Below the pieces are notes generated by a model. The model was not told the DNA's origin and did no database searches. It saw only the letters and a list, made by a program, of their open reading frames with translations. A stretch of 44,645 bases of DNA, taken from positions 1 to 44,645 of the forward strand of contig JAHJAM010000010.1 in the NCBI GenBank assembly GCA_018814025.1, given 5' to 3'. The DNA is from Patescibacteria group bacterium. GTDB taxonomy: Bacteria; Patescibacteriota; Patescibacteriia; UBA9934; GWF2-40-263. The position numbers and the translations under genes are program-made. Shown piece by piece: positions 1 to 44,645 of the stretch (the first letter of the stretch is position 1; each line of letters starts with the position of its first letter).

Positions 1-153
<153 letters not shown>

Positions 154-418
154 AAATTCTATCAAAGCGATAGAACTCTGCTGATGTTGTATCCAAATAT
201 AATTTGAATGGAATATCCCGCTTTTACCGAAGTAATCGCGAGATCCTGCTTTATAAAGCAGGAAACGTTGCAATCACACAATTGACAATTTGTGTGATGA
301 ATTTCGAGATCTCTGCTGCTGAGGCAGAGTCTCATTGTTAGGCTCATTAAATTGTTAATGTCCCTTGGCTATTTTTTGACTTGGCTTAGCCAAAATTCAA
401 AAATTCACCAGTGCGAGC
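154..418 (-). other. 16S rRNA leader with processing-type hairpins
   Basis: This gene-free stretch lies between the rRNA promoter and the 16S 5' end. It holds three clear inverted repeats: a TTCTATC/GATAGAA stem close to the mature end (about 157-178), a perfect CCTGCTTTATAAAGCAGG palindrome (245-262), and a TCACACAA/TTGTGTGA stem with one bulge (about 274-299). Such stems are expected in pre-rRNA leaders as RNase III or maturation sites. The role is inferred. The one open frame here (162-347) has no family resemblance and is ignored. Confidence 0.6.
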
Positions 419-447
419 ATTTTATAGTAAGCCCTAAAACCTGTCAA
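419..447 (-). promoter_or_regulatory. rRNA operon promoter
   Basis: On the minus strand a perfect -35 TTGACA (447-442) is followed by a 17-nt spacer and a -10 TAAAAT (424-419). Predicted transcription start is about 412, giving a leader of about 260 nt before 16S. Confidence 0.8.
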
Positions 448-519
448 CAGGAGTCTTGGGGATAGCCGCGCATCGTTTTTTACTGAAAAATATGGTGTTT
501 TAGGCCTGTTGGTATCGGA

Positions 520-548
520 TTGACAAAACCCATATTTTTTGCTATATT
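520..548 (+). promoter_or_regulatory. khpA promoter
   Basis: TTGACA at 520-525, exactly 17 nt, then TATATT at 543-548. Predicted start is about 555, leaving an 80-nt leader that contains AGGAGG at 580-585. Confidence 0.7.
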
Positions 549-634
549 AACTTCAACGTTAGTGCCGTTCCCTAACCTCAGGAGGGGTGGTCGACAGGCA
601 GGGGCCTAACTATAATACAGTTCGACTAACCGTA

Positions 635-964
635 ATGAATGTTATGGAATCTGATCAGCAGTTTGTTGAATACTTGGTGAAAGCCATTGTCAACCATCCT
701 GATGAGGTTAAGACCGAACGCAGCGTGGACGAGCGTGGTGTGCTCATCACCCTTCACGTTAAGCCAGAAGACATGGGTTATGTCATCGGCCGACAAGGCC
801 AGACTGCTCGTGCCATCCGCACCCTTTTGAAGATCGTGGGCGCCAAAAACGATGCTCGCGTCAACTTCAAAATCCACGAACCGGAAGGTTCAACTCGCGG
901 CCCTCGCCGTGAAGCCATGGAGTCAAGTGCAGATGAGGCTTCGGTCGACGATCTCGGGATCTAA
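635..964 (+). CDS. khpA: KH-domain RNA-binding protein KhpA
   Basis: Small single-KH protein of the KhpA/YlqC family, an RNA chaperone-like factor that in Firmicutes works with KhpB on RNA and cell-envelope control. The KH core with its GxxG loop (VIGRQGQTARAIR) is clear, and a charged tail of about 25 residues follows. Family members begin a few residues before the FVEYLVKAIV helix, so the start is placed at ATG 635 (ATG 644 is equally possible). A GTG at 587 would extend the frame, but it lies only one base after AGGAGG, too close to use it. The gene sits directly upstream of trmD; in many bacteria the same neighbourhood is rpsP-khpA-rimM-trmD. No rimM is seen here. Confidence 0.85.
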   Translation: MNVMESDQQFVEYLVKAIVNHPDEVKTERSVDERGVLITLHVKPEDMGYVIGRQGQTARAIRTLLKIVGAKNDARVNFKIHEPEGSTRGPRREAMESSADEASVDDLGI

Positions 965-974
965 AAGAAAATTG

Positions 975-1009
975 AAAACCAACCACAGCGAAAGCCCTGG
1001 TTGGTTTTT
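975..1009 (+). terminator. Terminator after khpA
   Basis: AAAACCAACCA (975-985) pairs with TGGTTGGTTTT (998-1008), followed by further T. It lies 11 nt after the khpA stop and just upstream of trmD. Confidence 0.7.
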
Positions 1010-1023
1010 GTTTACACTCGTAC

Positions 1024-1029
1024 TACAAT
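1024..1029 (+). promoter_or_regulatory. Possible -10 box for leaderless trmD
   Basis: TACAAT ends six bases before the trmD ATG, and no SD is present. A start at or beside the ATG is predicted. The -35 region (TTGGTT, 1001-1006) is weak and overlaps the khpA terminator. Confidence 0.4.
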
Positions 1030-1035
1030 ATATCT

Positions 1036-1701
1036 ATGATTAAACAATTCGACATTATCACCATCTTTCCAGAAACTATCGAGCCTTATGCCCAGGCTTC
1101 GATTTTAGGTCGGGCGCAAAAAAATAAGCTGATCAAAATTCAAGCTCACCAACTTCGAAAATGGACATCTGACAAGCATCATACGGTTGATGACACGCCT
1201 TACGGCGGGGGAGCCGGCATGGTTATGAAAGTCGAGCCTTTTGACAGAGCTGTAGAGAAAATAAGATGCAAAGGTTGCAAAGGGGGCAAAGGTAAAACCC
1301 GAGTAATTCTTACTTCCGCTTCCGGCAGGCCTTTTACCCAAAAAGACGCAAGACGATTGGCTAAATATGATCAGCTAATTTTCTTGTGCGGCCGCTACGA
1401 AGGCGTAGACGCGCGCGTGGAAGAAAAAATCGCGGACGAATCTTTTTCGGTCGGGGAGTACGTGCTAACCGGCGGAGAATTGCCAGCGCTTATTATGACC
1501 GACGCCATTGCGAGGCTTATTCCCGGCGTCTTGGGTTCCAAAGAGTCGCTCGAGACCGAATCCTATGACTCCGATTTTCTCGAATACCCGCAATACACCA
1601 AACCAGAAATATATAAGAAGCTGAAAGTTCCCGAGGTCCTCCTCTCCGGCGATCATAAGAAGATCGCACAGTGGCGCGAGCAACAAATGAAATGCAAATA
1701 A
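1036..1701 (+). CDS. trmD: tRNA (guanine-N1)-methyltransferase TrmD
   Basis: Methylates G37 next to the anticodon of tRNAs reading CNN codons, using S-adenosylmethionine, which prevents +1 frameshifting. The 221-residue length is close to the usual 230-250. The N-terminal IITIFPE segment, the HHTVDDTPYGGGAGMVMK stretch and the trefoil-knot SAM site (CGRYEGVDARVEE, then SVGEYVLTGGELPA) are all present. The start at 1036 agrees with the family N-terminus. There is no SD; a -10-like TACAAT lies six bases upstream. trmD converges with rpsP and shares a terminator with it. Confidence 0.97.
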   Translation: MIKQFDIITIFPETIEPYAQASILGRAQKNKLIKIQAHQLRKWTSDKHHTVDDTPYGGGAGMVMKVEPFDRAVEKIRCKGCKGGKGKTRVILTSASGRPFTQKDARRLAKYDQLIFLCGRYEGVDARVEEKIADESFSVGEYVLTGGELPALIMTDAIARLIPGVLGSKESLETESYDSDFLEYPQYTKPEIYKKLKVPEVLLSGDHKKIAQWREQQMKCK

Positions 1702-1704
1702 TCA

Positions 1705-1732
1705 AAAACCACCGAGCGGACTCGATGGTTTT
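1705..1732. terminator. Bidirectional terminator between trmD and rpsP
   Basis: AAAACCACCGAG (1705-1716) and CTCGATGGTTTT (1721-1732) form a 12-bp stem with one mismatch. A and T runs on both sides let it serve both convergent genes. Confidence 0.75.
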
Positions 1733-1735
1733 ATC

Positions 1736-2269
1736 TTATCCTGTTTGTTTCTCTTCGGCCGGTGCTTCTTCTTTCGCTTCTTCTTTTGGCTCTTCAGCCG
1801 GCTTTTCTTCAGTCGCTGGCGCTGCTTCCGCGGCCTTGGCCGCTTCTTCGGCCGCGGCTTTTTCAGCCGCTTCGGCTTCGGCCTTGGCCTTGGCTTCTTC
1901 TTCGGCTTTCAGTTTGGCCTCTTCAGCTTTGGCTTTGGCTTCGGCTTCCTTGGCTTTATTTTCTTCTTCCTTTTTAACGGTTTTTTCGCGTCGCGAATCG
2001 CTAATAGTGCTAACATTGCGCTTTTTGCCTTCCACGATTTTGTGTTCCACCAACAGGTTCCAAACCGTGTCCGTGGCTTCGGCGCCTTTGGACAGCCAGT
2101 GCTTGACCCGGTCCGCCTTGACCACGAATTCCTTGGGTTGGCGCTTGGGGTTGTAATGGCCGAGGATCTCGGTCACTTTGGCCCACGGGTCGCGCTGTTT
2201 GGGCATGACCACGATGCGGTAGCTGGGCGCGTTCTTGGTGCCCACGCGTGATAATCGAATTGATAACAT
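1736..2269 (-). CDS. rpsP: 30S ribosomal protein S16 with long Ala/Glu/Lys tail
   Basis: Small-subunit protein that stabilises 16S folding. Residues 1-80 match S16 (MLSIRLSRVGTKNAPSYRIVV, then DPWAKVTEILGHYNP). The usual length is about 80-100 residues. Here a further 80 residues form a low-complexity Ala/Glu/Lys helix ending in a Pro-rich acidic stretch. The repetitive tail creates long open frames on the other strand, which are not genes. A strong promoter lies upstream (2320-2348) with a leader of about 45 nt and no SD. The tail is probably an exposed extension on the ribosome, a feature seen in several ribosomal proteins of this window. Confidence 0.95.
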   Translation of the reverse strand: MLSIRLSRVGTKNAPSYRIVVMPKQRDPWAKVTEILGHYNPKRQPKEFVVKADRVKHWLSKGAEATDTVWNLLVEHKIVEGKKRNVSTISDSRREKTVKKEEENKAKEAEAKAKAEEAKLKAEEEAKAKAEAEAAEKAAAEEAAKAAEAAPATEEKPAEEPKEEAKEEAPAEEKQTG

Positions 2270-2288
2270 AGTAATTTTAGATACTGAT

Positions 2289-2308
2289 CAAATTATGAGC
2301 GTAATTTG
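2289..2308 (-). promoter_or_regulatory. Hairpin in the rpsP mRNA leader
   Basis: CAAATTA and TAATTTG form a perfect 7-bp stem with a 6-nt loop between the predicted start of transcription (about 2313) and the rpsP ATG. It could be a regulatory element for S16 synthesis; this is inference only. Confidence 0.35.
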
Positions 2309-2319
2309 ACGGTGCTGGG

Positions 2320-2348
2320 AGTATAGGAAAATACAGTCCAATTGTCAA
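2320..2348 (-). promoter_or_regulatory. rpsP promoter
   Basis: Minus strand: TTGACA (2348-2343), 17 nt, TATACT (2325-2320). It is one of the best promoter matches in the window and overlaps the 3' end of hicA. Confidence 0.8.
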
Positions 2349-2572
2349 TCCATCCTCAATTCGTCGTATTCTTCAACGGTAATTTGGGTATCATGCAAAA
2401 TTTTCCTAAGAAGCCCCTTGCTCAGCTCTCGATTATGCATCGGTACAACCGTGGTTCGGCCGTCCTGATGCATAAAAAATACGTGAGACCCTTCGGTATC
2501 ACGTTCTGCAAAACCTAGCTTTATCAAGATTTTTGCCAATCGCTTTGGTTTGATCGGAACCAACTTAGGCAT
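2345..2572 (-). CDS. hicA: HicA-type mRNA interferase toxin
   Basis: HicA/YcfA toxins are small dsRBD-like ribonucleases that cut mRNA on the ribosome. This 75-residue protein shows the pattern of the family: an N-terminal helix (KPKRLAKILIKLGF), the catalytic GSHVFF segment and a HNRELSKGLLRKIL helix. Its ATG overlaps the end of the upstream hicB by 8 bases, the usual translationally coupled layout for antitoxin-toxin pairs. Base composition is more AT-rich than neighbouring housekeeping genes, consistent with acquisition. Confidence 0.88.
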   Translation of the reverse strand: MPKLVPIKPKRLAKILIKLGFAERDTEGSHVFFMHQDGRTTVVPMHNRELSKGLLRKILHDTQITVEEYDELRMD

Positions 2573-2789
2573 ATTTTACTTCCAGATTCTGCACTCCGAT
2601 TAATTTCGTTTTCTCAATTTCGGCAATATTAATATTGCGCAAACAAAGTGTCAGCACTTCATGCAAGTTATCGATCATTTCTTTTTGGGTTCGGCCCTCG
2701 GCATGGCAAGCCGGCACCGCGGGAATTGTGCCGATGAACATGCCGTCCTCGTCCTGCTCAATATAGGCTACGAAAGGTAATTTTTTCAT
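2565..2789 (-). CDS. hicB: HicB-like antitoxin
   Basis: This 74-residue protein has the partial RNase H-like HicB fold (FVAYIEQDEDGMFIGTIPAVPACHAEGRTQKEMIDNLHEVL). It pairs with the HicA encoded immediately downstream and should neutralise it. Many HicB proteins carry a C-terminal DNA-binding domain of about 40-60 residues for autoregulation. None is present here, so repression of the operon, if any, would need another mechanism. No clear SD is present; the start is the first ATG consistent with the family N-terminus. Confidence 0.86.
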   Translation of the reverse strand: MKKLPFVAYIEQDEDGMFIGTIPAVPACHAEGRTQKEMIDNLHEVLTLCLRNINIAEIEKTKLIGVQNLEVKYA

Positions 2790-2853
2790 ATTTATTTTCT
2801 AATCTTATCCTATACAAAAATCTCGAAAGTCGCAAATCGACCTTGACCTGACA

Positions 2854-3729
2854 CTATTTTTGACAGACAAAAATTGGATATTGATAATGTATTCGATACT
2901 GGCCATTTGACAGGCGCTCAACGCCGGTATCCCTTTTCCCGTATTTTTTCAGATAAACGGCGCACAATCCATTCGCCTTAGCTAGGTATAGTCGTTTCCG
3001 TTTTTCAATGTTTTTGATTATGCGCTGGTTGTTTTGCTTTTTCGCTTCAAGTAATTTTTGGCCATTGAACCGCTTCCATTGTTCTTCTGGCGACCAGGCG
3101 GCTGGCGAGGCATAACCCGCCAGTTTAACCGAGAGGAAACCAGCGTTTTGATGGAGTTCCAATGTTTCTTTAATTGATGTCCAATGGTATTTACCAGTTC
3201 CCGCCCGGCTAAGTTCCGTTAGGTTGACTATTTCCGACCGCAATCTACAATTTATCTCTGTGCCAGAACTAACTTGATGGATGAACCACCCCCCCATTCT
3301 TAGTGATTGAACCGCATTCTTGAGAATTCCAAGTTGTTCCCCTCGCTGATTATAATGCAGGACAGCTCGCATTGTGATCAGATCCAAATTAGCAAACTGA
3401 CAGGAATGGATATTACATAATTTAGTTTTCAAACCTCGTTTTTTTGCTTCATACAAAAACACTGGGTTTGCATCAGCGACTGATGTTGTTACTTGATGAT
3501 TGTGCCCCACTAACCATTCACTGACATATCCAGCCAACACACCGGGCCCGCCGCCAAAATCAACGTAATTAATTTTTTGTGGCAACTTTCTATTAATTGG
3601 TTTAAGTCCAACATCGACAAAACATTTTAGGTTGAGTTTCTTCGAGAAATACGAACTATGCACTTTGGTAATATCAACTTTCGATGCAAGATCCGCTTGG
3701 GTGCCAACTGATTTTTTGACTCGTTTCAT
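2854..3729 (-). CDS. Class I SAM-dependent methyltransferase
   Basis: A 291-residue protein with a Rossmann-type methyltransferase core. Motif I is VDFGGGPGVLAGY (about residues 57-69), an acidic second strand follows (SVADANPVFL), and a LDLITMRAVLHY segment fits motif IV. The N-terminus is basic and the C-terminus (about 90 residues) carries a Lys-rich helix and an aromatic tail. The substrate is not recognisable. The ATG lies 5 nt after the smc stop, so it is probably cotranscribed with smc. Its AT-rich composition differs from smc and resembles the adjacent hicBA pair, suggesting that the three genes arrived together. Confidence 0.7.
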   Translation of the reverse strand: MKRVKKSVGTQADLASKVDITKVHSSYFSKKLNLKCFVDVGLKPINRKLPQKINYVDFGGGPGVLAGYVSEWLVGHNHQVTTSVADANPVFLYEAKKRGLKTKLCNIHSCQFANLDLITMRAVLHYNQRGEQLGILKNAVQSLRMGGWFIHQVSSGTEINCRLRSEIVNLTELSRAGTGKYHWTSIKETLELHQNAGFLSVKLAGYASPAAWSPEEQWKRFNGQKLLEAKKQNNQRIIKNIEKRKRLYLAKANGLCAVYLKKYGKRDTGVERLSNGQYRIHYQYPIFVCQK

Positions 3730-3734
3730 ACAGA

Positions 3735-5780
3735 TTAGCGTCTGGCCGTGGCCGTTTCTTCAATCTCCTCCAGCTTCACGGCCAAGAGATTAGAAATACC
3801 TTCATCAGTAATTGTCACCCCGTAAAGCATATCAGCACTTTCCATGGTGGCACGATTATGAGTCACGATGATGAACTGTGAGAGTTTCGCCAGCTCTTTG
3901 ATGATTTGCGCGAAGCGGTAAGTATTAGCTTCGTCCAGTGCCGCATCCACCTCATCCAGCAAAACAAACGGGCTCGGATTCACGGCCATGATCGCGGAGA
4001 TCAGAGCAATCGAAGTCATGGCTCGTTCTCCGCCTGATAACAAATTCAAAGCTTTCATTTTTTTGCCCGGCGGCGTGGCTTGAATATCAATGCCCACCAC
4101 CCGGTCCTCGCGCTCCTGGACGCGTTTCTTAATCGCCTCAATCGAAGTGTCTTCCTCATGTTCCTCGCGCGCTTCCTCGGCCGTGTCATCGCCCACGCGG
4201 TCTGGTGTCACTTCAATTTCAGTTTCCACTTCTTCTTTAGTCATTTTCACCAATGAGCAAGTGCCGCCGCCAAACAAGATCTTAAAGAATTTCTGGAATT
4301 CCTTGTTGATTTCTTTAAAAGCTTTTTCGGATTGATCCTGAATTTTCTCATCTAGCTCATCGATAATTTTCTCCGTGGATTTAATAGCTTGATGCAAATC
4401 CTTCACTTGCGTATCCAAGAACTCAAAGCGCTTTTCCGTTTCTTCATATTCTTGAATGATCTCCGGATCAATGCCGCCGATCAATTCCAGCTTATAGCGC
4501 AAGCGCTGGATTTCCGGGTATAAAGCATTCGTATCAGCAAACTTATTAATTCGTTTGACTTTGACCAAATCCGCTTGGTCTTTCATTTGTTCCTTGATTT
4601 CCCGGTCCAAGTTCTGCTGGCGCTCTTCCAAACGCGCCAATTCAATGGCTAATTCATTGCGCCGATTTTCCAAGAGATGCAATTGTGATTGTTTGTCTCG
4701 CAGTTCGCGCTGAACATCAAACAACTCAGTCCGCGTTTCTTTTTCCTTAGCCGCGTAATCTGTCATTTCCTGATCGATCTTCGAAAGCTCGCCGTCTATC
4801 TGTCTGATCTGACCCTCAAGTTCCTTAATCCGACTCACCAATTTGGGATCCGGTTTGATATCTTCCGGCGCCGGCCTTTGCAATCGACCAAGCAGTTTCT
4901 CCGATCGAGATAAGACACCATCAATTAGCTCCTTTAGCTCTTCTAGCTCCTTTAGCTCCTTGACCCCCGCCACTTTCTTTAAAAGATTCTTCTGATCGCC
5001 TGTGACCCCTTGCAGTTCATTGATAATCTGATTCAAAGGCAAGGGCGCCCAATTGGCTTGGGCTCGGACTTTATTCAGTTCAATCTGTTTTTGCGCTTCG
5101 AAAAATTCATCCCGCAGCCGAGCCTTGGCTCGCTGCTTGTCCCGGTACTCTTTTTGCATGGCAATCATCCGATCATCCGGACCGCCGGTCTGCTGTTTTT
5201 CAAAAGTCTCGACTTTGCTTTCCATTTTTTTCAATCCATCGGCTACGTCAGTGGCTTCTTGATGAACTTTCCCGTGCCGTCCTTTCACATCCTCGAGTTG
5301 ATCCGCCAATTGCCACCAAAGCGTGCCGTAATATTCCGTCTCCATTTCTCGCAAAGTCTGCTCGACCGCCTCGCGCTTTTCCAAACGGGAAACCTGGCGC
5401 TTTAAACTGCGCAAGCGCGGTTCGATTTCTCCCAGCAGCATTTCCACTTCGGTCAAATTCTCGTAAGTCCGCTTCAGCTTCAGCATAGCCTCATGGCGTT
5501 TCAATTGAAATTGCTTCACGCCCGTGGCATCGTCAAAAAAAGCCTTTCGCTCTTCCGGGCTGGAAATTAAAATATGATCCACCATGCCTTGGCCGATCAC
5601 CGAATACGAGCGCTGGCCCACATTGGCCTGCGCTAACAGCAATTGGATATCAGATAATCTTGCCTTAGTCTCATTCAATAAATAACCGCTTTCTCCGTCG
5701 CGATACAAACGACGCGTAATCGTGACCTGCGAATACTCAATCGGCATGGCGCGATCCTCATTGTTTAAAGTGATGGACAC
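3735..5780 (-). CDS. smc: SMC ATPase, main part (downstream of frameshift)
   Basis: Chromosome segregation and condensation ATPase. This 681-codon frame holds everything after the first 85 residues: Q-loop region (YSVIGQGMVDHIL), two coiled-coil arms, ABC signature (LNLLSGGERAMTSIAL), Walker B (FVLLDEVDAALDEAN) and the switch His (FIIVTHNRATM). Joined to the fragment at 5765-6034 it gives about 765 residues, whereas typical SMCs have 1100-1200. The missing part is the apex: between the two arms there is only a Pro-containing linker and a KELKELEELKELI repeat (about residues 240-300), with no recognisable hinge domain and no Rad50-type CxxC hook. The GTG at 5780 is an artefact of the frameshift rather than a true start. 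Confidence 0.9.
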   Translation of the reverse strand: MSITLNNEDRAMPIEYSQVTITRRLYRDGESGYLLNETKARLSDIQLLLAQANVGQRSYSVIGQGMVDHILISSPEERKAFFDDATGVKQFQLKRHEAMLKLKRTYENLTEVEMLLGEIEPRLRSLKRQVSRLEKREAVEQTLREMETEYYGTLWWQLADQLEDVKGRHGKVHQEATDVADGLKKMESKVETFEKQQTGGPDDRMIAMQKEYRDKQRAKARLRDEFFEAQKQIELNKVRAQANWAPLPLNQIINELQGVTGDQKNLLKKVAGVKELKELEELKELIDGVLSRSEKLLGRLQRPAPEDIKPDPKLVSRIKELEGQIRQIDGELSKIDQEMTDYAAKEKETRTELFDVQRELRDKQSQLHLLENRRNELAIELARLEERQQNLDREIKEQMKDQADLVKVKRINKFADTNALYPEIQRLRYKLELIGGIDPEIIQEYEETEKRFEFLDTQVKDLHQAIKSTEKIIDELDEKIQDQSEKAFKEINKEFQKFFKILFGGGTCSLVKMTKEEVETEIEVTPDRVGDDTAEEAREEHEEDTSIEAIKKRVQEREDRVVGIDIQATPPGKKMKALNLLSGGERAMTSIALISAIMAVNPSPFVLLDEVDAALDEANTYRFAQIIKELAKLSQFIIVTHNRATMESADMLYGVTITDEGISNLLAVKLEEIEETATARR

Positions 5781-6034
5781 TTCCGCGAAACCGGACCGGC
5801 CTTGCCTTCGGCTCCGGAAAAAATTACATCCTCGGATTTCTTGCCGCGCAAAAGTTTGAGTGATTGCTCGCCCAGAACCCAGCGGACCGCATCTGCCAAG
5901 TTTGACTTGCCCGAACCATTGGGCCCGACAATCACCGTAGTTTTATAAAAATTTGTACTTGGTGCCGGGAATGATAAAACGCTCTTTTTGGCAAAAGTCT
6001 TAAAGCCTTGGACTTCGAGTTTTTCGATAAACAT
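5765..6034 (-). CDS. smc: SMC ATPase, N-terminal fragment (upstream of frameshift)
   Basis: Encodes the SMC N-terminus with an FIEKLEVQGFKTF strand and Walker A GPNGSGKSN (about residues 38-46), followed by ADAVRWVLGEQS. After residue 81 the frame turns to nonsense (AGPVSRKCPSL) and stops. Inserting one C/G in the GGCC run near 5798-5802 restores KARSGFAEVSITLNN, the canonical SMC sequence, and joins this frame to the next. A single-base deletion, real or a sequencing error, is therefore very likely. The ATG is preceded by an extended -10 box with no SD. Confidence 0.9.
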   Translation of the reverse strand: MFIEKLEVQGFKTFAKKSVLSFPAPSTNFYKTTVIVGPNGSGKSNLADAVRWVLGEQSLKLLRGKKSEDVIFSGAEGKAGPVSRKCPSL

Positions 6035-6043
6035 AGCCGCTCT

Positions 6044-6052
6044 ATTATATCA
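6044..6052 (-). promoter_or_regulatory. smc extended -10 promoter
   Basis: Minus strand TGATATAAT: a TGn extension directly before a perfect TATAAT (6049-6044). The ATG starts nine bases later at 6034, so the mRNA leader should be only about 2-4 nt. No convincing -35 is seen. Confidence 0.55.
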
Positions 6053-6055
6053 CAA

Positions 6056-6082
6056 TTGACACTCAGCGTTTTCTACTATAAG
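6056..6082 (+). promoter_or_regulatory. nrnA promoter, divergent from smc
   Basis: TTGACA at 6056-6061 and TATAAG at 6077-6082 with a rather short 15-nt spacer. It overlaps the smc promoter back to back. Confidence 0.45.
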
Positions 6083-6121
6083 GTATTCGGTCGTTTTGAA
6101 TTCTAGCATATTCAGACCGCT

Positions 6122-7141
6122 ATGCAATCCTATATTCATCGCCAAATTCACGAGGAACTCTTGAAGGCCAAGCACCCGGTCTTGATTTCGGATGAGCGCA
6201 TTGACGGTGATTCCCTGGGTTCTTCCTTGGCTATGGCCGATTACCTCAAGCGCCTGGGCCATGACATTCAGGTGTATGTGCCCAAACCCGTGCCCGAGCA
6301 ATATCACAAATTGCCGCTCATGGATTTGTGCACTGATGATCAGGCGATTTTTCAAAACGCCGATATCGATCTGGTTGCGGTGTTTGATTGTTCCGATCCC
6401 GACTATGTCTCTCGCTTGGTCGAACAGATTCCGCGCTCGGTTAAAGTGATCAATATCGACCATCACGCCACCAACCCCGGCTACGGCGACATTAACCAAG
6501 TGGTCGCCACGGCCCCGGCCGCCAGCCAAATCGTCTTCGACTTTTATCAGGAGAATAAAATCATTCCCTCCCGCGACGCCGCCACCTTAATGCTCATGGG
6601 TATTTGTTCCGATACTGGCGTTTTCACCAACGGCGCCACCAATGCCGGTTCTCTGGATGCGGGTTCGGAACTGATTCTTCGCGGCGCTCAAGTTCAAGAT
6701 ATTATTCGCCTGCTGTTCCGCAACCGCAGCGTGGAAGCCTTGCGCATTTGGGGCGCGGCTTTGGGTCGATTAGTCGAGCACCAGCCCACGGGTTTTGTTT
6801 GGACCTTTCTGACTAAGCAGGATATGGAATCAAGCGGAGTCAGCGAAGAAGAAATCGGCGGCCTTTCCAACTTTCTTTCCCTGGTCACGGATGTTGATAC
6901 CCTAATTGTTTTCCGCGACAGTATCGAGGGGGGAGTCAAAGTTAGCATGCGCACTCGCTCCGGCAACGTGGCGGAAATTGCCACGGCTTTTGGCGGTGGC
7001 GGACACATCAAAGCCGCGGGCTTCAGCCTTGACAATTCGTATTTAACCCTCAAAGATGAAACATGGGGCATCGTTCAAGACGGCCAATATGCTACAATTG
7101 AAGAGCTATTCAAGGTGAAGGTGCCGCATTTATTTAAATAA
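6122..7141 (+). CDS. nrnA: DHH-family phosphoesterase (NrnA-like oligoribonuclease / pAp phosphatase)
   Basis: Degrades short RNA oligonucleotides (or pAp) to mononucleotides, and some relatives cleave cyclic dinucleotides. The 339-residue protein has the full DHH-DHHA1 plan: DGDSLGSSL (metal ligands), VAVFDCSD, the name-giving INIDHHATN motif, GICSDTG, and the C-terminal substrate-binding GGGGHIKAAG of DHHA1. Length is normal for NrnA (about 310-340). It cannot be separated from other stand-alone DHH enzymes by sequence reading alone. There is no SD. It is followed by clpP after a 110-nt gap rich in short repeats. Confidence 0.88.
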   Translation: MQSYIHRQIHEELLKAKHPVLISDERIDGDSLGSSLAMADYLKRLGHDIQVYVPKPVPEQYHKLPLMDLCTDDQAIFQNADIDLVAVFDCSDPDYVSRLVEQIPRSVKVINIDHHATNPGYGDINQVVATAPAASQIVFDFYQENKIIPSRDAATLMLMGICSDTGVFTNGATNAGSLDAGSELILRGAQVQDIIRLLFRNRSVEALRIWGAALGRLVEHQPTGFVWTFLTKQDMESSGVSEEEIGGLSNFLSLVTDVDTLIVFRDSIEGGVKVSMRTRSGNVAEIATAFGGGGHIKAAGFSLDNSYLTLKDETWGIVQDGQYATIEELFKVKVPHLFK

Positions 7142-7251
7142 TTAAGTAGAAAGGAGAATCGGCCTTTCGGCCTCGTAGAAAGAAGAAAGTGAATTAACTT
7201 TCTACAGCGAGCAACGCGAGCCATTCTACTCTCTACTCTCTACTTTGCCCT
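7142..7251 (+). repeat. clpP leader with word repeats
   Basis: The gap before clpP is built from short related words: GTAGAAAG and its inverse CTTTCTAC (about 7176-7204), a CGGCCTTTCGGCC hairpin, and a tandem CTACTCT (about 7226-7244) ending just before the ATG. No SD and no consensus promoter were found. The GTAGAAAG stem could act as a weak terminator for nrnA. Confidence 0.5.
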
Positions 7252-7872
7252 ATGCCAAATTCCCATCTCAAATCCCAACTTCAAGTCGATGACAATCTGC
7301 TTGTGCCCATGGTCGTGGAAAAATCCAGCCTCGGCGAGCGCGCTTATGACATTTATTCGCGCCTCTTGAAGGATCGCATCATCTTTTTGGGCAACCAAAT
7401 TGATGACGACACTGCCAACCTGGTTATCGCCCAAATGCTTTTCTTGGAAAGCCAAGACAAGACCAAAGATATCAAGCTCTACATCAATTCGCCGGGCGGC
7501 TCGGTCACGGCCGGCCTAGCCATTTATGACGCCATGCAATATGTGAAACCCGATGTTTCCACCATGTGCGTGGGCCTAGCCGCTTCCATGGCCGCGGTGT
7601 TGCTCGCCGCCGGTGCCGAAGGCAAGCGTTTTTCCCTGCCCAATTCCGAAATCCTGATCCACCAGGTCCTGGGCGGCATCCAAGGCCAGGCGACTGACAT
7701 CAAGATCCACGCCGAGCGCATTTTAAAAATCAAAGACCGCTTAAACGATCTTCTGGCCAAGCACACTGGCCAGAAGAAATCCAAGGTTGAAGAAGACACG
7801 GAACGCGACTACTTCATGGATCCGGAAGAGGCCCAGAAGTACGGCCTGATCGACAAAGTGATTAAAGGGTAA
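7252..7872 (+). CDS. clpP: ATP-dependent Clp protease proteolytic subunit
   Basis: Serine peptidase that forms the 14-mer proteolytic chamber used by ClpX, ClpA or ClpC. The 206-residue protein has the oxyanion SPGGSVTAG segment, catalytic Ser in [10 protein letters not shown], catalytic His in [10 protein letters not shown] and Asp in [11 protein letters not shown]. The processing and axial-loop region at the N-terminus ([22 protein letters not shown]) is normal. Length matches the family. No Clp ATPase gene lies in the window. No SD precedes the ATG. A good terminator follows at 7891-7913. Confidence 0.97.
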
Positions 7873-7890
7873 TCAGCAATTAGGCAAAAT

Positions 7891-7913
7891 CAGGGCTTTT
7901 GCCCTGGTTTTTT
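7891..7913 (+). terminator. clpP terminator
   Basis: CAGGGC (7891-7896), loop TTTT, GCCCTG (7901-7906), then G and six T. Confidence 0.85.
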
Positions 7914-7973
7914 GCAACCTTTTGACACGAAAAACGATATAAATTGTAGGGAAATATCGCATTTGTACTCGCC

Positions 7974-8015
7974 TGTCAAAAAGAGCTGACACTCATATGA
8001 TGTCAGCTCTTGACA
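7974..8015. promoter_or_regulatory. Long palindrome abutting the small-RNA promoter
   Basis: AAGAGCTGACA (7981-7991) and TGTCAGCTCTT (8001-8011) form a perfect 11-bp inverted repeat with a 9-nt spacer. The symmetry extends through an outer TGTCA/TGACA pair with a 3-nt bulge. Its right arm merges with the -35 TTGACA (8010-8015). It could be a regulator-binding site, or an intrinsic terminator for minus-strand transcripts, since five T follow the stem in that direction. Confidence 0.5.
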
Positions 8016-8037
8016 AATTTGAAATAAGTGATATTAT
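8010..8037 (+). promoter_or_regulatory. Promoter of candidate small RNA
   Basis: TTGACA (8010-8015), 16 nt, TATTAT (8032-8037) with a TG one base upstream (extended -10). A second possible pair, TTGACT (8037-8042) and TAAGAT (8061-8066) with an 18-nt spacer, lies just downstream. Confidence 0.65.
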
Positions 8038-8069
8038 TGACTGTTATAGTGCTTTGGCACTAAGATAAT

Positions 8070-8215
8070 TTCTTAAACAAAAACACCCGTCGCGCAATTG
8101 GATCTGCAGGCACGACAAGCATGGGATTTCATTTGCTGGGAGCTCTGGTTTCGACTAGATCTCACCATCAATGAAATTTCTTGCCTGCAGATCTCATCTC
8201 ACGACGGGTTTTTTT
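8070..8215 (+). ncRNA. Candidate rod-shaped small RNA with intrinsic terminator
   Basis: A strong promoter, no convincing coding frame, and a nested structure ending in seven T. Helices, from outside in: ACCCGTCG 8085-8092 with 8202-8209; perfect 12-bp GATCTGCAGGCA 8101-8112 with 8182-8193; 11-bp stem (two G-U) 8123-8133 with 8170-8180; and an apical stem 8137-8149 with 8154-8167 closed by a UUCG tetraloop (8150-8153). Internal features are an 8x8 loop and a 10-nt bulge at 8113-8122. The long rod with internal bubbles recalls 6S RNA in general shape, but no family-specific motif was identified, and it lacks the SRP RNA GGAA tip motif. The 5' end is uncertain (about 8043-8075). Confidence 0.6.
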
Positions 8216-8218
8216 GTT

Positions 8219-8329
8219 GGCGCCCCAAAGAGGATTCAGAGGCGCCGCATCCCGCCGAAAGGCGGGATTCATTCTGTTTGTGTTGATCGCCCCACATGCG
8301 CAGCATCCCGAAGGGTGCCACGCGATCAA
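8219..8329. repeat. Cluster of hairpins between small RNA and vanW
   Basis: No credible gene. Three inverted repeats follow each other: GGCGCC (8219-8224 and 8241-8246), a perfect ATCCCGCC-GAAA-GGCGGGAT hairpin (8249-8268) with a GNRA loop, and TTGATCGC/GCGATCAA (8283-8290 with 8322-8329) enclosing GCATCC-CGAA-GGGTGC (8303-8318). Open frames crossing it in several registers have no family resemblance. The look is of a repeat-derived intergenic element. Confidence 0.45.
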
Positions 8330-8397
8330 GGCTATACAGATCATACGTCGTTTCAATTGGCCTGACTAGGGTCTTGGTGTGGATAATCTTTAGAGAA

Positions 8398-8425
8398 AAA
8401 CACCCCGGCGAAGGCCGGGGTGTTT
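8398..8425 (-). terminator. Terminator of the vanW operon
   Basis: AAACACCCCGGC (8398-8409) pairs perfectly with GCCGGGGTGTTT (8414-8425). On the minus strand it is followed by a T run. Confidence 0.88.
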
Positions 8426-8431
8426 AGCTAA

Positions 8432-10354
8432 TTATTCTGGCTGATAACCTTCGGGAAATTCGGAGAATCCGCCGGGTCCTTCAGTTTCCGGGCTGAGCTC
8501 CGCCACTCCCACCAAGCACATTTTCGGCAGCGGCCGATAGTGCGAGTCATAAACGGTTTTCTCTTCTTCGCCATTTGGTCGTTTGATGGTGTAAGTGAAT
8601 TGCGTATCTGCGCCGATATGCGCATACTGGCATTCGCGTTCGCCCGGTTCCAAATCCATGGTTTCGACTTCGACCGGTTCGCCCACGCCAATCCAGCGCA
8701 GCACCACCGGCGGGGTATAAGATCCGGTGCGTCCATCTGAAGTGCCCCAAAAAGTGAAACGCAGTTCCTTGATCTCATCTATCATTTCCGCTTGGAACAA
8801 AACATGGTGCCCGGTATCGTTGAAAAATTTGAAGTCCGGAGCCGGATCGTAAATCGTCGCGTCAGTTCCCGGATTGCCGTTGCTCGGGTCATTGTAATAG
8901 GAAACCACCAATGAGTGATTGCGCCGCTCCGAGACCGGCAGGCCTGAATTCATGGTCGCCCGGAAAGTAGTGGTGCCGATTTGGCAAAGTCCGCCCCCGA
9001 TTTCCGGTTCAATTTTATCACCCTTAATTACCAATTCCGGCAAATAGCCATTGCTGGTGGTGAAAGGCTTCAAAGCATTGAGCAAGGAAAAAGTCTCGCC
9101 CGGCTTGATGATCAAGCCGTTGAGCAGGCGCACGCCATTGCGGATATTTAAGATGCGATTGTACGGACTGCCGCTGTAATCCGAGATGCCAGTGCCCAAA
9201 ATTTCTTTGATGCCCAAGTCGTTCACTTCTTCGGTCTGAATTTCCGGTTCCGTCTCTTTGGTGGCAATCACTAAAGTTGTTTGATCGCCCAGCATCAGTT
9301 CCAATAAATCAGCCGCCACTTGATCCCGGTCAATTGAGACGCCAGGTTTGCTTTCCGCGAATTCCTGCACTCGGCTACCTTCCATTTGAAAGCGCGCGTC
9401 TTGGGCTGGGCGTTCAATCGTTTTGGCGATTGGCTCCAGGATCTCATCTAATTTTTCGAAATTAAAATCGATCGGTCTGTTGGGTTCTTTTGAGGGTAAC
9501 AGCAGCTCGGAAGTTTGTTTTTGGCTGATGGTCCACTTTTTTTCCGAGTCTCGTTCGTCCGTGTAAGTCAAAGTAAAAGGGGCGCGGTTGATAACCTCCA
9601 AAGCGGTTTCACTGGCTGAATTAGCCATCCGCACATTCACAGCCGGCTCCACTTCAATCATTGAAAGCGTAATTGTGCCGCCTTCCAGGTTTTTCATGCG
9701 GCGGGTCAGTTCAGTCAGCAAAGGTTCGGTATCGAATTTGCGGCCCGGCTTTTCCTCTTCCACCTCAATCACCCAATTATCCCAGGTCTGAGCAAATGAA
9801 AAACGGGCATTGATTACCTCGGCTTCCGCTTCCGGAAACAAACGCGTCAGGTTTTGTTTGATATTCTCATCCAGCACCTGCACCGGCATTTCAATTTGCG
9901 CCGGTCGCAGATATCCAAACAGCAAAGCCCAAAGATTCAGCAGGGGATCGTTTGAATGTCGCTTGGCCATGGCTCGATCCACCGCGCCTTGGACGTCAAA
10001 AACCACTTCTTCAGAAGAATCTCCGTCTCCGAAACTGGAGAGCGATAGTTTTTCCGTCCGGCCTTCCAGTTCAATTTTAATGCCATCCGTCACCAGTTCG
10101 TCCACTCGGCGCTGGATTCGCTGCTGAGCCAATTCCGGATACAGTTCGCTCACTTCCACGCCGCCCACGAAAACCTGGGCCCCGATTTTGCCCTCAAAGC
10201 TTTTGGCCCAAGTTAAACCCGCGGCCAGAGCTGATCCGCCTACAATAACAATTACCGCTAAAATAATCAGCAACGGTTTAAAAATCACCCTCGTGGTTGA
10301 GGGGATTATCTGTAATTTTTGACCCAGGGTCTTCAAGAAGCTGGGTAAAGCCAT
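8432..10354 (-). CDS. VanW family protein (membrane-anchored, extracytoplasmic)
   Basis: A 640-residue protein with a cytoplasmic start, one membrane helix (about residues 28-50) and a large outside part. The middle contains two divergent peptidoglycan-binding/YoaR-like domains. The VanW domain follows (about 400-560), with YNRILNIRNGVRLLNGLIIKPGETFS and the signature EIGGGLCQIGTTTFRATMNSGL, then RRNHSLVVSYY. A short beta-rich G5-like tail ends the protein. VanW is found in vancomycin-resistance clusters and widely in Gram-positive and CPR envelopes; its biochemical role is unknown, so resistance should not be inferred. It is the last gene of a three-gene operon, 2 nt after hsp20, without an SD. 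Confidence 0.9.
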   Translation of the reverse strand: MALPSFLKTLGQKLQIIPSTTRVIFKPLLIILAVIVIVGGSALAAGLTWAKSFEGKIGAQVFVGGVEVSELYPELAQQRIQRRVDELVTDGIKIELEGRTEKLSLSSFGDGDSSEEVVFDVQGAVDRAMAKRHSNDPLLNLWALLFGYLRPAQIEMPVQVLDENIKQNLTRLFPEAEAEVINARFSFAQTWDNWVIEVEEEKPGRKFDTEPLLTELTRRMKNLEGGTITLSMIEVEPAVNVRMANSASETALEVINRAPFTLTYTDERDSEKKWTISQKQTSELLLPSKEPNRPIDFNFEKLDEILEPIAKTIERPAQDARFQMEGSRVQEFAESKPGVSIDRDQVAADLLELMLGDQTTLVIATKETEPEIQTEEVNDLGIKEILGTGISDYSGSPYNRILNIRNGVRLLNGLIIKPGETFSLLNALKPFTTSNGYLPELVIKGDKIEPEIGGGLCQIGTTTFRATMNSGLPVSERRNHSLVVSYYNDPSNGNPGTDATIYDPAPDFKFFNDTGHHVLFQAEMIDEIKELRFTFWGTSDGRTGSYTPPVVLRWIGVGEPVEVETMDLEPGERECQYAHIGADTQFTYTIKRPNGEEEKTVYDSHYRPLPKMCLVGVAELSPETEGPGGFSEFPEGYQPE

Positions 10355-10356
10355 AA

Positions 10357-10743
10357 TTATAAGTCGTCAAGATTCAAAACCTGCACGTTTGAGCTGGGCT
10401 CAACTTTTTTCAAAGTGATGTTCAGAATGCCATTCTTTAAAACCGCGTCGGTTTCATCCGGTTTGATATGGCAGGGCAAAACCACGGATCGGGAGAAGTT
10501 CCCCCAGTAGCATTCTTCGATATGCACGGTCTCCTGATCAGCGACCTGGCATTTTTCTCGCGTCCCGCGCACCGTGACCGTATCATTGGTTACGTTAATA
10601 TCCAAATCATTGACCGAGACTCCGGCGATCGCCGACCGGATGATGATTTCCGTCGGGGTTTCGATGACGTCAACCGAAAGCTGGCCCTCGTTATCTTCAA
10701 ACCAGTCATTGTTCAGTTGGTTGTCGAGTTCTTCATTCATCAT
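10357..10743 (-). CDS. Small heat-shock protein, Hsp20 family
   Basis: ATP-independent holdase that binds unfolding proteins. The 128-residue protein consists of an acidic N-terminal arm of about 20 residues and an alpha-crystallin domain (LSVDVIETPTEIIIRSAIAGV through GILNITLKK). The conserved A-x-x-x-n-G-v/i-L box near the end is present as AVLKNGILNITL. A short C-terminal extension (VQVLNLDDL) follows. It lies between a membrane protein gene and vanW with 2-nt gaps, so the three are cotranscribed. Two adjacent ATG codons are possible starts. Confidence 0.93.
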   Translation of the reverse strand: MMNEELDNQLNNDWFEDNEGQLSVDVIETPTEIIIRSAIAGVSVNDLDINVTNDTVTVRGTREKCQVADQETVHIEECYWGNFSRSVVLPCHIKPDETDAVLKNGILNITLKKVEPSSNVQVLNLDDL

Positions 10744-10745
10744 AT

Positions 10746-11432
10746 TTACTTCAAGCGCAGATATCGGACATATTCATACAGCGGACCGACCGTAAAGCCC
10801 ACGATCGCGGCCCAGAAAATTTCCGCCAGCGGCACGCCGGCTAAAGTCGGCCCGGCCGCTTGCCCTAAATTCATAAAACCCTGGGTCGCCTCCGGGAAGA
10901 GTTTCAGCAAGAATACCTTTTCCAGGGCGAAAATCAAGATCGCGATAAACAGCCCGGAGAAGACGGCATTAATCATCAAATCTCGACGATCCGCCACGAT
11001 ATAAAGTCCGATTAATAGGCCGCCGACCATAAAAGCTTGAAAGGGATTCAAGGCGAAGATTAAGTTAGCCAGCAAAGACATCAAAAGCCAGAGGCCGCTG
11101 ATAATCAGCAAATGGGCCAGCCAATGCAGAGCGCGATTTTTCAGTTTTCGGCGGCGTCGTTTGATCGGTTTCGCTTGCCGGCCGGTCGCGGCCTGATAAA
11201 TTACGGCCGCGATGCCGAACATGGCAAAAGAAAACAGAAAGTCCTCGTAGCCCAAAGACATCAATCCGGCCCAGTTCCGCTCGTTGTTAGCCGCCATCAG
11301 TAAGATGGCCGGCGATAAAACCAAACCAATCACGCTCATCACCAGCTGTTCCTTGCGCGTTTCCTCGGATAAAAGCAAAACAAAGACCCACAGAGTGAAC
11401 ATGGCGAGTGAAATAAAAATAAATGAAGACAT
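10746..11432 (-). CDS. Polytopic membrane protein, possibly related to the lycopene cyclase-type fold
   Basis: About 228 residues with six to seven membrane helices and a basic loop KPIKRRRRKLKNR in the middle. Two segments look like internal repeats: YEDFLFSFAMFGIAAVIYQ and VPLAEIFWAAIVGFTVGPLYEY. They resemble the acidic-FLFF pattern of lycopene cyclase-domain proteins, but this is only a weak hint and no carotenoid genes are nearby. The start is taken at ATG 11432. A TTG at 11468 would add 12 basic residues. It is the first gene of the operon with hsp20 and vanW, suggesting an envelope or stress role. Confidence 0.6.
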   Translation of the reverse strand: MSSFIFISLAMFTLWVFVLLLSEETRKEQLVMSVIGLVLSPAILLMAANNERNWAGLMSLGYEDFLFSFAMFGIAAVIYQAATGRQAKPIKRRRRKLKNRALHWLAHLLIISGLWLLMSLLANLIFALNPFQAFMVGGLLIGLYIVADRRDLMINAVFSGLFIAILIFALEKVFLLKLFPEATQGFMNLGQAAGPTLAGVPLAEIFWAAIVGFTVGPLYEYVRYLRLK

Positions 11433-11501
11433 ATATTTGTGTGCTCTGGCCTTGCGCCTTATTATCAATTATTGTACCTCGATTTTAAAACAAATTCCAG
11501 C

Positions 11502-11507
11502 TATAAT
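11502..11507 (+). promoter_or_regulatory. -10 box for a leaderless start
   Basis: A perfect TATAAT ends six bases before the ATG at 11514. No good -35 at the right distance and no SD. Confidence 0.45.
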
Positions 11508-11513
11508 TAAGGC

Positions 11514-11924
11514 ATGAACCTGACCGAAATAATATTGAGCTTTCTGCTTTACGGAATTTTAGGCTGGGTGCTCGATAGCCTGAAAAGATCTTGGGATGAT
11601 CGCCGGTGGACCACCGGCGGCTTTACTTTTTTGCCCTTTGCTCCGATCTACGGCTTCGGGGCTCTAATTGTTTTATTTTTGCATCCGGTTATTGCGGCCT
11701 GGCCTCTGTTATTTCAGTTTGTATTTTTTGCTCCGGTTCTTGGCGCTTTCGAATATCTTGGCGGGATATATTGCGAAATCGTTTTCCACAAAAAACTTTG
11801 GGATTATTCAAAATACAAAATCAATATCCACGGGCGCACCAGTTTATTCCACGCCGTCTCCTGGGGGGTCCTGGCTTTGCTTCTCATTTACTTCATGCAC
11901 CCATTATTTTTCGGCTCAGCCTGA
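11514..11924 (+). CDS. CmpB-like (putative ABC transporter type IV) membrane protein
   Basis: A 136-residue membrane protein with about four helices. The conserved features of Pfam family ABC_trans_CmpB are visible: a short N-terminal helix, GFTFLPFAPIYGFGALIVLFL, APVLGAFEYLGG, and LWDYSKYKINIHGRTSLFHAVSWG. The biochemical role of the family is unknown despite its name. A perfect TATAAT lies six bases before the ATG, so the mRNA may be leaderless. It is transcribed alone and ends in a terminator that touches the tRNA-Glu gene. Confidence 0.8.
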   Translation: MNLTEIILSFLLYGILGWVLDSLKRSWDDRRWTTGGFTFLPFAPIYGFGALIVLFLHPVIAAWPLLFQFVFFAPVLGAFEYLGGIYCEIVFHKKLWDYSKYKINIHGRTSLFHAVSWGVLALLLIYFMHPLFFGSA

Positions 11925-11938
11925 GACCAGGACCAATC

Positions 11939-11971
11939 AAAAAACCACCTAGCTAAACTAGGCGGTTTTTT
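11939..11971 (+). terminator. Terminator after the CmpB-like gene
   Basis: AAACCACCTAG pairs with CTAGGCGGTTT (one mismatch), followed by T. Its right end touches the encoded CCA of tRNA-Glu, so it may also end that minus-strand transcript. Confidence 0.75.
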
Positions 11972-12045
11972 GGTGACTCCACGGGGAATCGAACCCCGAT
12001 TACCAGGATGAAAACCTGGCGTCCTAACCGTTAGACGATGGAGCC
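11971..12045 (-). tRNA. tRNA-Glu (UUC)
   Basis: A complete cloverleaf on the minus strand. The acceptor GGCTCCA pairs with TGGAGTC, the anticodon stem CCAGG/CCTGG carries loop TTTTCAT with anticodon TTC, and the T-arm has GGTTCGATTCC. CCA is encoded (11973-11971). Its first 22 bases are repeated exactly at 12352-12373, 328 bp upstream, with the GIY-YIG gene in between. The consensus tRNA promoter lies beyond that partial copy (12389-12417), so this tRNA is probably cut from a transcript that also carries the GIY-YIG frame. Confidence 0.96.
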
Positions 12046-12072
12046 ATAATTTGAAATACGGCCTCTTAACTG

Positions 12073-12291
12073 TTATCTTATAATTCCAGACTTTTTTATT
12101 TGAAGCTCTCTTTTTCTAGCTTCAGTTTTTGTTTTGTATTCTTCTGAGTATACCAATCTGTATGGTTGATATGGTTTTGTTGATCGTGTTTTTCCAGAAT
12201 TATGTTCCCTAAGACGTCTTTCTGGATTTTCTGAGATCCCTATATACCACCGTCCACACTCAATACTTTCGATGATATAAAGATAATACAT
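12073..12291 (-). CDS. Single-domain GIY-YIG nuclease
   Basis: About 72 residues forming almost only the GIY-YIG catalytic domain: MYYLYIIES, then RWYIGISENPERRLREHN with the conserved Arg, and the metal-binding Glu in KTEARKRELQIKK. Small YhbQ-type GIY-YIG proteins are common and their in vivo substrate is mostly unknown; others are homing endonucleases. The start is set at ATG 12291 because the domain begins there and GGAAG lies 8-12 bases upstream. An ATG at 12312 would add seven residues. AT-rich composition and position between a truncated and an intact copy of tRNA-Glu suggest recent insertion. Confidence 0.82.
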   Translation of the reverse strand: MYYLYIIESIECGRWYIGISENPERRLREHNSGKTRSTKPYQPYRLVYSEEYKTKTEARKRELQIKKSGIIR

Positions 12292-12321
12292 AATTTCGCT
12301 TCCATTATCCACATAGGCGTC

Positions 12322-12350
12322 TCCGGCAAAGCCGGACCCGGCTCCGCCGG
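12322..12350. repeat. Double-hairpin repeat, copy A
   Basis: TCCGGC-AAA-GCCGGA followed by CCGGC-TCC-GCCGG. The same 30-bp design occurs at 16411-16440 and 30098-30127. This copy lies between the tRNA-Glu fragment and the GIY-YIG gene. Confidence 0.75.
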
Positions 12351-12351
12351 G

Positions 12352-12373
12352 CTAACCGTTAGACGATGGAGCC
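12352..12373 (-). pseudogene. Duplicated 5' fragment of tRNA-Glu
   Basis: A 22-bp exact copy of the tRNA-Glu acceptor 5' strand and D-arm (identical to 12024-12045). After the GGTTAG of the D-loop the sequence changes to the GC-rich double-hairpin repeat. It cannot fold into a tRNA. The consensus promoter at 12389-12417 is placed as expected for a tRNA gene, so this is probably the original 5' end, separated from its body by an insertion or tandem recombination. Confidence 0.85.
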
Positions 12374-12388
12374 GTGATTTGTGGCGAT

Positions 12389-12417
12389 ATAATAACCAAT
12401 CCGACGCTCAATGTCAA
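12389..12417 (-). promoter_or_regulatory. Promoter for the tRNA-Glu / GIY-YIG unit
   Basis: Minus strand TTGACA (12417-12412), 17 nt, TATTAT (12394-12389). The duplicated tRNA fragment starts 15 nt after the -10 box. Confidence 0.75.
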
Positions 12418-12420
12418 TAG

Positions 12421-12448
12421 AAAAAGCGCCCGACCTGGTCGGGCGCTT
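12421..12448 (-). terminator. endA terminator
   Basis: AAGCGCCCGA pairs with TCGGGCGCTT around a short CCTGG loop. Five T follow on the minus strand. Confidence 0.88.
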
Positions 12449-12461
12449 AAAGAAAGACGGG

Positions 12462-13184
12462 TTATTCGCAACCCTCGACGATGTACGGATTCCAGTTTCC
12501 CTGAAGCCGATGAATCAGCTCATGGCGCTGGCACTCCCAATCGTCAGGCGGGTCAGTGCGATGCCACTGAAGATACATACGGCGTTGGTCGCTGGACAAA
12601 AAGCCGTAGCCCAGATCGCTTTGAACGCGATCGTTCATGTAGAGGTAAGCCCGGGCCACATTGCCCCGCACTTCCGGACGCGGTTCGGCCAGGCCATTGC
12701 TGACCTCGAAATCGCAGCGCCCGTATTGGCGCGCCTCGCCCGCGATCAAGCCGAATCCGTAATTCGCCCGATCCGCATTCAGTTCGCCCACGGCCGGCAC
12801 CAGGTTGTGCATGTCCGCTTCCAGCGAGCGAAAGGTGGGGTTGGTTCGGCTGCAGCATTTACGTCCGCCACCGCGCCCGCAAACGCTGCGCGCGTTTTGC
12901 CAGCACGCCAGCCGCTGGCCGAAGACCGCGGCCGGCACGATGTGCTCCCATTCGATCCGGTTGCCGCGCGCCGCGTCCTTCCGGACTCGATAGCCGCAGG
13001 AGGCCGCATCCACGCGCTTTTGCGAATCGAAGCTGCAGCCGCAGTAAAAAGTCGTGCGCTGAGCCGGGGTGTAAACCCGTTGGAAAAGAACCTTCTTCGC
13101 TTCCTGAAAATCATCGATCGACGAACCGGCCAGCACCGGACCCAGGAGCGTTAGTCCCAGAAGCACTATCCAAAGTCGCTTCAT
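12462..13184 (-). CDS. endA: Secreted endonuclease I (EndA family)
   Basis: Non-specific DNA endonuclease, expected outside the membrane. About 240 residues: a signal peptide (MKRLWIVLLGLTLLGPVLAGSS), then the beta-beta-alpha-metal nuclease motif IEWEHIVPAAVFG (catalytic His about residue 81), followed by ADMHNLVPAVGELNADRANYGF. At least eight Cys and the closing WECQRHE...QGNWNPYI pattern match the disulfide-rich proteobacterial EndA/Dns type closely. The start at 13184 is chosen because AAGGAGAG lies just upstream and the signal peptide begins there. It has its own promoter and terminator. High GC and a strong SD, unlike most neighbours, suggest transfer. Confidence 0.93.
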   Translation of the reverse strand: MKRLWIVLLGLTLLGPVLAGSSIDDFQEAKKVLFQRVYTPAQRTTFYCGCSFDSQKRVDAASCGYRVRKDAARGNRIEWEHIVPAAVFGQRLACWQNARSVCGRGGGRKCCSRTNPTFRSLEADMHNLVPAVGELNADRANYGFGLIAGEARQYGRCDFEVSNGLAEPRPEVRGNVARAYLYMNDRVQSDLGYGFLSSDQRRMYLQWHRTDPPDDWECQRHELIHRLQGNWNPYIVEGCE

Positions 13185-13218
13185 CTTTGCTCTCCTTTTC
13201 AGTTCATAACAGCTAGGC

Positions 13219-13247
13219 AAGATATCACGAATCCGACCGATTGTCAA
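13219..13247 (-). promoter_or_regulatory. endA promoter
   Basis: Minus strand TTGACA (13247-13242), 17 nt, TATCTT (13224-13219). A plus-strand TTGTCA (13241-13246) for the divergent PNP-like gene overlaps it. Confidence 0.75.
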
Positions 13248-13319
13248 GGTATTTTGCCTGCTTGATGATTTATGTTAGGATTCGCGAGTTGCTCTTTTGC
13301 CCAAACCCCGGAGGTTGTT

Positions 13320-14195
13320 ATGTCTTTGCCTTTTGGCGAACTGCCCGGTTGGATCGGAAGCCATTGCCATGAGCCGCGCCAAGGCCTGATCACCGGCACT
13401 GGCTGGTCCGATGACATCGTGCTTCAACAGCACTTTGAAGAAGAAGCCCGCTACTCGTTTGTCGAATCCGGTTTGGCCAGCGCCGCCGTGCCCGGCCATC
13501 CCAAAATGTTCCGCCTGGGACGCTGGGCTGGCGTGCCCGTGGTCATAAGCCATGGCCGCCTTCATTTCAACGAGGTCTGCGGTCCTCTGGGCTGGCAGCC
13601 ACACCTGCTCCGTCAATGGCTGGCCATTCTGATCAAAGCCATGGGCGGCGGCCGGCGCCTCATTATCACCAACCTCGTGGGCGCTAACCTGCCTGAGATC
13701 AAGCGCGGCATGCTGACCTTTCCCACCCAGCTCGTCACCGGCGGCTTGGGCCTCTCGCACCATCCTTGGCTGGACGTGACCCAAGGCGAATTCGTTGCGC
13801 CTGAATCCTTGTTGCCGTGTCGCGCCATTGACGATCCGAACCGCTTTCTGCACGCGGCCATCAGCGCCGCCAGCCAGGCCGAGCTTGATTGGCACAACGG
13901 GGCTTGCCGGTATTTGATGATCGGCGGTGCGGGTTTCGGTGGGATCGGCGATCGCTACCTCTACCAAAGGCTGGGCGTTCATACCGTGGGCATGTCCGTC
14001 CTGCCGGAACTCGGTTTAGTCTGCGTCTACAATCAAAGCCGCGATCCGGCCGATCCGCCTTTGCGCGTCGGCGTCGCTCAGCTCGTGAGCGATAACGAGG
14101 ACGAGCCCACGCATGACGGCAATCAAGACATTGCTCGAGCGCAAGCTCCCAAACTCGGTCTGTTTCTCTCCCATCTGCTCCAAGCCGATTGGTAG
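13320..14195 (+). CDS. Divergent purine nucleoside phosphorylase-like protein
   Basis: A 291-residue protein that follows the PNP/MTAP layout: phosphate-loop-like GTGWSD (26-31), HGRLHFNE in place of GRxHxYEG (78-85), LIITNLVGANL in place of vvTNAaGGln (114-124), and GVHTVGMSVLPELGLV matching GadaVGMSTVPE (219-234). The purine-binding FET region is replaced by FGGIGD (206-211), so substrate and even activity are uncertain. If active it would split nucleosides with phosphate. Start at ATG 13320 with GGAGG five bases upstream; a frame extension to 13272 is not needed. It is a stand-alone gene, divergent from endA and followed by a strong terminator. Confidence 0.72.
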   Translation: MSLPFGELPGWIGSHCHEPRQGLITGTGWSDDIVLQQHFEEEARYSFVESGLASAAVPGHPKMFRLGRWAGVPVVISHGRLHFNEVCGPLGWQPHLLRQWLAILIKAMGGGRRLIITNLVGANLPEIKRGMLTFPTQLVTGGLGLSHHPWLDVTQGEFVAPESLLPCRAIDDPNRFLHAAISAASQAELDWHNGACRYLMIGGAGFGGIGDRYLYQRLGVHTVGMSVLPELGLVCVYNQSRDPADPPLRVGVAQLVSDNEDEPTHDGNQDIARAQAPKLGLFLSHLLQADW

Positions 14196-14207
14196 CCACC
14201 AGAACTC

Positions 14208-14238
14208 AAAACCCCGCCGGCTGACCAGCGGGGTTTTT
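14208..14238. terminator. Terminator between the PNP-like gene and the AI-2E family gene
   Basis: AAAACCCCGC (14208-14217) pairs with GCGGGGTTTT (14228-14237) and further T; it can serve both convergent genes. Confidence 0.85.
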
Positions 14239-14249
14239 ATTTTTCCAAC

Positions 14250-15290
14250 TTATTTTTCCAGAATCCCGTCTTGATATAATTCCACAACCACCAGCAGCGC
14301 GGCCAGAATTGTCGGTCCGACAATGAAGCCGATTGACCCGAACAACTGGATGCCGCCCAGGATAAAAATCAAAATTAAAAACGCGTTCATTTTGGTCCGC
14401 CCCTGAATCAAGATCGGCGATATTAAATTATCAATAAAGCCCACAAACACCACGGACCAAAGCAATATTCCCACCGCGTCCACCATGGTTCCGAACATGA
14501 AAGTGTAAATGGTGACCGGAATCATGACCAGCCCCACCCCCAAGAGCGGTACCTGCGAGGCGATCACTACCAAGGCGCTCCAAATTAAAGCCCCGGGCAC
14601 GTGAAAAATCGTCATGCCAATGCCGGCCACCATGCCTTGGATCACGCCCACGATTAAGGCGCCGAAAACCGTGCTGCGGATCGTGAATACCAGGCGGTCG
14701 ATAATTTTTGCGTCCAGCTTATCTTTGAATGGGCTTAAGGCCAGCAACTCCTGGTAAATTTTGTCTCGATCCGACAAGAAATAATAAAGAGCGATGAAGA
14801 AGATAAAAACTCCGAACACGAAATCCGCGGTGCGAGTGAAAATCACGGCCAAATTGTTAAAAATCCAGCGTGCCATGTTCGCGCCCAGGCCGCCTAAATC
14901 CAATTCCAAAATTTCTTTTTGCGCGATCGGCGGCAAGGTTAGAAAAAAAGCGTTCGTGTTCAGATCGAAAGTTCGCAGCCAGCCGCTCTCGCCCAACGCC
15001 CCTTGCAGCAATTCCGAGGTTTGTTCAATCAGCATCATGGCAAAAAAGAACAGGGGAATCAGCACGATCACAAAAGTGCCCAAGATCATGATGAAGGCTG
15101 AGACTTTGGAGTGCTTGAAAATTTTGCGCATGACGTGATCGACCGGCGCCAAAACGATCGCGACCACGGCCGCGGTCAAGAGCACAACCGCAAACGGCTG
15201 CGTGATTTTCCACGATAAAATTAAAATTGCAATCGCAATAATAATAAAAAACCACTTAGCGGTATTGTGTTGTTTGTGCCTCCAAGCCAT
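14250..15290 (-). CDS. AI-2E family transporter / PerM-like permease
   Basis: About 346 residues and eight predicted membrane helices arranged as in the PF01594 family: two N-terminal helices, a pair around SAFIMILGTFVIVLIPLFF, a long soluble loop, then VGVIQGMVAGIGMTIFHVPGALIWSALVVIASQVPLLG and the conserved LISPILIQGRTKMN before the last helices. Members export autoinducer-2 or act as Na+/H+ antiporters, and the substrate cannot be read from sequence. The start is placed at ATG 15290, nine bases after a perfect minus-strand TATAAT (15305-15300), implying an almost leaderless mRNA. Divergent from tsaD. Confidence 0.9.
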   Translation of the reverse strand: MAWRHKQHNTAKWFFIIIAIAILILSWKITQPFAVVLLTAAVVAIVLAPVDHVMRKIFKHSKVSAFIMILGTFVIVLIPLFFFAMMLIEQTSELLQGALGESGWLRTFDLNTNAFFLTLPPIAQKEILELDLGGLGANMARWIFNNLAVIFTRTADFVFGVFIFFIALYYFLSDRDKIYQELLALSPFKDKLDAKIIDRLVFTIRSTVFGALIVGVIQGMVAGIGMTIFHVPGALIWSALVVIASQVPLLGVGLVMIPVTIYTFMFGTMVDAVGILLWSVVFVGFIDNLISPILIQGRTKMNAFLILIFILGGIQLFGSIGFIVGPTILAALLVVVELYQDGILEK

Positions 15291-15299
15291 ATTGCATGT

Positions 15300-15305
15300 A
15301 TTATA
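15300..15305 (-). promoter_or_regulatory. -10 box of the AI-2E family gene
   Basis: Minus-strand TATAAT, nine bases before the ATG at 15290; the -35 region is weak. No SD. Confidence 0.5.
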
Positions 15306-15375
15306 CTTGATAAAGGCTCGAACTGCCATTCATGAATTGACAGAACAATATTTTCAGAGTAAAAAGTTTGGACTT

Positions 15376-16380
15376 ATGAATATTCTCGGCCTCGAAACCA
15401 GTTGCGATGAAACCGCCGTCGCCTTGCTCCAAGTTCAAGGCGATAATTTTGTTTTGCCCATCAATTTGGTCAGTTCGCAAATTAACTTGCACCAAAAATA
15501 CGGCGGCGTGGTGCCCGAGGTGGCGGCCCGGGCTCATGTGGAAACGATTTTCCCTTTGCTTCAAGAATCCGGACTGGCCGCTGACGGCTCAGGGGTTGAT
15601 GTCATCGCCGTCACCGGCGGCCCCGGCTTATTGCCGGCCTTGCGCATTGGCTTGGAAACCGCGAAGGCACTGGCTTTTGCTTGGCACAAGCCCTTGGTGG
15701 CGGTCAATCACCTGGAAGGACATATCTACAGTCCGTGGCTATCGGCGATCAAGCCGTCTTTCCCGGCTCTGGCCTTAATCGTTTCCGGCGGTCATACCGA
15801 AATCGTCTTAGTTAAAGATCATCTCAATTATCAAATCGTCGGCGCCACCCGCGACGACGCGGCCGGTGAAGCTTTCGATAAAGTCGCCAAGCTTTTGGGG
15901 CTGGGTTATCCGGGCGGGCCGGCCATCGCCCAGCAAGCTCAGCTCGGCGATCCGGCGTCCATCCCTTTTCCCCGTCCCATGTCCGATTCTGGCGATTTCG
16001 ATTTTAGTTTTTCCGGACTCAAAACCGCGGTCGCGGTTTATCTCAAGCAGCACCCCGAGGCGCCGGTTGCGGATGTGGCCGCCAGCTTTCAACAAGCCGC
16101 GGTCGACATCTTGGTGCAAAAAACCTTAGCCGCGGTCAAAAAGTTTCAACCCCAAGCTCTCATTTTAGGCGGGGGAGTTTCTGCCAACTTGCACTTGCGA
16201 AAAACCTTGGGCGAATCATTAACCGCCCGCCATCCCGCCATCACTTATCATGTGCCCAATTTGGAATTTACCGGCGACAACGCGGCCATGATCGCGGCCG
16301 CCGGCTATTTCCACGCTCAAGCTAAACGATTTGTGAATCCAGTGACACTAATTGCCAGTCCCAACCTCCGACTTAAATGA
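15376..16380 (+). CDS. tsaD: tRNA N6-adenosine threonylcarbamoyltransferase
   Basis: Transfers the threonylcarbamoyl group to A37 of tRNAs reading ANN codons (t6A). 334 residues with the ASKHA-fold markers: MNILGLETSCDETAVAL, the iron-binding HLEGHIYS (HxExH), IVSGGHTEIVLV, DDAAGEAFDKVAKLLGLGYPGGP and GDNAAMIAAAGY. The start is at 15376 because the family begins exactly with MxILGIETSCDET; the frame is open further upstream but unrelated. A TTGACA (15337-15342) lies 33 bases upstream with a poor -10. tsaE follows after a repeat element. The third partner TsaB is not in the window. Confidence 0.97.
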   Translation: MNILGLETSCDETAVALLQVQGDNFVLPINLVSSQINLHQKYGGVVPEVAARAHVETIFPLLQESGLAADGSGVDVIAVTGGPGLLPALRIGLETAKALAFAWHKPLVAVNHLEGHIYSPWLSAIKPSFPALALIVSGGHTEIVLVKDHLNYQIVGATRDDAAGEAFDKVAKLLGLGYPGGPAIAQQAQLGDPASIPFPRPMSDSGDFDFSFSGLKTAVAVYLKQHPEAPVADVAASFQQAAVDILVQKTLAAVKKFQPQALILGGGVSANLHLRKTLGESLTARHPAITYHVPNLEFTGDNAAMIAAAGYFHAQAKRFVNPVTLIASPNLRLK

Positions 16381-16382
16381 CT

Positions 16383-16500
16383 GTGTCATTCCGACGGAGC
16401 AGTATCGCAGCCCGGCAGAGCCGGGTCCGGCTTCGCCGGATGCGGACGAGGAATCTCTTGACTGATGACGAGAGATCCCTCACTTCGTTCGGGATGACAC
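16383..16500. repeat. Palindromic repeat element between tsaD and tsaE
   Basis: A 118-bp element with 12-bp terminal inverted repeats, GTGTCATTCCGA and TCGGGATGACAC (one mismatch), and inner inverted arms GAGGAATCTC (16448-16457) and GAGATCCCTC (16472-16481). A double-hairpin repeat copy sits inside it (16411-16440). It begins 3 bases after the tsaD stop and ends 12 bases before tsaE. The TGTCATTCC...GGGATGACA plan is that of non-autonomous palindromic elements common between bacterial genes. No coding capacity. Confidence 0.75.
16411..16440. repeat. Double-hairpin repeat, copy B
   Basis: CCCGGC-AGA-GCCGGG directly followed by TCCGGC-TTC-GCCGGA, nested in the palindromic element at 16383-16500. 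Confidence 0.78.
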
Positions 16501-16512
16501 AAGATAAACATT

Positions 16513-16932
16513 ATGACTAATATCACCAACTCACCGGCTGAAACTCAACAAATTGCCGCCCAGCTCGCGGCCGAGCTTCAAGGCGGCGAAGTAATTTTAT
16601 TAAATGGCGAGCTGGGCGCGGGCAAAACTACCTTTGTTCAAGGCTTTGTCCAAGCTTTAGGCTCAGCCGATCCGGTGCGCAGTCCGACTTTTACCATCAT
16701 GAATATTTATCAAGCCGATCACCCGGCCATCAAACAAATTATTCATCTTGATTTTTATCGCTTGGCCGAGACCCAGCTCCAGGATCTAGGCTTGGATGAA
16801 TGGTTGGGCCGCCGCGATACCGTGATTATTGCCGAGTGGCCGCCGGCGGGTTTGGATTGGGCCGGTTCGCGCCAAATCAAAATTCAACTATCCATTCACT
16901 CGGAACAGACTCGTCAAATTATCGTGTCCTAA
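16513..16932 (+). CDS. tsaE: tRNA threonylcarbamoyladenosine biosynthesis ATPase TsaE
   Basis: P-loop ATPase that drives the TsaB-TsaD complex in t6A synthesis. 139 residues with Walker A GELGAGKTTFVQG (about 32-44), the conserved SPTFTIMNIY, HLDFYRL, and the VIIAEWPP segment. Length is slightly below the usual 150-160. The start at 16513 matches the family and has no SD. It reads from the tsaD side across the repeat element and ends in a shared terminator with the gene on the other strand. Confidence 0.95.
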   Translation: MTNITNSPAETQQIAAQLAAELQGGEVILLNGELGAGKTTFVQGFVQALGSADPVRSPTFTIMNIYQADHPAIKQIIHLDFYRLAETQLQDLGLDEWLGRRDTVIIAEWPPAGLDWAGSRQIKIQLSIHSEQTRQIIVS

Positions 16933-16951
16933 CTTTCTAGCCAATAAGAAA

Positions 16952-16978
16952 AGCGCCAGAGTTCTGGCGCTGTTTTTT
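16952..16978. terminator. Bidirectional terminator after tsaE
   Basis: AGCGCCAG (16952-16959), loop AGTT, CTGGCGCT (16964-16971), then G and seven T. The T run overlaps the stop codon of the minus-strand gene ending at 16978. Confidence 0.88.
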
Positions 16979-17586
16979 TAGTGCGAGTCGAAATCTTCGC
17001 CGGTCTGCTCTTGGAGCCGCCGGTCCGCTTCTTCTTCCACCAGGTGCTGGGCGATTTCTTGCATCAGCTTGGTGGCGGTTTTCGGAAAGGGCAAGGCCAG
17101 TTGGGGTAGGCGCAGTTTGACATTCGTCCCTTGGTATTCAACCGTATGGCCGATCAGCGGCAATCCATCCAAGTTTCCCCTCCAGACCGAAAGCTCGTTG
17201 ATCTCCACGTGCTCCGGGCGCGGCCAAGCGCAGGCTGACAGATAATCATCAACCGCGGCTTGGATCGGCAGGAACTTGAGCATGGCCACGGACTTCTTCA
17301 GGTATTCGGCGCCCAGTTCCGCCAGCTTCAGCATGGTTTGCCGCCAAAGCTCTTGCTGGAATCGATCGCCGTCCAGGAATCGGTATGCGCCTTTGATCTC
17401 GGGTTTCCCGTTGATCGGACACTCGATTCGCAATTCGGAATCAAGCAGCTCGAGGTGCAGGCCGATCTCGCGCAAGTCTGCCAACACCTCTTCGTAAGGC
17501 TCGGGCTCGGTAAAAGCCTCATTGGCCAGGATCACTTCGCTCAATTTGCGGAAGCCTAGTACAAAGGACAACTTAGGGATTTTCAT
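16978..17586 (-). CDS. Hypothetical protein, 202 residues
   Basis: I do not recognise a family. The protein is soluble, mixed alpha/beta and acidic overall, without signal peptide, membrane helix or Cys motif. The N-terminus (MKIPKLSFVLGFRKLSEVILANEAF) and a central GKPEIKGAYRFLDGDRFQQ are the most distinctive stretches; the C-terminus is a charged helix. It has a very good SD (GGAGGA), a consensus promoter at 17620-17648 and a terminator, so it is a complete single-gene unit. This signal set matches endA, the PNP-like gene, cytidine deaminase and the cold-shock-like gene. Confidence 0.7.
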   Translation of the reverse strand: MKIPKLSFVLGFRKLSEVILANEAFTEPEPYEEVLADLREIGLHLELLDSELRIECPINGKPEIKGAYRFLDGDRFQQELWRQTMLKLAELGAEYLKKSVAMLKFLPIQAAVDDYLSACAWPRPEHVEINELSVWRGNLDGLPLIGHTVEYQGTNVKLRLPQLALPFPKTATKLMQEIAQHLVEEEADRRLQEQTGEDFDSH

Positions 17587-17619
17587 GGTTCCTCCGAATC
17601 CCTTGCTCAGGGACCAAAG

Positions 17620-17648
17620 ACCTTAGTTGATTCTTGGCCTTTTGTCAA
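17620..17648 (-). promoter_or_regulatory. Promoter of the 202-residue hypothetical gene
   Basis: Minus strand TTGACA (17648-17643), 17 nt, TAAGGT (17625-17620). Confidence 0.7.
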
Positions 17649-17689
17649 GGGGGCGCCGGACGCCTGCCGGCTGATTGTCATCATATCAA

Positions 17690-17711
17690 AAATCGGCCTG
17701 CCGGCCGATTT
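17690..17711 (-). terminator. Terminator of the first pilB-like gene
   Basis: AAATCGGCC (17690-17698), loop TGCC, GGCCGATTT (17703-17711), followed on the minus strand by T. Confidence 0.8.
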
Positions 17712-17721
17712 GCTGATTGGT

Positions 17722-19458
17722 CTAAACGCCTTCGCCAGCCACGCGCAAAATCTCGTCCACCGTGGTTAAGCCGTCCAAAACTTTCAAAATTCCATCTTGC
17801 TGCATGCTGACCATGCCTTGTTGAACCGCCAGTTGGCGAACCTGGTATTCGGATAATGATTCGCCCATGGCCGCGCGGATTTCCTCGCTCATGAGCAGTA
17901 ATTCATAAATACCCACCCGGCCTTTGTAGCCCGAGTTGTTGCACACATCGCAGCCTTTGCCTTTATAGAATTTCCATTCGCCTTCCGGTTTCACTTGTTC
18001 GCCCGAAGTCGCCGGGATTTCCGAAACCACCTTTTTAATGAAAGCCAGTTGCTCCGGGCTCGGTTGAACCTCCTGTTTGCAGTCCTCGTGAATGCGGCGC
18101 GTTAAGCGCTGGCCCATGATCGCATTCAAAGCCGGGGCCAAGAGAAACGGTTTCACGCCCATGGCAATGAATCGGGGAATGGCGCCCGCCGCATCATTGG
18201 TGTGCAAAGTCGAAATCATCAAGTGCCCGGTTAAGGCGGCGTTGATCGCCACTTCCGCGGTTTCCAAATCGCGAATTTCCCCCACCATCACCACGTCCGG
18301 ATCCTGGCGCAAAATTGACCGCAAGCCGCCGGCGAAAGTGTAATTTTTACTGTGATCGATTTGCGACTGGTTGATGCCTTGGAGTTTATATTCGATCGGA
18401 TCTTCCAAAGTGATAATTTTAGTTTCTGAATCATTGCGCGAGCGCAAGATCGCATACAAAGTCGTGGTCTTGCCCGAACCGGTCGGCCCCGTGGTCACAA
18501 TCATGCCGTGCGGCTTGGCGATTTCTTTTTTCAGTTTGGCTTCAACCAGCGGCCGGAAACCCAGTTGTCCGAATTCTACGCTGATTGATGAAGGCTTGAG
18601 CAAACGCATGACCACGGATTCGCCCCAATTGGTCGGGATGGTGGAAACGCGCACGTCCGTGTCGCCGGATTTAAGAAAGATGGTGAAGCGGCCGTCTTGC
18701 GGACGCTCGGTCACGTTGATTTTCAAACCGCTGATCAGCTTGATGCGGGCGATAATCTTTTTCCAAAAATCATGGGGCAGGGAAGCGATTTCCTGCAGCA
18801 CTCCGTCCACCCGGAAGCGGACCAGCACGCGTTCTTGCTCGGCTTCAATGTGCACGTCCGAAGTGCCCAGCTGCAAAGCCGCGGCCATGATCACAGTCAT
18901 CAGATCGGAAATCGAGGCACCGGCCAAAACCTGCTGTACATCTTTAAAGTTTTTGATCTGGGCTTGATATTTGGCCAGTTCTTCATCCGTCACTTTCACC
19001 CCTTTGATAATGGCTTTAATCTTGGGGAGTTTTTGATACACCTCCATGGCCACCCGAAAGCTTTCTTCCGAGATTTGATATAACCCGGTATTGGCCTGAA
19101 AGCGTTCGCCTAGTTGAAAAACGAATTCTTTCACTTTTTCCTCAGTTGGTTTTAAAGAAGCAACTCGGATTTCCGGTCCGGTGTTTAAAAAACAAACCGC
19201 TTTGAGTTCTTTGGCTTGTTCCTCCGGAATCGTGACAATGGATTCCGGGCTGATCGGGAAGCCTTTTAAATTGACATAAGGCACGCCCAAACTGGCGGCC
19301 AGCTTTTCCGCTTCCACCTCCTTTTCTTTTAACCGCACCTCAGACATCTTTTCTTCAAATTTTTCCAGCGTCGTTTCTTCAGCCGGGGTCTTGGTGTCCG
19401 TTGATTTGGCGCCGGTTTTCTGCAAAAGGTCTTCAATGCTTTGGGCTTCAGGAGCCAT
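17722..19458 (-). CDS. pilB: PilB/GspE-type assembly ATPase (first copy)
   Basis: Hexameric ATPase that powers type IV pilus or type II secretion assembly. 578 residues: an acidic coiled N-terminus (1-50), an MshEN-like segment (about 50-130), N2 domain (SDVHIEAEQERVLVRFRVDGVLQ), Walker A TGPTGSGKTTTLYAI, Asp box, Walker B RQDPDVVMVGEIRD and His box GHLMISTLHTND. The zinc site is incomplete: CDVC is present, but the first pair is reduced to a single Cys (EDCKQE). It is separated from the pilus locus at 39-44 kb and has its own terminator, with no SD. It may serve a different machine or a second pilus. Confidence 0.93.
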   Translation of the reverse strand: MAPEAQSIEDLLQKTGAKSTDTKTPAEETTLEKFEEKMSEVRLKEKEVEAEKLAASLGVPYVNLKGFPISPESIVTIPEEQAKELKAVCFLNTGPEIRVASLKPTEEKVKEFVFQLGERFQANTGLYQISEESFRVAMEVYQKLPKIKAIIKGVKVTDEELAKYQAQIKNFKDVQQVLAGASISDLMTVIMAAALQLGTSDVHIEAEQERVLVRFRVDGVLQEIASLPHDFWKKIIARIKLISGLKINVTERPQDGRFTIFLKSGDTDVRVSTIPTNWGESVVMRLLKPSSISVEFGQLGFRPLVEAKLKKEIAKPHGMIVTTGPTGSGKTTTLYAILRSRNDSETKIITLEDPIEYKLQGINQSQIDHSKNYTFAGGLRSILRQDPDVVMVGEIRDLETAEVAINAALTGHLMISTLHTNDAAGAIPRFIAMGVKPFLLAPALNAIMGQRLTRRIHEDCKQEVQPSPEQLAFIKKVVSEIPATSGEQVKPEGEWKFYKGKGCDVCNNSGYKGRVGIYELLLMSEEIRAAMGESLSEYQVRQLAVQQGMVSMQQDGILKVLDGLTTVDEILRVAGEGV

Positions 19459-19476
19459 AATGATTTTTCACAAATT

Positions 19477-19504
19477 AAAAACTGGAAGTTCCCCTCCAGT
19501 TTAT
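19477..19504 (-). terminator. Terminator of the 19512 gene
   Basis: AAACTGGA (19479-19486) pairs with TCCAGTTT (19495-19502); on the minus strand five T follow. It lies just upstream of the first pilB. Confidence 0.75.
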
Positions 19505-19511
19505 TATCTTT

Positions 19512-20501
19512 TTAGACTTTTGCCCAGAGACGTTCCAGTTTCGCCACTACTTTTTTCGCCCCGCCTTTTTTCAAAGCTCGTTGATAGAAGAACAGCCAAG
19601 CCGTGTGTTGAAAGGTGGTGGCCGCGCCCAAATAAGCCAAAAGCAAAGTGGCCAACACGCTGAAGCCGATAATGTGCACGAAAATGAAGATCACCAGCGT
19701 CGCGGTTTTCAAGGCCAAGATCAAAAAGATGGCATAGGGGATTACCAACAACACCATGACCGCCAGGACCGCCAAGCCGGCCGCGAATACCAAGATAAAT
19801 AAAGCCAAGCCCAGTTCCAAAGTCACCAGCCAATGCCGGCCGAACATGATTACGGCCCGGCCGATTGCTTCTGGAATTGATCGTTTGTTTTGTATGATCT
19901 CCACCAAAGCCAGCATAGCCATGATTTGGACGATAATAATGGCGGGAAAAAATACCAAAAAAGAGAAGAAATAAATCAAAGCGTCCGTGTATTGAGCCGA
20001 GGTGATAAACAGCACCAGCGGTAAGGTGGTTAAGACAATCAATAGCCCGGTGGCCGCTTTAGTAATGATGTTCAAGAGCAGAACCGACCAGAAATGTTTG
20101 GCGCTAGCTCGCCAAAGTTGTCCGAAGGTTTTTTCCTCCTCCGCGGCCGCGCCCACCATCAAAGCCGCGCGCGACCAAGAGATCAAAACCACTAAAGCCA
20201 CGCCCGCTAAAGTTAAGATCGTCACAATGCCGATGATTCGGTTTGGTTCCAGAAATTGCAGTTGGCGGAGATATTGGCCCATTAAATCCAAGCCGGCCGA
20301 TGATCCTTCGGATAAAGACATCCAGAGATCTCGACCGTGTTCAATTCGGCGAAAGCTGCGCCCGGCCACTTCCATCACGCCGCCGGTTGAAGCCGCGGCT
20401 GCAAACATGCCAAACACCCACAGGCGTTTGCGCTGCCGAGTAATCTGCCAAGCATCGCGTAAGAGTTTGCGATAAAATGACGCTGGTTTTGTCTCAGGCA
20501 T
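19512..20501 (-). CDS. Polytopic membrane protein of unknown function
   Basis: About 329 residues with six or more hydrophobic helices. It starts with a basic amphipathic stretch (FYRKLLRDAWQITRQRKRLWVFGMFA), followed by a loop of about 45 residues. The helices form two broad groups (about 85-200 and 215-300), and a basic C-terminal tail ends the protein. The layout resembles YciC/DUF-type membrane proteins often seen in CPR, but no specific family is claimed. ATG 20501 is chosen because AAGGAGGA lies five bases upstream. An extended -10 (TGATATACT, 20538-20530) gives a leader of about 20-25 nt. Terminated before pilB. Confidence 0.7.
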   Translation of the reverse strand: MPETKPASFYRKLLRDAWQITRQRKRLWVFGMFAAAASTGGVMEVAGRSFRRIEHGRDLWMSLSEGSSAGLDLMGQYLRQLQFLEPNRIIGIVTILTLAGVALVVLISWSRAALMVGAAAEEEKTFGQLWRASAKHFWSVLLLNIITKAATGLLIVLTTLPLVLFITSAQYTDALIYFFSFLVFFPAIIIVQIMAMLALVEIIQNKRSIPEAIGRAVIMFGRHWLVTLELGLALFILVFAAGLAVLAVMVLLVIPYAIFLILALKTATLVIFIFVHIIGFSVLATLLLAYLGAATTFQHTAWLFFYQRALKKGGAKKVVAKLERLWAKV

Positions 20502-20529
20502 ATTCCTCCTTGAAGTAATAATTCCCATC

Positions 20530-20538
20530 AGTATATCA
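20530..20538 (-). promoter_or_regulatory. Extended -10 for the 19512 gene
   Basis: Minus-strand TGATATACT; upstream TTGATT is only 15 nt away, so the extended element probably dominates. Confidence 0.45.
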
Positions 20539-20556
20539 GATTTGAGCCCAAATCAA

Positions 20557-20584
20557 AAATCCCCTCGCCAGCGCGAGGGGATTT
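20557..20584 (-). terminator. ftsH terminator
   Basis: AAATCCCCTCGC (20557-20568) and GCGAGGGGATTT (20573-20584) form a perfect 12-bp stem, with T following on the minus strand. Confidence 0.9.
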
Positions 20585-20586
20585 GT

Positions 20587-22407
20587 TTACTCTTCTTTTT
20601 TGAAGATCGCTTCGAATTCGTCTTTTTCAATCGTTTCCTTCTCCAGCAGAATCTTGACGATCTTTTCCATGTAAGGTTTTTCTCGATTGATGATCTCGCG
20701 CGCTGTTTCCAAGCCGTCATTGATCAAACGGCTAACTTCTTCATCGATGTTTTGCGCGGTTTTGTCCGAGTAGTTTTTCTTCTCATGAAAATCACGACCC
20801 AAGAAAACCATTTCTTCGCTTTCACCGAAGACTTGCGGACCCAATTTTTCACTCATGCCGAAGCGGGTAACCAAATCGCGGGCCAGGCGCGTACATTTCT
20901 TTAAGTCATCCGAAGCGCCGGTTGTGACATCGCCGAAAATTTCTTTTTCCGTCACGAAGCCGCCCAGCATGACTGCGATATCGTCGATAAATTCCGCTCG
21001 CTTGTGCATGCGTCGGTCTTGGATCGGCAATTTCAGCGTATAGCCGCCGGCTGAACCGCGGCTAATCACGGAAATTTTGTGCACCGGATCCGCGTTGGGC
21101 AGCATGTGCGCCACCAAAGCGTGTCCGGCTTCGTGATAGGCCGTGACTTTTTTCTCTTCCGGCGACAAGACATAACTTTTGCGTTCCGGTCCCAACAGAA
21201 CTTTTTCAATCGATTCTAAAATGTGCTTGGCCGAAATTTCTTTTTTGTTTTCTCGAGCCGCAAAAATCGCGGCCTCGTTTAATAAGTTCATCAAGTCCGC
21301 TCCGGAAAAGCCCGGGGTGCGTTCAGCGACTCGGTGCAAGTCAACATCTTTTTCCAAGGGCTTGTTGTTGGCGTGGACCTTTAAGATCGCCTCACGTTCT
21401 TTAATGTCCGGCAGGTCAATAATCACTCGGCGGTCAAAACGCCCGGGCCGCAACAAAGCGGGATCCAGCACATCCGGCCGGTTGGTGGCCGCAATCACGA
21501 TCACGCCTATATTCGGATCAAAGCCGTCCATCTCCACGAGAATTTGGTTCAAGGTTTGCTCGCGTTCGTCGTGGCTGCCGCCCAAACCCGCGCCGCGCTG
21601 GCGCCCCACCGCGTCAATTTCATCAATGAAGATAATACACGGTGCTGTCTTTTTCGCCTTGCTGAATAAATCGCGTACTCGGGAAGCGCCCACGCCCACG
21701 AACATTTCCACAAACTCCGAACCGCTGATATGGAAAAACGGCACTTCGGCCTCGCCGGCCACGGCTCGTGCCATCAAAGTTTTGCCCGTGCCGGGTCGGC
21801 CCATCAGCAAAACGCCTTTGGGCAGTTTGGCGCCCAAGTCCACGAATTTTTTCGGGTTCTTCAAAAACTCCACGACTTCTTGTAGTTCTTCTTTGGCCTC
21901 ATGCGCTCCGGCCACATCTTTGAAAGTCAGTTTTTGCTTGCCTTTGTCCGAAGCTTCGCGCACATTGGATTGGCCAAAGGACATTGCCTTATTGTTGGCG
22001 CCTTGCATTTGCCGAATCATAAACCAGAAAATCAAAATCAGTAAAAACAAGGGCAGTAGGGAAGGCAAGATGATTCCAAAAATATAGTCGCGGGCTCCTT
22101 TGTCCGTAATTTGAATGTTGGCAGCCTTCAGCTGTTCCACGCTCACGCCGTAATTGGTCAGCAGATCAGTCAAAGGCTCATCCGCTTCTTTGCGGGTGAT
22201 GGCCAGGCTGTCATCTTGCATGGTCACTTCGATGTCGTCATCGGAGACGGCCACGGCTTTGACTTCATTGTTTTGGATGCGTTCAACCAATGCACCAATG
22301 CTGATTTCTTCAGGCTTTTCGTCTTTTAACGAATAGCTGGAAAAGATTGCGCCGATCACCACGATCGCCACAATGAAGATAATAATATTTTTTGATAATG
22401 GCTTCAT
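20587..22407 (-). CDS. ftsH: ATP-dependent zinc metalloprotease FtsH
   Basis: Membrane-bound AAA+ protease for membrane and regulatory proteins. 606 residues: membrane helix 1 (about 8-26), a short extracytoplasmic FtsH domain, helix 2 (about 112-132), Walker A GRPGTGKT, Walker [15 protein letters not shown], the second region of homology ([22 protein letters not shown]), zinc site HEAGH and the third ligand in [10 protein letters not shown]. Walker A has GRPG rather than the commoner GPPG, which is tolerated in the family. No clear SD (only GAGAG) precedes the ATG. It lies downstream of the S1-domain gene, separated by a terminator. Confidence 0.98.
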
Positions 22408-22445
22408 AGTTAAAAGTCTCTCGGGTTTATTGATTTCGAATTTTT

Positions 22446-22478
22446 AAAAGGGGCGGGGGTTTGCCTCCGCCCCTTTTT
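22446..22478. terminator. Terminator between the S1-domain gene and ftsH
   Basis: AAAAGGGGCGG and CCGCCCCTTTT stems; A and T runs on both sides make it usable in both directions. Confidence 0.8.
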
Positions 22479-22480
22479 CC

Positions 22481-23707
22481 TTATTCAGTTTCCGGCTCGT
22501 TTTCCGTCTTCATTTCTGGCACTTCATCCGTCTTTGCGGTTTCTGGGGTTACTTCCGCGGCCTCAACCTTTTCGGCCGCTTCAGATTTTACTTTATTTTC
22601 ATCACCCGGTTTCCAATCTTTAATCGCTTTTAAAGAAAGTCCCAGGCGGTGTTCGTTCGGTTCAATGGACACGATGCGGAATTCCAGCACCTCGCCGGGT
22701 TTGCCGATTTCTTTGACGTCCGCCACCGGCTTGTCTGAAAGTTCGGAAACGTGGGCCAGGCCGTGGATTTCCGGATCCAGCTCCACGAAAAAGCCGAACG
22801 GATTAACCTTTAAGACCGTGCCTTTGACTAAATCCCCAACTTTGTAACGAGTCTCGATGTTGGTCCATGGATCCGCCACCAAATCTTTCATTGACAAGAA
22901 AATTTTACTGCCTTCAATGCCGATGATTTTCGCTTTGACGGTTTGTCCCAGCTTAAGTAAATCGCGCGGATGATCAATTCGTTGCCAGGCAATTTCGCTG
23001 ATATGCACCAAACCTTCCAATGAATCGAATTTCACGAATGCGCCGAAGTCGGCCACGGCCGTGACCTCGCCTTCAATAATGTCGCCCACTTGAAATTTGG
23101 CGATCACATTCTTTTGCTCGTCTTCCCAAACCGCCTTTTCTGAGACGATTAATTTCTCATCGCCTTCTTCCGCATCCAAAACGCGAACCTTGAAGTCATC
23201 TCCGACATAGCTCTTTAATCGGTCCAAGATTTTATTCTTGTCCCCGCCTGAGACGCGCGGATAGTGTTCGGGTGATAATTGAGAAACTGGCAAAAAGCCG
23301 GTCACGTGGTGTAAACGCACGATCAAACCGCCTTTGTTGGCTTCTAAAATTCGGACATCGATCACTTCTCCGGAAGTGAATAACTTGCGCAATTCTTCCC
23401 AGGCCTTTTTCTGGCCGGCAAAACGGAACGACAATTCCATCTCCCCGTTTTCATTTTCCATGTCGATCACGGTCGCTTCCACTTCTTCGCCTGATTTCAG
23501 GTGAGCGTATTCGACTGATTCCGCGAACATTTCTCGTCCGCGCACCACCCCGGTCGAATAACCGGCGATGTCGATTCTGACTTCCCGGCGGCTGGCCGAA
23601 ATTACTTTTCCCGAAACCACATCACCTTCTTTCGGGATGTTTAAGAATTCCCCCTGATCTAATAACTTCTGCATTTCCGGCGCTTGAGCTTCGATAATTT
23701 TTCCCAT
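22481..23707 (-). CDS. rpsA: S1 RNA-binding domain protein (ribosomal protein S1-like)
   Basis: About 408 residues with four S1 (OB-fold) repeats. The first two are more divergent (GDVVSGKVISASRREVRID; GEVIDVRILEANKGGLIVR). The last two are canonical (GDIIEGEVTAVADFGAFVKF and GDLVKGTVLKVNPFGFFVEL, each followed by a GLVHISE or GLAHVSE motif). A Glu/Ala-rich tail of about 45 residues follows. It fits the short S1 proteins of bacteria outside Proteobacteria, which help mRNA binding by the ribosome, and this may matter in a genome where many genes lack an SD. ATG 23707 is chosen for the family start; a 27-residue upstream extension would be leader sequence. Confidence 0.88.
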   Translation of the reverse strand: MGKIIEAQAPEMQKLLDQGEFLNIPKEGDVVSGKVISASRREVRIDIAGYSTGVVRGREMFAESVEYAHLKSGEEVEATVIDMENENGEMELSFRFAGQKKAWEELRKLFTSGEVIDVRILEANKGGLIVRLHHVTGFLPVSQLSPEHYPRVSGGDKNKILDRLKSYVGDDFKVRVLDAEEGDEKLIVSEKAVWEDEQKNVIAKFQVGDIIEGEVTAVADFGAFVKFDSLEGLVHISEIAWQRIDHPRDLLKLGQTVKAKIIGIEGSKIFLSMKDLVADPWTNIETRYKVGDLVKGTVLKVNPFGFFVELDPEIHGLAHVSELSDKPVADVKEIGKPGEVLEFRIVSIEPNEHRLGLSLKAIKDWKPGDENKVKSEAAEKVEAAEVTPETAKTDEVPEMKTENEPETE

Positions 23708-23784
23708 AAAAGAAAATATTCCGCCAGGCGGCTCGCGAAATCTCGCCAACGGCCCAACGGGGCTAAAATTTATTAAGTGCTGCA

Positions 23785-23813
23785 ATCTTAGCGGAAAAGG
23801 GGATTTCTGGCAA
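23785..23813 (-). promoter_or_regulatory. Promoter of the S1-domain gene
   Basis: Minus strand TTGCCA (23813-23808), 17 nt, TAAGAT (23790-23785). The leader of about 70 nt contains small GC hairpins such as CCGCC-TGG-CGG-type pairs. Confidence 0.6.
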
Positions 23814-23884
23814 GTGATTGGGTCTCCGGGGCGAAAAGTGCTAAAGTAGACTTACTCCTGACAATTATTTTACCAACCATTCAT

Positions 23885-24373
23885 ATGTCACACCCTCACG
23901 AAGCCTTATTAAAGGAGTACCAAGTTGCAATTGATCATCTCGCCCCGACTGTGCCCGTCGAAGTTAAGTCCCAGGCCCAGCAGATCCATGACCAATTGTT
24001 GGCTAATGAAACCGTTCCCAAGGAGGAGATCATCGCGGCCATGGCCCAAACCGGCTTAGCCGAATATCCGCATCGCCATGCTTATGAAGAACTTAATAAG
24101 GTAGGGGAAACCCTCGATGCTTCATCGCTCGATGCTTCATCGGTTGAGTATCAAGCCGCGCTGGCCAATTGGCAAAAGCAAGCCGAACAAATTACCCAAC
24201 AAATCGACCAGCTCGAAGTCCTAAAAGACCAAGATCCCAAGTGGCAGGCGGAAATCGCGGACAAAGTTCGAGTTTTCCGGGAAGGCTTTCTCATCACCGA
24301 ACGCGACCCGGATCTGGCAGAAGTGAAAAAAGAAATCGAGTCTTGGCAAGGCACGCTGGGGCTCATCGAATAG
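23885..24373 (+). CDS. Hypothetical protein, mostly helical
   Basis: 162 residues, no family recognised. The composition (Gln, Glu, Lys, Ala) and spacing of Leu/Ile predict long helices or a coiled coil between about residues 85 and 160. There is no membrane helix or signal peptide. In the middle (about residues 76-87) a 15-bp tandem duplication, CTCGATGCTTCATCG twice (24112-24141), encodes LDASS-LDASS. No SD. A perfect terminator follows, so the gene is monocistronic. Confidence 0.65.
   Translation: MSHPHEALLKEYQVAIDHLAPTVPVEVKSQAQQIHDQLLANETVPKEEIIAAMAQTGLAEYPHRHAYEELNKVGETLDASSLDASSVEYQAALANWQKQAEQITQQIDQLEVLKDQDPKWQAEIADKVRVFREGFLITERDPDLAEVKKEIESWQGTLGLIE
24112..24141 (+). repeat. 15-bp tandem duplication inside the 23885 gene
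   Basis: Two adjacent copies of CTCGATGCTTCATCG, in frame, adding five residues. Confidence 0.8.
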
Positions 24374-24378
24374 CCAGG

Positions 24379-24405
24379 AAAAACCGCGAAATTTTCGCGG
24401 TTTTT
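24379..24405 (+). terminator. Terminator of the 23885 gene
   Basis: AAAAACCGCGAAA and TTTTCGCGGTTTTT form a long stem with a T run; symmetrical, so active in both directions. Confidence 0.88.
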
Positions 24406-24420
24406 ACTCACAGCAAACCC

Positions 24421-24449
24421 TTGTTTAATCAAGCCATAATTGTTACAAT
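24421..24449 (+). promoter_or_regulatory. Promoter of the MBL-fold to gyrA operon
   Basis: TTGTTT (24421-24426), 17 nt, TACAAT (24444-24449) preceded by TGT (extended -10). Predicted leader of about 55 nt without SD. Confidence 0.6.
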
Positions 24450-24508
24450 AGTGGCAGCAAAAAGCGGGGGAAATCCCGTAATTTATCATTTCAATTTGCC
24501 ATCATTCT

Positions 24509-25156
24509 ATGACTATCTCTTGGCTCGGACTCTCTTGTTTCGAAATCACCACCAAAACCTCAGCCGGCGAAGCCAAAATCGTGATTGATCCTTACGATAA
24601 CGCCACCGGGCTGCGCTTTCCGCGCACGCTTGAGGCTGATGCCCTGCTTTCCAGTCACAACGATTCGGACGCCAATAATTTTTCCGCGGTCAGCGGCCAG
24701 CCTTTTATCATCAAATCTCCGGGCGAGTACGAAGTTAAAGACGTTTTCTTTTTCGCCCTGTCCGCCCCGGCCAAAGTCGGCGAAGATCAAACCTCGCCCA
24801 ACCTTATTTTCCGTTTAGAAGCCGAACAAATGAATTTGGCTCATTTGGGTGCGCTCAACCGGGAGCTGACTGATCAGGAAACAGAACAAATGCAGAATGT
24901 TGATATTTTAATGATTCCGGTCGGCGGCCATCGAGTCATGTCCGCCAAAACCGCGGCCTCGGTCGTGGCTCAAATCGAACCGCGCATCATCATTCCCATG
25001 ACTTACGACCTGCCCAATCTCAAAGAAAAACTCGAAGCCGTGGATGATTTTAACAAAGAGCTCCGAGTTTTCCGTCGCGAAAGTTCCAATAAATACAAGG
25101 TGACTCGCAAAGATTTGCCCGAAGAAGAAACCATTATTATGATTTTGGAAAGATGA
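24509..25156 (+). CDS. UlaG-like metallo-beta-lactamase-fold protein with degenerate metal site
   Basis: 215 residues with the short MBL fold common in CPR: ISWLGLSCFEI at the start, IVIDPYD, then SSHNDSDANN where active relatives have a HxHxDH motif, IIKSPGEYEVKDV, PVGGHRVMSAKTAASVVAQIEPRIIIPM, and TYD where relatives have HY. At least three histidine ligands are replaced, so hydrolase activity is doubtful and a binding role is more likely. It is the first gene of an operon with a small membrane protein (2-nt gap) and gyrA (10-nt gap). No SD. Confidence 0.75.
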   Translation: MTISWLGLSCFEITTKTSAGEAKIVIDPYDNATGLRFPRTLEADALLSSHNDSDANNFSAVSGQPFIIKSPGEYEVKDVFFFALSAPAKVGEDQTSPNLIFRLEAEQMNLAHLGALNRELTDQETEQMQNVDILMIPVGGHRVMSAKTAASVVAQIEPRIIIPMTYDLPNLKEKLEAVDDFNKELRVFRRESSNKYKVTRKDLPEEETIIMILER

Positions 25157-25157
25157 T

Positions 25158-25535
25158 ATGGAAGAGGAAGCTATCTACATCAAACGGCCCAGCCGTCAAA
25201 GACATTTAGCTTTCGGTTTCCTGACTCTTACCAGTTTGGCGATTGTGGGCGGCGTTTGGTTCTATCTGATGAAGAATGTTATCGTCGATGCGGCCAGCGA
25301 TGCCCGAACCCAGGCTCAAGAATATACTCAAGTGATGGAAGAGTACCGTCAACAGCAAGAATTCACTGAAGATTTGTCCGGGATTTTTCAAGAGCTGGAT
25401 CAAATCATCAAGCCTTTAGCCGAAACCGTTTCCATTCAGCCCAATCCGGCTCTGCTGGAAGCCGCCACCGGTGTAATCAAAGAACAAGTCATTTCTGGTT
25501 CTGGTCAAAGCGCTACTTCAGACCTGTCACCGTAA
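25158..25535 (+). CDS. Small single-pass membrane protein
   Basis: 125 residues: a charged cytoplasmic start, one membrane helix (HLAFGFLTLTSLAIVGGVWFYLM, about 16-38), then a helical Gln/Glu-rich extracytoplasmic domain and a flexible Gly/Ser tail. No family recognised. It starts two bases after the MBL-fold stop and is followed by gyrA, so the three are cotranscribed. The context does not reveal a function. Confidence 0.65.
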   Translation: MEEEAIYIKRPSRQRHLAFGFLTLTSLAIVGGVWFYLMKNVIVDAASDARTQAQEYTQVMEEYRQQQEFTEDLSGIFQELDQIIKPLAETVSIQPNPALLEAATGVIKEQVISGSGQSATSDLSP

Positions 25536-25545
25536 ATAAAAAATT

Positions 25546-28044
25546 ATGCCTAAAAAGATACCGAAAAAAATAATCCCGGCCGCCAAGCCGGCTGAGTCCG
25601 CGGTCGTCGCTCGCATCGAACCCGCCAGCATTGTTGAAGAAATGGAAACTTCATATTTGGATTACGCCATGTCCGTCATTGTCGGCCGGGCCCTGCCCGA
25701 TGTTCGCGACGGACTCAAGCCCGTGCATCGCCGCATCCTTTATTCCATGTGGCAGACCGGCTTGCGCTCCGGCGCCAAATTCCGCAAGTGTGCCACCGTG
25801 GTCGGAGACGTTTTGGGCAAATACCATCCGCACGGCGATTCCGCGGTTTACGATTCTTTGGTGCGCATGGCTCAAGATTTCACTTTCCGTTACCCGCTCA
25901 TTCGCGGCCAAGGAAACTTCGGTTCGCTCGACGGCGATCCGGCCGCTGCCTACCGTTACACCGAGGCCAAACTGGAGCAAGTTTCCGAAGAGCTTCTCAT
26001 CGACATTGAAAAAGACACGGTTGATTTTACTCCCAATTTTGACGGTACTCATAAAGAGCCGAAAGTTTTGCCGGCCAAGCTGCCTAACTTGCTGATCAAC
26101 GGTACGGTTGGCATCGCCGTGGGCATGGCCTCCAATATTCCGCCTCACAACTTAACCGAAATCTGCAACGGCGTCTTGCATCTGATTGACCATCCGGATG
26201 CCGGCATCGGCGATTTAACCGAGTATATCAAAGGTCCGGATTTTCCCACCGGCGCCATTGCCTATGATCTCAATGACATCAAACAAGCCTTGGCCACCGG
26301 CCGGGGCGGGGTAGTCGTGCGGGCCAAAACGGAAATCATCGAAGATGACAAAGGCGGTTTCGTCATCATCGTGAATGAAATTCCTTACTTGGTGAATAAA
26401 GCGAGCCTCTTGGAGCGCATTGCCCAGCATGTGCGCGATAAAAAAATTGAAGGAATTAGAGACTTGCGCGACGAATCAACCAAGGACGGCGTGCGCATTG
26501 TGATTGAACTTAAAAAAGATACTTATCCGAAAAAAGTTTTAAATCGTCTTTTCCAATTGACCCAGCTTCAGGAGACTTTTCATTACAACATGCTGGCTTT
26601 GGTTGACGGCCTTCAGCCTCGGGTTCTGAACGTGAAGATGATTCTGGAAGAGTACATCAAGCATCGGCAAGAAGTGGTACGCCGGCGCACGCAATTTGAT
26701 TTGGATCGAGCCAAAGAACGCGCCCACATTTTGGAAGGCTTGAGAATTGCCATGCTGCAAATTGATAAAATTATTGCGACCATTAAAAAATCCAAAGATA
26801 AGGATGAGGCCCGCGCCAACTTGATGAAAAAGTTCAAGTTGTCGGAAATTCAGTCTGTGGCCATTTTAGAAATGCGCTTGCAGCAGCTGGCCAACCTGGA
26901 ACGTTTGAAAGTGGAGCAGGAATATGACGAAAAGATAAAACTCATCAAAGCCTTGGAAGCCATTTTGAATTCCGCTAAAAAGATGATGGAAGTTATTAAG
27001 CAAGAGGTGACTGAATTGCGGGACAAGTACGGGCAAGCGCGCCGCACCGCCATCATTCCGCACGGCATTAAGGAATTCTCCGTGGAAGACGTCATCCCTG
27101 ACGATCCGACCATGGTCATGATCACCAAGGCCGGTTATATCAAACGCCTGCCCCCGGATACTTTTCGCCGTCAGGAGCGCGGCGGCAAAGGCGTCTCCGG
27201 CATCACCACCAAAGAAGAGGATGTCATTGAACAAGTCTTTTCCACCACCACGCACAAGGATTTGCTTTTCTTTACCACCCGCGGTCGCGTCTTTCAGCTT
27301 AAGGCTTACGATGTGCCTGAAGCTTCGCGCACGGCCAAAGGCCAGGCCTTGGTTAACTTTTTGCAGTTGGCGCCGGGGGAAACCGTTTCCGCCACCTTAT
27401 CCATGGACGATGTGGCTGATTACAAATATCTGACCATGGTCACGCGCCAAGGTACGATCAAGAAAACCGCTTTGGCAGATTTTGATAACGTCCGACGCTC
27501 CGGTTTGATCGCCATCAAAATTAAAGAAGGGGACACCCTGCTTTGGGTTAAGCCCAGCACCGGCCAAGACAATATTATGTTGGCCACCGCTGCCGGCCAA
27601 GCCATCCGCTTCAAAGAAGAGGGCGTGCGAGCCATGGGCCGAACCGCGGCCGGCGTGCGCGGTCTCAAGCTGAAAGGCGATGATCATGTGGTGGGCATGG
27701 AAGTCTTGGAGCAAGGCAGCCAGGTTAAAAAAAATCAATTCCATTTGCTGGTGGTCATGTGCAACGGTTATGGCAAACGGACCGATGTCATTGAGTATAA
27801 AATTCAGGGTCGGGGCGGTTCCGGCATCAAGACTGCCAATGTCACGACGAAAACCGGCGAAATTGTCAAAGCCACTATCGTTAATGCCAAAGATGAGCGC
27901 GACCTGTTCGTGGTTTCCGATCACGGCCAAGTCATTCGTTCCAGTCTTGATTCGATTCCGTTGCTGGGCCGAGCCACCCAAGGGGTCAAGATCATGCGCT
28001 TTAAAAAACCGGATGACACTGTCGCAACTTCCGCTATCCTCTAA
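25546..28044 (+). CDS. gyrA: DNA gyrase subunit A
   Basis: Breakage-reunion subunit that introduces negative supercoils together with GyrB. 832 residues: a Lys/Pro-rich N-terminal extension of about 25, the winged-helix region with [32 protein letters not shown] (quinolone region with the susceptible-type Ser and Asp), the catalytic Tyr in [11 protein letters not shown], the coiled-coil tower, and a six-bladed C-terminal propeller. The GyrA box is present as QERGGKG (canonical QRRGGKG), which favours gyrase over topoisomerase IV. No SD. gyrB is not in the window. Confidence 0.96.
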
Positions 28045-28047
28045 ACC

Positions 28048-28074
28048 AAACCCCGGCCGATGGCCGGGGTTTTG
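28048..28074 (+). terminator. gyrA terminator
   Basis: AACCCCGGCC, loop GAT, GGCCGGGGTT, then T. Confidence 0.88.
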
Positions 28075-28089
28075 AATCAGGGTCCAGGC

Positions 28090-28118
28090 TTGACAGAAAA
28101 GCCGTTTTCACCTACATT
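28090..28118 (+). promoter_or_regulatory. Promoter of the APH-family gene
   Basis: TTGACA (28090-28095), 17 nt, TACATT (28113-28118). Predicted leader of about 20 nt, no SD. Confidence 0.7.
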
Positions 28119-28144
28119 ACTCGAACTATAAATGACAGACGCCT

Positions 28145-29161
28145 ATGTCTCCCGAACTCGATCTCGCCACGATTAATCAGCTTGTCGAGCACCTCAACGA
28201 CCTGTTTGAACTTGGGGCCGTTAAACAATTCAAACTTTTTGAGGGGGGTTATATGTGCCAAAATTACGATCTCGTCAGTGAACGAGGTCATTTTTTTCTC
28301 AAACAATATCGGCACCGCTTCAGCCATCGGGTGAGCGAGATGAAAAAAGCCGAACGCTTTTTTGCCGAGCGCGGCTTTCCGGTCATTCTGCCGATTAACG
28401 ACCGACACGGCCGCGATACTTTCTGGTTCCAGGGCAATTGGTACAGTTTGTTTCCCTTCATTGAAGCGCAAAGCCCCAAAGCTCATCAATTGACACCCGC
28501 CATATTTGAATCTTTAGCTGCCATGCTCGCTCAAATGCATCAGGTCGGTCTGGAGCTTGATTTCTCCGGCAGTTTCTATCAGCTGCATTTGTGGAATTCT
28601 GATGCCTTTGAACTCGAATACATTGAACTCGAGCAAACTCTATTGGCTCGGGAACAGTTAAACGATTTAGATCGAGAGATGCTGGCCAACCTCCGGCTCA
28701 AGCGGGACATCATCAGTCGGAACAAGCTCAAGCCTTCGGGCTTTCCCTTGTCCAACGATCGGCTTTTGCATGGCGATTTCATTTATCAGAATACTTTTGT
28801 TGATGAACAAGGAGCCATTTCCCATATTTACGATTTTGAAAAAGTTTGTTTGGGGCCGCGCGCTTATGATTTGGCTCGCGCCATCCTGATAAATTGTTTT
28901 GATGACGGCTGGACGGACAAAAACTTTCAGCAGGCCCGAATCTTCCTGAATGCTTATCGGCAAATTTATCCCATCGACCAGGAAGAGTTTTTATCTGGTC
29001 TGAAGATGTATTTGATTCACATCACGCACATGACCTGGATGGAAGCCAAATATATTCTCTTCGGTTCGCGTGATTATCTGCGGGTTTATCAGGCCAATAT
29101 GTCCAGAATTAAACATTTATCCGGTCATGAGTTGGATTTTGTACGCCAGATCTTCATTTAG
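28145..29161 (+). CDS. Aminoglycoside-phosphotransferase-fold kinase (CotS/HSK2-like)
   Basis: 338 residues with the APH/choline kinase fold. N-lobe: FEGGYMCQNYDLV and HFFLKQYRHR (ATP-binding Lys). C-lobe: catalytic LLHGDFIYQNTFV and the metal-binding IYDFEKVCLGPRAYDLARAI. Family members phosphorylate small hydroxyl compounds such as homoserine, choline, sugars or aminoglycosides. No feature here points to antibiotic resistance, and a metabolic or envelope substrate is more likely. The ATG at 28145 is chosen because an ATG at 28132 is out of frame. Single gene between the gyrA terminator and the rpmF promoter. Confidence 0.85.
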   Translation: MSPELDLATINQLVEHLNDLFELGAVKQFKLFEGGYMCQNYDLVSERGHFFLKQYRHRFSHRVSEMKKAERFFAERGFPVILPINDRHGRDTFWFQGNWYSLFPFIEAQSPKAHQLTPAIFESLAAMLAQMHQVGLELDFSGSFYQLHLWNSDAFELEYIELEQTLLAREQLNDLDREMLANLRLKRDIISRNKLKPSGFPLSNDRLLHGDFIYQNTFVDEQGAISHIYDFEKVCLGPRAYDLARAILINCFDDGWTDKNFQQARIFLNAYRQIYPIDQEEFLSGLKMYLIHITHMTWMEAKYILFGSRDYLRVYQANMSRIKHLSGHELDFVRQIFI

Positions 29162-29170
29162 GCCCCGATC

Positions 29171-29199
29171 TTGACGCCTAAGTTGCTTAATGTTAAACT
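29171..29199 (+). promoter_or_regulatory. rpmF promoter
   Basis: TTGACG (29171-29176), 17 nt, TAAACT (29194-29199). The leader of about 55 nt contains a GGAGGAT/ATCCTTCC hairpin (about 29216-29235). Confidence 0.65.
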
Positions 29200-29259
29200 T
29201 CGCCTACCGAAATTTGGAGGATGACAATCCTTCCTCTCTAATCTTTACCTTTTAATCCT

Positions 29260-29553
29260 ATGGGTCTTCCTGGACATCGACGTACCAGTTCGGATAAACG
29301 GCGACGCAGCGCTCACTTCGCTCTGAAGAAAGCGGTGCTCGGAGTTTGTGCCAAATGCCAAAAGCCAGTTCGCCCTCATCATGCCTGCGCCAATTGCGGC
29401 GAATATCGCGGTCGTCAAACTGTCGATACTGCCCGCGGCGTGGCTCGGACCCTCAAGCGCTCACAGCGCCGCCAGCCGGTCCCCAGCGAGGTTGAAGCCA
29501 AGGCCGCCAAAGCCGAACAAAAACAAACCAAAGAAAAAGCATCAAAGAGCTAG
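29260..29553 (+). CDS. rpmF: 50S ribosomal protein L32 with extended tail
   Basis: Large-subunit zinc-ribbon protein. Residues 1-57 match L32: basic N-terminus (MGLPGHRRTSSDKRRRSAHF), then the two CxxC knuckles CAKC and CANC. The usual length is about 60; here 40 additional residues form a Lys/Ala/Glu-rich tail. The ATG agrees with the family and has no SD. The stop codon lies inside the loop of the terminator hairpin that follows. Confidence 0.95.
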   Translation: MGLPGHRRTSSDKRRRSAHFALKKAVLGVCAKCQKPVRPHHACANCGEYRGRQTVDTARGVARTLKRSQRRQPVPSEVEAKAAKAEQKQTKEKASKS

Positions 29554-29571
29554 TCCATTGATGCTTTTTTT
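29534..29571 (+). terminator. rpmF terminator overlapping the stop codon
   Basis: AAAAAGCATCAA pairs with TTGATGCTTTTT; the TAG stop of rpmF lies in the loop, and seven T follow. Confidence 0.85.
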
Positions 29572-29573
29572 GC

Positions 29574-29656
29574 TATCATAATTTTACCAATGAAGCTCTT
29601 CTATTAATTAAGCTCTCAAGCATCGTCAGATTAAGCTCCTTAAAGCTCCTTGTCCT
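29574..29656 (+). promoter_or_regulatory. nusB leader with AAGCTC repeats
   Basis: TG-C-TATCAT (extended -10, 29571-29579) is followed by an ATG at 29590 that opens a five-codon frame (MKLFY, stop). The leader holds four AAGCTC words, the last two as AAGCTCCTTAAAGCTCCTTG. The same repeat words occur, inverted, in smc near 4920-4965. No SD at the nusB start. Confidence 0.4.
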
Positions 29657-30193
29657 ATGTCCAATCGCCACCTTTCCCGCACCATCGCCATGCAAACTCT
29701 CTACCAATGGGATTTTTTAGGCAATGATCAAAAAGATATTAATGCCATGCTGGCTTTTAATCGTGAAGAATTCGCTTCGAATTTTGATGATGGCGGTTTC
29801 GCCGAAGAATTAGTCGCTGGCGTCCTGGCCAACCAAAAAGAAATTGACGAGCTCATTGCTCAGTTTGCGCCGCACTGGCCTTTAGAGTCCCTCACTTTGG
29901 TTGATCGCAATATTTTGCGGCTGGGCATCTACGAATTGAAGTTGTCGCCCAATGTTCCCTCCAAGGTCGCCATCAACGAAGCCATTGAATTAGCCAAGGG
30001 CTTCGGCGGCGGGTCATCGGGCAAATTCGTCAACGGAGTCTTGGGGGCCATCTACAAAGATATGGTTGAAAAAAACCAACTGAAAGATGTGGACAAATCC
30101 GGCGAAGCCGGATCCGGCTCTGCCGGAGAAGACAAGAAAAAAGAAGAAGAACAAATTCCCGCCCCAACACCATCTGAATCCGAAGCTGAATAA
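29657..30193 (+). CDS. nusB: Transcription antitermination factor NusB
   Basis: Binds boxA RNA with NusE/S10 and supports rRNA transcription. Residues 3-140 give the NusB helical fold ([58 protein letters not shown]). Normal length is 130-150; here a 38-residue acidic tail is added. Ten codons of this tail (30098-30127, [11 protein letters not shown] region) are exactly a double-hairpin repeat element in frame. rnc follows after 31 nt. No SD. Confidence 0.95.
30098..30127. repeat. Double-hairpin repeat, copy C (inside nusB)
   Basis: TCCGGC-GAA-GCCGGA directly followed by TCCGGC-TCT-GCCGGA, 30 bp, in frame in the tail of nusB. Same design as 12322-12350 and 16411-16440. Confidence 0.85.
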
Positions 30194-30224
30194 CCGTCAC
30201 TTAATCACTTAATCACTTTCTCTT

Positions 30225-30914
30225 ATGCCACAACTTGAAGAGTTGGAGAAGAATCTGGGAGTTAAATTTGAGAACCTGGATCATATCAAGCAAGCGTTGG
30301 TCCACCGTTCTTACCTAAATGAGCATCCAGATTTCCCTCTAGGTCATAACGAGCGTTTGGAGTTTCTTGGCGACGCGGTTTTGGAACTGGTCGTGACTGA
30401 ATATCTTTACAATCACTACGAAAACCCGGAAGGGGAGCTGACTAACTGGCGCGCCTCCTTAGTTAACGCCGAATTGCTCTCCGAAATTTGCCAAAGTTTG
30501 AATGTCGAGGATCATCTATTCTTGTCTAAAGGCGAAGCCAAGGACAAAGATTCCAAAGCCCGCAAATATATTCTGGCCAATGCCATGGAATCGATCATCG
30601 GCGCTATTTATCTTGATTTAGGCTGGGAAGCAGCCAAGGAATTTATTCTGCGCACCGTGGTCAGCCGCTTGCCCGGCATTTTGGAACAGCGATTGTATAT
30701 TGATCCCAAAAGCCGCTTTCAAGAAGCGGCCCAGGAAAAAATCGGCGTCACCCCTTCTTACAAAGTTATTTCCGAAGAAGGCCCGGATCACGCTAAGGAT
30801 TTTGAGGTCGGGATTTATCTCAATAAAGAATTAGTCGCTACCGGCAAAGGCACCTCCAAACACGAAGCCCAAGTCGCAGCCGCCGAAGAAGCCATTCGAG
30901 TGAAAGGCTGGTAA
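30225..30914 (+). CDS. rnc: Ribonuclease III
   Basis: Cleaves double-stranded RNA, notably rRNA precursor stems. 229 residues: the RNase III signature NERLEFLGDAVLELV (about 42-56), the second acidic helix AMESIIGAIYLD with the catalytic Glu, and a C-terminal double-stranded RNA-binding domain from DPKSRFQEAAQEK to AEEAIRVKGW. Length is normal. It is preceded by a short tandem ACTTAATC repeat and has no SD. Probably cotranscribed with nusB. The rRNA leader at the left edge contains candidate substrates. Confidence 0.97.
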   Translation: MPQLEELEKNLGVKFENLDHIKQALVHRSYLNEHPDFPLGHNERLEFLGDAVLELVVTEYLYNHYENPEGELTNWRASLVNAELLSEICQSLNVEDHLFLSKGEAKDKDSKARKYILANAMESIIGAIYLDLGWEAAKEFILRTVVSRLPGILEQRLYIDPKSRFQEAAQEKIGVTPSYKVISEEGPDHAKDFEVGIYLNKELVATGKGTSKHEAQVAAAEEAIRVKGW

Positions 30915-30927
30915 TCATCTCATCATC

Positions 30928-30952
30928 AAGACCGCCCTCTGGGCGGTCTTTT
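30928..30952 (+). terminator. rnc terminator
   Basis: AAGACCGCCC, loop TCT, GGGCGGTCTT, then T. Confidence 0.85.
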
Positions 30953-30954
30953 GG

Positions 30955-30983
30955 TTGACAAAAACCAGCAAACCAGATAATTT
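30955..30983 (+). promoter_or_regulatory. Promoter of the cytidine deaminase gene
   Basis: TTGACA (30955-30960), followed either by TAATTT (30978-30983, 17-nt spacer) or GATAAT (30976-30981, 15-nt spacer). Confidence 0.65.
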
Positions 30984-31024
30984 TCTTCGTCAGCCAAACT
31001 GTTCTTTAACCCCGGAGGTATCTG

Positions 31025-31570
31025 ATGCGAACTTTGGAAATCACTTTGCGCGCTGAAGTCGGCTTGTTCCGCGAACTGTCGCGTCTTGAACAAGATCTCT
31101 TGCGCGCCGCGGCCGAGGCTCGTCTTCAGGCCCAAGCCCCTTACTCCGGCTATTGGGTAGGCGCGGCCGTGGTTAACGCGGCGCACGACACCTTGCACGT
31201 GGGGTGCAACGTGGAGAACGTGGCCTACTGCGGCATTCACGCCGAAGATAACGCCATCACCAACATGGTCTGCCAGCTGGGTCCTTCCAAGATTCAGATG
31301 CTGGCTTTTCTGGCCGCCTCCGCTTCCGTCGAGATCAATTTGGAAACGCAGGTCTATGAGTCCGTGGCCAACCGCTTTGAACAAATCGGTTGCCCGTGCG
31401 GCCAGTGCCTGCAGAAGATCTGGGAAAACTGCTTCAATGATCCCACGGTCATGATTTTGAGCCGCTTGCCCAATGGCGAAATCAGCCGCGCGCCCATCGG
31501 CAGCCTCCTGCCCGTGCGTTTCGGCCCGGAAACTCTGGGCATCGACTATGCCAAGCTCGCGCGCAAGTAA
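31025..31570 (+). CDS. cdd: Cytidine deaminase-like protein
   Basis: Zinc enzyme converting cytidine or deoxycytidine to the uridine form. 181 residues: PYSGYWVGAAVV (about 39-50), GCNVENVAYCGIHAEDNAI with the HAE zinc/proton-shuttle motif (72-74), and PCGQC (124-128) supplying the other two Cys ligands. Homo-oligomeric CDAs are usually about 130-140 residues, so an N-terminal helix and a C-terminal stretch of about 20 residues are extra. GGAGG lies six bases before the ATG. It has its own promoter and terminator and belongs with the free-standing strong-SD genes. Probably nucleoside salvage. Confidence 0.87.
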   Translation: MRTLEITLRAEVGLFRELSRLEQDLLRAAAEARLQAQAPYSGYWVGAAVVNAAHDTLHVGCNVENVAYCGIHAEDNAITNMVCQLGPSKIQMLAFLAASASVEINLETQVYESVANRFEQIGCPCGQCLQKIWENCFNDPTVMILSRLPNGEISRAPIGSLLPVRFGPETLGIDYAKLARK

Positions 31571-31578
31571 TCTCTCTC

Positions 31579-31606
31579 AACGACCTCCTCGCGGAGGTCG
31601 TTTTTT
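31579..31606 (+). terminator. Terminator of the cytidine deaminase gene
   Basis: AACGACCTCC, loop TCGC, GGAGGTCGTT, then four more T. Confidence 0.88.
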
Positions 31607-31610
31607 GTAT

Positions 31611-31636
31611 AAAAAAATCCCCACCAGGGTGGGGAT
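31611..31636 (-). terminator. Terminator of the 31640 gene
   Basis: ATCCCCACC pairs with GGTGGGGAT; seven T follow on the minus strand. Confidence 0.82.
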
Positions 31637-31639
31637 GAG

Positions 31640-32062
31640 TTAGTGTTTGACACGTTGATATTGTTCAACCAGCATTTTAGCGGCCGGATCCAGTTCTTTG
31701 AGTTTGATCATGGCGAGCCGGCTGCCTTCATCAATTGATGCATATCCCAGGAAAGTAATTGCCTCGGCGCGCATGCGGTTGAAGTAAAGCAATTTAGCCG
31801 TCCAGACTCCGGCCAAAAAACCACCCGTGGCCACGATAATCCCCAGCAGATATGACATGACGCTGTCGGCTCCGCTCAAGTCAGTCAGTGCCGAGAACAA
31901 TACTAGTCCGGCCAGACCGGCCCAAGGGCCGATAACGTAGGGAAGTTTCGTAGCCGAATCAATGCGTTCGACCGCTTCAAACAAGCAAGCCACCGTGCCC
32001 TGTTCATCCGGCGGCAGTTGTTGGATTTTGGCGATGATTTCGAGTTTGTCGTGTCTGTTCAT
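31640..32062 (-). CDS. Small two-helix membrane protein
   Basis: 140 residues, no family recognised. A soluble N-terminal helical part (KLEIIAKIQQLPPDEQGTVACLFEAVERID) is followed by two membrane helices (about 42-62 and 68-90) and a C-terminal helical domain. It is probably an integral membrane protein with both ends in the cytoplasm. The second of two adjacent ATG codons (32062) is chosen because GAGGT then lies five bases upstream; the first (32065) is only two bases away. It has its own promoter and terminator. Confidence 0.65.
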   Translation of the reverse strand: MNRHDKLEIIAKIQQLPPDEQGTVACLFEAVERIDSATKLPYVIGPWAGLAGLVLFSALTDLSGADSVMSYLLGIIVATGGFLAGVWTAKLLYFNRMRAEAITFLGYASIDEGSRLAMIKLKELDPAAKMLVEQYQRVKH

Positions 32063-32090
32063 CATGCACCTCGCAAAAAGACCTGCCCAG

Positions 32091-32119
32091 AAACTATCAT
32101 TTGCTCATGATCCAGTCAA
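32091..32119 (-). promoter_or_regulatory. Promoter of the 31640 gene
   Basis: Minus strand TTGACT (32119-32114), 17 nt, TAGTTT (32096-32091). Confidence 0.6.
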
Positions 32120-32121
32120 AC

Positions 32122-32150
32122 AAAAACATCCCGCCAAGCGGGATGTTTTT
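32122..32150 (-). terminator. tRNA-Arg terminator
   Basis: AAAAACATCCCGC and GCGGGATGTTTTT form a long stem directly after the tRNA-Arg CCA end on the minus strand. Confidence 0.85.
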
Positions 32151-32226
32151 GGTGCGGGCGGAGGGGCTCGAACCCCCAACCCCCAGTTCCGAAGACTGGT
32201 GCTCTATCCAGTTGAGCTACGCCCGC
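32150..32226 (-). tRNA. tRNA-Arg (UCG)
   Basis: A full cloverleaf on the minus strand: acceptor GCGGGCG/CGCCCGC, D-arm TAGCTCAACTGGATAGAGC, anticodon stem CCAGT/ACTGG with loop CTTCGGA (anticodon TCG, reads CGA and probably other CGN codons), T-arm with GGTTCGAGCCC, encoded CCA. It is divergent from tRNA-Lys, with which it shares a promoter region. Confidence 0.95.
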
Positions 32227-32240
32227 GCATCGTAAGCCAG

Positions 32241-32269
32241 AGAATATCACAAATCTTGACCTTTGTCAA
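32241..32269 (-). promoter_or_regulatory. tRNA-Arg promoter
   Basis: Minus strand TTGACA (32269-32264), 17 nt, TATTCT (32246-32241). The two tRNA promoters overlap head to head. Confidence 0.75.
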
Positions 32270-32284
32270 TCCATTTGGCATAAT
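32256..32284 (+). promoter_or_regulatory. tRNA-Lys promoter
   Basis: TTGACC (32256-32261), 17 nt, CATAAT (32279-32284) with a TG two bases upstream. Predicted start about five bases before the mature tRNA. Confidence 0.72.
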
Positions 32285-32295
32285 TTTGGCATCGT

Positions 32296-32372
32296 GCGCC
32301 GTTAGCTCAGTCCGGTAGAGCAGGTGGCTCTTAACCACTTGGTCGGGGGTTCAAATCCCTCACGGCGCACCA
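32296..32372 (+). tRNA. tRNA-Lys (CUU)
   Basis: A full cloverleaf: acceptor GCGCCGT/ACGGCGC, D-arm TAGCTCAGTCCGGTAGAGC, anticodon stem GTGG/CCAC with loop CTCTTAA (anticodon CTT, codon AAG), T-arm GGGGGTTCAAATCCCTC, encoded CCA. A terminator follows at once. Confidence 0.95.
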
Positions 32373-32405
32373 CAAAACAATCCGGTTCAACCGGGTTGTT
32401 TTGTT
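32373..32405 (+). terminator. tRNA-Lys terminator
   Basis: ACAAAACAA-TCCGGTT pairs with AACCGGG-TTGTTTTGT (small bulge), with T following. Confidence 0.78.
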
Positions 32406-32412
32406 GTATTTC

Positions 32413-32441
32413 TTGACAATAAGCTAATTTCCCTATATGTT
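32413..32441 (+). promoter_or_regulatory. Promoter of the cold-shock-like gene
   Basis: TTGACA (32413-32418), 17 nt, TATGTT (32436-32441). Confidence 0.62.
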
Positions 32442-32469
32442 TGCCTCCACCTTTCACGCAGGAGGTCTG

Positions 32470-32799
32470 ATGCCTATGTACGACTGGCTCAAGCGTGGAG
32501 TAGTCGAGTCCTTTTCTCCCCAATCCGGCCAAGGCCGGATTCGCGGCGAGGACGGTGTCGAGTATTTCTTTCATCGCGACGCCTTGCGTCGGCTCGTGGC
32601 CGGCTACACTCAGCCGGTTTTTCGTCCGCACGACCCGATCCTTGAACCCACTGTCCAAGTTGGCGATGCCTTGGTCTTTCGCCCGGGCTTCACGGCCAAT
32701 GGCCCCAAGGCCGAGATCTGGGGTTTCGCCTCTCACTACGAACGCGCCGACCAGGAAATCGCGGCTCGCCAAGTCAAGCAAATTAAAGTCGCCAGTTAA
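32470..32799 (+). CDS. Cold-shock-domain-like protein
   Basis: 109 residues that follow the OB-fold pattern of CspA: RGVVESFSPQSGQGRIRG in place of the KGFGFI RNP1 strand, EYFFHRDAL in place of VFVH (RNP2), VQVGDALVF, and a GPKAEIWGF end strand. The loop between the second and third strands is longer than in Csp (about 25 extra residues), and a charged tail follows. Probably single-stranded RNA or DNA binding. ATG 32470 is chosen because AGGAGG (32460-32465) lies just upstream; ATG 32476 is an alternative. Free-standing unit with its own promoter and terminator. Confidence 0.7.
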   Translation: MPMYDWLKRGVVESFSPQSGQGRIRGEDGVEYFFHRDALRRLVAGYTQPVFRPHDPILEPTVQVGDALVFRPGFTANGPKAEIWGFASHYERADQEIAARQVKQIKVAS

Positions 32800-32815
32800 C
32801 ACACCTTTCGTGCAG

Positions 32816-32840
32816 CCGCGTCCCCTCGACGCGGTTTTTT
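32816..32840 (+). terminator. Terminator of the cold-shock-like gene
   Basis: CCGCGTC, loop CCCTC, GACGCGG, then six T. Confidence 0.88.
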
Positions 32841-32852
32841 ATCAGTTTAGTA

Positions 32853-32881
32853 TTGGCATTTCGCCCCAAGTTTGTTAAGCT
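32853..32881 (+). promoter_or_regulatory. proS promoter, nearly leaderless
   Basis: TTGGCA (32853-32858), 17 nt, TAAGCT (32876-32881). Only nine bases separate the -10 box from the ATG, so a leader of about 2-4 nt is predicted. Confidence 0.6.
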
Positions 32882-32890
32882 TTCTGCATT

Positions 32891-34156
32891 ATGAGATACA
32901 CTCACTCCTTTGGTAAAACCAACAAACAGGCTCCCCACGACGCGGATTCAGCCAACGCTCGCCTGCTCATTCAAGGCGGCTTCATCGACCAGCTGGCCGC
33001 TGGCGTTTACTCATATTTGCCCCTTGGTCTGCGAGCCTTGAATAAAGTTAAAAACGTGATTCGCGAAGAAATGGACGCCTTGGGCGCTCAAGAAATTTTA
33101 ATGCCGGCTCTGACTCCCAAAGACAATTGGGTGCAAACCGGGCGCTGGGATGAAATTGACGTTCTCTTCAAACTCGAAGGCGCGGGCGGCAAAGAATACG
33201 CTTTGGGTTCGACTCACGAAGAAATCGTCACGCCCTTGGTCAAGAAATTCGTGAATTCTTATAAAGATTTACCCGTGGCCGTTTATCAAATTCAAGACAA
33301 GTTCCGCAACGAGCCCCGCGCCAAATCCGGACTCTTGCGCGGCCGGGAGTTTTCCATGAAAGATCTCTACAGCTTCCATCAATCCATTGAAGATTTGGAT
33401 GAATATTATGAAGAAGCGATTGCGGCTTACAATAAAATCTTCCAGCGTCTGGGCATCCCCGCCATTGTCACCGAAGCTTCGGGCGGAGATTTCTCCAAGT
33501 ACTCGCATGAGTTTCAAACTCCGACCGAAAGCGGGGAAGACACCATCTTCGTTTGCGACAAATGCCAGTACGCGCAGAATCTCGAAATCACCGAATACCA
33601 AGACGGCGATGCTTGTCCCAAGTGCGACGGCATCATGCGCCAAATGAAGGCGGTTGAAGTCGGCAATATTTTTAAACTCAAGACTCGCTTCACCGATGCT
33701 TTCGATTTTCACGCCGCGGGCGAAGACGGCCAAGAGCACGACGTTTATATGGGCTGCTACGGGATCGGCCCGTCCCGGCTCATGGGCGCGATCGTCGATG
33801 TTCATCATGATGACCAAGGTATTCTGTGGCCCAAAGCCGTGGCTCCTTTTCCCGTGCATCTCATTACTTTGAACGCCAAAGATGAAGCCGTGAAGGATAA
33901 AATTTTGCGTCAGGCCGAAACCCTTTATCAAGATTTGGATCAAGCCGGCCTGGAAGTTTTCTGGGACGATCGCGAAGTTTCCGCGGGCGAAAAATTCGCG
34001 GACGCGGATCTGATCGGCTTGCCCTTGCGCCTGGTGTTGTCCGAGAAAACCCTGAAGGAAAATTCCGTGGAATGGAAAGAACGGGCGCAAACCGAAAGCC
34101 GTCTGGTCAAACTCGAGCAAATTATTGAATCTGCCAAATCTTTTATCCAATCATAA
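32891..34156 (+). CDS. proS: Prolyl-tRNA synthetase without editing insert
   Basis: Charges tRNA-Pro. 421 residues: class II motif 1 region (LPLGLRALNKVKNVIREEMDALGAQEILMP), motif 2 (FRNEPRAKSGLLRGREFSMKDLYSFH), motif 3 (GCYGIGPSRLMGAIV), and the C-terminal anticodon-binding domain. The roughly 180-residue INS editing domain of the E. coli-type enzyme is absent. In that place there is a short insert with CDKC and CPKC, a possible zinc knuckle. Misacylated Ala-tRNA-Pro would need a separate editing factor, none of which is seen here. The start has no SD and sits nine bases after the -10 box. Confidence 0.96.
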   Translation: MRYTHSFGKTNKQAPHDADSANARLLIQGGFIDQLAAGVYSYLPLGLRALNKVKNVIREEMDALGAQEILMPALTPKDNWVQTGRWDEIDVLFKLEGAGGKEYALGSTHEEIVTPLVKKFVNSYKDLPVAVYQIQDKFRNEPRAKSGLLRGREFSMKDLYSFHQSIEDLDEYYEEAIAAYNKIFQRLGIPAIVTEASGGDFSKYSHEFQTPTESGEDTIFVCDKCQYAQNLEITEYQDGDACPKCDGIMRQMKAVEVGNIFKLKTRFTDAFDFHAAGEDGQEHDVYMGCYGIGPSRLMGAIVDVHHDDQGILWPKAVAPFPVHLITLNAKDEAVKDKILRQAETLYQDLDQAGLEVFWDDREVSAGEKFADADLIGLPLRLVLSEKTLKENSVEWKERAQTESRLVKLEQIIESAKSFIQS

Positions 34157-34158
34157 AT

Positions 34159-34680
34159 ATGAAAAAACTAATCATTGTCTTGTCGGTTCTGGCTTTAATC
34201 GGCGCCGGCTGTAATTGGGGGAAAAGCGAGCCGGCCTTTGTGGGCACGGCTTATGAGAATAGCGAATACTCTTTTGCTTTCGATTATCCGGAAACCATGG
34301 ATGTCCATTCGCGGGATCCGGGCCTTCAGCCCTACAAATATTTAGGGATGGACGTGCAGTTTTTCGCTTCCGTGCGCGATGTGGTGAAAGACGCCCAGCC
34401 CACGAACCTGGCCTTTTTGTTGGCCTCGCCCCGCCTGACCGCTGATGACTTTCGCGCCAAGCTCGAGGCATCCGGCGCCGCCGATCTCCAAGAAGTCGAG
34501 ACCGTCAAAATCAACGACCTAACCATGTACAAGTTCACCAACGCCACGGCCATGGACCCGGAAATCATGAAATATCACTATCTATTCGATCGCGGCGATC
34601 AAACCATTATCATCTCCGTCTTTGTTGGCGAGTTCGGGCCGTTTGAACCCGTACTTTCAACTTTCCGGAGTTTCAAGTAA
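34159..34680 (+). CDS. Probable lipoprotein
   Basis: 173 residues with a signal peptide ending at a lipobox-like LIGAGC (Cys at residue 18; the -3 position is Gly rather than Leu). The mature part has YSFAFDYPETMDVHSRD, a pattern seen in small CPR lipoproteins of the PsbP-like or DUF type, and ends with VLSTFRSFK, typical of that group. Function unknown; location is expected at the outer face of the membrane. Starts two bases after the proS stop, so it is cotranscribed. A terminator follows, shared with hup. Confidence 0.75.
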   Translation: MKKLIIVLSVLALIGAGCNWGKSEPAFVGTAYENSEYSFAFDYPETMDVHSRDPGLQPYKYLGMDVQFFASVRDVVKDAQPTNLAFLLASPRLTADDFRAKLEASGAADLQEVETVKINDLTMYKFTNATAMDPEIMKYHYLFDRGDQTIIISVFVGEFGPFEPVLSTFRSFK

Positions 34681-34685
34681 TCCAA

Positions 34686-34725
34686 CAAAAAATATCCCCC
34701 GCCATCAGCGGGGGACATTTATTTT
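34686..34725. terminator. Bidirectional terminator between the lipoprotein gene and hup
   Basis: CCCCCGC (34696-34702), loop CATCA, GCGGGGG (34708-34714), flanked by A-rich and T-rich runs. Confidence 0.8.
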
Positions 34726-35114
34726 TACATTTGCGGTTGCGGTGGTTGAGAAGTTGGGGCCGGGGCTGGAATCGGTACGGATTCAACCGGCGGTTCCGGG
34801 GCTGGCGGCGGAGTTGGCGGAGCATTCAATTTCCCTTTTCCCTTCAATGCATCCTTCAGCGCCTTGCCGGCCTTGAACTTGGGCACAATTACGGATGGAA
34901 TCTGAATTTTTTCAGTCGGGTTTTGAGGATTCACCCCCATGCGTCCGCGGCGCTCCTTGGCGCTAAACGTGCCGAAGCCGGCAATCGTGACTTCGCCTCC
35001 GGCCATGAGCTCCTTAGTTATGATTTCCTCAAAAGCTGCCACGGCATCTTCTCCCACTTTTTTAGAGATGCCCAGCCGCTCGGCAAGTTTGGCGGCCAGT
35101 TCCGCTTTGTTCAT
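34725..35114 (-). CDS. hup: HU family DNA-binding protein with Pro-rich tail
   Basis: Histone-like protein that bends and compacts DNA. Residues 1-92 match HU/IHF: MNKAELAAKLAERLGISKK, then GGEVTIAGFGTFSAKERRGRMGVNPQNPTEKI with the DNA-binding arm, and VPKFKAGKALKDAL. A proline-rich tail of about 37 residues (PPTPPPAPEPP) is added, unusual for HU and perhaps involved in protein contacts. Its promoter is at 35148-35176 with a leader of about 27 nt and no SD. Convergent with the lipoprotein gene. Confidence 0.95.
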   Translation of the reverse strand: MNKAELAAKLAERLGISKKVGEDAVAAFEEIITKELMAGGEVTIAGFGTFSAKERRGRMGVNPQNPTEKIQIPSVIVPKFKAGKALKDALKGKGKLNAPPTPPPAPEPPVESVPIPAPAPTSQPPQPQM

Positions 35115-35147
35115 ATTCGATAATGTTACTTGTGAATATCTTCTGTA

Positions 35148-35176
35148 AGTATAGCGGAATTATGCAAATGGGGCAA
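35148..35176 (-). promoter_or_regulatory. hup promoter
   Basis: Minus strand TTGCCC (35176-35171), 17 nt, TATACT (35153-35148). Confidence 0.6.
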
Positions 35177-35187
35177 GAGTGAACAAA

Positions 35188-35222
35188 TCAAAAACCACCC
35201 CGCTAATTACGGGGTGGTTGAT
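35188..35222 (-). terminator. rny terminator
   Basis: AACCACCCCG (35193-35202), loop CTAATTA, CGGGGTGGTT (35210-35219), with T following on the minus strand. Confidence 0.85.
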
Positions 35223-35224
35223 TT

Positions 35225-36787
35225 TTACTTCGCGTACTCGACCACTCGGGTTTCTCGAATGACCGTGACCTTCACTTCACCGGGGAAGGTTAGCTCCGCT
35301 TCGATCTTGTTAGCAATGTCCCGAGCTAGTTTGTAAGCCGTTAAGTCATCGACTTTCTCCGGCTGCACAAACACCCGCACTTCGCGGCCGGCCTGGATGG
35401 CATATGCCTTTTCCACACCTTCGAAATTACTGGCCGTTTTTTCCAATTGCTCCATGCGCTGGATAAACTGTTCCAAAGTGTTTTTTCGCGCGCCCGGTCG
35501 AGCGCCGGAAATCGCATCCGCAGCTTTGATAATCGCGCCTTCAACCGTTTTGGGATGATCTTCATGGTGGGCGATTGATTGATAGGCGATCTCTTCCGGA
35601 AAGCCGAACTTTTTCATGATGTTGTAGCCGATTTCCGGGTGAGCGCCCTGCATGTCATGATCCACGGCTTTGCCGATATCATGGAACAAGCCGCCCTTCT
35701 TGCAGACAAACACGTCCGCGCCCAGTTCCTCGCCGATCATGGCTGAAAGTTGAGCCACTTCGATCGAGTGTTGCAGGGCATTTTGCCCGTAGCTGGTGCG
35801 ATACTTCATCCGTCCCAGAATCGAGATCAATTTCGGATCAATCGATGAGACCGGAATCCCCAATTGGTAAATGGCTTCCTCGCCGGCCTTGCGCAGATCA
35901 ACGGCCAAAGACTTTTTCGCTTCATTTACCGCTTCCTCAATGCGCGCCGGGTGGATGCGGCCGTCTTTGATTAAGGTTTCCAATGATCGCTTAGCCACTT
36001 GTCGGCGAATCGGGGAGAAGCCGCTGATCGTGATCATCTCCGGCGTATCATCCACGATAATTTCCGTGCCGGTCAGCAGTTCGATCGCTTTGATATTCCG
36101 GCCTTCTTTGCCGATCACTCGGCCTTTCATTTCATCCGAGGGCAGCTCCACTACGCTGGTAGTCGTGTCCACGGATTGGGAAGAGGCAAAGCGATTGATC
36201 GCGGTGGACAGAATAGTGCGGCCGCGGCGCTCTAATTCGTCTTCATTTTCTTCCTCAAGTTTTTTCACTCGGGACAAAATAGATTCTTTGGCATCTTCTT
36301 CCACGTTTTTGAGCAAGCGTTCTTCCGCTTGGGCGCGCGATAAGCCCGCTACCTCTTCGAGTTTTTGTGTTTGCTCGTCCTTGATGGTTTTGATTTGGTT
36401 TTTAATTTCTTCCACTTTACCCAGCTGTTCCTCCAGCTGGCTTTTCTTATCTTCAAATTCCAGCAGCTTCTCATCGAACATGGATTCGCGCTTTTCCAAA
36501 CGCTTTTGGGTTTCTGACAATTCTTGTCGACGAGTTTTTTCCTCTTTTTTCGCCTCATCAATGATTTGTAAGGCTTGATCTTTGGCCTTGAGCAAAGCTT
36601 CTTGCTGGTGGCTCTTAGTATCGTTAAGAATTTGTTGTTGTTTGGCTTTGGCGTCAGCCAGCATTTTTTCGGCCTTGCCTTCGGCGTTGGCCACGCCCCG
36701 CTTAGCCAGCACTTGGCGGATCACATAGCCCACCCCGATGCCGACTAGCGCACCCAAGAGCAGCATGAACATTTCAATTGGTAACAT
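35225..36787 (-). CDS. rny: Ribonuclease Y
   Basis: Membrane-anchored endoribonuclease that starts mRNA decay in many bacteria without RNase E. 520 residues: one N-terminal membrane helix (MFMLLLGALVGIGVGYVI), a long coiled coil (about 40-190), KH domain (GRVIGKEGRNIKAIELLTG) and HD domain (LQHSIEVAQLSAMIGEELG; GLFHDIGKAVDHDM). Length is standard. The start is at the membrane helix. The mRNA leader (36788-37085) is long and strongly structured, and its last hairpin ends three bases before the ATG. Same strand and direction as truB. Confidence 0.97.
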   Translation of the reverse strand: MLPIEMFMLLLGALVGIGVGYVIRQVLAKRGVANAEGKAEKMLADAKAKQQQILNDTKSHQQEALLKAKDQALQIIDEAKKEEKTRRQELSETQKRLEKRESMFDEKLLEFEDKKSQLEEQLGKVEEIKNQIKTIKDEQTQKLEEVAGLSRAQAEERLLKNVEEDAKESILSRVKKLEEENEDELERRGRTILSTAINRFASSQSVDTTTSVVELPSDEMKGRVIGKEGRNIKAIELLTGTEIIVDDTPEMITISGFSPIRRQVAKRSLETLIKDGRIHPARIEEAVNEAKKSLAVDLRKAGEEAIYQLGIPVSSIDPKLISILGRMKYRTSYGQNALQHSIEVAQLSAMIGEELGADVFVCKKGGLFHDIGKAVDHDMQGAHPEIGYNIMKKFGFPEEIAYQSIAHHEDHPKTVEGAIIKAADAISGARPGARKNTLEQFIQRMEQLEKTASNFEGVEKAYAIQAGREVRVFVQPEKVDDLTAYKLARDIANKIEAELTFPGEVKVTVIRETRVVEYAK

Positions 36788-37085
36788 AAAACTTCTCAGA
36801 TCTCCGAGAAGTCATACGCAAAGTTTCAGCTTGGCTGATCGTCCGACCCTGGCGCCGCGATAATCAAAAGTTGAGGATTAATCCTCCTTTCTTGGTTTTG
36901 ATTGTCGAACGCCTACTGGGTTCACAGATTCAAAAGGTTTAAATCGTCGGGAACTAATCATCCGGTGTCAGCCAAATTTACTTCGCACGAATGTCTTCTC
37001 TGGAGTTTTTTCAATGATTTAGTGCAAGCACTCTAGCATGAAGTCCGGGCCTTGTACAGGGAGCCTCCAAAAAGCCATATTTTTT
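36788..37085 (-). ncRNA. Structured rny leader, possible cis-regulatory RNA
   Basis: 298 nt between truB and rny without a credible gene. On the minus strand, from distal to proximal: a palindromic GGAGGCTCC near 37066, an AATCAAAA/TTTTGATT stem enclosing a perfect GAGGATTAATCCTC palindrome (about 36862-36903), a GGCGCC site, and an ACTTCTC-GGAGATCT-GAGAAGT hairpin (about 36791-36812) directly before the ATG. A 19-codon frame starting MAFWRLPV (minus, from about 37078) could be a leader peptide. No known riboswitch motif was recognised. RNase Y autoregulation through its own leader is a plausible but unproven idea. Confidence 0.4.
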
Positions 37086-37838
37086 TCATTCGACCTCAAT
37101 TTCATGGGCGGTCACCCGCGCCAGTACCTGATCAATCGGCCGGATTTGCCGTTCCCAATCCTCTCCCAACTCATCCAACCCAACCGCTTCTTTAATAGGG
37201 AGGGAACCAATTTTGGTTCGGCGCAACTCAGATACAAAACCACCAACCCCCAGCTTCTCACCCAAGTCCCGGGCTAACGCTCGGACATAAGTCCCACTGC
37301 CACAATCAATTATCACCTTAATTGAAATCGTCCCATCCGAATTCTCCACCGGCTCACCGATTAGCTCAAACCGATCCACTCGCACTGGCCGCGGCTTGGC
37401 TTCAAGCTTCACTCCCCGGCGCGCCGCCTCGTACATCTTCACTCCTTGAATTTTAATGGCCGCGTACTGGGGCGGCACCTGCTCAATCTCGCCCAAAAAA
37501 GTTTTCAATATTTTTTCGATTTGGACTTTGGAAATTGTTTGTAATTTGGAATTTGTGATTTGGACTTTCCCCGTCGCATCATCAGTATCCGACACCCCGC
37601 CCAAAATAAATTCCGCCTCATAAGTTTTATCCAAACCCACCAGCTTACTCATCTCCCGAGTCGCCTCGCGCCCCACGCCCACGATTAACAGACCGGTGGC
37701 AAACGGATCCAAAGTTCCCGCGTGCCCCACGCGCTTTTCGCTCGTGATTTTTCGCACCCGGTAAATAACGTCGTGCGAGGTGATGTCCGCCGGTTTGTCG
37801 ATCAGCAAAAAACCCACAGTTTTAGTTTCAGTTTCCAT
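37086..37838 (-). CDS. truB: tRNA pseudouridine-55 synthase
   Basis: Makes pseudouridine 55 in the T-loop of tRNAs. 250 residues: GFLLIDKPADITSHDVIYRVRK, catalytic Asp in GHAGTLDPFATGLL, VPPQYAAIKIQGVKMYEAARRG, GSGTYVRALARDLGEKL. Between residues 93 and 109 (37512-37562) the sequence ITNSKLQTISKVQIEK comes from a low-complexity CAAATTCCAAATTACAAAC-like stretch, suggesting insertion of a simple repeat into a tolerant linker. A TATGAT box (minus, 37857-37852) lies 13 nt before the ATG. Divergent from the histidine kinase. Confidence 0.96.
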   Translation of the reverse strand: METETKTVGFLLIDKPADITSHDVIYRVRKITSEKRVGHAGTLDPFATGLLIVGVGREATREMSKLVGLDKTYEAEFILGGVSDTDDATGKVQITNSKLQTISKVQIEKILKTFLGEIEQVPPQYAAIKIQGVKMYEAARRGVKLEAKPRPVRVDRFELIGEPVENSDGTISIKVIIDCGSGTYVRALARDLGEKLGVGGFVSELRRTKIGSLPIKEAVGLDELGEDWERQIRPIDQVLARVTAHEIEVE

Positions 37839-37876
37839 ACCGTTTTATGTTATCATACTTGCAACTCAGGAGGAGT

Positions 37877-39019
37877 ATGGCTTTTAATCGCTGGAACACT
37901 TCAATCCGTCTTCGGGTGATGCTCGAATACGTCGCCTTCACCACTCTGGTATTTTTCTTTGCCAGTGTGATTGTGTATTACTTTGATTTTTGGACCGCGG
38001 TCGCGATCGATTACCTTTTTATTTTGGTGGCCGTTATTATTTTTGGCTTCTATCGTACGAGCGTCATTAACCGAGATCTGCTTGAGCTCAAGCGGAATTT
38101 GATCAAGTACAAAAATAATCTCCTGGCCCAGAATTCTGATCTCGATGTCTCCACCAAAGAAATTAACGACCTCGGCGATGAGCTTAAGGGTTTTATCCTC
38201 CAGCTGCAAACCTGCGAGCGCAAAAAAAGAATTACGGATCAGGCGCACGCCCAATACAATGATGAGATGACCACCATCCTCTCGCACTTCATGTATTACA
38301 TTTCCCATGTTCTGCGCACGCCTTTGAATTCCATCCGCTGGGCCGTGGAGCTGTTAAAAAACGAAGAAGCCGGGGATATTACTCAAGCCCAGCGCGAACT
38401 TTTGGATCAATTGGAAAACGATTCCGTTAAGCTGGCCGGCGTGGCCACGGAATTGCAGGACACCTTGGTCGTGATTCGCGGCAAGCAAATTCATGCTCAT
38501 CCCCAAGTCTGCCACCCTTTAACCATTATCGATAAGGTGGCCGGCCAATGGGCCGTGCCCGCGCATCGGAAAAACCTTCAGCTGGTTTGGGATCATCCGG
38601 GTGAACCCATGAAGACCTTCACCGCCGACTGTCAGCTCATTCAGCGCGCCTTAAATTTTGTGGTCGACAACGCGGTTCGTTATACTCCCGAAGGCAAAAC
38701 CATTGCCATTACCATCACCGAAATCAACCAAGCCATCAGCCCGGCTCAGCGCAAAAAAATGCACATTCCGCCCAAGCTGAAGAAAGCTGGGTTGGTAATC
38801 GCGGTTGTTGACCAGGGCATCGGCATCCCCAAGTCAGAATTGGGACATGTTTTCGATCCGTTTTTCCGCGCCTCCAATGCCAAAGATCAATGGGTCGACG
38901 CCAAAGGCCTGGGCCTGACTTTGGCCCGCGCGATTTTGCATCAGCACGGGGGCGAAATTTGGCTGGTTAGCCAAAAAGGCAAGGGGACTATCGCCTACCT
39001 TTATATCCCCAAAAACTGA
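37877..39019 (+). CDS. Membrane sensor histidine kinase
   Basis: 380 residues: two membrane helices near the N-terminus (about 15-35 and 42-60) with almost no extracytoplasmic part, a coiled linker, HisKA domain with phospho-acceptor His in FMYYISHVLRTPLNSIRWAVE, and HATPase domain with N-box (LNFVVDNAVRYTP), G1 (DQGIGIP), F-box (FDPFFRAS) and G2 (GLGLTLARAILHQHGG). The input is probably sensed in or near the membrane. ATG 37877 is chosen for its AGGAGG (37868-37873). An ATG at 37847 would add ten residues. It is followed by two receiver proteins and pilus genes, so pilus assembly or twitching is the likely target. Confidence 0.92.
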   Translation: MAFNRWNTSIRLRVMLEYVAFTTLVFFFASVIVYYFDFWTAVAIDYLFILVAVIIFGFYRTSVINRDLLELKRNLIKYKNNLLAQNSDLDVSTKEINDLGDELKGFILQLQTCERKKRITDQAHAQYNDEMTTILSHFMYYISHVLRTPLNSIRWAVELLKNEEAGDITQAQRELLDQLENDSVKLAGVATELQDTLVVIRGKQIHAHPQVCHPLTIIDKVAGQWAVPAHRKNLQLVWDHPGEPMKTFTADCQLIQRALNFVVDNAVRYTPEGKTIAITITEINQAISPAQRKKMHIPPKLKKAGLVIAVVDQGIGIPKSELGHVFDPFFRASNAKDQWVDAKGLGLTLARAILHQHGGEIWLVSQKGKGTIAYLYIPKN

Positions 39020-39093
39020 AATTCCCGCAAGACAATCTTCCAATAATTTGATACTATATAAGGCGTGGAGTTTAACCTCCGCGCTTCTTAAAT

Positions 39094-39486
39094 ATGCCGA
39101 CCAAAAAACCATCAAAAAAACCGCACATTTTAGTAGTTGAAGATGAACCCGCCTTGCGGGAGATGTACGCCGCTTGGCTTGAGGCGGAAAAATATCAGGT
39201 CAGCACAGCCGAAGACGGCGTGGTTGGTATTGATCACATCATGCACCAGCAGCCGGATCTGGTCTTGCTGGACATCATGCTGCCCAAAAAAGACGGTTTT
39301 GAAGTTCTGGCCGAAGTGCGCCGCAATCCTAAAACTCGCGACCTGCCCGTCATAATTCTTTCCAGCTTGGACAAGGATTATGAACAAAAGCAGGGGATTA
39401 ATTTGGGAGCCGAGCATTACCTGGTGAAGACTGACATCTCACCCGAGCTGCTTTATCAAACAATTAACCAAGTATTGAAGCAATAA
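39094..39486 (+). CDS. Stand-alone response regulator receiver (first)
   Basis: 130 residues, receiver domain only. ILVVEDEP carries the acidic pair, DLVLLDIMLPKKDGFE the phospho-Asp (about residue 60), ILSS the switch Ser, and YLVKTD the Lys. There is no output domain, so it should act by protein contact, as CheY or PilG/PilH do. Upstream lies AAGACA-N17-TACTAT (about 39028-39056) and a GCGTGGAG/CTCCGCGC-type hairpin. RR2 starts two bases after its stop. Confidence 0.93.
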   Translation: MPTKKPSKKPHILVVEDEPALREMYAAWLEAEKYQVSTAEDGVVGIDHIMHQQPDLVLLDIMLPKKDGFEVLAEVRRNPKTRDLPVIILSSLDKDYEQKQGINLGAEHYLVKTDISPELLYQTINQVLKQ

Positions 39487-39487
39487 T

Positions 39488-39865
39488 ATGGCTAAAGTTT
39501 CCAAGAAAGTCTTATTGGTCGAGGATGATCCGTTCCTTCATAAAGTTTTAGACCAGCGTCTCAAGGACGAGGGGATTCAAGTCGCGGTGTCTACCGACGG
39601 CGAATCAGCCATCGTTGATGCGCTTAAGGAAAAGCCGGATTTGATTTTGCTGGATTTGATTTTGCCCAAGAAAAGCGGTTTTGAGGTTCTAGCCGAACTG
39701 CGCAAAAAAGAAGCCACGGCCAAAACCCCGGTGGTGGTTCTTTCAAACCTGGGACAGCAGGAAGATATTGAACAAATCGAACAGCTCGGCATTGAAGAAT
39801 ACTTAATCAAGGCCGATCACTCGCTTTCCGAAATCGTGAACAAAGTTAAAAAATATTTAGCTTGA
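39488..39865 (+). CDS. Stand-alone response regulator receiver (second)
   Basis: 125 residues, again a receiver domain only: VLLVEDDPFLH, DLILLDLILPKKSGFEVLAEL with the phospho-Asp, VVLSNLG, and YLIKADH. It resembles the first receiver, which suggests tandem duplication. It is followed after 10 nt by a PilB-type ATPase, so a paired PilG/PilH-like control of pilus extension is a reasonable inference. Weak GAAG but no proper SD. Confidence 0.93.
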   Translation: MAKVSKKVLLVEDDPFLHKVLDQRLKDEGIQVAVSTDGESAIVDALKEKPDLILLDLILPKKSGFEVLAELRKKEATAKTPVVVLSNLGQQEDIEQIEQLGIEEYLIKADHSLSEIVNKVKKYLA

Positions 39866-39875
39866 TCAAAAGTCT

Positions 39876-41573
39876 ATGGCCATCAGCGTCAAGCAACTTA
39901 AAAAAATGTTTGTCGACTCCGGCTTAATCACCGGCGCCGATTTTATTGAAGCCCAAAAAGACGCCCGGGCGGCCGGGGTTTCTCTGGAGGCGGCTTTAAC
40001 CGCCCAGGGTTCTCTGACTGATGAACAGATGGGCAAGGTGATCGCTGACGCTTACGGCATTCAATTCGTTAATCTCAACCGCGTCAAGATTGATCCTAAG
40101 GCCGTGGCCGTAATTCCGGAAATTGTCACGAAAAAGCAAGGCATCATGGCTTACGCTTGGAGCGGTGAGAGTTTGCTCGTGGTCATGACCGATCCCGAGA
40201 ACGTCGAGTTCCTCAGTTTTTTGGAAAAGAAAACCGGCTATCCGGTCAGTGTCGCCTACACCACCCCGGAAATTTTATCCAGCGCGTTGTCTTCTTTTGA
40301 TGAAAACACCGTGGCCAAAATCACCGCTCTGATCGAAGAGTATAACGATTTAATCCACGCTTCGAAAAAAACTCTCAAAACCATGGAAGGGGAGGAGGAT
40401 GTGGTTATCCGCTTAGTCGATCACATCATGCAGTACGGCTACGGCAACTCGGCTTCCGATATCCATATCGAACCGCAAGAAGACAAGAGCCTGATGCGTT
40501 ATCGCATTGACGGCGTTTTGCACGACTTAATGACCATGCCTAAAGCTTTGTATGAAAAAGTCCTCTCGCGCATTAAGATTTTAAGCAACCTGCGGACCGA
40601 CGAACACTTTGCGGCTCAAGATGGCAAGTTTCGGTTTGTGGCCGACGGCACCAAAGTTGATGTGCGCGTTTCCATCCTACCGGTGGTGGGCGGAGAAAAG
40701 GTTGTCATGCGTCTGTTATCCGACAAAGGCCGCGCCTATACTTTGGAACACCTCGGTTTTTGCGAACGAGATTTTGCGCAAGTTCAAGGTTCCGCCCTCA
40801 AGCCTTACGGCATGATCCTGGTCACCGGGCCCACCGGTTCCGGTAAAACCACTACTTTGTATTCAATTTTGCGCTTGCTTAATCGCCGCGAAGTCAATAT
40901 TCAAACCATCGAAGATCCGGTCGAATATGACATCGAAGGCATCAACCAAATTCAGGTTAACGAAAAGACCAGTTTGACCTTTTCCATGGGCTTGCGATCC
41001 ATTGTCCGCCAAGACCCGGACATCATCATGGTCGGTGAAATCCGCGATTCCGAAACCGCGGGCATTGCCATTAACGCGGCCATGACCGGCCACTTGGTGC
41101 TCTCGACTTTGCACACTAACGATTCGGCCACGGCTCTGCCCCGTCTCTTGGATATGGGCGTCGAGCCTTTCTTGGTCGCTTCCTCCGTCAACTTAATTGT
41201 GGCTCAGCGCTTGGTGCGGAAAATTTGTTCAGCCTGCATCACCAGTACCAAAGTTGAAACCAGTCAGTTGAAAACCAGTATCCCGAAAGATTTATTTGCC
41301 AAATATTTTGGCGACCAAACCGCCGTCCGGCTTTACAAAGGCAAGGGCTGTCCTTCGTGCAACAACACCGGCTACGCTGGCCGGCAAGGCATTTTTGAGG
41401 TCATGGAAGTGACCGATGCCGTCAAAGAATTAATCATCAATCGGGAAAATGCCAGCCGCATTACCAAACAAGCTCAAACCGAGGGCATGCTGCTCATGTT
41501 CGAGGACGGCATCAAAAAAGCCCTGGCCGGTTCCACCACCATCGAAGAAGTTTTGCGCGTCGCCGTTTCTTAA
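39876..41573 (+). CDS. pilB: Type IV pilus assembly ATPase PilB
   Basis: Extension motor of the type IV pilus. 565 residues: an MshEN N-terminal domain (about 1-150, a fold that binds c-di-GMP in some relatives), N2 domain (SASDIHIEPQEDKSLMRYRIDGVLHDL), Walker A TGPTGSGKTTTLYSI, Walker B RQDPDIIMVGEIRDSETAG, His box GHLVLSTLHTND, and an intact zinc site CSAC...CPSC. It differs from the first copy in having all four Cys. Followed directly by pilC. Confidence 0.95.
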   Translation: MAISVKQLKKMFVDSGLITGADFIEAQKDARAAGVSLEAALTAQGSLTDEQMGKVIADAYGIQFVNLNRVKIDPKAVAVIPEIVTKKQGIMAYAWSGESLLVVMTDPENVEFLSFLEKKTGYPVSVAYTTPEILSSALSSFDENTVAKITALIEEYNDLIHASKKTLKTMEGEEDVVIRLVDHIMQYGYGNSASDIHIEPQEDKSLMRYRIDGVLHDLMTMPKALYEKVLSRIKILSNLRTDEHFAAQDGKFRFVADGTKVDVRVSILPVVGGEKVVMRLLSDKGRAYTLEHLGFCERDFAQVQGSALKPYGMILVTGPTGSGKTTTLYSILRLLNRREVNIQTIEDPVEYDIEGINQIQVNEKTSLTFSMGLRSIVRQDPDIIMVGEIRDSETAGIAINAAMTGHLVLSTLHTNDSATALPRLLDMGVEPFLVASSVNLIVAQRLVRKICSACITSTKVETSQLKTSIPKDLFAKYFGDQTAVRLYKGKGCPSCNNTGYAGRQGIFEVMEVTDAVKELIINRENASRITKQAQTEGMLLMFEDGIKKALAGSTTIEEVLRVAVS

Positions 41574-41590
41574 GCTGACCCAGGAGGATT

Positions 41591-42781
41591 ATGAAATTTG
41601 TCTATTCTGCCACTTCCCAACGCAAGAAGAAGATCCAAGGCACGGTCGAAGCCCCGAATCGAGCCGCGGCCATTCGCCGGCTCAAAGAAAAGGGGCTGGT
41701 GGTGACTTCGCTTTTAGAAATCAAGAAGCCCAAGCAGTATTACCTTTCGCCGGTTTCGGCTTTGGAAAAAGTGATGTTGACCAAGCACTTGGCCATCATG
41801 CTCCACTCCGGTATTTCTTTGGATGAAGCTTTGCGGATCGTCGAATTGCAGGCCAAAGGAAAATTAAAGCCCATTCTGACCAAAATTCATGAAGACGTGA
41901 CTTCCGGCGAACTCTTGGCCGACGGCTTGGCCAAGTACCCCAAAGTCTTTAATGATTATTTTGTTAACATGGTCCGGGCCGGTGAACAATCCGGCAACCT
42001 GGTGGAAAATTTGGAGATGTTGGGGAAACAGTTTGCGCGCGACTACGAACTCAAGAAAAAATCCCAATCCGCCATGCTCTATCCGTCTTTAGTCATGGGC
42101 ATGACCGTGGGTTTGGGGGTAATTATCTGCACGTTTGTTCTACCCCAGCTTTCGCACATGTTTCGGGCTTTCAAATTCGAACTGCCGCTCACTACTCGGA
42201 TGTTGATTGCCGTGGCCGATTATGTCAACGCTTACGGCGTCCTCACCCTGATTCTTTGCGTGGTCGGTTTGATCCTCATAATTTGGTTAGCCAAATTTCG
42301 GCACACCAAGCCATATTTTCATTGGCTCTACACGCGCCTTCCCGTGGTCAAAACCATTACTCTCTCGGTGAACTTGGCGCGGTTTGCCACGGTCTTTGGC
42401 TCGATGATGAAAAGCGGCATCCCCATCACCACCTCTTTGCACACCACGGCCAAAGTTCTGGGCAACGAAATGTTTAAGCGCGAACTGAATCGCGCGGCCG
42501 CGGAATTGGATTCTGGCGAAACTCTGGAATTTACTCTGGAGTCCAGTAAATTTTTCCCGATTTTTGTCAGCCGGATGATCGGTATCGGTGAAAAAACCGG
42601 CAACCTGGAGGATGTCTTAGTTTATCTGCAAGAATATTATGAAAATGAATTGGATAACTTGCTCAAGAATCTCTCCACCATCATTGAGCCGGCCATGCTC
42701 ATTGCCATCGGGGTGGTCGTGGCCGTCATTGCCTTGTCGATTATCACCCCAATCTATAATTTCGTGGGCTCGGTTGGTTAG
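41591..42781 (+). CDS. pilC: Type IV pilus inner-membrane platform protein PilC
   Basis: 396 residues with the duplicated T2SSF domain: MKFVYSATSQRKKKIQGTVEAPNRAAAIRRLKEKGL, then LAIMLHSGISLDEALRI, FPxx-type SGELLADGLAKYPKVFNDYF, EQSGNLVENLEMLGKQF, and the second repeat FATVFGSMMKSGIPITTSL ... GEKTGNLEDVLVYLQEYYENELD. Three membrane helices (about 170-190, 215-235, 370-390). A good SD, AGGAGG, lies four bases before the ATG. It is coupled with pilB and upstream of two prepilin genes. Confidence 0.95.
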   Translation: MKFVYSATSQRKKKIQGTVEAPNRAAAIRRLKEKGLVVTSLLEIKKPKQYYLSPVSALEKVMLTKHLAIMLHSGISLDEALRIVELQAKGKLKPILTKIHEDVTSGELLADGLAKYPKVFNDYFVNMVRAGEQSGNLVENLEMLGKQFARDYELKKKSQSAMLYPSLVMGMTVGLGVIICTFVLPQLSHMFRAFKFELPLTTRMLIAVADYVNAYGVLTLILCVVGLILIIWLAKFRHTKPYFHWLYTRLPVVKTITLSVNLARFATVFGSMMKSGIPITTSLHTTAKVLGNEMFKRELNRAAAELDSGETLEFTLESSKFFPIFVSRMIGIGEKTGNLEDVLVYLQEYYENELDNLLKNLSTIIEPAMLIAIGVVVAVIALSIITPIYNFVGSVG

Positions 42782-42785
42782 AATT

Positions 42786-43259
42786 ATGAAGCGTGCAGGG
42801 CGCGAACAATCCGGTTTCTCTCTCATCGAAGCGCTACTGGTGGTAGCTCTTTTTGTCATTATTTTCGCCGCCACCTCCCCGCGCTTAATTAGTTCTTATC
42901 ACCGCTACCGCTTGGAAGCCTCAACCCAAGATTTGGTTCACACCATCCGTTATGCCCAGAATAAATCCATGACTGGTCGCGATAACGATGTCTATAGCAT
43001 ACGCTTGGTTAATGGCGCGGGCGGCAGTTTCGTTTTATATAAGGGGGATGATTACGATGCGCGCGATGCCAGCTTTGATGAAGTTCACGAATTGCCAGCC
43101 GCCTTTTCTCTAACCGATACCATTGCGGACGCGGATATTATTTTCACGCGCCTTGAAGGCGGAACCACGGACACGGGCACGCTCACCATTGCCTGGCCCG
43201 ATGGCAATCAAAGCCGTTCGCTTTCTTTAAACCCCACCGGTCGCGTGGATTTCAATTAG
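42786..43259 (+). CDS. Prepilin-like protein (GspH/FimT type)
   Basis: 157 residues. A short basic leader ends at SG-FSLIEALLVVALFVII, with the prepilin peptidase site between Gly and Phe and the conserved Glu at +5. The single hydrophobic helix is followed by a GspH/FimT-like beta-rich domain (LEASTQDLVHTIRYAQNKSM, ending SLNPTGRVDFN). Probably a minor pilin that helps start pilus assembly. The start is at ATG 42786, four bases after the pilC stop; an upstream open frame overlapping pilC is not coding. Confidence 0.88.
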   Translation: MKRAGREQSGFSLIEALLVVALFVIIFAATSPRLISSYHRYRLEASTQDLVHTIRYAQNKSMTGRDNDVYSIRLVNGAGGSFVLYKGDDYDARDASFDEVHELPAAFSLTDTIADADIIFTRLEGGTTDTGTLTIAWPDGNQSRSLSLNPTGRVDFN

Positions 43260-43260
43260 C

Positions 43261-44645
43261 ATGCCATTAATTTCTCAAAATCAAACCGGTTTCAGCTTAG
43301 TCGAAGTTATTCTGGCTATCGCCATTCTTGGCATCGGCGGCACGGCCATTGTCATGATGCTGGGCAACTCTTATCAATCCAGCCAAGCCGCCTCGGATCG
43401 GTCCGAAGCCGGATTTTTGGCCAGTCAAACTTACGAAGCCGTGCGTTCGATCGGCCAAGACGCCTACAACCGCTTACTCGACGGCACTTACGGCCTGGAC
43501 GATGCTGACGGCAGTTGGGATTTTGCCGCCACCTCCGACCTGATTGGCCGTTTTACTCGCCAGGTGGTGATTGAGACTGCTTTGCGCGATCCGGCCGGGG
43601 ACTTGTCTGATGTCGGCTCCGCGGACATTCACACCAAAAAACTCACCACCACTCTTGATTGGGATTATTTGGGCGCGGCCAAGACTTTCGAATCAGTCGA
43701 TTACTTCACCAACTGGGACAGCCTTAATTTATGGGATGATACCGTGGCGGAATTTAACGGCGGCACTCCCGCTAACACGGAAATCACCAACTGGACCGAC
43801 GGGGAGGTGGCTCTGACCGCGGTTGGGCGGATTCTGGATCCGGAAACCTATTTTGACGCCTCCAATAATCATAATGCCAATGCCGTGGCCGTGCAGGGCG
43901 CCGTGGCCTATGTGGTGCGAGACAAAAATAACGGCGACAAGGAAATGGTGGCCGTGGATGTGGCCGATCCCGAGCACCCCAGCCGATTGGGTAATCTTGA
44001 ATTGGGCGATACGGCCACTGACATCGTGGTCGCGGGCGATTACGCGTATGTCGCGAGCATTGCCAACGGCAATGAATTCATGGTGATTAACATTGCCAAT
44101 CCCGCGGCCATGTTCGTGGCCGCCAGTTTAAACCTCTCCGGCAACGCCAATGCCTTGAGCGTGGAAATTTTCGGCAACCGTGCCTATGTCACCCGGGCCG
44201 GGAGTGCGGATCCGGACATTTTCATTATTGACATCAGCACCCCGACCAGCCCCGTTGAAGTCGGGAATTTCAAGCTCGGCGCCACGGTTTACGCCTTGGC
44301 TTTGGATGAAGACAACGACATCCTCTATATCGGTTCGGCCACCAACAACAGCATCGAGTTCCATTCCTTGGACGTCGGCAACGAAGCCAGTCCCGTGCTG
44401 CTGGATGGCATCGGCTTGGCCGGCAACCAAAACATTTTGGAATTAGTTTTGGATCAAGAACATGACATCGCTTATGTGGGCCGCTATTACAATCTCGGAT
44501 CCCAAAACATTTTTTCCATTGACATCTCCGATCCCAATAATTTAGCGGTTATGAGCTCGTTGAGCACCGGCGGTCGCGCCAACAGTTTAATCTTCAACGA
44601 AGAATTTTTGTTCGTGGCCACCAATAAATCCGATGAAGAATTGCA
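43261..44645 (+). CDS. Prepilin-like protein fused to LVIVD-type beta-propeller repeats (3' partial)
   Basis: An open frame of 461 codons running off the window, starting one base after the previous stop. Residues 1-30 are a class III signal: short leader, cleavage G-F, Glu at +5 (TGFSLVEVILAIAILGIGG). Residues 40-190 resemble a PilV/GspI-like head plus a linker. From about residue 205 there are at least five repeats of the form AYVV...MVAVDVADPEHPSRLGNL, such as FIIDISTPTSPVEVGNF and IFSIDISDPNNLAVMSSL. This is the LVIVD pattern, expected to form a beta-propeller. It could be a large minor pilin displayed at the pilus tip, for example an adhesin. Confidence 0.85.
   Translation, partial: MPLISQNQTGFSLVEVILAIAILGIGGTAIVMMLGNSYQSSQAASDRSEAGFLASQTYEAVRSIGQDAYNRLLDGTYGLDDADGSWDFAATSDLIGRFTRQVVIETALRDPAGDLSDVGSADIHTKKLTTTLDWDYLGAAKTFESVDYFTNWDSLNLWDDTVAEFNGGTPANTEITNWTDGEVALTAVGRILDPETYFDASNNHNANAVAVQGAVAYVVRDKNNGDKEMVAVDVADPEHPSRLGNLELGDTATDIVVAGDYAYVASIANGNEFMVINIANPAAMFVAASLNLSGNANALSVEIFGNRAYVTRAGSADPDIFIIDISTPTSPVEVGNFKLGATVYALALDEDNDILYIGSATNNSIEFHSLDVGNEASPVLLDGIGLAGNQNILELVLDQEHDIAYVGRYYNLGSQNIFSIDISDPNNLAVMSSLSTGGRANSLIFNEEFLFVATNKSDEEL

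Follow-up and report, generated by a model that had tools for sequence, protein, structure and literature searches.

A small GIY-YIG nuclease gene within a split and rebuilt tRNA-Glu gene of a Patescibacteria group bacterium, and its counterparts across the phylum

In the assembly of a Patescibacteria group bacterium (GCA_018814025.1, rated 98.85% complete), the single gene that we find for tRNA-Glu(TTC) is preceded by a small nuclease gene and, beyond it, by a second copy of its own 5' end. This raises the question of how a nuclease gene came to occupy an indispensable RNA gene, and of how the tRNA is maintained in its presence. Patescibacteria have tiny genomes, and we know of few mobile elements in them that target essential genes. 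The window analysed here is a stretch of 44,645 nucleotides (contig JAHJAM010000010.1), and the locus in question lies on its minus strand. Read in the direction of tRNA-Glu, it holds a sigma70-type promoter, a dead tRNA copy, the small GIY-YIG gene and the intact tRNA-Glu, with the following parts:

12389-12417, minus strand: displaced native tRNA-Glu promoter of the sigma70 type, score 11/12, 15 nt before the dead copy
12374-12381, minus strand: duplicated 5' flank of 8 nt, part of a 30-nt repeat with 28/30 identical positions
12352-12373, minus strand: dead copy, tRNA-Glu nt 1-22, an exact repeat with 0 expected by chance
12322-12351, minus strand: GC-rich double hairpin of 30 nt, CCCGGCGGAGCCGGG TCCGGCTTTGCCGGA, interrupting the dead copy after nt 22 according to the alignment
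12316-12321, minus strand: dead copy resuming, tRNA-Glu nt 23-28 (GACGCC), according to the alignment
12073-12312, minus strand: GIY-YIG nuclease ORF, matching PF01541
11971-12045, minus strand: rebuilt intact tRNA-Glu(TTC), with no other TTC tRNA-Glu found in the assembly
11938-11972, minus strand: native tRNA-Glu terminator hairpin, an inverted repeat followed by a T run in the direction of transcription

An earlier note on this DNA had reported that the first 22 bases of the tRNA recur exactly 328 bp upstream, with a GIY-YIG frame and a GC-rich double hairpin between the two copies. The repeat is indeed exact and both intervening parts are present, but its extent was understated: it covers 30 nt at 93% identity when the 8 nt of 5' flank (12046-12053 and 12374-12381) are included, the dead copy comprises nt 1-28, and the hairpin is an insertion within that copy. 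A chance origin of the 22-nt repeat was considered and ruled out, as shuffled sequence yielded 0 matches even with three mismatches allowed. Because the intact copy is the sole tRNA-Glu(TTC) gene found in the assembly, it must work and be expressed. The split gene is repaired in the DNA, and splicing is not needed; a search of the window for group I introns gave no match to an Rfam intron family. A tRNA-targeting integrative element, which should show an integrase and a duplicated 3' end, was likewise rejected for the window, where a 79-aa ORF is the only one between the copies and it is the 5' end that is duplicated. A gene for Endonuclease I (PF04231; 12462-13247, minus strand) lies directly upstream of the split locus. 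The end of the contig falls within a 16S rRNA gene (1-153), likely an assembly break.

The consensus promoter that had been noted ahead of the truncated copy is present, with TTGACA at 12412-12417 and TATTAT at 12389-12394 separated by a 17-bp spacer. Sigma70-like sites scoring at least 9/12 were found before 58% of dead copies and 61% of ordinary tRNAs, but only before 16% of rebuilt tRNAs and at 10% of random places (dead versus rebuilt, Mann-Whitney p=3e-6), so that the native promoter has remained with the dead copy. Reading of the intact tRNA through the nuclease gene, as proposed before, would be the simplest route to its expression, although a weaker promoter-like match (9/12) does occur 31 nt upstream of it.

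The same note had placed the module inside a tRNA gene whose 5' end was rebuilt and whose promoter was taken over. This is corroborated by the promoters that precede dead copies at such loci and by an empty site in a same-genus pair, where the tRNA-Glu(CTC) gene carries a decayed element in one genome (G025) and is uninterrupted in the other (G061). In G025, the segment leading from upstream to within the dead copy (L175, 1181-1331) aligns at 82% with the G061 stretch made up of promoter region and tRNA nt 1-21 (L185, 35-184), and the rebuilt tRNA (L175, 1502-1584) matches L185, 156-238 at 97.6%; note that the pair is one locus with a decayed element, other than the window's, compared by upstream flank and tRNA alone. 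For tRNA-Glu(TTC), the intact gene of congeners G066 and G010, which lack the element, is directly preceded by a similar promoter. The comparison of relatives suggested in the note uncovered an empty site for another such element, whereas the window's own locus had no close enough relative among the genomes compared. A CmpB-like neighbour gene was tried as synteny anchor and discarded, as it is present in only 6 of 60 genomes, that of the window included, and its position with respect to tRNA-Glu varies, so that it yielded no empty site for the window's locus. In the congeners of G038 the flanks were found with no tRNA-Glu between them.

The nuclease ORF encodes 79 aa from a GTG or 72 aa from an ATG at 12291 and matches PF01541 with E=1.1e-17. 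The residues Y5, Y16-G18, R26, H30 and E62 are invariant in an alignment across 16 homologues, as befits a member of the GIY-YIG superfamily. It consists of a single GIY-YIG domain, the proteins of the family measuring 72-95 aa, and its closest solved relatives are UPF0213 (1zg2, E=9e-13) and the structure-specific nuclease SLX1. With regard to a kinship to phage Seg proteins, matches to PHROG homing endonucleases were weak (E 3e-4), and tblastn against the phage collection gave no match to the nuclease at 1e-5.

To what extent the arrangement recurs was assessed at about 90 loci that were picked by similarity to the window protein with tRNA context ignored; genome and viral collections were searched by DNA pattern, there being too few conserved stretches for an alignment search. 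A disrupted copy of the severed half of the adjoining tRNA was found on the far side of the nuclease gene in 52 of 65 tRNA-adjacent placements, scoring clearly above shuffled controls, and the other 13 showed no recognisable tRNA copy. By our own estimate, which assumes about 45 tRNA genes per Mb, far fewer than 1% of genes should have a tRNA end at most 60-70 nt away on their own strand. The split layout occurs at tRNAs for Glu, Gln, Tyr, Ser, Leu, Trp, Asn, Gly, Ala, Lys, Thr, Ile, Met, Val and Cys, with a near-fixed spacing, and the nuclease ORF often ends inside the tRNA, its stop codon lying within the first ~15 nt. The genome of the window itself has it also at tRNA-Ile (L004) and at tRNA-Asn (L005), where the dead copy holds two double hairpins. 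When the whole phylum was sampled, 15 of the 29 top loci lay at a tRNA 5' end and 10 carried a recognisable copy, and among named records the tRNA-Glu form was found in Candidatus Uhrbacteria and other Patescibacteria.

One case had been named in advance as speaking against insertion, namely tandem tRNA-Glu copies without a GIY-YIG gene. Such a case exists at contig C6 (L037; G000:C6:25300-26700), where two tandem 109-nt units, each consisting of dead tRNA 1-22, a double hairpin and a short spacer with a 22-aa frame, precede tRNA-Glu(CTC). The same hairpin, however, is found there at the same D-loop position, and these copies look like decayed or tandemly repeated derivatives.

The restoration of a 5' end had been regarded as unusual. 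This form (dead 5' part, nuclease, intact tRNA) is real and is the commoner one, yet it is not unique: a mirror-image form, with intact tRNA, nuclease and dead 3' part, rebuilds 3' halves at Cys, Ser, Gln, Val and Leu loci. The dead copies span roughly nt 1 to 22-52, or nt 11-54 to the tRNA end, so that the two forms commonly overlap within or close to the anticodon arm. Entry at the D-arm, as previously proposed, is in keeping with the hairpin position in the window's dead copy, but family copies reach to about nt 28-52 and hairpins sit in several loops; the point of entry may be the anticodon arm instead. Many dead copies do not reach the anticodon loop or have their breakpoint elsewhere (nt 10-13, 20-22), and there is consequently no single clean insertion point. 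At three loci (L146, L113 and L073) elements are stacked at one tRNA, which implies that a rebuilt tRNA can be hit again or that the unit can be amplified. The acceptor strands of dead and intact copies are identical in 39 of 42 cases and in the remaining 3 the intact copy is favoured, so that a test for chimeric acceptor stems does not distinguish donor from native halves.

Judging by a tree of 65 nuclease proteins, the lineages appear to follow tRNA isotype more than host. Isotype requires 25 changes on the tree as compared to 44.9 after shuffling (0 of 200 shuffles as low), while host family within the Glu group requires 10 as compared to 11.6 (31 of 300 as low), at the limited resolution afforded by proteins of this size; the Glu lineages span many host families. 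Note that the tree is built on few alignment columns and a similarity-based sampling. The clustering would be expected if the nuclease recognises the DNA of a single tRNA, or if the replacement half has to be compatible, and could in part stem from vertical inheritance or cargo compatibility rather than from DNA recognition.

The double hairpins are a second dispersed repeat family beside the nuclease elements, and it is striking how strongly they are concentrated in dead tRNA halves. In 37 of 52 dead copies there is an insertion of 15 nt or more, nearly all of these being self-complementary, with a mean paired fraction of 0.70 as compared to 0.33 for random segments. They cluster at the second/third anticodon base (near nt 35/36), at nt 20-23 and at nt 8-15, with one at nt 56. 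The hairpin type of the window occurs 15 times in its own genome and in 12 of 60 genomes searched, with 0 hits for a reversed-pattern control. Hairpins also lie in frame inside protein genes, where they read SGxAGSGxAG, a distribution that, genes included, is that of dispersed, near-identical palindromic repeats of the RPE/DHE-like kind. Within the window, a double hairpin of the same family (30099-30126) encodes 10 residues near the C-terminus of a NusB-like gene (29657-30193), and another (16412-16439) is part of a longer structured intergenic stretch between tsaD-like and tsaE-like genes. The dead tRNA-Trp copy at L128 (G027:C8) has a 113-nt structured insertion in its anticodon loop that is unlike the short double hairpins. 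A role as folding insulators was examined in silico and found no support, as removal of the hairpins leaves the pairing of the rebuilt tRNA unchanged (mean acceptor pairing 0.06 with and 0.02 without them). In the model, equilibrium folding favours the dead 5' strand, a preference that is probably an artefact of the multiloop model. A weaker suggestion is that the double hairpins might keep the dead half from serving as tRNA, cleavage target or partner in recombination.

What, then, is the unit at the tRNA-Glu locus? In our judgement it is probably a small selfish element of the homing-endonuclease type that resides inside a tRNA gene and carries a replacement for the half that it severs. The nuclease would cut element-free alleles in the D or anticodon arm, and repair of the break would copy in the element together with the replacement tRNA half from a filled allele, for which homology of 20-45 nt per side would be enough. 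A single transcript would then start at the resident promoter and span dead copy, nuclease and intact tRNA, with the tRNA released by processing. This reading draws on the exact repeat, the severed halves at 52 of 65 placements, the mirror 3' forms, the pair of filled and empty sites, the displaced promoters and the isotype-linked tree, and further on the sole TTC tRNA-Glu, the stacked elements, the conserved catalytic columns and the analogy to SegB. Against it stand the scattered ends of the dead copies and the question of self-immunity, as the presumed target is present again in the rebuilt tRNA. A wider version, which we hold to be quite unlikely, sees phylum-wide minimal elements whose nuclease rebuilds tRNAs from either side and in which the nuclease or its break also seeds double hairpins into loops of tRNA-folded DNA or RNA; if true, one system would join tRNA homing with the spread of coding palindromes.

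Segmental amplification dispenses with insertion altogether: a free-standing GIY-YIG nuclease breaks the DNA beside a tRNA, short-homology recombination duplicates the segment, and tandem units decay to partial copies. Tandem units do exist, both as the 109-nt repeats of L037 and as stacked GIY-YIG genes at L146 and L113, and T4-type SegB is reported to amplify its tRNA segment via microhomology shared by the 5' region of tRNA-Tyr and the 3' region of segB (PMC13096335). Nevertheless we consider this unlikely, as the dead copies normally have neither the other half nor the tRNA terminator, the native promoter precedes the dead copy while the native terminator follows the intact one, the congener has a single uninterrupted tRNA, and the mirror-image 3' forms suit insertion better. 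Alternatively, the double hairpin could be the primary invader that kills tRNAs, with survival where a second copy adjoined and the GIY-YIG gene as a passenger or hairpin mobiliser. The hairpins in most dead copies, clustered as they are near nt 35/36 and 20-23, and the same-family hairpins dispersed elsewhere and in frame inside ORFs would be accounted for; yet most of these loci have a GIY-YIG gene, while the hairpin varies in type and is sometimes absent (e.g. L080), and hairpin loci without GIY-YIG are mostly not tRNAs, which makes a hairpin-first origin improbable. That a tRNA was partially duplicated by accident and decayed beside a housekeeping gene of the UPF0213/YhbQ-like type agrees with the relationship of the protein to UPF0213, but we regard it as extremely unlikely, chance being excluded by the recurrence over isotypes and genomes, the near-fixed spacing, the two orientations and the isotype-specific lineages.

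A selfish element of the homing type at this position would share features with several known systems. Group I introns occupy the anticodon loops of bacterial tRNAs, the same region of insertion, whereas here function is restored in the DNA by a duplicated half. Integrative elements with attachment sites in tRNA genes use integrases and usually restore 3' ends; they likewise interrupt the tRNA and restore it by an element-borne partial copy, but the present element is about 330 bp, has no integrase, and its 5' halves are commoner. Endonuclease inserts of fungal mitochondria, such as that in Allomyces atp6, carry a replacement gene end and thus also bring a substitute for the severed part, albeit in protein genes and not in bacterial tRNA genes. 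The double-hairpin elements of Allomyces mtDNA and the Rickettsia palindromic elements resemble our hairpins in form, as GC-rich double hairpins of ~30 nt that are dispersed and in part in frame; those of Patescibacteria, by contrast, accumulate in dead tRNA halves next to GIY-YIG genes.

The nearest functional analogue is SegB. This GIY-YIG homing endonuclease has been reported to cleave inside tRNA genes and to favour the inheritance or amplification of the region that holds them (PMC13096335), an analogy that supports segmental amplification as well. For SegB of T4/T6 and other free-standing GIY-YIG homing endonucleases, PMC3984707 cites Brok-Volchanskaya 2008. In both systems the GIY-YIG gene adjoins tRNA genes, but SegB lies beside phage tRNA clusters, whereas here a single-domain protein of 72-95 aa is encoded inside a split tRNA gene, carries a replacement half, and is found in bacterial chromosomes at many isotypes. 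From the same bacterial radiation, insertions in CPR rRNA genes have been described in which GIY-YIG ORFs occur sparsely in non-intron insertions, were judged to be outside homing, and favour the tops or bases of stem-loops (PMC11270868); that work concerns rRNA and does not mention tRNA, the target here. Among openly licensed papers we found none that joins GIY-YIG and tRNA (gene) with Patescibacteria or Parcubacteria, and elements of this kind seem to have escaped description so far. They illustrate a way into an indispensable RNA gene for which a nuclease gene needs no self-splicing intron, offer many natural filled sites and some empty ones for homing studies, and account for many stray small GIY-YIG genes and tRNA fragments in Patescibacteria genomes, where tRNA 5' fragments and split promoters should not be taken for annotation noise.

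Some loci show further arrangements. At L142 (1237-1488, G036:C5) a group I intron interrupts the anticodon loop of a tRNA-Asn which a GIY-YIG element has also rebuilt, a hint that this loop is used by both kinds of invader. The tRNA-Glu at L039/L220 (G035:C95) is flanked on both sides, with a 5' half and hairpin upstream and a 3' half downstream that has the same hairpin in its anticodon loop. Finally, L038 (701-1020), L054, L055 and L175 carry non-coding GC-rich inserts of ~190 nt downstream of tRNA-Glu, sometimes in tandem. Each of these inserts closes with a copy of tRNA nt 55-75, and they may be a third kind of element that copies a tRNA end.
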